Of a DNA stretch of 34,654 bases, positions 1-34,654 are shown one piece after another. The translations under genes and the position numbers were made by a program. Under the pieces are notes generated by a model. It worked only from the letters and a program-made list of their open reading frames with translations, did no database searches and had not been told where the DNA came from. Where the stretch lies: IMG/VR virus record IMGVR_UViG_3300042387_001118, positions 1-34,654 of that record; one strand, 5' to 3'. How positions within the stretch are numbered: position 1 is the first letter of the stretch; each line of letters begins with the position of its first letter. The DNA comes from a virus.

Positions 1-44
1 TTTATTGTGTGGCCTGCGCCACCTACTTTAATCTTAGATGGCAT
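1..44 (-). CDS. 5' end of the next virion gene (partial)
   Basis: Only the first 14 codons are inside the window. The reading begins MPSKIKVGGAGHTI and runs off the left edge. The ATG is preceded by GGAG with a spacing of about six bases. It overlaps the end of the upstream gene by 11 bases, a spacing typical of this operon. Short K-V-G-G type openings recur in phage neck and tail proteins, but the fragment is too short to name. Start and strand are well supported; the function is unknown. Confidence 0.6.
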   Translation of the reverse strand, partial: MPSKIKVGGAGHTI

Positions 45-609
45 CTCTAGCTCCAAACGCGGTGTAGTTGGCATATTTCTGGAATTGAGGGTCGTTGATC
101 ATTTCTTCAGAGTTTACCTGATTACAATCAATACTAAAAATGGTGTAGTCATCTACGATAATTCCTTTAGCAAATACCTGCTTAGGGGTAAATACCTGAT
201 TACGGAATACAATTCTATCTCTTAAATAAGAGTCCGGGTTTGTAGGGAGGTGCTTTAATTTAGGAATAATTTGAGAGCCAGGCCCAGATAAACTTGAGCC
301 GTCAATAATGTCCATATTAAGAGTTACCCTTAAAACGTCAGTATTGTAGAAACCTCTATCTCCTTGGACAGTTACTCCCTGGAATAGGGAGGCATTGACT
401 ACGGGGACGCTGTTTGGCCCGTCCCATCTACGCCCACCGCTATTACTTCCTACGTCATATATGGGATCTACTACGCTCGTAGAGCTGTTGTAAAACCACC
501 ACTCAATGCTGTATCCGACCGTACGCACTACTTCTTTTGAGGTAGCAGAGATAATGGAGCCACGCTCATGTTCTACGTTAAAACGGCCTACCACTCTCTC
601 CCCGCGCAT
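34..609 (-). CDS. Hypothetical virion protein, possibly neck or head-tail connector
   Basis: A 191-residue soluble protein without signal peptide or membrane segment. It is rich in beta-forming residues. A central acidic stretch (around residues 95-107, ending D-I-I-D-G) sits between beta-rich halves. I do not recognise a family with certainty. Its place at the end of the fibre block, with another short gene starting inside its 3' end, suits a neck, tail-completion or baseplate component; that is inference from position only. The downstream start overlaps its stop by 11 bases, so the two are probably translationally coupled. Confidence 0.6.
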   Translation of the reverse strand: MRGERVVGRFNVEHERGSIISATSKEVVRTVGYSIEWWFYNSSTSVVDPIYDVGSNSGGRRWDGPNSVPVVNASLFQGVTVQGDRGFYNTDVLRVTLNMDIIDGSSLSGPGSQIIPKLKHLPTNPDSYLRDRIVFRNQVFTPKQVFAKGIIVDDYTIFSIDCNQVNSEEMINDPQFQKYANYTAFGARDAI

Positions 610-818
610 TAGTCCTCCTGAGGAGCGGTAAAAGTACCGGTCTCTGGATTATAGGTGCTGCTAATAAATACCCCATTCTCTATATCGGTTACGTCAACCA
701 TTAGAGGCTCGCTTAAAAATATAGCAGCTAGACGGTCATCTGTGTGGATGATGTCTACTACCTCATTGTCGATAATAAATGCAACTTTATTTGGGGGCAG
801 ATTAGGTGCAGTAGTCAT
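609..818 (-). CDS. Small beta-rich protein, single-repeat paralogue of the gene at 11935-12366
   Basis: A 69-residue protein starting MTTAPNLPPNK. I chose this ATG over one 13 codons upstream because it overlaps the stop of the preceding gene as TAATG and has an AAAGAG-type ribosome site. The sequence shows an F-I-I-D-N-E-V core, a D-R-L-A-A helix and a Y-N-P-E-T-G-T-F-T-A-P ending. The same order (V-D-N-x-V, an Ala-rich helix, G-S-x-W-D-G-x-x-F-T) occurs twice in the protein at 11935-12366, so this looks like a one-repeat relative. Both copies lie beside a cysteine-rich small gene. Function unknown. Confidence 0.7.
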   Translation of the reverse strand: MTTAPNLPPNKVAFIIDNEVVDIIHTDDRLAAIFLSEPLMVDVTDIENGVFISSTYNPETGTFTAPQED

Positions 819-1060
819 TAGATCTCTTTCTTGTACGATATTTGTATGGCTTCCCACTTATGAAGTGGACAAGAAGCATTAGGTAGCTTTGTTTTTAATT
901 TCATTATGCATCCACACTCTTTGCATTGCGAAGTAGACTTGATGAACCTATCACATCCGCGGCATATATCTAGACGTGTTTCAGCTATATCTGTTTCTAC
1001 TCGGCCTATGTTTTTATTAAAAAGGTCCCATGGCCTAGCAGGTCTTGTATTTTCAGTCAT
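818..1060 (-). CDS. Six-cysteine zinc-ribbon-like small protein (copy 1)
   Basis: An 80-residue protein with cysteines at 33, 36, 46, 49, 51 and 64 in the order C-x2-C, C-x2-C-G-C, then C-P-x-x-K-W. This arrangement suggests a zinc ribbon. The family recurs in tailed phages as a short protein of unknown role (DUF6171-like; the family name is from memory and uncertain). A paralogue sits at 11686-11931, with all six cysteines aligned and the shared run C-G-C-I-M-x-L-K-T. The start ATG follows the upstream stop by eight bases, and that stop forms part of a TAAGGAG ribosome site. Possibly a metal-binding adaptor. Confidence 0.75.
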   Translation of the reverse strand: MTENTRPARPWDLFNKNIGRVETDIAETRLDICRGCDRFIKSTSQCKECGCIMKLKTKLPNASCPLHKWEAIQISYKKEI

Positions 1061-1068
1061 TGCTCTCC

Positions 1069-2814
1069 TTAAATTGTTCCTAAGAAATTATCAAGTGTTG
1101 ATCCTTGAGACCCTGATGATGGGGCCTTAATTATACCTACTGAAGTTCCTTTTGTAGGACTGGTAGGCGTAATAACTATATTTGAGCCTAGCTGACTTGT
1201 CAATCCCGCAGAGGCGTAGGCTTTAGCGGTAATCTGGTTTCCAACAGTAGATACTATCAAAGATCCTACACTTGTGTAGCCAGAGTTTGTGTTGGTAGCT
1301 AAGCGGGTAGCAGATTGAGAAACCACGTTTCCAGACACCGAGCTAACAATAACAAGGTCTGTGTGGTAAGTAGTATCTCCACCAGAGTAAGATACGCCTG
1401 AACAGCAACCAGATGGTGTACATCCTGCCCCTGAACAAGTAGCCTGTCCTCCAGAGCAAGAGCTGCTAGTCCCTATTTGATTTTGGTTTAATCCTCCACA
1501 CGCACCGCCGGTATAACAGTTAAACCCTGTGCAAGAAGCAGACCCTGTGCAGCTACTAGTCTGTTGCGTAGTTCCGCAATAGTATGTTGTTGGGGTGGTT
1601 GTAACTTGCGTATGACAATTATAATAATTAACAGATTCTTGGCGCGTACTTTGATTCCAGTTTCCAATACATTTTCCAGAGGTAACTGTTGAAGTTTCGC
1701 AGTTTTCCCAACAAAAAATAGTTTGAGTGCTGCAGTTGCCAACGCAGCTTGTGGTAACACTATCACTAGTTCTACAGCAAACAAAAGCCGCGTTTTGAAT
1801 ACACTGGCTGCTAGTTGAGTTAGGTACTACTACGCTACCTGGAGAACAACCATCTCCGCCATATTGTGGGTTTTCTGCGGGGTAGTAAGAAAATCCGCTA
1901 CCCGCACTAGTTACTGATCCAGAACATTGTGTACCACATGCAGGAATACTATAAGTAGTGTATTGCACACTTCCTGAGCACTGTGTTCCGCATTGAGGTA
2001 TGACATAGCTAGTTGTAGTGCTCGTAGTTTGCTCGCGCAATGTGCCGGGGCAACAATTAGACGAAGGGGTGCCTGTCCAACCTAAATAAGTGTTTGTATA
2101 GTCACAAAAAGAGTTGTCTACAGACGAGGTAGAAGTATACGCAAATGTAGCCCCGCAACCTGAAGCGCATTGGCTAAGAAGAACACCATTTTGAAAGTTA
2201 CTGCAGTTTGAGGTTCCTGGTACGGAAGTAACCGGAGAACAGCATCCTGAAGGAAGGCACCCGGTACCGCCACCAGCGCAAGGACTAGAACTTCCATAAC
2301 TTTGACTTCCAGTACAAGCAGACCCAACTTGAGTTGTATTCCAAGTAGAGTAGTAATAACTAAAAGATTGAGTGGTTGTGCAACTTCCTACAATAGCTGA
2401 CGTAGACTGAGTATATTGAGGGTATGTGGCCCACCAAGACCCGGAGTCTGTTATCCAAAAAACAGCACCGGTTCCACCTGAAACATCTGCACTTACAGAA
2501 ACATCCGTGCTACCTAAATTAGCTGAAGCGATCGGGTAAGAGCTTGCTGCATCATCTGATATTGCTGAGTTGGACCCACTAATACGCCAGTTTCCACGAA
2601 GTGCTGTCCATACTTGTCCGCTGTCCGCGGTGCCTAGGCCAGTAGCAGTTGACGCCCTATTAAATGCGTCTTGAACTTTAGAGGCAAACCATTGTCTCCA
2701 CACTCCGTTAATTTTAATGAATGCCGAAGTAACCGTTTTCCATTGACCGTTTACTTTTACTGAAAGACCAGATGCGGTCCTCCAGGCACCATTAACCTTG
2801 GAATTACCTGGCAT
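1069..2814 (-). CDS. Fibre-like virion protein with a cysteine-rich insertion
   Basis: 581 residues. Residues 7-42 hold three short repeats of the type K-V-N-G-x-W, common at the start of phage minor tail proteins. Residues 48-135 (D-A-F-N-R-A, L-G-T-A-D-S-G-Q-x-W) and the C-terminal ~105 residues (ending T-L-D-N-F-L-G-T-I) look like the two halves of one concanavalin/LamG-type jelly roll. Between them, residues 145-471 carry 36 cysteines in a Ser/Thr/Gly-rich background; no cysteine lies outside. C-C pairs recur (S-G-C-C-S, N-C-C-P, V-C-C-R), as does C-G-T-Q-C-S-G-S-V. The insert probably forms an extended disulfide-bonded or metal-bound tip. It overlaps the upstream gene as TAATG. Fibre role inferred; receptor binding is possible. 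Confidence 0.75.
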   Translation of the reverse strand: MPGNSKVNGAWRTASGLSVKVNGQWKTVTSAFIKINGVWRQWFASKVQDAFNRASTATGLGTADSGQVWTALRGNWRISGSNSAISDDAASSYPIASANLGSTDVSVSADVSGGTGAVFWITDSGSWWATYPQYTQSTSAIVGSCTTTQSFSYYYSTWNTTQVGSACTGSQSYGSSSPCAGGGTGCLPSGCCSPVTSVPGTSNCSNFQNGVLLSQCASGCGATFAYTSTSSVDNSFCDYTNTYLGWTGTPSSNCCPGTLREQTTSTTTSYVIPQCGTQCSGSVQYTTYSIPACGTQCSGSVTSAGSGFSYYPAENPQYGGDGCSPGSVVVPNSTSSQCIQNAAFVCCRTSDSVTTSCVGNCSTQTIFCWENCETSTVTSGKCIGNWNQSTRQESVNYYNCHTQVTTTPTTYYCGTTQQTSSCTGSASCTGFNCYTGGACGGLNQNQIGTSSSCSGGQATCSGAGCTPSGCCSGVSYSGGDTTYHTDLVIVSSVSGNVVSQSATRLATNTNSGYTSVGSLIVSTVGNQITAKAYASAGLTSQLGSNIVITPTSPTKGTSVGIIKAPSSGSQGSTLDNFLGTI

Positions 2815-3050
2815 TATACGTACTGCACCCAGATATCTCCATCAATGCCTTGACCTGAAGTCGGAGCATTTGCAGATGAATGAATGTTTCTAACTACTGC
2901 CAAAGAAGTAGATGCGGTAGTAACTGCTCCGTTTACAACGTTAACGGCCCCAATAGCTGCAGGAGTAATGCCTAAACTAGCTGGGTTTAATTGTGGGCTA
3001 CCAAATGCTTCCCATTGTCCTGTAGATACGTCATAGCGCTTAATAGCCAT
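2814..3050 (-). CDS. Small fibre-associated protein
   Basis: A 78-residue protein starting M-A-I-K-R-Y-D-V-S-T-G-Q-W-E and ending G-D-I-W-V-Q-Y-V. The closing G-D-I-W-V is also found near residue 38 of the next protein upstream, and such I-D-G-D-I-W-V segments are common at fibre subunit junctions. Its start and stop both overlap neighbours as TAATG, so it belongs to the same translationally coupled fibre operon. Probably a short fibre adaptor or spacer. No enzymatic motif is visible. Confidence 0.65.
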   Translation of the reverse strand: MAIKRYDVSTGQWEAFGSPQLNPASLGITPAAIGAVNVVNGAVTTASTSLAVVRNIHSSANAPTSGQGIDGDIWVQYV

Positions 3051-3619
3051 TAGTTAACTCCATACACTAGTGCTGTACCACCAGAAAACGTTCCAGTGGA
3101 TAAAGAGATTGTCATTTTTGTTAGGGCAGTAATTTGAGTGTATGCTTTTGTATCATCTAGCAAGGTTACTGCGTTAGAGTTATTGGTGTATACGCCCTTT
3201 AAATATCCCCAAGAAAAGCTTGCAGGATCTTGGGTATCAACAATATCTACTGTCCAATGGTTTGTCGTTACCGCTGGCTTAACGTTTGGAATAGTAAATA
3301 AAGCGGATCCGGTACTGTAGTTAGTAACGTCATCATTAAGAGTTATACTTACTGTTGCATTAACAGACGGCTGTACTCCTCGGAATACTACGTACACATC
3401 TTTGTACACAGTTAGGATAGATAAGTCAACAAAAGCCCCAGTCAAACTGACGCTAGAAATTAAGTTTTTACCCGCATTGTTAAACGGGTCAGAGTCAACC
3501 CAAATATCTCCGTCTATAGGAGACGCTGGAGTATTAGGGCCTACGAATATTCGTTTACCTTTACGATCATCAGTAAATTGCAATGGGCCAAGGTGCTGGC
3601 CGTTATTTTGTACCGCCAT
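3050..3619 (-). CDS. Putative tail fibre or appendage subunit
   Basis: A 189-residue protein. The N-terminal part (F-T-D-D-R-K-G-K-R-I-F-V-G-P-N-T-P, then I-D-G-D-I-W-V-D-S-D) resembles the start of phage fibre subunits. The rest is a Ser/Thr/Val/Asn-rich beta domain with no cysteine, signal peptide or catalytic motif. It lies between two other fibre-type genes, overlapping the upstream gene's stop and the downstream gene's start by TAATG. Structural role inferred from composition and context. Confidence 0.65.
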   Translation of the reverse strand: MAVQNNGQHLGPLQFTDDRKGKRIFVGPNTPASPIDGDIWVDSDPFNNAGKNLISSVSLTGAFVDLSILTVYKDVYVVFRGVQPSVNATVSITLNDDVTNYSTGSALFTIPNVKPAVTTNHWTVDIVDTQDPASFSWGYLKGVYTNNSNAVTLLDDTKAYTQITALTKMTISLSTGTFSGGTALVYGVN

Positions 3620-3957
3620 TACGCACCAATTTCAGAGCCGAATGCTTGGAAGCTAAGGTTGGCTGTAGAAGCTACGACTGTTATTGAGTCGGTAGTTGAA
3701 AGGGTTACGCCGAGGGTAAAGGTGGTAGTAGTATTACCGGGGATAACTGCATCGTAAGCAAGATACTGCTTATCCGCTAGGGTTGAATTATCTTCACGTA
3801 TAGCTATACGGTAGGTTGCCGAAGATGAGCCTCGGTTGCATATAGCTATAGTTGAGACCACAGCGCTTCCTGTAGATCCCACAGCGTATAGCTGAGTTCC
3901 TCCGGAAACATTAGCTGCAGGCGCAACTTGGCCAAGAATTTTATATATTGTTGCCAA
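3619..3957 (-). CDS. Small conserved-type virion structural protein
   Basis: A 112-residue protein of the kind often found in tailed phages: M-A-T-I-Y-K-I-L-G-Q opening, a central N-R-G-S-S-S-A-T-Y-R-I-A-I strand pair and a C-terminal F-Q-A-F-G-S-E-I-G. It is probably one compact beta sandwich. The start codon is TTG, supported by AAGGAG seven bases upstream; no in-frame ATG or GTG fits better. It is the first gene of a fibre sub-operon, with a 126-base gap separating it from the oxygenase cassette. The exact role (fibre attachment or decoration) is unknown. Confidence 0.65.
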   Translation of the reverse strand: MATIYKILGQVAPAANVSGGTQLYAVGSTGSAVVSTIAICNRGSSSATYRIAIREDNSTLADKQYLAYDAVIPGNTTTTFTLGVTLSTTDSITVVASTANLSFQAFGSEIGA

Positions 3958-4083
3958 GGGATGGCTCCTTTAAGTAGGACGGGTCAGTTGAGCTAAATTC
4001 TACAGCTTTAAGGCCCATATTGTGCTCTTTATCCTATGGGTGATTGGGGGACCTTCTAGGCCTGTGAGGGGGCTGCTAGATCC
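3958..4083. other. 126-base gap between oxygenase cassette and fibre genes
   Basis: No convincing gene. On the minus strand a 25-codon reading (4018 to 3941) overlaps the next gene but has only a weak ribosome site. A short inverted repeat, CCCATA at 4014-4019 with TATGGG at 4035-4040, has a 15-base loop and no following U-run. The gap marks the downstream edge of the oxygenase cassette and may hold a promoter for the fibre genes, but I see no good -35/-10 pair. Confidence 0.4.
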
Positions 4084-4599
4084 TCAGCCGTTAGGGCTAA
4101 ATTTAGTAGATTCATCGCCAAAAACAAAGGTTGTTATTGAGTACCTTTCTCTTTCTAAAACTGGAAATACTTGATGCTTAAGGTGGGCTTTGTGAATAAC
4201 CATGCTTCCTTGCCTTGGGGTAACGCTTAGACCAAGAGTTGGGTATATCAACTCTCCCCCAGTAAAGTCGTCATTTAAATAAATAGCAATACCAAAAACT
4301 ATTTTTCTTGGGTCATCGGGGTTTCCGCCATCTTCATGCGGCCACATAAACTCTGAATTTCTTAACCTTCGTAAATCTCTAGAATAGGTTATTGACTCTA
4401 TATTAATAAAAAGTGTTTCAATAGTTTCATACACATTGTTCATTTTAAGCAATGACTCATCACTTATAGATTTAACTGTATTTCCTACGTGCGTAGTATC
4501 CCAATCAATATCTAGTTGAGCCTCAGATACAAGGGTACTTCTCAGCTCTTCATCTAAAAACCCCTCAATTTCGTACACACCTTCTCCGTGCTTTATCAT
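4084..4599 (-). CDS. Fe(II)/2-oxoglutarate oxygenase, prolyl-4-hydroxylase-like (A)
   Basis: A 171-residue double-stranded beta-helix oxygenase, shortest of the seven. Iron ligands are H88 and D90 (W-P-H-E-D-G) and H142 (K-H-Q-V); R152 (E-R-Y-S-I) sits ten residues after the distal His and would bind the 2-oxoglutarate carboxylate. The family hallmark Y-L-N-D-D-F-x-G-G-E-L is at 107-117. Family members couple decarboxylation of 2-oxoglutarate to hydroxylation, often of peptidyl proline. The substrate here is unknown. It lies two bases after the dehydrogenase gene, with no clear ribosome site, so it probably depends on coupling. Last gene of the cassette. Confidence 0.88.
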   Translation of the reverse strand: MIKHGEGVYEIEGFLDEELRSTLVSEAQLDIDWDTTHVGNTVKSISDESLLKMNNVYETIETLFINIESITYSRDLRRLRNSEFMWPHEDGGNPDDPRKIVFGIAIYLNDDFTGGELIYPTLGLSVTPRQGSMVIHKAHLKHQVFPVLERERYSITTFVFGDESTKFSPNG

Positions 4600-4601
4600 G
4601 A

Positions 4602-5270
4602 TTAGTTATACTTGCTACTGTTGATGTGGCAAATTTCAATTTCATTTATATTAACATGGTTTGGTAACGACCCTACCCAGTAGATAGCTTCTGCTAAATC
4701 CTCTGCAGTTAAGGCGTAGTCTCGTTTTTGCTCTTGGGTATCAATGGTCGCTGGACAAATTTCTGTAATTTTAATGCCAAATTGAGGAAACTCAAGCCTC
4801 ATTGTGTCGATTAGGCCGCGCTCACCCCGCTTGGCGTTTGTGTAATTTCCACCGCCACGATAGGGCACCTTGCCTCCAAAAGAAGTAATAAAGACAATTG
4901 TTGGAGAATCTGACTTTTCCATGCAGGGTACAAATAGTTGGGAAAGGTACATAGGCCCAGATACGTTTATATCGTAGGCGCGTCTAAAGTTATCCATGGT
5001 TTCATTAATAATACTAGTTGGGTCAGAGCCACCACCAGCATTGTTAACTAAAAGGTCTAGGGTTATGTCTTTGTACTGCTCATAGAAGATCTCTATTGCT
5101 TTAGAGTCTGTTACGTCTAAGCTATATACCTCAACGTTATCAGATACAAGCTCAGATACTTTGGAAAGATTTCTTGAAACAGCAATAACCTTATAGCCAT
5201 TTTCAGATAGGCGTTTAACTGTTGCTAACCCCACACCTTTGCTTGCTCCAGTTACAATAGCTGTTTTCAT
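4602..5270 (-). CDS. Short-chain dehydrogenase/reductase
   Basis: 222 residues, a compact classical SDR. The Rossmann nucleotide-binding motif T-G-A-S-K-G-V-G is at 7-14, L-D-V-T-D at 51-55, N-N-A-G at 76-79, N102, and the catalytic S130, Y143 and K147 in Y-x-x-x-K. All key residues are intact, so an active NAD(P)-dependent oxidoreductase is expected. The substrate is unknown. It sits one base after oxygenase B and two bases before oxygenase A, embedded in the cassette. It may act on the same product, for example oxidising a hydroxyl group or supplying a precursor, but that is inference. Confidence 0.9.
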   Translation of the reverse strand: MKTAIVTGASKGVGLATVKRLSENGYKVIAVSRNLSKVSELVSDNVEVYSLDVTDSKAIEIFYEQYKDITLDLLVNNAGGGSDPTSIINETMDNFRRAYDINVSGPMYLSQLFVPCMEKSDSPTIVFITSFGGKVPYRGGGNYTNAKRGERGLIDTMRLEFPQFGIKITEICPATIDTQEQKRDYALTAEDLAEAIYWVGSLPNHVNINEIEICHINSSKYN

Positions 5271-5271
5271 A

Positions 5272-5898
5272 TTAATGAATCCAGTGTTGGGGCACCATTA
5301 TCTTTTCGCCACTCTTCACTAGGTGTGCAGTGTGGTGGTATGGTGGAGATGGTGGGAAAACAATAATGCTTCCAGCTTTTGGTTTGATAGCAAAAGTATA
5401 GCTTTTGTCTTGTGTTGCAATTTCAAAGTCAGGGTTTGGGCTAGCTAGAGTTAGTATTCCTTCTGGGGAAGCAATAGTAAAAGATAGCTCTCCACCCTCA
5501 TAGTCGTCATTTAAGTACATAACAAAAGATACTTTAAGACGGCCATCCCCCTCTTGTTGGTCAAAGTGGGCACCCATATATGTGCCTGCCTTATACTTTT
5601 TAATCGGATACATTGGAAATAGTTTAGGCTCATCTGTGATGCCGTGAGCTGCTGCATAATCTTTTGCTACATCATAAAAAGCTTTTTGTAATGTAGAGTA
5701 GATATAAGTCTTCTGGATATCTGACGGGTCTGCAAAAATACTTTTATCTGTTCCATAGACATACGCTTCCCCACTACACGCCATCCATTCGCCCCAAGGA
5801 TTTTCGTTGTCCTGGTCAATTGCATCAACAAGCTTCTTTGGGTCTTCAATTACGTTTGTGTAGTAGTAAACTTTTTCTTCAAGTATTTCTCTGTCCAT
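5272..5898 (-). CDS. Fe(II)/2-oxoglutarate oxygenase, prolyl-4-hydroxylase-like (B)
   Basis: 208 residues when started at M-D-R-E-I-L-E-E. This ATG has AAAGGA upstream and follows the previous stop by 10 bases; a longer reading would add 22 Lys/Arg-rich residues overlapping the preceding gene. Iron ligands are H111 and D113 (A-H-F-D) and H189 (Y-H-H-T). K199 takes the 2-oxoglutarate-binding position held by Arg in several neighbours, as in animal prolyl 4-hydroxylases. Y-L-N-D-D-Y-E-G-G-E-L is at 128-138. About 20 extra residues (E-G-I-L-T to D-F-E-I) are inserted before the K-P-K-A-G-S turn. Hydroxylase activity is likely; substrate unknown. Confidence 0.88.
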   Translation of the reverse strand: MDREILEEKVYYYTNVIEDPKKLVDAIDQDNENPWGEWMACSGEAYVYGTDKSIFADPSDIQKTYIYSTLQKAFYDVAKDYAAAHGITDEPKLFPMYPIKKYKAGTYMGAHFDQQEGDGRLKVSFVMYLNDDYEGGELSFTIASPEGILTLASPNPDFEIATQDKSYTFAIKPKAGSIIVFPPSPPYHHTAHLVKSGEKIMVPQHWIH

Positions 5899-5908
5899 TT
5901 TGCGTCCT

Positions 5909-6568
5909 TTAGTACTTATTCTTTTGATAGTGGTCTTTTTCTTTAATGAATCCCACAAGAACATATCTTATGGGCCCATCCCCTACATGCTTGACTCCGT
6001 GCTCATACTCTTCGTTACCTGGAAAAAATAACATAGTTCCTGGTTTAGGCTTTAACTGGATATCAAGGTTTGGAAAAAATAATTCGCCGTCTGCATAGTT
6101 ATCATTAATATATACAATTGTAGCGTATTTTATAGATGGGTCTGTTTTTTGATCCGTATGCGCTTTTAACTCTACCCCTGGTTGCATCCGCTGAATTGTT
6201 GCAAAACCACTTAAAATTAATTCCGGGTCGGCTTTGACTACCATTGAGTTTACAACATCATATAGGGGCCTTTGAATCTCATGATGCAAAATATTAAAGT
6301 TTTTATCTTTCCAATTTTGAGTAATTTCAAACTTACCCTCAGCAACTAAGTTTTCTACATCATCTCTGCCAAATTTTTCCATGCAAAACCATTTTAAGTT
6401 TGCGTGGTACTCTACTTCCCAGTCTTCTTGGGGGGTGCTATGTATAATATCCCAAAAAGTATCTATTTGATCTTGTGATAAAAAGTTGTCCACAGAAAAT
6501 AGTTCTGAGGTAATGTCTGTAACTACGTACCCGCTATCTATTAGCTGTTGTTTAAAAGACTCAATCAT
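5909..6568 (-). CDS. Fe(II)/2-oxoglutarate oxygenase, prolyl-4-hydroxylase-like (C)
   Basis: 219 residues. I prefer the ATG of M-I-E-S-F-K-Q-Q-L because AGAGG lies nine bases before it; an ATG three codons upstream would abut that same AGAGG. Ligands are H137 and D139 (K-A-H-T-D), the distal H190 (E-H-G-V) and R201 eleven residues later. The Y-I-N-D-N-Y-A-D-G-E-L motif is slightly altered from the usual N-D-D-Y-E-G-G. The N-terminal ~100 residues are helical and differ from its neighbours, so it is not a recent copy of them. It overlaps the upstream gene by eight bases. Confidence 0.87.
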   Translation of the reverse strand: MIESFKQQLIDSGYVVTDITSELFSVDNFLSQDQIDTFWDIIHSTPQEDWEVEYHANLKWFCMEKFGRDDVENLVAEGKFEITQNWKDKNFNILHHEIQRPLYDVVNSMVVKADPELILSGFATIQRMQPGVELKAHTDQKTDPSIKYATIVYINDNYADGELFFPNLDIQLKPKPGTMLFFPGNEEYEHGVKHVGDGPIRYVLVGFIKEKDHYQKNKY

Positions 6569-7316
6569 TTGCAACATCCTCTATTTTGTATTTATTCCCG
6601 GCTGCGTCTAGCTTCCAGCCTTGCTTAAGGAGCTCTTGCCACTCTGCTCGTTCAATCTCTTGTTGCGCTCTAGTGGCCTTCATCTCTTCAGCCCATGCAT
6701 CTCGCACCTCTTGTGGGTACGCTGACTCTTCTCGGTCATCCCAGAAAGAACCAATGGTGTATCTGACACCACCTGTAATAAGAGATACTTCGTGCATATT
6801 GTTAAACCCGCCGTCAAATACAGCGAGCAGCCCAACTTCTGGTTTAATCTCTAGGTTTTGTGCTGGGAACCGTAAAAGTCCACCTTCAAAATCATCGTTT
6901 AAGTATAGAAACCCTGCGTAGCGGCTTCTTGTAAACGCACCTGAGTTTCCTTCAGCATCTGTGTTGTCAGAGTGAATTCTTGCGTATGCTCCTGGCTCCC
7001 ACTTCTGTGTGTGGTAACCAATTTTACAGATTGTTTTTGGGTCAAGGTCGTGGACTGAAGCAATTGCTTCAGGCATTGCCTTTTCAATATCTGAAAATAT
7101 AGTTGGGGATAAACCAGCGTCAATAACTTCTTGGTCGTTGTCTTGTGGCAAAACTGAAGAATATGACTCATAAAATGAAATAGGCATCCAAGAAATTGCC
7201 CCATTGTCTGCCTGAGCATCTAAGGCCTGGATCATCTTTTTGCAGTCTTCTTTGCCTATAAAATTTTTATAAACAACTATATCTTTTGTTATTCTTGTTT
7301 TGTTTTCCAAGTTCAT
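6561..7316 (-). CDS. Fe(II)/2-oxoglutarate oxygenase with charged C-terminal extension (D)
   Basis: 251 residues. Ligands are H115 and D117 (R-I-H-S-D), H175 (M-H-E-V) and R185 (V-R-Y-T). Y-L-N-D-D-F-E-G-G is at 138-146. Unlike the others, the core is followed by a ~55-residue tail rich in Glu, Arg, Gln and Trp (from about 195), probably helical, ending near G-W-K-L-D-A-A-G-N-K-Y. That tail could mediate binding to a partner. GGAG lies about ten bases before the ATG. Activity expected; substrate unknown. Confidence 0.88.
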   Translation of the reverse strand: MNLENKTRITKDIVVYKNFIGKEDCKKMIQALDAQADNGAISWMPISFYESYSSVLPQDNDQEVIDAGLSPTIFSDIEKAMPEAIASVHDLDPKTICKIGYHTQKWEPGAYARIHSDNTDAEGNSGAFTRSRYAGFLYLNDDFEGGLLRFPAQNLEIKPEVGLLAVFDGGFNNMHEVSLITGGVRYTIGSFWDDREESAYPQEVRDAWAEEMKATRAQQEIERAEWQELLKQGWKLDAAGNKYKIEDVAND

Positions 7317-7332
7317 TGTGCTTTTACTCCGT

Positions 7333-8106
7333 CTAGTTATTTATAAGGGATTTGTCTCCAGCAAGAAGTTTTTCTATCTCCTGTTGAACAAGGGCATACT
7401 CTTCATCAAACACTTCTGGGGTTCTTCCTTCTCCCATAGCGGCAGGGGTCCCTTTAGCTATTAAATCTTCTTTTAGTGTCTTTTCAATATCATAATTTAA
7501 CACTGTGCACTGAAACCAGTTGGCTACATACCCATCTTTATCAATAAGGTACTTTTCAAAGTTTCCGCCCTGCATTGCGCCGTTACCAAAAGGCTGATTT
7601 AACCAAGGTGACAAATAACCATCTCTGTCTGGAATGCCGAGTTCTCTTTGTTTTTCAGCAAACACAAGCATTTGCTCGGCTATTTCTTTGTATAGCTCAT
7701 GAGTTTCTTTTCGTGGTTGACCTAGGCCGTTTACAGAGCTATCGCCCTTGTGAGGGCTAAGCTCAGTAGCACTCTCATTTGGGTTTGACGACACCATCTC
7801 TGAGAACTTAAACGTGGTTCCGTAGACTTCTTGACCATACTCTTGTGAATCTAAGCCACAGGTAATGCCTTCAGACCACTTGCCCTTAGTTACTCCTGGG
7901 CCACAATAGTCATTAGTAGGGATAGCAATAACTTGAAAATCATCTCCGCCGTACTTATCTTGAAGCCATTGAAGAACTTCCATTTGATTAGCGTTACCAC
8001 AGCCTACGGTTGTATTAGCCAGTAGGGTGACTTTACCCTTAAATTGACTTAAGAAGTCAGGGGATCCCTCAGCAGAGTTAAGCGGGATGTCGTAAATTGA
8101 TTTCAT
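7333..8106 (-). CDS. Glutathione-peroxidase/thioredoxin-fold protein, atypical active site
   Basis: 257 residues. The N-terminal ~65 residues match the glutathione peroxidase fold: I-Y-D-I-P-L, F-K-G-K-V-T-L-L-A-N, then C36 in V-G-C-G where the peroxidatic Cys/Sec stands, and I-P-T-N-D near 62-66. Residues 182-198 (N-F-E-K-Y-L-I-D-K-D-G) match the family's late N-F-x-K-F-L-I block. The canonical Gln appears replaced (D66) and the Trp before Asn182 is Gly, so the catalytic tetrad is incomplete. A ~90-residue insertion separates the halves and a helical tail follows 205. It may be a peroxidase protecting iron enzymes or a thiol-redox partner. No Shine-Dalgarno is evident; see the promoter at 8107-8118. 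Confidence 0.72.
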   Translation of the reverse strand: MKSIYDIPLNSAEGSPDFLSQFKGKVTLLANTTVGCGNANQMEVLQWLQDKYGGDDFQVIAIPTNDYCGPGVTKGKWSEGITCGLDSQEYGQEVYGTTFKFSEMVSSNPNESATELSPHKGDSSVNGLGQPRKETHELYKEIAEQMLVFAEKQRELGIPDRDGYLSPWLNQPFGNGAMQGGNFEKYLIDKDGYVANWFQCTVLNYDIEKTLKEDLIAKGTPAAMGEGRTPEVFDEEYALVQQEIEKLLAGDKSLINN

Positions 8107-8118
8107 ATGTTTTATTGT
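8107..8118 (-). promoter_or_regulatory. Possible -10 element for leaderless transcript of the peroxidase-like gene
   Basis: In the short gap before the gene, the minus strand reads TACAAT, seven bases from the ATG. Transcription started at the usual distance from this -10 would begin at about the start codon. No ribosome-binding sequence precedes the ATG, which agrees with a leaderless message. No good -35 hexamer is visible, and AT-rich gaps give such matches by chance. Confidence 0.28.
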
Positions 8119-8127
8119 ACACCGTCA

Positions 8128-8814
8128 TTACGGCTTTCTATCCCCTGTATGCGCCGTAATTTCCCAAAAGAAGGGGCACGTAAATCTTAGGCCACTCTTG
8201 ATCTCAGTAACCCCGTGAATGTAGTTTTTGTCGCCGGGGAAGAAGTAGGCGGCGCCCTTTTTAGGCTTAAACTGCACGCCCTGTAGCGGGAAGTACAGCT
8301 CCCCGCCCTCATAGTCGTCGTTTAGATAAAACAAACTTGATAGGTCGTAGTTTGGGAAGTCGTTAGGTGTTCCGGCGTCAGGGCCCTCGTGAAGCTCTTT
8401 ATCAGCGTGTGGTTTTTGAAACTGCCCAGGAAGCCATTTAACAATAGTTGTACCAGTTGGTATAACCTCTACCTTGTAGAACTCTTCAATAATTGGTCGT
8501 AGTCTTTGAAATAGCCCAGCAATTACTGGAGATATTTTTGGGTCATTTTTATCTAAAGTTGGCTGAGTTGCAACCCTATCTTTCCAATAATCTGAGTCGT
8601 AGGTAACGGTCCCATTCTCATTTGTATGGCTTTGCGTTACATCCCAAATTGTTAAAGACTTAGCGGCTTTCTCTAAAAACTCTATCTCTTCTTGGGTCAT
8701 AAAGTTCTCTAGCTCAACAATCATGTCTTTGCTGTCCCCAAACCATCCTGAGGGAGTCATAGATGGCGTTCTTTTTGCTACAGTGTACGAGTCTTTATCT
8801 TGTTCCATATTCAT
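8128..8814 (-). CDS. Fe(II)/2-oxoglutarate oxygenase, prolyl-4-hydroxylase-like (E)
   Basis: 228 residues. Ligands are H136 and D138 (K-P-H-A-D), H200 (I-H-G-V) and R210 (L-R-F-T). Y-L-N-D-D-Y-E-G-G-E-L-Y-F-P is at 163-176. A loop of about 18 residues (E-L-H-E-G-P-D-A-G-T-P-N) follows the HxD motif and probably covers the active site. The start ATG overlaps the stop of the preceding DUF6065-like gene as ATGA. The intact ligand set predicts activity; substrate unknown. Confidence 0.89.
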   Translation of the reverse strand: MNMEQDKDSYTVAKRTPSMTPSGWFGDSKDMIVELENFMTQEEIEFLEKAAKSLTIWDVTQSHTNENGTVTYDSDYWKDRVATQPTLDKNDPKISPVIAGLFQRLRPIIEEFYKVEVIPTGTTIVKWLPGQFQKPHADKELHEGPDAGTPNDFPNYDLSSLFYLNDDYEGGELYFPLQGVQFKPKKGAAYFFPGDKNYIHGVTEIKSGLRFTCPFFWEITAHTGDRKP

Positions 8815-9527
8815 AGTATATCTCTTTTCGTTTTATCTATTACTCCTAATTTTAATGTTTTTACTTCGTGAGAGCCTTGAGATTCTTTTTTCTCATTTAC
8901 AGCATCTCTATACCAGTCTGTCCATTTTCCAGACGAGTTTATTTCTTGTGCGGCAGATCCATAGGACATGTTTGCATTTAGTCTTTTTCTATCTGGATCT
9001 TGGTACTCAACAATCTCAATATTTGTCCCATTTAAATTTGACAAAGATATGGGAATAATTGTGGCAACCGGAGTTCCCGCTTTAATAATTACCCGCTTAT
9101 TGGCAACCTTTGCCTTAATAGCTAAGGGCAAAGGGTTGTCATAAAAAGAGGTACTAATTAAAGACGACATTGTCTCAAATTCGTCACTAAAGTAATTTAC
9201 TGGGTTAATGGTAAAAATACTAACATCCTGATCTGTTCTAAAAACTAACCCGGTATTTAGGCTTATAGAGGACTGACCCCTTCCAGAGTAGGCCCCTTCT
9301 GGACTAAATACTTGTACACGATCTGGGGTTTGGTCATTTACCCCATCCCAAATAAACTCAATATCTTGTAGACAAGACAGGCTCCAGCCAATCACATTTG
9401 ATTGGGTTACTGGAAAACACCTATAGGCATGGTTCTCTGATGTTGCATCCATCCAATCTCTTTTAATCGACATAGGTTGAATGTCAAACAAAGCTCCTTG
9501 TGTCTTCTCAACTGAGATATTAAACAT
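8811..9527 (-). CDS. DUF6065-like protein
   Basis: 238 residues. The segment R-D-W-M-D-A-T-x6-A-Y-R-C-F-P (about 23-39), followed by G-W-S-L, then G-L-V-F-R-T and I-K-A-G-T-P-V-A-T-I-I-P, matches my memory of DUF6065, a bacterial and phage family often found beside 2-oxoglutarate oxygenases. The identification is from memory. The pattern suggests a beta-sandwich. No HxD iron motif, signal peptide or membrane segment is seen. It is coupled to oxygenases on both sides (TAATG and ATGA), implying a partner role such as substrate presentation. Confidence 0.62.
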   Translation of the reverse strand: MFNISVEKTQGALFDIQPMSIKRDWMDATSENHAYRCFPVTQSNVIGWSLSCLQDIEFIWDGVNDQTPDRVQVFSPEGAYSGRGQSSISLNTGLVFRTDQDVSIFTINPVNYFSDEFETMSSLISTSFYDNPLPLAIKAKVANKRVIIKAGTPVATIIPISLSNLNGTNIEIVEYQDPDRKRLNANMSYGSAAQEINSSGKWTDWYRDAVNEKKESQGSHEVKTLKLGVIDKTKRDIL

Positions 9528-10183
9528 TAATCTGCGTCTGCGCTATACATTTCTGGAGTATGAAACTTTTTGCTGTAATCTAACATTGTAACAATAGAGT
9601 ATTTAGTTCCAGAAGTTACCGGTAGCGCTTGATGTGGGTACATAAAATTTGATGGAAAAATAAACAGGTCCCCAGCATCAGGCTTAACCTTTAAGTTTTG
9701 TAGTCTAAAGAAAAGCTCTCCACCCTCATAATCATCGTTTGGATACCCAACTAAAGAGACCGTACAGTTATAGGAAAAGCCATGGTCGTGATGTTCCATA
9801 AAGTGCTGTCCTGGACCATACTTAATGAAGTTAAATGCTTCCCAGTACTTTAGGTTGTTAATGTTATACATCCTTGAGTAGTCTTCAACTGCTGGCAGCT
9901 TTACGTCATAAAGATCTTGCCAAAGTGATTGAAGGTTTTGACTAACCTGGCTTTTATCATTTTCAAGATCAGTTTTCTTAAATTTAAAGTCGTTGCAATC
10001 TCTGTACTCTGGCATAAGCTGCTTATACCCAACATATGCAGGTTGCCAAGCGTACCCAGTAGTATCCCCTTCTGGCTTAAGGTTTGCTTCAATTCGGCCC
10101 ATAACATCAATGTCTTTATTGATTACGCCCTTATAGCAAAAAATGCCGCTGCCTAAATCAACTTTTTCTGTCCATGTCTGCAT
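9527..10183 (-). CDS. Fe(II)/2-oxoglutarate oxygenase, close paralogue of the one at 10960-11667 (F)
   Basis: 218 residues. HxD is H131-H132-D133, with the distal H184 (P-H-Q-A-L-P) and K194 in place of Arg. It shares long blocks with the oxygenase at 10960: Y-W/Y-E-A-F-N-F, K-Y-x-G-x-G-x-H-F, the D-H-G-x-x-Y-N-C-T-V-S block, F-P-S-N-F/Y and S-G-T-K-Y. A recent duplication is therefore likely. In the usual N-D-D-Y-E-G-G motif the residue before N-D-D is Pro (Y-P-N-D-D), which is unusual. AGGAG six bases before the ATG supports the start. Lys as 2-oxoglutarate ligand is typical of peptidyl prolyl 4-hydroxylases. Confidence 0.89.
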   Translation of the reverse strand: MQTWTEKVDLGSGIFCYKGVINKDIDVMGRIEANLKPEGDTTGYAWQPAYVGYKQLMPEYRDCNDFKFKKTDLENDKSQVSQNLQSLWQDLYDVKLPAVEDYSRMYNINNLKYWEAFNFIKYGPGQHFMEHHDHGFSYNCTVSLVGYPNDDYEGGELFFRLQNLKVKPDAGDLFIFPSNFMYPHQALPVTSGTKYSIVTMLDYSKKFHTPEMYSADAD

Positions 10184-10192
10184 TACATTCTC

Positions 10193-10960
10193 CTATTTGT
10201 ATTCTCGTCTTGACCAAACACTATTTTGGTATACCCCGCCATCAGGCTGGCGATAAAACTGCATGTTATTAACTAGTTTATCATACATAGTAGATTGATC
10301 TGGGATCTCTATTTTATGTTCCCAGTTTTCTCTTTTAAACGGAAGAACCTGCATATACGGGGTTCCTTCCGGTAAGGTGCCTTCCCAGCCTTCTGGAAGA
10401 AAAAATGGAAAAGTTCCAAGTAAGTGAAGTTTATCTGAGTCCACAACGCCAGTAGTATTTAAAAATGGTAAGTCAAACCTATTCATTGGTGTCATAAACA
10501 GTGCACTATACCCTTCTGGAAGCTCTAATCCCCAAGGAGAACTCCAGGCAAAGTGGGTTTGATAATATCCTTTTGGGTGTTCAAACTGTGGCATTGGGGG
10601 CCTTTGTGTACAAAAATCTTGGTACTTAGGGTTATCAATTTTTACATCTATGACTCCCTGATCATTTTTATAAAAAACTAGGTCGCATGGTGTTTTAAAA
10701 ATGTACCCGGTTGTAAAGGCATCCATAATAGCGGGGCACGCTTTCCATGTCGGAATCTTTCCATAATCATCAGTTGTGCCCTCTTTAGGAAACGGACAAA
10801 CTTCTTTTGGCGCTTTGTAGTATTCCCCGTTTGGCATCTTTGCAAATCTGTCTGCATCTTTATACCAGGCAGGAATTTGTGTTTGTGTTGGTACGGGAAC
10901 AGAGATATGCTTTTTATCTATCCACGGCCTAAATGATCTAAATATGGCTACTAAAGACAT
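10193..10960 (-). CDS. Uncharacterised protein of the oxygenase cassette
   Basis: 255 residues, aromatic- and proline-rich and predicted to be soluble and beta-rich. Recognisable blocks are P-A-W-Y-K-D-A-D-R (about 30-38), A-C-P-A-I-M-D-A, G-Y-I-F-K-T-P-C-D, P-E-G-Y-S-A-L-F-M-T-P and E-G-T-P-Y-M-Q-V-L-P-F-K-R-E-N-W. I associate such proteins with phage prolyl-hydroxylase loci but have no function for them. The order (aromatic strand, G-Y-x-F, a G-V-V-D-S-D turn, G-T-P-x-x-Q-V-x-P) loosely parallels the DUF6065-like protein downstream, so the two may share a fold. It starts within the previous stop (TAATG) and lies between the two closest oxygenase paralogues. Confidence 0.6.
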   Translation of the reverse strand: MSLVAIFRSFRPWIDKKHISVPVPTQTQIPAWYKDADRFAKMPNGEYYKAPKEVCPFPKEGTTDDYGKIPTWKACPAIMDAFTTGYIFKTPCDLVFYKNDQGVIDVKIDNPKYQDFCTQRPPMPQFEHPKGYYQTHFAWSSPWGLELPEGYSALFMTPMNRFDLPFLNTTGVVDSDKLHLLGTFPFFLPEGWEGTLPEGTPYMQVLPFKRENWEHKIEIPDQSTMYDKLVNNMQFYRQPDGGVYQNSVWSRREYK

Positions 10961-11667
10961 TACTTGTGCCCCAATTCATTGATATCTGTCATAACAACCA
11001 CGCAATATTTTGTCCCTGAAACCATTGGCAGGGATGCATGCTCATAGATATAGTTTGATGGGAACACCGCGATGTCCCCTACTTTTGGTTTATAAACTAG
11101 ATTATCAAGTCTTGGGAACTTAAGGTCTCCACCCTCATAATCATCGTTAATATAAATAACCGCAGATACTGTGCAGTTGTATGCAGGGCCGTGGTCTGCG
11201 TGAATGTTGAAGTGAGTCCCTGCCCCCTCATACTTTACAAAGTTAAAAGCTTCGTAATATACGACGTTAATGCCCCAATACCTAGCATAGTCGTCTATAC
11301 AGTACTTAAGCTTTTGGTATATCTCCTCATGCAAGTCTATAAGTTCAGCGTTTGACTCATCTTTTGGCCCAAGGTTTTCCTGCTTATACTTAAAATCTAC
11401 ACAGTCTCTTGCCCGCTTAACTGGGACATCAGACTGCGTAACTTGCGCCTCTGACCACTTGTATTTGTTGCCTGGTGATAGGTTGGATTCAAGAGTGTTA
11501 ATGTATCTTGCAGCATCTTCACTGGAAAAAGTGTTTTGGTAAACGTGTAGTCCCAAACCTAAATTTTTAACACTTACTTTATCGTCTAGAGCTCTTTCAG
11601 GAACTCTATTTGATGCAGTCTCTGACCTATCTTTTGTAAACCAGATGTTTTCATTTTCATTGTGCAT
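10960..11667 (-). CDS. Fe(II)/2-oxoglutarate oxygenase, prolyl-4-hydroxylase-like (G)
   Basis: 235 residues. Ligands are H156 and D158 (I-H-A-D-H-G), H210 (E-H-A-S-L-P) and K220 (G-T-K-Y). Y-I-N-D-D-Y-E-G-G is at 172-180. A variable ~40-residue N-terminus distinguishes it from its paralogue at 9527. First oxygenase of the cassette, with a strong AGGAGG ribosome site, so it is probably well translated. The Lys ligand and the E-A-F-N-F-V-K-Y block place it nearest to peptidyl prolyl hydroxylases. Actual substrate unknown. Confidence 0.9.
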   Translation of the reverse strand: MHNENENIWFTKDRSETASNRVPERALDDKVSVKNLGLGLHVYQNTFSSEDAARYINTLESNLSPGNKYKWSEAQVTQSDVPVKRARDCVDFKYKQENLGPKDESNAELIDLHEEIYQKLKYCIDDYARYWGINVVYYEAFNFVKYEGAGTHFNIHADHGPAYNCTVSAVIYINDDYEGGDLKFPRLDNLVYKPKVGDIAVFPSNYIYEHASLPMVSGTKYCVVVMTDINELGHK

Positions 11668-11685
11668 TTTTTGCCCTCCTATAAT

Positions 11686-11931
11686 CTAATTAAGTGGCTG
11701 TCTTTTCCATTTTCCAATAGGACACTCTGCATCCGCAAGCGTTGTTTTTAACGGCATAATGCATCCGCATAGCTTACAGCTTTTTGTAACCTTAATAAGG
11801 TTTTCACAAGACATGCATTCATCAAGTCTTTTTTTAATAATTTCCTGGTCATCAATTCTTTTGCCAGAATCAATTAAGTGCCAAGGCCTTGAGTCTCCAA
11901 GAGCCTCTTTCCATTCACTCCATTTAGACAT
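11686..11931 (-). CDS. Six-cysteine zinc-ribbon-like small protein (copy 2)
   Basis: 81 residues. Cysteines at 39, 42, 52, 55, 57 and 70 align one-for-one with those of the protein at 818-1060. Shared blocks are R-L-D-x-C-x-x-C, C-K-x-C-G-C-I-M-x-L-K-T and C-P-x-x-K-W. The N-termini differ (W-x-E-W-K-E-A-L here). It lies between the two-repeat beta protein and the first oxygenase, three bases after the former's stop. Probably binds one or two zinc ions; a nucleic-acid or protein-binding adaptor role is possible but unproven. Confidence 0.77.
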   Translation of the reverse strand: MSKWSEWKEALGDSRPWHLIDSGKRIDDQEIIKKRLDECMSCENLIKVTKSCKLCGCIMPLKTTLADAECPIGKWKRQPLN

Positions 11932-11934
11932 AGG

Positions 11935-12366
11935 TTACTCTGGAGACGTAAAGGTTGTGCCGTCCCAGATAGAGCCACGATTAACTGTTTGGCCTTCTGG
12001 TACCTTAATGACAATAACTTCTTGAGCAAAAGCAGCGGCGTTCATTAAATCTGTGTGACCACCTTTTGGAGATACCGTAGTTAAGAACACGGTGTTGTCC
12101 ACTAGGAAAGAGTATCTTCCCCAATCAGGGGTATCGTTGAACCTTTCAGGTATTTCTCCTCCCGTAAAAGATTCACCGTCCCAAACTGATCCAGGATAGA
12201 CATTTGGGATATCTGTTGTAACCAGTGTTGTTATTGGCAGGCCGCTATTTAGCGCATTATCAATTCGCTGAATTAAAATGTCTGCTTGAGGGCTCTCAAG
12301 GTGTAGCATATTAAAAACTTCGTAAGAGTTTTCAGATACTTTTGTTGCATACGCATACGTACTCAT
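11935..12366 (-). CDS. Two-repeat beta-rich protein at the head of the oxygenase cassette
   Basis: 143 residues made of two related halves. Each ends with a G-S-x-W-D-G-x-x-F-T motif (about 59-68 and 131-140), preceded by a helix and a strand; the second half carries F-L-V-D-N-T-V. The gene at 609-818 is a one-repeat relative. Similar short W-D-G-x-x-F modules occur in phage fibre-associated proteins, so a structural or chaperone-like role is plausible. AAAGGAG lies upstream of the ATG, and a possible promoter lies at 12395-12426. First gene of the cassette; function unknown. Confidence 0.7.
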   Translation of the reverse strand: MSTYAYATKVSENSYEVFNMLHLESPQADILIQRIDNALNSGLPITTLVTTDIPNVYPGSVWDGESFTGGEIPERFNDTPDWGRYSFLVDNTVFLTTVSPKGGHTDLMNAAAFAQEVIVIKVPEGQTVNRGSIWDGTTFTSPE

Positions 12367-12394
12367 TAAGTTCTCCTTTTGTAATTACTTAATA

Positions 12395-12426
12395 AATATA
12401 CCATATCTTAGTAAGCGCACTGACAA
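12395..12426 (-). promoter_or_regulatory. Candidate promoter of the oxygenase cassette
   Basis: On the minus strand an extended -10 (TGGTATATT, 12395-12403) is preceded by TTGTCA at 12421-12426. Spacing to TATATT is 20 bases, longer than ideal, but the TGG extension can compensate. Transcription would begin near 12388, leaving about 22 untranslated bases with AAAGGAG before the first cassette gene. The -35 hexamer lies inside the 3' end of the Phe/Pro gene. Inferred from sequence only. Confidence 0.38.
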
Positions 12427-13346
12427 CCGCACCCTGCGCCAAAGTCATACGCACAGAAGTAGCAAGCTGATCCACAGCCACCAAAGGATGGGAAGCTAGG
12501 TGGGAAGAAAGGAGGGAAGAACGGAGGGAAGAACGGGAAGAACGGTGGAAAGAATGGTGGAAAGAACGGGAAGAATGGGAAGAATGGCGGGAAGAATGGT
12601 GGGAAGAAGGGAAAGAATGGCGGGAAAAATGGTGGGAAGAAAGGAAAGAATGGAAAGAATGGTGGGAAGAAAGGAGGAAAGAATGGGAAAAATGGTGGAA
12701 AGAATGGTGGGAAGAAAGGAAAAAACGGTGGGAAGAATGGCGGGAAGAATGGGGATAACGTAGTAATAGAGCCAGACGCAGCAGAAGCAACACTTGTTCC
12801 ATTAGCGTTAGTTGCGGTGACTGTGTATGTCTGTGACGTTCCACCAGTATCAGCGATAGTAATTGGGGAAGTCGCACCTGTTCCAGTAGTGGCATCGGAG
12901 CCTGTTACGGTAAAGCCAGTAATTGCGCTACCACCAGTTGCTGGTGCTGTAAAAGCAATAGAGTTTTGATTAACTCCAGCAGTTGGGGTTGGGGCAGACA
13001 TAGTTGCAGGAACTGTTGTTGCGGTAATAGAAGATGATGCTGCAGATGCCTGAGAGGTTCCCGCAGCGTTAGTAGCTGTTACAGTAAATGTGTAGGCTGT
13101 GTCAGACTGAAGTCCAGCTACCGTAATTGGGGAAGATGATCCAGTTCCAGTATATCCGCCAGGCGATGAGGTTACAGTAAACGATGTAGCAGCAGGGGAC
13201 AGCGCAGGCAAAGAAAATGTAACTGTAGCTGCGCCATTGTTAAACGCTCTTCCTGTTCCAACATTTGTAGCAGATACGCTTGTTGGAGCTAATGGCTCTA
13301 AAAAGTCATTTGAAGCCTGTGACTTTTTTCCAACTCTTTTACCCAT
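12408..13346 (-). CDS. Fibronectin-like fibre protein with a Phe/Pro tract and Cys-rich tip
   Basis: 312 residues. Residues 19-112 and 113-196 look like two fibronectin type III/Ig-like domains (Y-T-F-T-V-T-A-T-N-A-A-G-T-S and T-Y-T-V-T-A-T-N-A-N-G-T-S). Residues 199-283 consist only of Phe and Pro in F-F-P-P and F-F-P units, followed by P-S-F-P-S-F and a tail of about 24 residues with seven cysteines (G-C-G-S-A-C ... G-C-G-C-Q-C). The N-terminus is basic (G-K-R-V-G-K-K), with no signal peptide. AGGAG precedes the ATG. Probably a virion appendage. The adjacent hydroxylase cassette makes the proline tract a candidate substrate (inference). The tract is AG-rich on the plus strand but stays in frame. 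Confidence 0.78.
   Translation of the reverse strand: MGKRVGKKSQASNDFLEPLAPTSVSATNVGTGRAFNNGAATVTFSLPALSPAATSFTVTSSPGGYTGTGSSSPITVAGLQSDTAYTFTVTATNAAGTSQASAASSSITATTVPATMSAPTPTAGVNQNSIAFTAPATGGSAITGFTVTGSDATTGTGATSPITIADTGGTSQTYTVTATNANGTSVASAASGSITTLSPFFPPFFPPFFPFFPPFFPPFFPFFPPFFPPFFPFFPFFPPFFPPFFPFFPPFFPPFFPFFPFFPPFFPPFFPFFPPFFPPFFPPSFPSFGGCGSACYFCAYDFGAGCGCQCAY
12498..12752 (-). repeat. Tandem coding repeat giving the Phe/Pro tract
   Basis: About 255 bases of near-tandem short units, on the plus strand variants of GGGAAGAAYGG and GGAAAGAATGG. They translate on the minus strand as F-F-P-P/F-F-P. Units differ at silent positions (AAC/AAT, GGC/GGT/GGA), so the reading has been kept free of stops and frameshifts despite a repeat prone to slippage. 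That argues for selection on the protein. Confidence 0.85.
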
Positions 13347-13367
13347 TTAATTCTCCTGTATATTTTC

Positions 13368-15017
13368 TTAAGCTGTCAAGTCGCCGAAGACAACCCAGGT
13401 ATTTTCTGCTCTTTTGAAAAGGGTGCATGAAGACCATTGGGTTCTCAGTTTTAATCCTGGTGTTGCGTTTACTGTTACTCCAGCAGCTCCAGCGATTGTT
13501 ACCTGCCCTGTAGAAGTTTGAAGAATATCAATTGATGTTCCTACTGGGAAGGCTACTGCCGAGTTTAAAGGTATTGTGAGCGTCATGGCGGATGATGAAG
13601 CCATTTCAATTAAATCATCTCTTTCAGTCAATGCTGAAAGTGTGTAAGAGGCTGTCTTTTGAATAATAGGGGTACGTGATGGGACGCCTTCAAGGGCCTG
13701 TGTTCCATCTGAAAAGACAATTCCTGCAGCAGGAAGAGTTACAGTGCCAGTAAATGTGGGAGAAGCAAGCGGGGCTTTTAATCCAAGATTAGTTGTTACT
13801 GTTGATGCAAAGTTTGCATCGTCACCAAGTGCTGCTGCAAGCTCGTCAAGTGTGTTTAAAGCTGCTGGTGCTCCTGAAAGCAATGCATTTACTTGTGATG
13901 TTGCGTCTGCAATTGCTTCTGATTTAGCAGTTGCAATTGCTGAAGCCTGCGCTGTTGATACCGGCTTTGCTGAATCTGCTGTGTCGTCAACGTTTCCAAG
14001 ACCAACCATAGACTTGGTAATGCCAGAAACGGTTCCTGTAAATGTAGGGCCTGAAAGGTTGGCTTTTAAATCAAGAGCGGTCTGTTGCGCTGTTGATACC
14101 GGCTTACTTGCGTCTGCTGTGTTATCTACGTTACCTAGCCCTACGTGAGATTTAGTTACGCCTGAGACTGTTCCTGTGAAAGTTGGGTTAGCCAAGGGTG
14201 CATATGTAGAAGCCGCTGTTGCAGAGGCAAGTTTTAAATCAAGTGCTGTTTGTGTTGCTGTGGAAATTGGCTTGTTAGCATCTGTTGTATTATCTACACT
14301 GCCTAGGCCTACATCTGATTTAACTAGTCCAGATGGAGTGGTAATTGTTTTATTTGTAAGGGTCTGAGTTCCAGTAGTTGTTACAAGAAGGCTAGTGTCT
14401 GTAATTCCATGAACATTTAATGTATCTGCTTCGTGAGTACCCAGTGACGTAGAGACTGCGTTAGAGGCTGCTGTATCAGCGTATGCTTTAGTTGCAAGTT
14501 CTGCTGTATCTGCAATCCCATGTACGGCCGTTGTGTCTGAGCTATGTGTGCTTACAGCCGTGTCTGCGTATGACTTTGTTGCAAGATCGGCGGTATCGGC
14601 TATTCCATGAACAGAGGTTGTATCTGAGCTATGTGTTCCTATCGCATTTGTTGCATATTCTTGAGTAGCAATTGTTCCTGTTGAATCTGGAAGAGTTAAT
14701 GTTCTGTCTGCTGTAGGGTCTGCTACTGCAAAGGTAGTCTCAAAAGCATTTGCAGTTGTGCCCTCAAATACAAGGCTGGCACCAGTGTCAAGAGATACTG
14801 TGCCAGTAAAAGTCGGGGAAGCAATTGGTGCGTAAAGGCTGGCTGCAGCTGCTGGAGTTAGGGTGATATAAGGTAGCGAAGCCCAAACTGTAAGTCCGTC
14901 TCCAACTTTAAGTTTCTTAGTGTCAGTCTCTACACCAACTTCACCTTCAAGAAGAATTGGGTTTGAGGCGGTCCACTCAGCCGCAGTTCCCCTGCGTAGT
15001 AGAATATTAACTGCCAT
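13368..15017 (-). CDS. Tail fibre protein with repeats
   Basis: 549 residues. The N-terminus (I-L-L-R-R-G-T-A-A-E-W, L-L-E-G-E-V-G-V-E-T-D-T, L-K-V-G-D-G-L-T-V-W) is the phage fibre N-terminal fold also seen in the major tropism determinant and many tail fibres. Then come Y-A-P-I-A-S-P-T-F-T-G-T-V-type repeats, three T-H-x-x-D-T-x-x-V-H-G-I repeats, and three copies of V-G-L-G-x-V-D-x-T-x-D-x-x-K-P-x-S-T. These form a repetitive fibrous shaft. The C-terminal ~95 residues are a non-repetitive tip ending W-V-V-F-G-D-L-T-A. Residues near 65-118 closely match residues 100-152 of the fibre at 15307. Confidence 0.88.
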   Translation of the reverse strand: MAVNILLRRGTAAEWTASNPILLEGEVGVETDTKKLKVGDGLTVWASLPYITLTPAAAASLYAPIASPTFTGTVSLDTGASLVFEGTTANAFETTFAVADPTADRTLTLPDSTGTIATQEYATNAIGTHSSDTTSVHGIADTADLATKSYADTAVSTHSSDTTAVHGIADTAELATKAYADTAASNAVSTSLGTHEADTLNVHGITDTSLLVTTTGTQTLTNKTITTPSGLVKSDVGLGSVDNTTDANKPISTATQTALDLKLASATAASTYAPLANPTFTGTVSGVTKSHVGLGNVDNTADASKPVSTAQQTALDLKANLSGPTFTGTVSGITKSMVGLGNVDDTADSAKPVSTAQASAIATAKSEAIADATSQVNALLSGAPAALNTLDELAAALGDDANFASTVTTNLGLKAPLASPTFTGTVTLPAAGIVFSDGTQALEGVPSRTPIIQKTASYTLSALTERDDLIEMASSSAMTLTIPLNSAVAFPVGTSIDILQTSTGQVTIAGAAGVTVNATPGLKLRTQWSSCTLFKRAENTWVVFGDLTA

Positions 15018-15301
15018 TACGAAACTCCTCCGTCATAAGACCCTGTGTAAGACCCTGCAAATGTGGATGATGAGACTCCGCCGTCTACATTTGGAGTTCC
15101 ACCGTAGAAAGAGGCTGGTCTTCCACCATCTACGTTAAGTTGACCAGAGCCACCAGTACCGACAATGTCAATCCAAAGTGTGCCATCGTATATTCTTAAT
15201 TTTAATGTTGTAGTATCAAAGTATAAGTCACCCGCCCGTTGGCCAACAGGCTCGCTGCTTTTAGCCAGTACGTTTAGAGGTACTAGTGCTTTTGTACTCA
15301 T
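15017..15301 (-). CDS. Small fibre-associated protein with Gly-rich tail
   Basis: 94 residues. The N-terminal half (V-G-Q-R-A-G-D-L-Y-F-D-T, L-R-I-Y-D-G-T-L-W) is the common fibre-junction module; a similar segment starts the next fibre gene upstream (G-Q-I-Y-Y-N-T, M-R-V-Y-N-G-T-I-W). The C-terminal half is low-complexity, with three V-D-G-G motifs and S-Y-T-G-S-Y-D-G-G. It ends within the start codon of the downstream fibre gene (TAATG). Probably a short adaptor or tip subunit. Confidence 0.68.
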   Translation of the reverse strand: MSTKALVPLNVLAKSSEPVGQRAGDLYFDTTTLKLRIYDGTLWIDIVGTGGSGQLNVDGGRPASFYGGTPNVDGGVSSSTFAGSYTGSYDGGVS

Positions 15302-15306
15302 TTATA

Positions 15307-16671
15307 TTATCCGATTACCACTACTCTGTAGGCATTAGATGTCGGTGCGGACGCAAAACCAAGTGTTACAGTGGATGTTGACGCACGTATGTTATCTACA
15401 ATAACTTCTTCTCCCGTGGCCACTTCATAAACTTGAACGTGAACGTCTAGTGTTCCTAGGTTGTGAGTTACTGTATACGAGGTAGCTGATGTAGAGAGTG
15501 TTGTTGAATACTTTCTAGCTACTACTGTTGCATCAACAGAGATGGTGTTGGTTCCAACGACGATACCGTTACCAGCACCAATTGCAAAGCCGTTAGCATC
15601 TGTAGCAGCACCTGAGTTGGTAGCAAGCTTGATAGATCCGCCACCCGCAGCTGTCTGCAAACCACCTGTGGAAAGTGGGGCAAATGTGAAGTTAGTTCCT
15701 GTAAGAAGAACGCCGTTAGAGGCTGTGTATGTTCCAGCACCTGAGAACTGTGCAAAAGTAAGGGCAGTAGTTCCTAGTGTAATAGGGTTGTCAGTTGTTA
15801 ATACCCAGCCGCTATTTCCGTTTATAGTTCCTTGTTCTACAAATGTAAACATTCCCGAAGTAACGTCTGCATTAGAGTTTGCGTCCAAAGCACGGTCTGG
15901 AGCTCCAGAGGCCTTAACTACGTAAATACCGTTTTCAGAACCATCTGCCTGATGCTTAACAAGAATGCGGTCACCAGTAGCAAGAGTTACTCCATCAAGA
16001 GTATCTCCATTCTCAAGGTCTGTAGCTAAAGTTACTGCGGCAGTAGTTGCTGCACGAACAGAGGCTTTGACATCAAGGCCTTGTGCAACAGAGTCTACAT
16101 AGTTTTTAGTTGCAGCATCCTGTGCGCTTACTGGGTCTGCTACGTTTGTGATTAGCTGGCTGTTCATTGAGAACGAGCTGGTTGGTGCTGTTAAATCTGT
16201 TACCTTATTTGTAGTAAGGATTACTGTTCCGCTAGCATCGGGGAGAGTGATTGCGCGGTCAGCGGTTGGGTCAGTTGCAGTAAGTGTGGTTTCGTTACCG
16301 TCTGCTGTAGAGCCTTCAAATACGATTGTGGAGTCTAGCGAAACCGTACCTGTAAAGGTCGGGTTAGCAAGAGGGGCCTTTAGGTCAAGTTGACCTTGAA
16401 TACCTGAGGTAACTCCGTCAACGTAGTTAAGCTCTGTGGTAGTAAGCGTTGCTCCGTCAAGAATGTTGATTTCTGCAGCATCTGCAGTTACGCCATTGAG
16501 TCCAACAGCTTCCCAGATCGTGCCATTATAAACACGCATTTCATTAGAAGCAGTGTTGTAGTAAATCTGACCTGTTACAGGGCTCGCCGGGTCAGTGGCT
16601 AAGTTTTGAATACGGGCATTTTGTAATTCTAATTTGCCTAAATCAATTGGGGTTAAAAATTTACGTGCCAT
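15307..16671 (-). CDS. Tail fibre protein
   Basis: 454 residues. Residues 1-60 form the fibre N-terminal module (L-Q-N-A-R-I-Q-N-L, G-Q-I-Y-Y-N-T, M-R-V-Y-N-G-T-I-W). An A-E-I-N-I-L-D-G-A ... E-L-N-Y-V-D-G-V-T repeat follows, then a P-T-F-T-G-T-V shaft unit. The middle (A-T-K-N-Y-V-D-S-V-A-Q-G-L-D-V-K and a G-D-R-I-L-V-K block) is a widespread fibre domain. The C-terminus (Y-T-V-T-H-N-L-G-T-L-D-V-H-V-Q-V-Y) is a beta-rich tip, also common among phage fibres. AAGGAG supports the start. Confidence 0.88.
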   Translation of the reverse strand: MARKFLTPIDLGKLELQNARIQNLATDPASPVTGQIYYNTASNEMRVYNGTIWEAVGLNGVTADAAEINILDGATLTTTELNYVDGVTSGIQGQLDLKAPLANPTFTGTVSLDSTIVFEGSTADGNETTLTATDPTADRAITLPDASGTVILTTNKVTDLTAPTSSFSMNSQLITNVADPVSAQDAATKNYVDSVAQGLDVKASVRAATTAAVTLATDLENGDTLDGVTLATGDRILVKHQADGSENGIYVVKASGAPDRALDANSNADVTSGMFTFVEQGTINGNSGWVLTTDNPITLGTTALTFAQFSGAGTYTASNGVLLTGTNFTFAPLSTGGLQTAAGGGSIKLATNSGAATDANGFAIGAGNGIVVGTNTISVDATVVARKYSTTLSTSATSYTVTHNLGTLDVHVQVYEVATGEEVIVDNIRASTSTVTLGFASAPTSNAYRVVVIG

Positions 16672-16682
16672 TTACTATCTCC

Positions 16683-16970
16683 TTATGATAGGTAAGCTTT
16701 TCCGCTAAAGCCAGACCTAAACGTTAGCAGTACTGTAGTAGGGGTTGGATAAGAAATCTCTCCTTCAACAACACTACCCCCAGAGTCTACTACGGTAACA
16801 TTTGGGTGAAAGGTTAAATTGTGAGAGATGGTCCAAGTATCGGAGGGGGTATTTTGGGCATAAACGAATCCCAGTTGCGGTACGCCCATACTAAGGTCTG
16901 AAAGTACTATGTCTGGTGAATTTATAATGCCAATTATGTCTGGAGGGTGATCATGCCAAAGTGGGGTCAA
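16683..16970 (-). CDS. Small virion protein with fibre-tip-like fold
   Basis: 95 residues. The segment W-T-I-S-H-N-L-T-F-H-P-N-V-T-V-V-D-S-G-G followed by F-S-G-K-A-Y-L-S matches the C-terminal beta domain found on many phage fibres, here as a free-standing protein. The start is TTG, overlapping the upstream stop as TTGA, with AGGTGA six bases before it. A connector or fibre-capping role is plausible from its place between the connector gene and the fibres. Confidence 0.7.
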   Translation of the reverse strand: MTPLWHDHPPDIIGIINSPDIVLSDLSMGVPQLGFVYAQNTPSDTWTISHNLTFHPNVTVVDSGGSVVEGEISYPTPTTVLLTFRSGFSGKAYLS

Positions 16971-18040
16971 GTTGTCACCTGTTTTTCTGTAAAGACCTTT
17001 CCTTTGGCATACGTTTTAATGTTTCCAGAAGAATCAGTCATTTGAATGTCGTAATAGGATGTTTTTGGTAGGTTAGCAGTAGTAGCTGCGGGAAGTGTGA
17101 TAATCAACCCATCTACGACACTGTTGTTGTTTACAGAGTATTTTGTAATAACAAAGTCTGCAAGTAATATGGGGCCAATCTGTGCGAAGCCTCCTTGGGT
17201 ATACAGACGAATCTGTCCCTTAGGGGTAAAGCCAGTAAGATCAAAGCCAAACTGGTATCGCATAGAAAAGTCATCTCCAGAGTACATTGAGATGTCTCGT
17301 GAAAGAATTGTTGATGGGGGGGTAATATCCCCATAGTCTGGCATAGGTAGGTAAACTCTTTGTGGCAAAGAGTGGTCATCAATCTCTTGTGGGCGATAAA
17401 TAGGTACGTAATGGTTAGTACGTCGGCTGATCTTGCGAAGCGTAAAGACTTCAATTCGGTGCATACCTAAGCCAAGCAAAACACACAGTTCTCTGTATTG
17501 CTCTTTACGAGTAGTTACTATCTCCATTAGCTGCCTAAAGCGCTCAGATCGTGGAATGGATACGCCATCTGGGGAGATAATGTCAATGTCAAAAGCTGAG
17601 TCAGTAGCTAGAGTGTATAAAGCCATGCTGGCAGCTAATAGTACCAGAGGGTACTCATCAATAACAGGAAGTGTGAGTAATGTAGCCCGACTACCATTTG
17701 AATCTGTAGTGCTTCGAGCATGCTCCACAAAGGCAGTATTTATGTAATATTGAATTTCTGTGTCGGTAAAGTATTTAAATGTAGTTCCTGAAACAGTTAT
17801 TACTGCCCCATTTGATGGAGCAACAGCTAGCTGTATCATCCCGGTAACTTCTTCTATTATTGCGGTAGAGGCTACGCTAGTGCTGCCAACATTAATTGTT
17901 AAATTTGTCCCCTTTATTGGGGCGTAGGTAAGTTGAAAACGTTTATTAGAACCGTCTCCTGTAAAGGTCTCTACGAAAGAACGACCCATGTCTCCGATTT
18001 CGGCACGAAGTCTATCTGAAAGAGCTGAAAGCGTTGCCAC
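16967..18040 (-). CDS. Head-tail connector-like protein
   Basis: 357 residues. The N-terminal ~190 residues contain helices resembling gp6-type adaptor proteins (L-S-D-R-L-R-A-E-I-G-D, F-T-D-T-E-I-Q-Y-Y-I-N-T-A, Y-P-L-V-L-L-A-A-S-M-A-L), interrupted by a beta domain (residues 23-90). The C-terminal ~120 residues (I-S-M-Y-S-G-D-D-F and Y-D-I-Q-M-T-D-S-S-G) look like a baseplate/BppU-type beta sandwich. The combination suggests a neck protein that also carries or contacts fibres. The start is GTG with GGAGG five bases upstream. A strong terminator-like hairpin precedes it. Confidence 0.6.
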   Translation of the reverse strand: MATLSALSDRLRAEIGDMGRSFVETFTGDGSNKRFQLTYAPIKGTNLTINVGSTSVASTAIIEEVTGMIQLAVAPSNGAVITVSGTTFKYFTDTEIQYYINTAFVEHARSTTDSNGSRATLLTLPVIDEYPLVLLAASMALYTLATDSAFDIDIISPDGVSIPRSERFRQLMEIVTTRKEQYRELCVLLGLGMHRIEVFTLRKISRRTNHYVPIYRPQEIDDHSLPQRVYLPMPDYGDITPPSTILSRDISMYSGDDFSMRYQFGFDLTGFTPKGQIRLYTQGGFAQIGPILLADFVITKYSVNNNSVVDGLIITLPAATTANLPKTSYYDIQMTDSSGNIKTYAKGKVFTEKQVTT

Positions 18041-18111
18041 TAATCCTCCGACTTATCTGTAAATCTAATCATCCAATAATTTTAGATGTTAGTCAGGGTA
18101 AACAATAAGAA

Positions 18112-18147
18112 GCCCACTCTGACAGGAGGGCGTTAGTCAGAGTGGGC
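18112..18147 (-). terminator. Intrinsic terminator after the capsid genes
   Basis: A perfect 12-base inverted repeat (GCCCACTCTGAC at 18112-18123 and GTCAGAGTGGGC at 18136-18147) with a 12-base loop. Read on the minus strand it is followed by a U-rich stretch (TTCTTATTGTTT). It lies 15 bases after the stop of the gene at 18162-18527. It probably separates the highly expressed capsid unit from the connector and fibre genes. Confidence 0.72.
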
Positions 18148-18161
18148 AACCTAGTGGAGGC

Positions 18162-18527
18162 TTAGAGCCTGTCGTAAAGGTAGCCTTTTTCCTGAAGGTG
18201 TTGGGCCACTGCCTTAGACACTTTGTACTTCTGACCGGATTTAAAAGAGTAATGATTACCCACACCGATAGTTACAAAGTCCAAATCTTCCGCTACTCGA
18301 ATAACTGTTGAGTCGTCAGCTGAGGTAACCCCAACATTTTCAACTTCATCAATAACAGTAGGTTCGCCCGGAACTGTCAAATCGACAACTTCTGTCTCCA
18401 TGCGTACTGCATCAATTGCAGTTGCAATGGACATCTCTTCTGATCTCTTTGCTAGAGCTTCAGCATTTTGCTTAATTAGCTCTTCGCGTTGACGTCCTGT
18501 GACGTCTGTTACTTTTGCTTTTGCCAC
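18162..18527 (-). CDS. Small head-associated protein
   Basis: 121 residues. A charged N-terminal helix (R-Q-R-E-E-L-I-K-Q-N-A-E-A-L-A-K-R) is followed by an acidic, Val-rich linker. A C-terminal ~45-residue domain contains V-G-N-H-Y-S-F-K-S-G-Q-K-Y-K-V-S-K and ends L-Q-E-K-G-Y-L-Y-D-R-L. Such proteins are often encoded just after the major capsid protein. Decoration or head-completion is possible; I do not recognise a named family. The start is GTG with AGGAG about 11 bases upstream. Confidence 0.62.
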   Translation of the reverse strand: MAKAKVTDVTGRQREELIKQNAEALAKRSEEMSIATAIDAVRMETEVVDLTVPGEPTVIDEVENVGVTSADDSTVIRVAEDLDFVTIGVGNHYSFKSGQKYKVSKAVAQHLQEKGYLYDRL

Positions 18528-18555
18528 GATTATTATTCTCCTGTAAGTTTGTGTT

Positions 18556-18581
18556 GGGGGCGGATTTTAAGGCCCGCCCCC
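18556..18581. other. GC-rich hairpin just downstream of the major capsid gene
   Basis: GGGGGCGG at 18556-18563 pairs with CCGCCCCC at 18574-18581 over a 10-base loop, starting 13 bases after the capsid stop. On the minus strand it is not followed by a U-run. It therefore looks more like an mRNA-stabilising or partial attenuation element, tuning capsid against downstream expression, than a full terminator. Confidence 0.55.
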
Positions 18582-18593
18582 TAACGGGTTAAA

Positions 18594-19670
18594 TTAGTTG
18601 GTTTCTGCTAGAACTACAGACTGATCTGTGATTAGACCTAGACCGTAGATTGCGTACCAAGCAAGTGCATGCTCACGACCGAAGTCAAGGATACCGCCAT
18701 CGCGGAGCTCAACTGGTAGAGAGATTGCGTGACCAAATGCATTGTCACCAATAAAGATAGCTGTGTAGCGATCCTTATTACCGTTACCGGTCTTTGTGAC
18801 TGGTGTAGTGTAACCTCCACCAGTTGGGTATGCAATGCTGCCAGCAGCAACTGCGGTGTCAGCAGAGTATCCTGAACCTGCACCGTTTGTTACCTTCTGG
18901 ATCTGTGTGGTCTCGATAAATACTGTGTCGTATAGACGACCAATTTCACCAAGCATGAAGTTACCTGGAGCTGCGTACTTTGTTACTTCGATAAACTCTG
19001 GGTTGTCACGAAGCTTGCGGCTCTGGTGTGGGTGAATGAATGCAACATATGTCTCACCTAGGCGAGGAATGTTCTTTGTTGCAAGTGTCTCTACTGCGTC
19101 CTTAACAACACCTGTAGTGAGGTCAAATGCGCCAGTTAGAGATGCACGGTTTGTACCAGCGGTACCTGTTCCGTACCAGTCATTTGCAGCTGTAAGACCT
19201 GTGCGGTCATAGCCGTAGATAACTGAAGATGCGGCCATGAGTGTGTCACGAGCCTGACCATCAAGGTATAGGGCCATGTTACGGCCAAGTAGACGTGAAG
19301 CTGAAGCCATTACGTCATCGAATGATGCGTTAAGTAGGAGTTCAGAAACAGCAATCGCATAACCGTGTTCAGCAACTGTAATTGAGAATTGCTGAGCTGT
19401 TAGTGCCTTAGTTTCCATACGAACGCCTTCAACAAGCGTACCGGCAAAGCCGAGGTTGTTGTAACGCATAAAGTTGATCTGAAGACCTGGTGCAACTCCT
19501 AGTTCTGTCTTCTTAACAGCGAACTGTTCGAAGCGAAGAATAGGCATTGACTGGAAAAGAATTTCCTTTGACCAGATGGTCTGAATTGCTTGTGTAAGCT
19601 GGCTGTTAGCGCCAGAATACGCTGTTGGGGCAGCGGCTAGATTGCCGGTACCAGTTACGGCTGATGCCAT
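18594..19670 (-). CDS. Major capsid protein, N4-gp56 type (HK97 fold)
   Basis: 358 residues. The pattern Q-T-I-W-S-K-E-I-L-F near 30-39, F-A-V-K-K-T-E-L-G near 50-58, L-V-E-G-V-R-M-E-T, then E-L-L-L-N-A-S-F-D-D-V, together with I-H-P-H-Q-S-R-K-L-R-D-N-P, is typical of the N4-gp56 family of HK97-fold major capsid proteins. It forms the icosahedral shell. No N-terminal propeptide is obvious; the separate scaffold gene precedes it. The ATG has AAGGAG ten bases upstream in an AT-rich leader of TTAA repeats. Hairpins downstream suggest dosage control. Confidence 0.92.
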   Translation of the reverse strand: MASAVTGTGNLAAAPTAYSGANSQLTQAIQTIWSKEILFQSMPILRFEQFAVKKTELGVAPGLQINFMRYNNLGFAGTLVEGVRMETKALTAQQFSITVAEHGYAIAVSELLLNASFDDVMASASRLLGRNMALYLDGQARDTLMAASSVIYGYDRTGLTAANDWYGTGTAGTNRASLTGAFDLTTGVVKDAVETLATKNIPRLGETYVAFIHPHQSRKLRDNPEFIEVTKYAAPGNFMLGEIGRLYDTVFIETTQIQKVTNGAGSGYSADTAVAAGSIAYPTGGGYTTPVTKTGNGNKDRYTAIFIGDNAFGHAISLPVELRDGGILDFGREHALAWYAIYGLGLITDQSVVLAETN

Positions 19671-19688
19671 GTCGGTGTTACTCCTTAG

Positions 19689-19706
19689 TTAATTAATTAA
19701 TTAATT
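19689..19706. repeat. TTAA tandem repeat in the capsid gene leader
   Basis: Four and a half copies of TTAA lie just upstream of the capsid ribosome site. Being unstructured and AU-rich in the transcript, the stretch may help ribosome loading on this high-demand gene. Alternatively it could be part of a promoter, but no -35 is evident. Confidence 0.6.
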
Positions 19707-19726
19707 GGTAGGTAATGTCTTTAGAA

Positions 19727-20500
19727 CTACCCGAATATTCCCTTGCCACGATCAGTTGCTGCTTGTCCTAACAACTTACCGCGATATTTTGCGTATTCAG
19801 TAACCGACATAGCGGCAATTTGATCCGCTGTGAACTGTTGTTGATCCGAATTAGTGTCGAGGGGTCCGGTTGGCGGCGCGGTTACCCGGCTGCCTGTCAT
19901 TTCTTTACGAGCAGACTGCATAGCCTGCTGTGCAGATTCAAGGATACGGGATGACCGATCCTTTAGTCCCGTGATGCTCTCCTCAATTTCTTCCTTACTG
20001 TTTCCAGCAATTAGGTCGAGAAGTTCCGGGATTATTTCATTTTCTTCTTGACGTAGGCGGCTAGTGCGGTACTCATTGAGTTCCGTATACTCGCGCTCGC
20101 GTTCTAGAAGTTTAAAAGCTCTTTCACGTTCATTGCGCTCCTGCTCAAGACTTTTTGCCCATTCTTGTTCTTTTGTTTCCAAAAGTTGACGGACATCCAT
20201 CTCAGCCTCTGCCTTTTTACGGGTATCAGCTTCCTGTTCTGCACGAAGCTTTTCAGCTTCTGCTTGACGCTCTTCGCGCTCCTTCTTCAGAATATTAAGT
20301 TCTTCTTTCAAAGAATCTATCTGAGGATAGAGTTTGGACTTTTCCTGCTCTCTAACCCGACGAAGATCTTCTTCGGAGTAGGACTTATCAGGAGTCTGAG
20401 ATTGCATTGGTGTTACTAAAGCTTCTGTTGCTACTGGCACGTCTTGGAAGAATGCTTCCTGGGCTGCCGGTGTATCAACAATATTTGTTGTTTCTGACAT
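19727..20500 (-). CDS. Capsid assembly scaffolding protein
   Basis: 257 residues, very rich in Glu, Arg, Lys and Gln. Residues ~42-155 form a long coiled coil (repeating K-x-E-E-L, E-R-E-R, E-A-E-K-L-R). Disordered Gln/Pro-rich ends flank it, and a C-terminal segment (Q-Q-F-T-A-D-Q-I-A-A-M-S-V-T-E-Y-A-K-Y) resembles the capsid-binding helices of phage scaffolds. Its position between portal and capsid genes and its composition make the call. It should nucleate procapsid assembly and then leave. Confidence 0.86.
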   Translation of the reverse strand: MSETTNIVDTPAAQEAFFQDVPVATEALVTPMQSQTPDKSYSEEDLRRVREQEKSKLYPQIDSLKEELNILKKEREERQAEAEKLRAEQEADTRKKAEAEMDVRQLLETKEQEWAKSLEQERNERERAFKLLEREREYTELNEYRTSRLRQEENEIIPELLDLIAGNSKEEIEESITGLKDRSSRILESAQQAMQSARKEMTGSRVTAPPTGPLDTNSDQQQFTADQIAAMSVTEYAKYRGKLLGQAATDRGKGIFG

Positions 20501-20570
20501 ATTTATTCCTTAGGTTTAAGAGGTCGTTGTCCGAATAAGTGCCACGATGACCTGCGGATATCGTTTGGAG

Positions 20571-20604
20571 TAGGTTGACAAATTTCTTAGGTTTTGTCAG
20601 CCTA
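20571..20604. other. Hairpin directly after the portal gene
   Basis: TAGGTTGACAAA (20571-20582) and TTTGTCAGCCTA (20593-20604) form a 12-base stem with one imperfect pair and a 10-base loop, five bases after the portal stop. No U-run follows on the minus strand. It may be a transcript-processing or attenuation element lowering read-through between portal and scaffold/capsid. The surrounding 108-base gap (20501-20608) shows no gene. Confidence 0.5.
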
Positions 20605-20608
20605 AACT

Positions 20609-22315
20609 TTATTCTTCTCCGTATGTCGAGTCGCTTTTAGGTCCTCGACGTTGTGGGAGCTTAGTACCGTATGCTTTTGTTACTAAGTCTGTTTGCATCT
20701 GCTCAATTGTTTGAGCTTCAAATGGGGTAACTATTCCTGGTTGACCAGCAGGTCCAGGCCCAACGCCCGCTCCAGCCTCTTGTCCAGGGGCTAATTCGCC
20801 CTGTCCTTCAGGTAGTATTCCAGTAAGTGATGCAATAGCTGAGTTGATCTGTGACTTGATGAGGTTCAAGGCCCCATCGGCCTTGGCGTCTTCTATAAGC
20901 TCTGAACGGATTTCTTCTAGCTTCTCGTCTGGGAAGTCTTCGCCTAGGGTACGTAATGCCCCTTCTCGGCTTTCTAAGTTCATACTCATTTTTGTTTGAA
21001 TTTCATTCAAAAGAATTAGCTTGTCTAGTGGGAGAGGCTGTGGGAAGTGCACAGTAGTCTCATACGTTAGTGGATCATTAGGGTCGCATACCTGTAGTTG
21101 ATCCGCTTTAATTGGGCCGTTAAAGTCGGGATTATACATAAACATCTCTGGTTCTTTAACTGCAAGAGTTAAAAGAATAAGCTCATTAATTCTTTTTAAA
21201 CCTTCGCTGTATTGAACAATCTTTTGGTTGTATCGGTTCATAAGTGGCTGATACTGGATAGCCAAAGCAACGCCGGAAGTATTAGAAATTTGCTGTACTT
21301 GACCAAGAGCAGACTCAGGAACACCAATCATCTCGTGCATGGATGTCTTAATAATCTTTAGGTACTCCATAGCACCTACAAGACCTTGTCCGCCACCTTC
21401 GAGGTTAAATACTTGAGCGTCTTTTGGTAGCCCGCCCCAGACCTTTTTAGGTCCCTTTTCTAGGGACGAGGCCTTAGCACCTGTAATAACAGTAACTGGT
21501 GCCGCATGGTAGTTAACAATATCTGAGATATCAGTAGCAATTTCGTTGTAGCTACGGTTTAAAACAATAATGTCGTGGCCATCTGAAAGGCCCCAGGGAG
21601 AACCAGAAACACGTACGTTAGGTATATGAATAACCGGAACAGTTCCTAGTGGGTTTGGTCGTGAATCAATAAGCTCATCATTAATATATTCTTCAATACG
21701 GTCATCTGTAAGGATTTCAGTGTATGTGTATACCTGACGTGTTCCTTCAAGGGAAGTACCCCAGAATCGATACTTAAGCTTAAATCGTATTAAACGTGAA
21801 CGATCGTGTGGGTGAAACTCTGGAAAACAAAATGAGGAGTTAAGCGGAAGTATTCGCACACGTCCTGGATGATTGCGGCCTACACTATCCGTAAAAGCTT
21901 CTTCATAGGCGACCTTTACAAAACAGTCCCCAGAAACTCCGCCTTGTTGGCCCATTTCCCACATAACGCCATGCTTATCGTTATCTGTTTCCCACACTCT
22001 TTTTAAGACATCGGGGATGATTGCTTCTGTTGAGTAAGGGCTACGGAATGAGGCTCCGCGACCAAAACTAAAATTTACTATGTAATCTGTAAAAGCTCTA
22101 TAATAGTTAAATACCATTTGTGCTTCGCCAATTTCACGGCGGTAAGCCCAATGGTGCCCAAGGTACATTGCCCAGTTAAGAGAGTATCTATTTAAGCGTG
22201 GGCCGTGTACTTCAAACTCTTCATCAGCAAGTTCTACAAGACCTAGTGGTGAAATGGAAATCGTTAAGTCAGATGAGGCTGCCCTATAACTAGGTGGGCT
22301 AAAGTCAATGCTCAC
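20609..22315 (-). CDS. Portal protein, SPP1 gp6-like
   Basis: 568 residues, the usual length for a portal. The N-terminal wing (R-L-N-R-Y-S-L-N-W-A-M-Y-L-G) is followed by a clip/stem region with I-P-V-I-H-I-P-N-type strands. A helical region (K-T-S-M-H-E-M-I-G-V-P-E-S-A-L-G) then S-N-T-S-G-V-A-L resembles the SPP1-type portal core. The last ~70 residues are Gly/Pro/Gln-rich and probably disordered. It forms the dodecameric DNA entry channel and docks the terminase. GTG start with GGAGAG upstream. Confidence 0.88.
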   Translation of the reverse strand: MSIDFSPPSYRAASSDLTISISPLGLVELADEEFEVHGPRLNRYSLNWAMYLGHHWAYRREIGEAQMVFNYYRAFTDYIVNFSFGRGASFRSPYSTEAIIPDVLKRVWETDNDKHGVMWEMGQQGGVSGDCFVKVAYEEAFTDSVGRNHPGRVRILPLNSSFCFPEFHPHDRSRLIRFKLKYRFWGTSLEGTRQVYTYTEILTDDRIEEYINDELIDSRPNPLGTVPVIHIPNVRVSGSPWGLSDGHDIIVLNRSYNEIATDISDIVNYHAAPVTVITGAKASSLEKGPKKVWGGLPKDAQVFNLEGGGQGLVGAMEYLKIIKTSMHEMIGVPESALGQVQQISNTSGVALAIQYQPLMNRYNQKIVQYSEGLKRINELILLTLAVKEPEMFMYNPDFNGPIKADQLQVCDPNDPLTYETTVHFPQPLPLDKLILLNEIQTKMSMNLESREGALRTLGEDFPDEKLEEIRSELIEDAKADGALNLIKSQINSAIASLTGILPEGQGELAPGQEAGAGVGPGPAGQPGIVTPFEAQTIEQMQTDLVTKAYGTKLPQRRGPKSDSTYGEE

Positions 22316-22357
22316 TTGCCGTCACTCTCCATAAATCTATGTCGCCCTTTCATTTGA

Positions 22358-22627
22358 TTACAGTATGTTCCGCTCTTTTTTCTCTTTTTTAATCCTTGAA
22401 ATTTTTGCTTTTTTCTTATCTTCTAATTCTTTTTTAGGATCTCGTAATTTTGGATCTACTTCTCGTATAGAGCTTACCCAATCGCCGCCTTGTCTAGCGT
22501 ACTCTTGACTAGCCCATTTATTAGCTGCCCTGTTAGTGCCAGCACCTGGACGTTTTGTTGGATACTTAGCTTTCGCTTGTCGCATCAAGCTATTCCATAG
22601 CTTTTGATTCGCTGCTACTTTAGCCAT
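22358..22627 (-). CDS. Small basic protein
   Basis: 89 residues. The N-terminal part has L-W-N-S-L-M-R-Q-A-K-A-K-Y-P, then A-A-N-K-W-A-S-Q-E-Y-A-R-Q-G-G-D-W-V, a motif resembling small phage proteins I recall as DUF5872 (uncertain). The last 25 residues are almost all Lys, Arg, Glu and Asp. It lies between the portal and the 22704 gene, after a long hairpin. It could bind DNA or act in packaging; function unknown. Confidence 0.6.
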   Translation of the reverse strand: MAKVAANQKLWNSLMRQAKAKYPTKRPGAGTNRAANKWASQEYARQGGDWVSSIREVDPKLRDPKKELEDKKKAKISRIKKEKKERNIL

Positions 22628-22644
22628 TTATCTCCTAAATAATT

Positions 22645-22689
22645 ACAGGTGCCCGACTTCGGAGAAAGAGTACGAAGCCGGGTACCTGT
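22645..22689 (-). terminator. Long imperfect hairpin, probable terminator or attenuator
   Basis: ACAGGTGCCCGACTTCG (22645-22661) pairs with CGAAGCCGGGTACCTGT (22673-22689). On the minus-strand RNA this is a 17-pair stem with one mismatch and one G-U pair, followed by UAAUUAUUU. It lies between the genes at 22704 and 22358 and includes the approach to the latter's ribosome site. It may therefore also reduce translation. Confidence 0.6.
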
Positions 22690-22703
22690 AAAGTATATCT
22701 TAT

Positions 22704-23108
22704 TTAGTCTGTAACAGCTGCAGGGTTCATGCGTCCATAGCGTGATCCTGAGCGAATTACTTCTTCGATCTTAATTTCTGCATAGTCACCGAAAGTTCCG
22801 CTTGAGAACTCCCCAACATATGTAGGTGCCTCTACCCAAGCAGCAGATCCAACGTGAGCGCGAGCTCGCATGGTCTCTTCTGGGTATTTTTCCATAACAT
22901 TAACGTTATGGTTTGGGCGACCAGCTGGTGTGTCGTAACCTTGGTTAAGACCGAGCTGGAAGTCATTTGGAACGTCTGTATCAGTAGCTACGCCTTCTTC
23001 AAAACGAAGTGGACCACGAAGTCCTGCCTGTGCTGCTGACATTTTACGCTCATAGACTGTTCCCACGCGCTCTGGGAACGATGGAACTGGCGCAATGTTT
23101 TCTGCCAT
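22704..23108 (-). CDS. Hypothetical protein between terminase and portal
   Basis: 134 residues, soluble, without cysteines. Recognisable segments are P-S-F-P-E-R-V-G-T-V-Y-E-R-K, D-V-P-N-D-F-Q-L-G-L and a C-terminal acidic/aromatic region (G-T-F-G-D-Y-A-E-I-K-I-E-E-V) ending M-N-P-A-A-V-T-D. I do not recognise a family. Position next to terminase and portal suggests a head or packaging accessory. A strong hairpin follows its stop. Confidence 0.6.
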   Translation of the reverse strand: MAENIAPVPSFPERVGTVYERKMSAAQAGLRGPLRFEEGVATDTDVPNDFQLGLNQGYDTPAGRPNHNVNVMEKYPEETMRARAHVGSAAWVEAPTYVGEFSSGTFGDYAEIKIEEVIRSGSRYGRMNPAAVTD

Positions 23109-23193
23109 TTATATTTTCTCCTATAGGTTTAAGGATCCTTAAGTAAGAGTTTGGTACTAATACTTAAACTTTTCTGCCTAAACTCAAAAATCT

Positions 23194-24849
23194 TTACTTA
23201 AAGAAAGGAGATGCACTTACCTCTACGGTAGGCATAACCATCTCTTGAGTTAAAGAACAAGCTAGGGCCAATGCGTCCACAAAGTCATCGTGAGCATGCG
23301 CCTCTTCAGGAGCCGCCACTAAGAAGTTAGGACCCTTATATTGTACTTCCGCATCGGTCATTTGTTGGTAGAAACGCTTCCACATACGTAATCTTCTAGT
23401 TTTGGCGTGAGCTGGCCAAGATATCATCTGGCGTTGAATTAGGGCTTGAAGGTGCTTCCAACGCTTTGACTGCTCGGTAGGGCTAGAAAGGGAAGAAATT
23501 ACTTGCGCCCTGGGTAGCAAAATCTTTAGTCTTTGAGCTACGGCATCTCCTACTCCGTTAGAGTCCACCGCAACAGCCATGACGTCATAATTACCTAAAA
23601 AGTTTACTATTTGAAAATACTGCTCTTCCCAGTCATCTCCCTGGATTTCCATCCAGTTTAAGATGCGATGATCGTAGTAGCCAAACTCATCTGGACGATC
23701 CCAGTCAACCCAAACAACTGTAACGACTGTAGAGTCCATTTTTCTAGCCGGGTCGATACCAACTACTACAGGAGATCTATGCCAGCTTTTTACAACTTCT
23801 TGAGAAGTATCGCCAAGATCATCCATAACAGAGGAAGTAACGAACATTCCACGTTCTAATAGCCATTTGCAGTTATAAGATAGTTGAAACTCATCAGAGT
23901 CTTCGCCAATACGTAGCATCTCTTTTCTAATGAACTTCTCATAATTAGGGTTAAATTTAGCTACATCTTTCCAGTCCCATTGAAAATGGTTTTGTCTGGA
24001 GGATCTACCGGTCTGCCTACGCTTGTTTAATTGAATAGACCTATAAAAGTTATTTTTATGCGTGGTGGGTGTCCCTGTCTTAACCATAGTTGCGTTGTAG
24101 TACGCACCCATAGGAGCAATAGACTTAGAAACAATAAAGTCATCTGCTTCTTGACACTCATCAATAACCATCAAATGAAAAGACTTAGACTCAATCTTTG
24201 CACGTGGGTTAGCGGTCATCATCATAAGAGATGACCCCGAGTTCTTTAATTTGATATTTCTTGTTACTCCTGGAGTTTTGACGGTCATGTCATCAATTTC
24301 AGCGTCCCCTAGGACTTCTAGCGCACGCTCACTTGTTAGACGAGACACGGTTCTAGAAAACAAAGTTTCTGCTTGAGCTTGAATAGGAGCAAACATTCCC
24401 ACCCATATACCGTCTGCAAACTTACTTAATAGTTCTGGATACATTTTTGCTAAACGGGGCAGCAAAACCATCAGGGTAGCAACAGTATCAGCTACAGTTT
24501 CTGACTTACCTGACTGACGTGAGGCTAAAGCGGTTACTTCTTCGCCATCGTTAACAATTACAGATTCAATAATGCGTCTAGCTAAAGGTTTTTGATATGG
24601 GTGTAGATCATGTCCTACTAATATGACCATAAAATCCATAATTTTATTTACAAGTAGGTCGACAAACTCTTTAGATAATTCATCAAGCTCGTCTTCTTTA
24701 TGAAGTTTTTCAAATTCTTCTACATCGTCATAATCATAATCTTCATTAGGCGCGTGGTCTATTACATCTAAATCGTCAAGTTCACTTTCGTCGTCTTCAA
24801 ATTCTTCTTCGTCTTCCTCAAGGTCTTCAAAATCAAAATCTTCTTTCAT
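23194..24849 (-). CDS. terL: Terminase large subunit
   Basis: 551 residues. The ATPase carries a Walker A of the variant type S-R-Q-S-G-K-S (110-116) and a Walker B H-L-M-V-I-D-E (225-231), with a T-G-T-P coupling motif at 258-261. The RNase H-like nuclease has D366 in V-G-I-D-P-A, D429 in A-V-D-S-N and D521/D522/D525 in H-D-D-F-V-D. It cuts concatemeric DNA and pumps it through the portal. Unusual is an extremely acidic ~60-residue N-terminus (D-F-E-D-L-E-E-D-E-E-E-F). It overlaps the upstream gene as ATGA. Confidence 0.95.
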   Translation of the reverse strand: MKEDFDFEDLEEDEEEFEDDESELDDLDVIDHAPNEDYDYDDVEEFEKLHKEDELDELSKEFVDLLVNKIMDFMVILVGHDLHPYQKPLARRIIESVIVNDGEEVTALASRQSGKSETVADTVATLMVLLPRLAKMYPELLSKFADGIWVGMFAPIQAQAETLFSRTVSRLTSERALEVLGDAEIDDMTVKTPGVTRNIKLKNSGSSLMMMTANPRAKIESKSFHLMVIDECQEADDFIVSKSIAPMGAYYNATMVKTGTPTTHKNNFYRSIQLNKRRQTGRSSRQNHFQWDWKDVAKFNPNYEKFIRKEMLRIGEDSDEFQLSYNCKWLLERGMFVTSSVMDDLGDTSQEVVKSWHRSPVVVGIDPARKMDSTVVTVVWVDWDRPDEFGYYDHRILNWMEIQGDDWEEQYFQIVNFLGNYDVMAVAVDSNGVGDAVAQRLKILLPRAQVISSLSSPTEQSKRWKHLQALIQRQMISWPAHAKTRRLRMWKRFYQQMTDAEVQYKGPNFLVAAPEEAHAHDDFVDALALACSLTQEMVMPTVEVSASPFFK

Positions 24850-25073
24850 TGGGACCTTTCACGTAGGGTATCAACTATAGCTTTAAGGGCTTCTATACCC
24901 ACGTTTGCTTCTTCTAGATAAAAAGTGTCCCCACTTTTTTGCCAAGTGGCTAAGTTACGACTAACTGAATAGAGCGCGTTTTCTGACCAACCTACTAGTT
25001 CAGCACTAGGTAAGCTAGCAACTCTCTTTTCAAGCTTTGTTTTCTCTCTTTGTTCTTTCTTCTTTTTGAACAT
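24846..25073 (-). CDS. Small basic helical protein preceding TerL
   Basis: 75 residues, strongly basic at the start (K-K-K-K-E-Q-R-E-K-T-K) and helical thereafter (W-S-E-N-A-L-Y-S-V-S-R-N-L, V-G-I-E-A-L-K-A-I-V-D-T-L). It overlaps TerL by ATGA and the previous gene by 44 bases; GGAGA before the ATG supports the start. The position invites a small-terminase guess. At 75 residues, without a recognisable helix-turn-helix, that remains weak. Confidence 0.6.
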   Translation of the reverse strand: MFKKKKEQREKTKLEKRVASLPSAELVGWSENALYSVSRNLATWQKSGDTFYLEEANVGIEALKAIVDTLRERSQ

Positions 25074-25365
25074 TTAGTTCGTTCTCCAAATCCATAGACC
25101 TAATAAAATCCCAATCAACCTCATCTTTTTTCAAACCCCTACCATTTATAGCGTAGGTTAGCGCTTGATTTTCTGAGTAACCAGTTTCTTTCCAGTGCCC
25201 TATAACTATAGCTTTACAGGTAAAGGGTACCCTAATTGCTAACCCATGGCCTCTTCTGAATGGCTCGTCAATTTCTTGCGTATCTGCGGGTTCCCATAAA
25301 CCTTTAGGCTTATACGGATAAGTAAGGTTGTGCCAGTAAAAATTACCAAAGTCTCGTGTTCTCAT
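25030..25365 (-). CDS. Hypothetical protein
   Basis: 111 residues. The N-terminal half is aromatic (F-G-N-F-Y-W-H-N-L-T-Y-P-Y). The middle reads R-R-G-H-G-L-A-I-R-V-P-F-T-C-K-A-I-V-I-G-H-W, then helical segments, and the end is charged. No family recognised. It starts inside the previous gene's 3' end and its 3' end overlaps the next gene by 44 bases, where both frames code for charged residues. Packaging-region location is the only functional hint. Confidence 0.6.
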   Translation of the reverse strand: MRTRDFGNFYWHNLTYPYKPKGLWEPADTQEIDEPFRRGHGLAIRVPFTCKAIVIGHWKETGYSENQALTYAINGRGLKKDEVDWDFIRSMDLENELNVQKEERTKRENKA

Positions 25366-25982
25366 GTGTTCTTCTTTATTTGAAGGGCTCTTGCGCCTCT
25401 ATAGGCTAGATACCGTAGTTTAGGTGGTAGGTCTGAAGTACTTGCGGGACCTCTAGGTTTAAAGTTTAAGTGGTCTGATATATACGCCCACTTAGTGGTT
25501 AAACGTTTGAAATCTCTCCATTCGTCAATACTAACATCGTAATAGTTATAAATTGTTGAGTCCCTAAATACAAGCGTTAAGACAGATCTTTCTGGCGAGT
25601 AAGATGCCGCAACAGTTCGTGGCCTATCAATTTGGCTAGTTTGTGTTGGGACCTCTGTAAACTCCTCATCATCAAAAGGTGCGGGGCCATAGGCGGGGTC
25701 GTCTTCTGGATAGATGGCAAGAGCATCATCACCAGATCTATACGGACCAGTCTGGTCAATATTATACCCAGCGCCTCTAACGTCAATGTCTTTGTCTATA
25801 TCTGACCCAAAGGTTTCTAAAACCTCTGTAAAGTCATATCGACCTTTTTCGTAAGCACTACGAACATTTGCTGGCAAGCCCTCTAAATACTTTTGCTGGT
25901 CTACTTGATTTCTTACGCTACCAATTGCAGACCTTGCTTTTCTGGCAGCTATTTGCGCTGGAGTTAGTTTTCTTTCTGCCAC
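25362..25982 (-). CDS. Protein with KTSC-like C-terminal domain
   Basis: 206 residues. Residues ~122-173 (R-T-V-A-A-S-Y-S-P-E-R-S-V-L-T-L-V-F, then I-Y-N-Y-Y-D-V-S-I-D-E-W, ending W-A-Y-I-S) have the layout of a KTSC domain, a small fold often fused to phage proteins. The N-terminus is basic (A-R-K-A-R-S-A-I-G-S) and an acidic linker sits at 90-110. GTG start with AGGAG nine bases upstream. Role unknown. Confidence 0.65.
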   Translation of the reverse strand: MAERKLTPAQIAARKARSAIGSVRNQVDQQKYLEGLPANVRSAYEKGRYDFTEVLETFGSDIDKDIDVRGAGYNIDQTGPYRSGDDALAIYPEDDPAYGPAPFDDEEFTEVPTQTSQIDRPRTVAASYSPERSVLTLVFRDSTIYNYYDVSIDEWRDFKRLTTKWAYISDHLNFKPRGPASTSDLPPKLRYLAYRGARALQIKKNT

Positions 25983-25986
25983 TTAG

Positions 25987-26250
25987 TTACTCCTCGCAAA
26001 TATGTGTTTCAGTTTGAGAATCAGCTATTACTAGGTCACAAGAGTTACAACTAAACCATTTTGACTCTTTAAAGTTATTTTGTGCAGTTCCTTCAACGGG
26101 GAGATCTTCTTCCCCACTATCTGACTGACGACCATATTCATATATGATTTTTGGTTCAGCTAATAGCTCCGGTGGAAAAGGGCCCCTAGGTTCAGTTACC
26201 CTACCGGGTACTGGGTGCCCTTGACGAGTTATGATCCGTTCAATTCTCAT
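25987..26250 (-). CDS. Small zinc-finger-like protein
   Basis: 87 residues. A C-terminal metal site of C68, C71, H83 and C85 (F-S-C-N-S-C ... H-I-C) is predicted, after a Pro-rich and acidic N-terminal half. The reading overlaps the upstream gene's stop as ATGA. Possibly a nucleic-acid or protein-binding accessory of packaging; no family named. Confidence 0.62.
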   Translation of the reverse strand: MRIERIITRQGHPVPGRVTEPRGPFPPELLAEPKIIYEYGRQSDSGEEDLPVEGTAQNNFKESKWFSCNSCDLVIADSQTETHICEE

Positions 26251-26429
26251 TCAGCTGATGGTGCTTCAGGCTCTGCCGGTGCTTTTTTCTTTACTGGCTT
26301 AGCTTCTTCTTCTTTTACTTCCTCTTTAATTGCTTCTTCAATTGAAGGCGCTGGAGGTGGTGTAACTACCGGTAGCTCGCTAACGGCATCAGTAATAGAG
26401 TTTTTATACTCTTCCCAAGATAATTTCAT
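26247..26429 (-). CDS. Short acidic/Pro-Ala-rich protein, first gene of the packaging operon
   Basis: 60 residues. A short N-terminal helix (M-K-L-S-W-E-E-Y-K-N-S-I) is followed by a tail of Pro, Glu, Lys and Ala repeats (E-E-A-I-K-E-E-V-K-E-E-E-A-K-P). AAGGAG lies seven bases before the ATG. It overlaps the next gene by ATGA, and together with the upstream divergent intergenic region it looks like the start of the leftward operon. Function unknown; the tail is probably disordered. Confidence 0.6.
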   Translation of the reverse strand: MKLSWEEYKNSITDAVSELPVVTPPPAPSIEEAIKEEVKEEEAKPVKKKAPAEPEAPSAE

Positions 26430-26660
26430 ATGTAGCTCCTTTTCGACCCTAGTTTACACGTAGTCTATGTTTTTTATCACACTCAACGGTTGCGTGACCC
26501 CTGTATTTACTGCTACGGTATATCCATGGCCTGGGCAACTGGGCCATCACTAACTACGTAACAAAAGGGTTGCAGTACGAACTTAACAGACAGACGTTGA
26601 GTTGCCTCATGTGAGTGACACACATAGGGTCAGAACTGGCCTTCTAGCCTAGGAGATAGT
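26430..26660. promoter_or_regulatory. Divergent intergenic region between packaging operon and secreted lysozyme-like gene
   Basis: 231 bases with no gene on either strand. Plus strand: a weak candidate promoter, TTGCCT (26602-26607) and TAGGGT (26625-26630), is spaced 17 bases apart and would start near 26637, just before the AGGAG site. Minus strand: TTGAGT near 26482 precedes an AT-rich stretch, but without a well-spaced -10. A short inverted repeat TGGCC/GGCCA is near 26527-26547. The divergent arrangement implies promoters for both directions, yet none is strong. Confidence 0.4.
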
Positions 26661-27179
26661 GTGCAAGGTAATGCTAAACAGAAAATTGGAATACTCGTAC
26701 TATGTGCCGCACTTCCGTGGATACCTCCAGCTCTAGCAGCTGAAGAAGAACCTACTGTAACTGTGGCCGTGCCAGTAAAAACTGGCCTAGACCTATACAG
26801 AGACGCTACCGAGCTCTCAGACCAAAACCTTAAAGACCTTCTCATTCAGGTAGGTTTTAAAGGACAAGCCCTCAGGATTGCCTGGGCGGTTGCCAAGAAA
26901 GAATCTAACGGTCGTCCAAAAGCCCATAACGGAGACACAAGCACTGGAGATAATTCCTATGGAATTTTCCAGATAAACATGCTTGGTAGCCTAGGGGAAG
27001 CTAGGCGGGAGAAATTCAACCTAGAAAGTGACAAGGATCTATTTGATCCAGTTAAGAACGCTCAAATTGCTTACCACATGACAAATGGTGGCAAAGACTG
27101 GTCTTCTTGGAAGATATACCCAGGACAACGTAACGGAGAACGATACGAGGACTTTTTACAAAAGTTCCCTCAGAAGTAA
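26661..27179 (+). CDS. Secreted lysozyme-like (transglycosylase-type) protein
   Basis: 172 residues, the only plus-strand gene. The start is GTG with AGGAG six bases upstream. Residues 1-27 form a signal peptide (basic start, I-L-V-L-C-A-A-L, cleavage near A-L-A-A). Residues ~67-107 hold A-W-A-V-A-K-K-E-S-N-G (E81 the likely catalytic Glu), then S-Y-G-I-F-Q-I-N-M, the hallmark of soluble lytic transglycosylase/goose-type lysozyme folds. The C-terminus contains A-Y-H-M-T-N-G-G-K-D-W-S-S-W. It would cut peptidoglycan glycan strands outside the cytoplasm. Its own probable promoter and terminator make it a moron-like insertion. Confidence 0.82.
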   Translation: MQGNAKQKIGILVLCAALPWIPPALAAEEEPTVTVAVPVKTGLDLYRDATELSDQNLKDLLIQVGFKGQALRIAWAVAKKESNGRPKAHNGDTSTGDNSYGIFQINMLGSLGEARREKFNLESDKDLFDPVKNAQIAYHMTNGGKDWSSWKIYPGQRNGERYEDFLQKFPQK

Positions 27180-27180
27180 T

Positions 27181-27213
27181 AAAAAACCCCCGGTTATTAG
27201 CCGGGGGTTTTTT
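27181..27213. terminator. Bidirectional intrinsic terminator
   Basis: A6-CCCCCGG-TTATTAG-CCGGGGG-T6: a seven-pair GC stem with a seven-base loop, flanked by A and T runs so that it works on both strands. It lies one base after the plus-strand lysozyme stop and one base from the end of the convergent oxygenase at 27215. It therefore serves both genes. Confidence 0.9.
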
Positions 27214-27214
27214 A

Positions 27215-27796
27215 CTATACGTTACTATTTAGATTATCTATTAAGAGTCCTGCTCTAGGACCATCGCACCAAACTTCATGTGAATTTTCAAGGGGTAGGT
27301 AAAGCATATCCCCGGGGTTTAACGTATGGGTAATGTCCCCATCTATTTTCCAAAAAGATGTTCCTAGTATTTGCCAATAGAATATGTCATGTGGGTCGTG
27401 GTGATCTGAAACAAGCCTATTAGAAAGAGATACTCGTATACCTTGAAAATGCCAATCAAGGTCGCAAGTATGTGACATGGTTTTATAGTAGCCGCACGAA
27501 GTGTCCTCTTGCCCGTTGTTTAAACCGGATAGAAGTTCTGATACCCCTTTAAACTCTTTGAATATGTCAGACGTTTGAGGGGCAAGCCAAAACTTGCTTT
27601 GTATTTGTACATTACCGATTGATATAAAGTCATCATTACCGTGTTCTTTTACTCTTTTTGCTAACTCATGGTTCGTAGTAGTTGACTCTTTGTATAAAAA
27701 GTTTAAAACTTCTTCCCAAGTAATGTTTGGGGTTTGGTAGTTTTCAAATACAATGCCGTGGCTATTTTGCTTAGCTTCTTTAATTTTATCTAACAT
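27215..27796 (-). CDS. JmjC/cupin-like Fe(II)/2-oxoglutarate oxygenase
   Basis: 193 residues. The pattern H132-x-D134 (H-H-D-P-H-D-I-F-Y-W-Q), then G-x-x-x-W-K-I, L-N-P-G-D-M-L-Y-L-P and the distal H173 (N-S-H-E-V) matches JmjC-type/cupin-4 hydroxylases, whose known members hydroxylate ribosomal or other proteins. This is a different branch from the seven prolyl-hydroxylase-like genes, so the window holds at least two oxygenase types. Iron ligands look complete. It converges on the lysozyme gene and follows the endolysin gene by seven bases, with no clear ribosome site, suggesting coupling. Substrate unknown. Confidence 0.75.
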   Translation of the reverse strand: MLDKIKEAKQNSHGIVFENYQTPNITWEEVLNFLYKESTTTNHELAKRVKEHGNDDFISIGNVQIQSKFWLAPQTSDIFKEFKGVSELLSGLNNGQEDTSCGYYKTMSHTCDLDWHFQGIRVSLSNRLVSDHHDPHDIFYWQILGTSFWKIDGDITHTLNPGDMLYLPLENSHEVWCDGPRAGLLIDNLNSNV

Positions 27797-27803
27797 CGAT
27801 CAA

Positions 27804-28352
27804 TTACTTACCGCAAGTTGGGCACTTAGCTGCTGGAGCTGCCGACCCCGCTGCTTTAAACTTTGGGCGACCAAAGCCTACAATTGAAATCATTTCACCG
27901 GCCTTGTTCTTCTTGAAAGCACGAAGTTTCTTAGATACTTGACCGCCATTGCGTTGTGAGCCCTTTTTATCTGGACTAGTGTTTCCTTCGATACACCAAA
28001 CAGTTCCGTCTTCATTGTCCTTAATAACAATGCCTACGTGAGAAATCCTATCTACGCCATCTGAGGGAAAATCAAAATAGGCAATATCCCCTGGTTCTGG
28101 ATCCGCAATGTCACCATCAATCCATGAGCCAGCTTTTTTAAACGCCTGTGCTCCACCTGGAGTGTAAACAGTATTAGGGATCTTTACCCCAGCCTCGTTT
28201 CCACACCAGTTAACGAAGCTTCCGCACCATGGTTGGAAGTTAGCTTTTGTATAAGCTCCGTACTTTGTTTCGTTGTCCTTAGGACCTTCGATAGTACCTA
28301 GCTCTGCTGTAGCAACTTCAATAAGACGAGCCGCTGTTCCTTGATCTGCCAT
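27804..28352 (-). CDS. CHAP-type endolysin
   Basis: 182 residues. C43 (P-W-C-G-S-F-V-N-W-C), H105 (I-S-H-V-G-I-V-I) and E122/N124 (I-E-G-N-T) form the Cys-His-Glu/Asn set of CHAP amidase/peptidase domains. G-D-I-A-Y-F at 88-93 is the usual preceding strand. The C-terminus is an Ala-rich linker ending K-C-P-T-C-G-K, which might bind metal. It cuts peptide bonds in peptidoglycan at lysis. No signal peptide, so it needs a holin; two candidates lie just upstream. Start overlaps as TAATG. Confidence 0.85.
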   Translation of the reverse strand: MADQGTAARLIEVATAELGTIEGPKDNETKYGAYTKANFQPWCGSFVNWCGNEAGVKIPNTVYTPGGAQAFKKAGSWIDGDIADPEPGDIAYFDFPSDGVDRISHVGIVIKDNEDGTVWCIEGNTSPDKKGSQRNGGQVSKKLRAFKKNKAGEMISIVGFGRPKFKAAGSAAPAAKCPTCGK

Positions 28353-28762
28353 TATTCTTTATCCCAATCTGTATCAACTGGCTGTGCCTCTGGCATTGCG
28401 CCATCTGGCTTTGCTGCCAAACGTGCTGCTGTAGCATCAATCTCTGCTTCAAGTTTCTTGTCAGCTTGTGTGTTTTTTGCGTCCATCTCTTTATTTGACA
28501 ACTGTGCTGCCATAACATCTTTAGCACCAGACTGTCCAATTAGAATACCTGCAAGCGTTCCTGTAATAAAAGTAGCAATGCTTCCTAGAACATTGAAGAA
28601 CATCTTGTCATTCTCTGACTGTGCTCCAATAGGCTGTGTTACAAACAAAAGGCCGTATAGGATTCCTAGAGATGTGCACAAAAGAATAGTTCCTAAGGTG
28701 ATACCTAGAATAAATTTTAATCTAGCATCTAGATCTTGTGGTGTTAGCTTTTCTTTAAACAT
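28352..28762 (-). CDS. Two-transmembrane protein, candidate holin
   Basis: 136 residues. Hydrophobic segments at ~16-42 (I-L-G-I-T-L-G-T-I-L-L-C) and 54-77 (F-F-N-V-L-G-S-I-A-T-F-I-T-G-T-L-A-G-I-L) are separated by a short loop. A long charged, Ala-rich C-terminus follows. Topology and position directly before the endolysin fit a holin or holin regulator. AAGGA supports the ATG. It overlaps the endolysin gene as TAATG and the lipoprotein gene by 8 bases. Confidence 0.68.
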   Translation of the reverse strand: MFKEKLTPQDLDARLKFILGITLGTILLCTSLGILYGLLFVTQPIGAQSENDKMFFNVLGSIATFITGTLAGILIGQSGAKDVMAAQLSNKEMDAKNTQADKKLEAEIDATAARLAAKPDGAMPEAQPVDTDWDKE

Positions 28763-28955
28763 TTGGTGTTCCTTCTGGTTGCGGGGTTTTAACTAAGTCT
28801 ACAGGACAAGTCTGTGTAGCAGTACAGATAGGCGGCTTACATTCTGGTGTTTCCCAGTTTTTTGGGTCTTGGCAAGGATATCTAAAAAAGCCGTTATACC
28901 CACAGCTAGTTAACGATAGAGCTAAAAGTAAAGCTAATAAACCTCTTTTAATCAT
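28755..28955 (-). CDS. Small cysteine-rich lipoprotein
   Basis: 66 residues. A signal sequence ([14 protein letters not shown]) ends in the lipobox L-T-S-C with C18 as the lipidated residue. The mature part has four more cysteines (Y-P-C, P-E-C, P-I-C, Q-T-C) and a Pro/Thr-rich end. It probably sits on the outer face of the cytoplasmic membrane. Between two candidate holins it may have a spanin-like, anti-lysis or superinfection role; none is proven. The start overlaps the previous stop as ATGA. Confidence 0.7.
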   Translation of the reverse strand: MIKRGLLALLLALSLTSCGYNGFFRYPCQDPKNWETPECKPPICTATQTCPVDLVKTPQPEGTPNV

Positions 28956-29122
28956 TCGTCATCCTTTGGGTTACGTAATGGGTAAGTCACCGCCCACGCA
29001 AATAGTGTTCCTACAATCGCATAGCCTACAATGGTTTTAGCTGACCCGTCTAGAACAACCCAGGCAATAAACATGCCTAGTAGTGTCCATAGCTGGTCGA
29101 TCATATCTCTTAGTATTCTCAC
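28952..29122 (-). CDS. 56-residue two-transmembrane protein, candidate holin
   Basis: A short gene starting GTG at 29122 and ending TGA at 28952. Its start overlaps the stop of the proline-rich gene as GTGA and its stop overlaps the lipoprotein start as ATGA. GGAG lies just upstream. The protein begins [10 protein letters not shown] and has hydrophobic segments at ~11-24 ([10 protein letters not shown]) and 31-46 ([12 protein letters not shown]), ending with charged N-P-K-D-D-E. Size and topology fit a small class II holin. Its overlaps on both sides make the gene secure. Confidence 0.78.
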
Positions 29123-30987
29123 GGTTTTCTCCTATATCCTGATGGGCCAGAAGCGCCTCCGCCTCCAGTACTTCCTCCTGTTGAGCCACTTGCAGCACCT
29201 GCAGCAGCACCAACAGCATTTATTGCAGCACCTGCCGCAATAACTGTTGCAACAACAGCTTTTGTTGATTCTTCGCGCTCTTCAGTAGACATATCAGCAC
29301 CAATACTTGCAAATGCTTGTAGTGCCTCACCTGGGTCGCTAAATATTGCGCCAATTAATTCGGATGGATTCTCTAGTAAAACTAGAGCCGCAGCTACGTC
29401 TGCTGTAATTATAACTTCATTACCTTCTTCATCCTGCCTAACCTCAACAGGGGTCTCTTCAGGAAGGTCCTTATACTCAATACCAGCATCTTGAATTTGC
29501 TCTTTTGTAAGAGTTTCTCCAGGGGCTACTGATTCAATAAGCGCTTCCGCAACTAATTCTTTTTCAGCGGTAGTTAGCTTTCCATCTTCAGATAAAGCTT
29601 CAGATAGGGCAGACACTTCTGCAGCAGTAACTTCTCCGTCTGCGGTTAAAGCATCCATAACGGCTTCAGAATCAGCGGCAGAAAGAGTGCCGTCAGATAA
29701 AACATCTTCTACAGCACTGGCGACTTCTTCAGCTTCTGTGGTAGGATCTGGTTCAGGTTCTACTATAGGAGGTTCAGGTGCAGGCTCAGGTGCAGGCTCA
29801 GGCTGTGGCTCAGGTTCAGGCTCAGGCTCAACGGGTGGCTCAGGCTTTGGCTCAGGCTCAGGACTTGGTTCAGGTTCGAGCTCAGGAACAGGTTCAGGCT
29901 CTGGGGCTGGCTCTGGCTCAGGTTGAGGCCCTGGCTCAGGCTCTGGGAGAGGCTCTGGGAGAGGCTCAGGCCCTGGCTCAGGCTCAACGGGTGGCTCAGG
30001 AATGGGATCTACAGGGACAGGCTCGACCGGCGGCTCAGAAGGCTGTTCGGGAGTTATTGGAGGAATACCAGGCTCGGGTTCTGGAATCGCCGGAGTCGGC
30101 TCAGGAGTTGGCTCAGGTTGAGGAACAGGTTGAGGTTCTGGAACCGTGGGAGAGACCACAGGTGGTTCGGGAATTGGAATTGGGGTAGGTTCTGGTGTTG
30201 GTTCTGGTGTTGGGGTTGGTGTCGGTGTTGGTTCCACTGCTGGTGGGATTGTTGGTATGGGCGTTGGTTCAACGGGAACAGGAGTAGGCGATGGAGTTGG
30301 TTCTGGTGTTTGTGGGGTTGTTGATGGGGTCGGTTCTGGGCTACTGGTCGGTGTTGCTTCGGGTGTGGCGCTTGGAGAAGGAGTTGGCTCAGGCGTTACT
30401 ACAGGTGTCGGAGTTGGAGTCGGTTCCGGAGTTGAAACCGGAGTGGGTGTGGGTTCAGAAGTCGGAGTGGGAGTCGGTGAAGGTAAGGCAGTCGGACTTG
30501 GAGATGGCGTTGGACTCGGCTCGGGCGAAACTGATGATTCGGGAGTAGGTGTTGGGCTAGGGGTTGGATCTACTGTTGCTGTTGGTGTATCTGATGGCGA
30601 AGGGCTTGGAGTCGGAGTTGTTGCAGTAGATGTATCAGAAGGTGTTGGTGAAGGTGTTGGAGTAGGCGTTGGTTCAATCGGTGTTGGAACTACTCCGTTG
30701 TAATAGCGAAGAGGCCCATCAGGAACAGTTGTTGAAACAAAAATTGGAAACCCGTTAGAAAACCCGCCTGTGCAGAAAAGCGCAGCAATATCACCTTTAC
30801 CATTAAAAAAGGCTTGTGAATTATCCCAACCAACATTAAAAACTTTTTGAGTGCCGTCATCTTTGGCGCAGGTAATTGTTGTTCCTGCAGGGGTCATCTC
30901 TGCATAAGCAGGGTTTGGGAATAATAAGGGAAAGAAGGCTCCGGATGTTAAAACGAATAGTGCTGCGAATAGGCGCAAGCGCTTCAT
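29119..30987 (-). CDS. Secreted protein with long proline-rich tract
   Basis: 622 residues. Residues 1-29 are a signal peptide ([10 protein letters not shown] ... A-Y-A). Residues 30-100 form a small domain with two cysteines. Residues ~101-415 are a tract with Pro at nearly every second position: T-P/S-P repeats first, then E-P repeats. Residues 416-480 contain three helical repeats of the type D-G-x-x-(S/T)-A-A-D, loosely EF-hand-like. Residues ~576-601 are hydrophobic ([10 protein letters not shown]), then a Gly/Ser-rich tail with R-R-K-P. It resembles a wall- or membrane-spanning stalk. No ribosome site precedes the ATG. Function unknown; prolines could be hydroxylated or glycosylated (inference). 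Confidence 0.75.
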
Positions 30988-30997
30988 AGGTAAAACT

Positions 30998-31006
30998 AAT
31001 ATATCA
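30998..31006 (-). promoter_or_regulatory. Extended -10 element of the proline-rich gene, possibly leaderless
   Basis: The minus strand reads TGATATATT (TG-n-TATATT), an extended -10. It lies just after the terminator at 31023-31041, so a new promoter is needed here. The predicted start of transcription falls within a few bases of the ATG at 30987, and no Shine-Dalgarno is present, which points to a leaderless message. No -35 is evident. Confidence 0.38.
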
Positions 31007-31022
31007 TTTTAAAATGCAAAAA

Positions 31023-31041
31023 GCCCGCCAAACTGGCGGGC
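31023..31041 (-). terminator. Intrinsic terminator after the PASTA-like structural gene
   Basis: GCCCGCC/GGCGGGC seven-pair stem with a five-base loop. On the minus strand it is followed by TTTTT; on the plus strand by CTTTTGTTT after an AAAA run, so it may work both ways. It ends the transcript of the gene at 31060-32115. Confidence 0.85.
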
Positions 31042-31059
31042 CTTTTGTTTGTGTTGAGT

Positions 31060-32115
31060 TTATGAAAGTGTTGCGTGAGGTGTAATTGTGATTGTAGCTG
31101 TTGAGGCAACTGAAGCTGCTCCTGCTGCAACTGACTGAGTCTTGATTGTTCCAGCAACACCTGAAAGACCAGCAACAGAAAGACCTGTTGTTGATAGCGC
31201 TCCTGTAGTTGTGGTTGTGTAAGAAACAGTGTTTGTAGCAACTGCTGTAACTGTAAATGTACCGTTAAGCGCTGTATCTGGTGCTACAAGTGACGCAACA
31301 GTGATCTTTGTGCCTACTGGGTACTTAGCGCCAGCACCTGCTGAGGTGATTGTTGCTGTTGTACCTGTGCGTGATACTGCTGTGATTGTTGAGACTGCGT
31401 TTGTAGCTGCTGTAGCTGTAGTGATGTTAGCTGCTTCGTAACCAGCATCCTTAAGGGTATCAAGGGCTACCGCTGTGGTGTTACCAAGTACGCTAGGTAC
31501 TACGATGTAACCAATTCCAGCACCATCAGATGCAGAAAGGGCAGTTGTTGATTCTACCTTGCCGTACCACTGTCCTGTAATTTCACCAGCGTTAGCTGCG
31601 TTAGTTACTGTGAACTGTAGCTTGTTAGCTGTAGCAACTGTTGCTGCTGAAAGATTGTAAGCTGAAGCTGTAAGACCTGTAATGTTTACAACGTCTCCTG
31701 GTTGAAGTTGGTTTAGTGAGGTGTAAGTAACTGTTGTTCCGTTGCCTGAAGCTGCTGTAACCTTGTAGTTACCTGCGCTAGGAATAAATCCTGGAAAACC
31801 TGACCACTCAGCTTCAATGTCTGAGTGATTTCCAAGTGCTGGATTTAGGCGTGCACTAGGAACTGTAGTTGTAGTTGTCCACTGTGCATTTTGCGCATCT
31901 CCGTATGCAACTGTTGCTGCTGGAGTTCCATCAGCACGCTCATCATTTGGTAGAGGTGGGCGGGATCCCCATACAAAGTCAATCTGTAGGTTTCCTGCTG
32001 AGTCTGTAAGATTACCATTGTTGTTAAGCGTAGCTGCAGTTGCTGCAATAGCTACGGATTCTGCTCCTGTAGCGTTGTCAGACCCAACTGCTGCGGGTGA
32101 ATTATAACTTGACAT
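31060..32115 (-). CDS. Ala/Thr-rich structural protein with PASTA-like repeat
   Basis: 351 residues. Residues ~117-173 and 247-300 are two related beta domains (G-T-T-V-T-Y-T and G-T-T-A-T-I-T, with V-G/P-G-D-x-V/I-x-I/V-x-x-L and N-T/K-V/L strands). Between them residues 204-250 (V-V-P-S-V-L-G ... A-L-D-T-L-K-D-A-G-Y) have the layout of a PASTA domain, which in bacteria binds peptidoglycan or beta-lactams. Highly repetitive, no cysteine, no signal peptide. A strong ribosome site (AAGGA) and a dedicated terminator suggest abundant expression, as for a decoration or appendage protein. Confidence 0.68.
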   Translation of the reverse strand: MSSYNSPAAVGSDNATGAESVAIAATAATLNNNGNLTDSAGNLQIDFVWGSRPPLPNDERADGTPAATVAYGDAQNAQWTTTTTVPSARLNPALGNHSDIEAEWSGFPGFIPSAGNYKVTAASGNGTTVTYTSLNQLQPGDVVNITGLTASAYNLSAATVATANKLQFTVTNAANAGEITGQWYGKVESTTALSASDGAGIGYIVVPSVLGNTTAVALDTLKDAGYEAANITTATAATNAVSTITAVSRTGTTATITSAGAGAKYPVGTKITVASLVAPDTALNGTFTVTAVATNTVSYTTTTTGALSTTGLSVAGLSGVAGTIKTQSVAAGAASVASTATITITPHATLS

Positions 32116-32177
32116 TATGTCCTTTTTCTCTAGAGGGATTTACAGCGCCTGATCGGGGCACCTAGATTAAGTATCTC

Positions 32178-32441
32178 TTAGCAATCCCAGGCTCGTCTGG
32201 CTTTATTCAAACGACTATTTGGATCTTTAGCTGCCTTAGGAAACATTTTAGCTTGGCCTGCAGATCGAGCACAGTATGACTTACGACGTGCGGCAGACTT
32301 CTTTGACTTGGCAGCTTCAGCTTTCTTTACAGGAGGCTTTAGATTGTGGCCTTCTTTTTTAGCTGAGGCGCGTCCTTTGGCGTTTAGTCCGCCATTAGGA
32401 TTTTGGCCTTCTTTTCTAGTCCATGCTGGTGACTTAGGCAT
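32178..32441 (-). CDS. DUF6321-like small basic protein
   Basis: 87 residues. The order A-W-T-R-K-E-G-Q-N-P-N-G-G-L-N-A-K-G-R, L-K-P-P-V, K-S-Y-C-A-R-S-A-G-Q, then D-P-N-S-R-L-N-K-A-R-R-A-W-x-C matches a small family I recall as DUF6321, frequent in tailed phages near packaging or virion genes (name from memory). Two conserved cysteines and many Lys/Arg suggest nucleic-acid contact. Start lies inside the end of the 51-residue gene (8-base overlap). Confidence 0.72.
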   Translation of the reverse strand: MPKSPAWTRKEGQNPNGGLNAKGRASAKKEGHNLKPPVKKAEAAKSKKSAARRKSYCARSAGQAKMFPKAAKDPNSRLNKARRAWDC

Positions 32442-32589
32442 AAGGGTCTATGTCCTCTTGTTTCTCTATTTTTTTCTTACTTTTCTTTAACTCTTTTCTT
32501 GCAAGAGCTTCAAAAGAAGACCAGTCTATTTTACCGTTTTTTTGAGGCAAATTGTCTAAATTATCAAACTGACCTGGCTCTGTCTTCAT
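32434..32589 (-). CDS. Small 51-residue charged protein
   Basis: A short gene from ATG at 32589 to TAA at 32434. It overlaps the previous stop as ATGA and the next start by eight bases. The sequence begins M-K-T-E-P-G-Q-F-D-N-L-D-N-L-P, contains G-K-I-D-W-S-S-F-E-A-L-A, a Lys-rich stretch (K-K-S-K-K-K) and ends Q-E-D-I-D-P-Y-A. No family recognised. The tight coupling on both sides is good evidence that it is translated. Confidence 0.72.
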   Translation of the reverse strand: MKTEPGQFDNLDNLPQKNGKIDWSSFEALARKELKKSKKKIEKQEDIDPYA

Positions 32590-32903
32590 TTGTTACCTAA
32601 ACCTGTTCTTAGTTCCCCTGCTCGACTTGCTAAACCACGCACAGCGCTTCTTCCTCTCCGCGCAACTTTTCCACCAACTTCTTTAGCCTTAGCTTGTACT
32701 TTTGGATCTTTAGCGGTATCTATTCCTTTTTGCACAACTTTGGAAACACCTTTTTTAATAAGAGGTGCGGCTAAAGTTCCGGCAATAGGGTGTGCGGCAA
32801 TAGCGGCACCTGCAGCAACAGCTCCTGCTTTATCAGCTGGGTTATCTGATTTAGCTACATCAGAAACAATACTGGCAACCCTAGCTATTTTGCCTGGTTT
32901 CAT
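32586..32903 (-). CDS. Small Ala-rich basic protein
   Basis: 105 residues. An Ala/Gly-rich N-terminal half with a mildly hydrophobic stretch (A-G-A-V-A-A-G-A-A-I-A-A-H-P-I-A-G-T) and a strongly basic C-terminus (K-V-A-R-R-G-R-S-A-V-R-G-L-A-S-R-A). Might be a membrane-interacting or DNA-binding virion component; no family recognised. Coupled to both neighbours: ATGA with the 51-residue gene, and its start overlaps the previous stop by four bases. Confidence 0.6.
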   Translation of the reverse strand: MKPGKIARVASIVSDVAKSDNPADKAGAVAAGAAIAAHPIAGTLAAPLIKKGVSKVVQKGIDTAKDPKVQAKAKEVGGKVARRGRSAVRGLASRAGELRTGLGNK

Positions 32904-33184
32904 TTGCTCTTCTTTCCGGCTCTGCGCTTGTTCTCTTTGCCTACGTTCTTGCTGTGAGACATAGCGCGTAGGTTACCCTTTGAGTCATTCTTCTTATTAT
33001 TATCTTTATGGTCAACGTCAGTATTTCGAGGTAGCTTTCCGTTTTTTGATTCATAATCAGCACGGGCTTTGTTCTTAGATGTAGTAACCCACTTACCGCC
33101 TACCTTTTTCTTGTAGACGTAGATAGGGCGACCGCCATTAGCGTCAGAGCCCTTGTATGGGCCAAACTTCTTTGTCTCAGCCAT
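32900..33184 (-). CDS. HNH-like protein
   Basis: 94 residues, very basic. The segment D58-H59-K-D-N-N-K-K-N-D, then G-N-L-R (N71) and S-K-N (N80) matches the HNH/HNN pattern of short phage nucleases (D-H-x-D-G-N ... N-L ... N). An N-terminal module, G-R-P-I-Y-V-Y-K-K-K-V-G-G-K-W, precedes it. It might nick DNA in packaging, or be a degenerate homing-type nuclease; the third motif residue (Asn) is acceptable for the family. Confidence in the fold is moderate. Confidence 0.68.
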   Translation of the reverse strand: MAETKKFGPYKGSDANGGRPIYVYKKKVGGKWVTTSKNKARADYESKNGKLPRNTDVDHKDNNKKNDSKGNLRAMSHSKNVGKENKRRAGKKSK

Positions 33185-33441
33185 TAAAAGAGTAGCCCCT
33201 GTTCACCGTGGTTATGTTTGCCATCTTTACGCGCTACGTTACATCCAGGACCATCGCAGGATATGCGATCTTCTGGATGCAAAATATTTTTTCTAATTAA
33301 AGCGTTTTCGTACTGCTGTACATCAGCCATGCTTTTAAACCCCCGAATGCCGTAAGTTTGCCCAGCAACAAGCACACTGTGCTCATTCCATGGGCGAGCT
33401 TCTTTAGACTCTCTAGGTATATTAGCTGGATCTGGATACAT
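33184..33441 (-). CDS. Small protein with possible C-terminal zinc site
   Basis: 85 residues when started at M-Y-P-D-P-A-N-I-P-R. That ATG lies one base after the upstream stop, whereas an ATG 25 codons further up would overlap the previous gene and has no ribosome site. The C-terminus has C-D-G-P-G-C with a following H-N-H (K-H-N-H-G), a possible metal site. The middle reads G-Q-T-Y-G-I-R-G-F-K-S-M-A-D-V-Q-Q-Y. Function unknown. Confidence 0.6.
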   Translation of the reverse strand: MYPDPANIPRESKEARPWNEHSVLVAGQTYGIRGFKSMADVQQYENALIRKNILHPEDRISCDGPGCNVARKDGKHNHGEQGLLF

Positions 33442-33442
33442 G

Positions 33443-34654
33443 TTATGTGGGCCTACGTGGGGACCTAACAGAAGTAAATCCTGCTTTTTTGTATACCGTT
33501 GGTGTTGTGCCTGCATTTTCAGCTATTGCAACAGAGCCACCGCTTCCCTTAGGAGGAACAAAGCCTTTAGGCTTTGCTTGAGGTTTTGAAACTCTTTGAG
33601 CTTTTCCAGCAACTTTCTTGTAATCAAAAGTTTCTCCTTGAGGAGTATGAACTGTAACAGCTCCGTGAGTCATCACATCCGAAAGTATTGAGTCGGTAAT
33701 TGGATGAGAGCCACGTTTACGAGAAGTACTCTTTTGAGTTGGGCTTTCCTCAGAGTAGTTAGTAATTTGTAGTTTTTCGTAATCGTGATGGGCAAGACTT
33801 CCTGCAGGACCTCCTGTAGGGGTTGTCACATCAACTGTTCTATTTTCAAGCCCCTTACGGCGCCGTGCGCGAACAGTTCCGCTTTTACGTGATGTTGAGG
33901 GCGCATACGGACGCTTAGGATCTCCAGTAGGTGTCCAGTGAGTAAGTTTACCTTCACCACGAATATTAGAAATAATTTTATCTCTATACTCTTTCATGCC
34001 GCCAGGTACTCTATCTCTTACATATCTTTGAATTACTGATGCTGGATGACCTAAGTGATTAGATAATTCATGCGCCATAGCTAAATCGCTACCTACGTAC
34101 TTATCAGTAGTAGGCACTAAACGATCTGCAGCATAATCAGCACTAATGTGCATCGCATCAGTTTCTGTAATATGGCCAGCTTTTAATGCAGCCTCTGTGT
34201 CTTCCTTAGAACCCTGTATACCAAGATTAATAGGATTCTGAACTTTAACTCTAGAACCTCTTAGCAAATCTTCAGCTTCAGCTTTCTTTATTTTTTTAGA
34301 CTTTAGCGCTGCTGCAACATCTTCTGGTTTAGCAGCTTTACTAGTAGTAGTTCCTGCTCTTTTCATTGCTTCTGCAATTTGTCGGCTTTGTATGTTAGAA
34401 GATACGTTTTGCACGTCAGACTCACGAGCTTTCATTGCGTAATAAATATGTCGTTCAGATGCAGTTGTTGGAACTACTGAATCAGGGTTAGCAGTTTTAT
34501 TATCGCCTTGATATGCGCCGTCAGCTCTTTCTTGAGCAGTAGGTATCTGCGCTGAAGTTAACTTATTAAACTTAGCTGCGCCACGTCTACGAGTGTTTGT
34601 AGTACCTGAAGTTGATTTAAGTGCTGCAGAGGACACAGCACGACGGTCACCACT
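33443..34654 (-). CDS. Large basic protein, 5' end outside the window (partial)
   Basis: At least 403 codons; the frame is open to the right edge, so its start is probably beyond 34654. A GTG at 34636 is possible but has no evident ribosome site. It is basic, Lys/Arg/Ser/Thr-rich, with helical regions (A-E-A-M-K-R-A-G, K-P-E-D-V-A-A-A-L-K-S-K) and a segment A-M-A-H-E-L-S-N-H-L-G-H-P-A-S-V-I-Q-R-Y. No family recognised. The C-terminal ~120 residues look disordered. A head-interior or packaging role is possible but unsupported. Confidence 0.55.
   Translation of the reverse strand, partial: SGDRRAVSSAALKSTSGTTNTRRRGAAKFNKLTSAQIPTAQERADGAYQGDNKTANPDSVVPTTASERHIYYAMKARESDVQNVSSNIQSRQIAEAMKRAGTTTSKAAKPEDVAAALKSKKIKKAEAEDLLRGSRVKVQNPINLGIQGSKEDTEAALKAGHITETDAMHISADYAADRLVPTTDKYVGSDLAMAHELSNHLGHPASVIQRYVRDRVPGGMKEYRDKIISNIRGEGKLTHWTPTGDPKRPYAPSTSRKSGTVRARRRKGLENRTVDVTTPTGGPAGSLAHHDYEKLQITNYSEESPTQKSTSRKRGSHPITDSILSDVMTHGAVTVHTPQGETFDYKKVAGKAQRVSKPQAKPKGFVPPKGSGGSVAIAENAGTTPTVYKKAGFTSVRSPRRPT

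Follow-up and report, generated by a model that had tools for sequence, protein, structure and literature searches.

Gene content of the oxygenase cassette

The window analysed here is a bacteriophage DNA of 34,654 nucleotides (IMG/VR record IMGVR_UViG_3300042387_001118). Between fibre-like genes and the sheath, tube and baseplate genes of a contractile tail, it carries eleven tightly packed genes, all on the minus strand (4084-11667; intergenic gaps of -56 to +21 bp), in the transcription order A, DUFa, B, DUFb, C, GPX, D, E, F, SDR, G. Seven encode oxygenases resembling prolyl 4-hydroxylases (P4Hs); the other four comprise two DUF6065-type genes, one glutathione-peroxidase-like gene and one short-chain dehydrogenase/reductase. 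Just outside this interval lies FFP, a gene with a Phe/Pro tract. This neighbour with its FFPP repeats, our best substrate candidate, had been passed over in an earlier note on this DNA.

12408..13346, minus: FFP, putative adhesin/tail protein, proposed substrate (fn3 PF00041 E = 1.8e-8)
12498..12752, minus: FFP tract, 85 residues, 46 Phe and 39 Pro; synonymous codons vary
11935..12366, minus: W143, 143-aa protein between FFP and the cassette; no Pfam match; syntenic in some relatives
11686..11931, minus: ZN, Cys-rich DUF6171-like mini-protein (PF19668 E = 5.6e-5, below cut-off); syntenic in some relatives
10960..11667, minus: oxygenase A, P4H-like (PF13640 42 bits; HAD156, H210, K220)
10193..10960, minus: DUFa, DUF6065-related (PHROG_7084 E = 2e-33; no Pfam match at E <= 0.001)
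9527..10183, minus: oxygenase B, P4H-like (PF13640 51 bits; AlphaFold pLDDT 94.4; Z 20.1 to 3gze)
8811..9527, minus: DUFb, DUF6065 (PF19541 E = 5e-26; predicted dUTPase-like beta fold, pLDDT 94.7, Z 11.7)
8128..8814, minus: oxygenase C, P4H-like (PF13640 37 bits; HAD136, H200, R210)
7333..8106, minus: GPX, glutathione-peroxidase-like (PF00255 33.6 bits, cut-off 27)
6561..7316, minus: oxygenase D, P4H-like (PF13640 32 bits; HSD115, H175, R185)
5909..6577, minus: oxygenase E, P4H-like (PF13640 44 bits; HTD140, H193, R204)
5272..5964, minus: oxygenase F, P4H-like (PF13640 47 bits; HFD133, H210, K221)
4602..5270, minus: SDR, short-chain dehydrogenase/reductase (PF00106 E = 6e-40)
4084..4599, minus: oxygenase G, short, variable and least constrained (PHROG_61 E = 7e-14; HED88, H139, R150)

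The earlier note had read the complete HxD...H plus Arg/Lys oxygenase signature in seven of eleven consecutive genes, and our searches bear this out: the reading frames lie where it placed them, the motif is in register in all seven, A-F score above the PF13640 cut-off, and G, which falls below it, is recognized only by PHROG_61 and by our own HMM. Shuffled copies of the three proteins tried match a loose regular expression of the motif in 5-18% of cases, so it is the profile scores that carry the evidence. Across the collected loci, duplicates included, 946 of 973 oxygenase ORFs between 140 and 420 aa long retain the motif. The seven proteins are as diverged as had been claimed, with pairwise identities of 19-28% except for A and B (42%). 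The best PDB sequence matches of oxygenase B are bacterial P4Hs, including that of B. anthracis (E about 8e-14), and its predicted model has the double-stranded beta-helix fold of these enzymes (Z 20.1, rmsd 2.1 over 173 to 3gze_A); P4Hs are its best fold matches, an algal P4H with (Ser-Pro)5 standing first by a tied margin. Selection on the cassette genes is purifying: where omega could be computed it is 0.004-0.152, except for the higher values of G (0.32-0.48 in four relatives; no G was labelled in three of the seven compared). In a FastTree tree of 200 oxygenases the best-hit labels cluster (31 changes versus 128.7 when shuffled), which is a consistency check only, since the labels derive from similarity.

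One DUF6065-like protein had been noted; it is present, but there are two, DUFb being a member of PF19541 and DUFa matching PHROG_7084. The predicted model of DUFb (residues 1-179 only) resembles dUTPases (Z 11.7, rmsd 5.4 over 124 to 1q5h_A; Z 11.6, rmsd 2.7 over 116 to 8hrv_B), and no dUTPase family profile matched DUFb, PF19541 being its sole match at E <= 0.001. No convincing solved relative of DUF6065 emerged when its sequence was searched, and our literature search found no paper on this family. Among 299 sampled genomes of one phylum, none of 19 bacterial DUF6065 loci (two of them under the cut-off) had an oxygenase within about 1.5 kb; DUF6065 was therefore rejected as a general bacterial oxygenase partner, and the partnership may be specific to phages. 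GPX lies above the PF00255 cut-off yet far below the NCBIfam equivalog cut-offs. Neither Pfam nor PHROG recognized a glycosyltransferase in the window cassette; a weak Anp1-like gene, below cut-off, lies near one distant cassette (L413).

Linkage of the Phe/Pro tract to the oxygenases

FFP combines an fn3 domain, a run of FFPP and FFP units and a Cys-rich cap. The tract consists purely of Phe and Pro (FFPPFFPPFFP...), and in relatives FFP homologues precede the first oxygenase by 0.06-1.7 kb. We compared 148 distinct tracts: where two residues separate successive prolines, they are FF or YF in 2457 of 2500 cases. Proline is written as CCA (2766), CCG (1161), CCT (649) and CCC (90), and phenylalanine as TTC (4238) and TTT (678); with third codon positions varying while Phe and Pro stay constant, a repeat of DNA rather than of protein is unlikely. 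The tract occurs on fn3, Ig-like/He_PIG and PASTA-like scaffolds.

An FFPPFF codon tract was found in 95 of 96 loci with at least three oxygenases and more than 2 kb visible upstream, and in 5 of 124 loci with fewer than three. Two of these five (L108 and L139) break off in FFP itself or no more than 0.8 kb from it; the remaining three have two oxygenases each. A tract locus supplied the query for our fourth scan; leaving that scan out, the first figure is 56 of 57. The upstream count covered 301 loci, 81 of which (at least three oxygenases, at most 2 kb visible upstream; 30 with and 51 without the tract) were set aside. A count of 103/111 takes in tract-selected loci and was left out of the linkage evidence. 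An ORF-based count of the tract gave 37 of 48; at the DNA level 10 of the 11 misses hold FFPPFF, and in the eleventh (L437) the cassette begins at the contig end. All these figures are among the matches listed (the best 80-120 loci per scan), and they overstate independence because the loci are related and were counted with their duplicates, and some contigs appear in two scans.

Scanning with the tract alone returned at least 120 loci; among those listed, 91 of 120 have an oxygenase and 57 of 120 have at least three. Where at least 2.5 kb could be seen on the 3' side, an oxygenase lies within 2.5 kb downstream of the tract in 70 of 82 listed loci (median 634 bp) and is absent from that distance in 12. 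The capsid loci used as a control have an oxygenase in 1 of 315 comparable 2.5-kb windows. A collagen-like (GPP)3 control (120 loci listed, similar total length) gave six loci with an oxygenase, none with three or more, and an oxygenase within 2.5 kb in 2 of 69 listed loci; a collagen-like repeat was rejected as substrate on this absence of linkage. The first control pattern, a Thr/Gly/Ala repeat, gave zero matches and was uninformative. Among the 80 listed tract loci, 47 contigs reach at least 18 kb: 44 of these have PF13640 matches, 33 have six or more, and three have none, by our own HMM either. The 80 listed capsid loci include 21 same-capsid contigs of that length, three with PF13640 matches, and the only one with at least six bears the tract. 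A collection of prokaryote assemblies yielded eight matches, four of which, on visual inspection, resemble genuine FFP genes; all three of these with sequence beyond the gene have P4H-like genes nearby.

The linkage thus extends across phages with different capsids. Of 50 tract-bearing contigs, 31 of which exceed 50 kb, just three yielded the capsid protein of the window; inheritance of whole phages from a common ancestor therefore hardly accounts for the pairing. Cassettes of 3-13 oxygenases, with up to 13 oxygenase ORFs in one locus, recur in contigs in which that capsid protein was not found. Among 80 listed loci of the GPX scan, 40 contain the whole cassette or part of it in one gene order, apart from five where DUFa has moved behind DUFb. 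Independently gained, scattered genes, which the earlier note had proposed as refutation of a dedicated pathway, were not seen in relatives, where synteny and purifying selection prevail; scattering is the cyanophage pattern, both in our own comparison and in the available part of one report (PMC9146016). A dedicated, co-inherited module, as opposed to isolated auxiliary genes, is well supported by synteny, omega and recurrence, while the chemical modification that the note had attached to it is still what we infer. In GenBank phages, neither DUFb (by tblastn), a distant DUFb nor FFP gave a match at E <= 1e-5; the tract query gave none, in a search where BLAST masks simple repeats, and GPX matches two records weakly.

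A candidate maturation module and its alternatives

Tract and cassette are paired in viruses whose shells are unrelated, which suggests that the tract protein is chemically finished by the enzymes. Our preferred interpretation, which we regard as probable, is that the cassette is a mobile post-translational maturation module hydroxylating the FFPP adhesin; the enzymes are P4H-like in sequence, and tract and enzymes alike are conserved at the protein level. FFP, with its fn3 domain and long FFPP/FFP tract, would be a tail-region protein, and the seven enzymes, on the same strand, are probably co-transcribed with it. They would bind the extended tract in the manner of P4Hs on proline-rich peptides, hydroxylating it with Fe(II), O2 and 2-oxoglutarate, and the paralogues would divide the prolines among themselves (the first or second of PP, the lone proline of FFP). 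Phe or flanking residues may be further targets, perhaps also neighbouring tail proteins. Once hydroxylated, this strongly hydrophobic chain would gain solubility, stiffness or the ability to attach to the host surface. The DUF6065 proteins may have a scaffolding or chaperone role, GPX may deal with thiols or peroxide, and SDR may oxidize the new hydroxyl.

With such a module, some of the phage 2-oxoglutarate (2OG) oxygenases would acquire a defined substrate that can be tested, and their reading would shift from host metabolism to virion maturation. It would also provide a new repeat polymer together with a natural set of paralogous hydroxylases acting on a single repeat; the cassette also supplies a context for DUF6065. 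We are evenly divided on a broader proposal, that many environmental phages make a new class of hydroxylated, aromatic, proline-rich FFPP fibre, matured by mobile cassettes of up to 13 dedicated hydroxylases plus DUF6065 that cross unrelated phages and adhesin scaffolds. This would be a phage counterpart to the maturation of collagen or extensin, the paralogues writing different positions of one simple repeat.

The need for seven or more enzymes on one simple repeat counts against FFPP maturation, as do the tracts with no oxygenase within 2.5 kb downstream and the cyanophages that have many such enzymes and no tract, and a Pro-rich window protein (29119-30987) could be an alternative target. 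An unlikely explanation, though one with some support from the layout, is that the oxygenases act instead on further virion proteins from this module, the FFPP gene being merely co-inherited cargo of an adhesin island. Several structural proteins neighbour the cassette, since it sits between fibre-like and sheath/tube/baseplate genes, and many of the loci extending far enough upstream have MTD or head-decoration (HD) homologues there; these fibre proteins, a Cys-rich T3 protein (1069-2814) and the same Pro-rich protein are the candidates. However, HD or MTD homologues occur in 27 capsid-scan loci, and the 24 of these that lack the tract have no oxygenase within the locus, many of them ending soon after the fibre gene. 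Seven capsid-scan contigs of at least 18 kb carry an MTD homologue but lack the tract; six of them have no PF13640 match and one has a single match, so that fibre genes were rejected as the element linked to the enzymes. The tract, by contrast, tracks them and occurs on different scaffolds.

Hydroxylation of host EF-Tu or ribosomal proteins, in the manner of bacterial P4H and ROX, would recast the cassette as a means of host take-over. The top Foldseek match of the B model is indeed the P. putida P4H:EF-Tu complex, and PHROG files phrog_61 under 'moron, auxiliary metabolic gene and host takeover', but we consider this quite improbable for genes that lie inside the structural region and are tied to a repeat protein across different capsids. 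Least probable is a metabolic or nucleic-acid role (2-oxoglutarate control, DNA repair or small-molecule tailoring): the available parts of two cyanophage papers propose the first two (PMC9602691, PMC9146016), SDR and GPX would suit a small-molecule route and C and G show weak Tet_JBP similarity, below cut-off, yet B matches peptidyl-proline hydroxylases in sequence and predicted fold, Pfam recognizes no repair or biosynthetic core gene in the cassette (PHROG lists weaker 'DNA endonuclease' families for its oxygenases), and the FFPP linkage would be left unaccounted for.

Relation to known hydroxylation systems

The P4Hs of C. reinhardtii (P4H-1), B. anthracis and the virus PBCV-1 (vCPH) share the 2OG-Fe(II) fold and the HxD...H...K/R motif with the cassette enzymes and count among the solved structures most closely related to oxygenase B. 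PBCV-1 is a precedent for a virus with a P4H and, in the portion of the literature available, with evidence for hydroxyproline in viral proteins. The present locus differs in having seven such genes in a row, and up to 13 ORFs elsewhere. The repeat of the algal enzyme is SP and other P4H substrates contain PAPK or GXY, whereas the candidate here is FFPP. In aquatic phages, 2OG oxygenases are frequent 'auxiliary' genes. The literature searched held no description of an FFPP tract paired with an oxygenase cassette; in the accessible parts of two papers, viral use of P4H is called cryptic (PMC9301287) and cyanophage 2OG gene functions 'have not been specifically investigated' (PMC9602691).

Plant extensins, which are hydroxyproline-rich glycoproteins, and animal collagen are proline-rich repeats matured by P4Hs (PMC7960765, in the part available). 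Here, by comparison, the repeat is aromatic, Gly-X-Y is absent from the tract and the window cassette has no recognized glycosyltransferase.

T4-like cyanophages likewise carry many diverged PF13640 paralogues in one phage. The earlier note's statement that phages often carry one or two such genes was too low: at E <= 0.001, not all above the cut-off, we counted 9 matches in P-SSM2, 8 in ACG-2014f and 11 in S-SCSM2R, and accessible sections of published accounts give 24 2OG genes for S-SCSM1 (PMC9602691) and nine 2OG-Fe(II) oxygenases for S-SZBM1 (PMC9146016). No FFPP tract was found in P-SSM2, ACG-2014f or S-SCSM2R, so such enzymes must also have other targets. The oxygenases of these three phages are spread over 215-252 kb, whereas the cassette genes are contiguous.

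The oxygenase cassette and the FFP gene

The seven prolyl 4-hydroxylase (P4H)-like 2OG-Fe(II) oxygenases that an earlier note had read in a run of eleven consecutive genes were recovered by profile searches: A to F exceed the Pfam cut-off, while G matches PHROG_61 and a purpose-built HMM only. All seven keep the HxD...H...R/K signature, and the paralogues are 19-28% identical, with the A-B pair at 42%. The other cassette genes are two of the DUF6065/PHROG_7084 kind (DUFa and DUFb), one glutathione-peroxidase-like gene (GPX) and one short-chain dehydrogenase/reductase (SDR). From 11667 down to 4084, neighbours overlap or lie at most 21 bp apart, a spacing from which we infer co-transcription. 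The features discussed here are as follows.

4084-11667, minus strand: the eleven-gene cassette
8811-9527, minus strand: DUFb, within the cassette
12408-13346: FFP, the gene of the proposed substrate, upstream of the cassette with two small genes between
818-1060 and 11686-11931, minus strand: two similar Cys-rich DUF6171-like mini-proteins flanking the module, the second below the Pfam cut-off
27215-27796, minus strand: a JmjC_2/cupin-like protein, 28 bits as a whole against a Pfam cut-off of 22, no single stretch passing alone; perhaps an eighth 2OG oxygenase, lying apart from the cassette, with homologues in several GPX-scan loci that have no visible cassette (for example L050, L068 and L075)
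29119-30987, minus strand: a 622-residue protein with a hydrophobic N-terminus and long PTP/PEP-rich stretches, without a match in Pfam or PHROG; a second Pro-rich candidate substrate

The window is a virus record of 34,654 bases, with genes for terminase, portal and capsid on its minus strand. Its first 19.5 kb or more is 99.9% identical to a 100.8-kb viral contig which, past the window's end, carries tail sheath, tube and baseplate genes; this places the cassette among the structural genes, with fibre-like genes on one side and those of the contractile tail on the other. Six Streptomyces phage records (LuckySocke and BRock among them) have capsid proteins 71-73% identical to that of the window.

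The FFP product comprises an fn3 domain, a tract of 85 residues (46 Phe and 39 Pro) and a Cys-rich cap; its relatives retain the tract and vary in the cap. Where two residues separate one proline from the next, they are FF or YF in 2457 of 2500 cases, counted across 148 distinct tracts, with proline encoded by CCA (2766), CCG (1161), CCT (649) and CCC (90), and phenylalanine by TTC (4238) and TTT (678). What is conserved seems to be the protein sequence, rather than a DNA repeat. In seven loci (L030, L031, L175, L198, L222, L235 and L243) the C-terminus of the FFPP protein resembles, by eye, a Hint/intein-type autoprocessing domain, for which Pfam gave no call in L030 or L175.

Co-occurrence of tract and oxygenases

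Seen from the tract, a pattern scan yielded at least 120 loci; among the matches listed, 91 of 120 contain an oxygenase and 57 contain three or more. An oxygenase lies within 2.5 kb downstream of the tract in 70 of 82 listed loci and is absent from that interval in the other 12, four of which (L181, L192, L210 and L231) have oxygenases elsewhere in the locus. In the capsid-locus control, one of 315 such intervals held an oxygenase. Among the matches listed for 120 collagen-like control loci of similar total length, six had an oxygenase, none had three or more, and an oxygenase was nearby in 2 of 69. For listed contigs of at least 18 kb, PF13640 (the Pfam 2OG-Fe(II) oxygenase profile) matched in 44 of 47 bearing the tract, leaving three without a match, versus 3 of 21 from the same capsid clade; two of these 21 have the tract, and one of the two ends inside it.

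Seen from the enzyme side, the loci come from four scans (GPX, capsid, DUFb and distant DUFb), at least 301 in all, a tract being called from at least three FFPPFF codon sites. Because their cassettes start near the locus end, 81 loci were set aside. Among the matches listed, the tract was found in 95 of 96 loci with at least three oxygenases and more than 2 kb of visible upstream DNA, and in 5 of 124 with fewer than three. The sole locus lacking it, L076, does not have a cassette of the DUF6065 type. As for the five, L108 and L139 end inside FFP or within 0.8 kb, and L140, L429 and L446 have two oxygenases each. The query of the distant-DUFb scan came from a tract locus; excluding that scan, the tract is present in 56 of 57 listed loci with at least three oxygenases.

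Across 84,980 prokaryote genomes the tract pattern occurs in eight stretches, of which, by eye, four resemble chance frames and four resemble phage FFP genes; three of the latter have P4H-like genes nearby and the fourth sits near a locus end. Against the proposed relation count the 12 tract loci and the three tract-bearing contigs named above, and two further results: the tract is absent from three cyanophages that have many such enzymes, and no neighbouring oxygenase was found at 19 DUF6065 loci from 299 sampled genomes of one phylum. Neither DUFb nor FFP has a match in GenBank phages.

Conservation and probable mobility of the module

Among the best 80 of 147 GPX-scan loci, 40 have the cassette, whole or in part. 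They share the order A-DUFa-B-DUFb-C-GPX-D-E-F-SDR, with G optional and, in five, DUFa shifted behind DUFb. Between the window and seven relatives, the selection measure omega is 0.004-0.152 for every gene but G wherever it could be computed, several dS values being saturated and giving none; for G it is 0.32-0.48, and three of the seven relatives have no labelled match. Cassettes arranged differently accompany distant DUF6065 genes; their oxygenase ORFs number up to 13, a count reached within 16 kb in L434 and L437.

Common descent of whole genomes does not seem simply to account for the pairing of tract and cassette. Of 50 tract-bearing contigs, 31 of which exceed 50 kb, three have a protein related to the window's capsid protein (one match partial); contigs may be fragments, so that its absence is no proof for each of them. 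The domains joined to the tract are fn3, He_PIG and, below the cut-off, PASTA-like. Among seven capsid-scan contigs of at least 18 kb that have a homologue of MTD, a fibre-like gene, and lack the tract, six have no PF13640 match and one has a single match.

Predicted structures and a proposed modification

The most likely reading is that the FFPP tract is a substrate hydroxylated by the cassette enzymes, several paralogues dividing its positions among themselves, because three lines agree: the linkage, the P4H fold, and the extended Pro-rich chain that the tract would offer. The single-chain model of oxygenase B (pLDDT 94.4) resembles P4Hs. VIA-align scores it highest against an algal P4H with (Ser-Pro)5, at Z 20.1 and an rmsd of 2.1 over 173; HIF-type prolyl hydroxylases and the Pseudomonas putida P4H:EF-Tu complex are tied with it within about 1 Z unit. 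This complex is the top Foldseek match, and the best sequence matches of the B profile are bacterial P4Hs (E about 8e-14).

Later steps, namely oxidation by the SDR, glycosylation and a role in binding, are guesses; neither Pfam nor PHROG recognised a glycosyltransferase in the window's cassette. Upstream of two distant cassettes lies a candidate Anp1-like glycosyltransferase (L413, 1642-2445; L422, 2320-3126), the match being weak and below the cut-off for L413 and absent for L422. In the open papers of PMC we found none on DUF6065 and none joining hydroxyproline, phage tail and prolyl hydroxylase. Nor did that collection, which leaves subscription journals and preprints mostly outside, yield a description of FFPP tracts or such oxygenase cassettes; its papers containing 'ffppff' were, by title and the start of the abstract, not on phage.

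DUFb, also modelled as a single chain and with high confidence (94.7), is dUTPase-like over residues 1-179 (Z 11.7) and has no match to the dUTPase profile; a scaffold and a new enzyme are both possible roles. GenBank has relatives of DUFa in 49 phage records, each from a halovirus as judged by name or host. In one of these viruses, Halorubrum virus HRTV-11 (L453), the relative at 5863-6750 has genes for DNA polymerase and thymidylate synthase close by.
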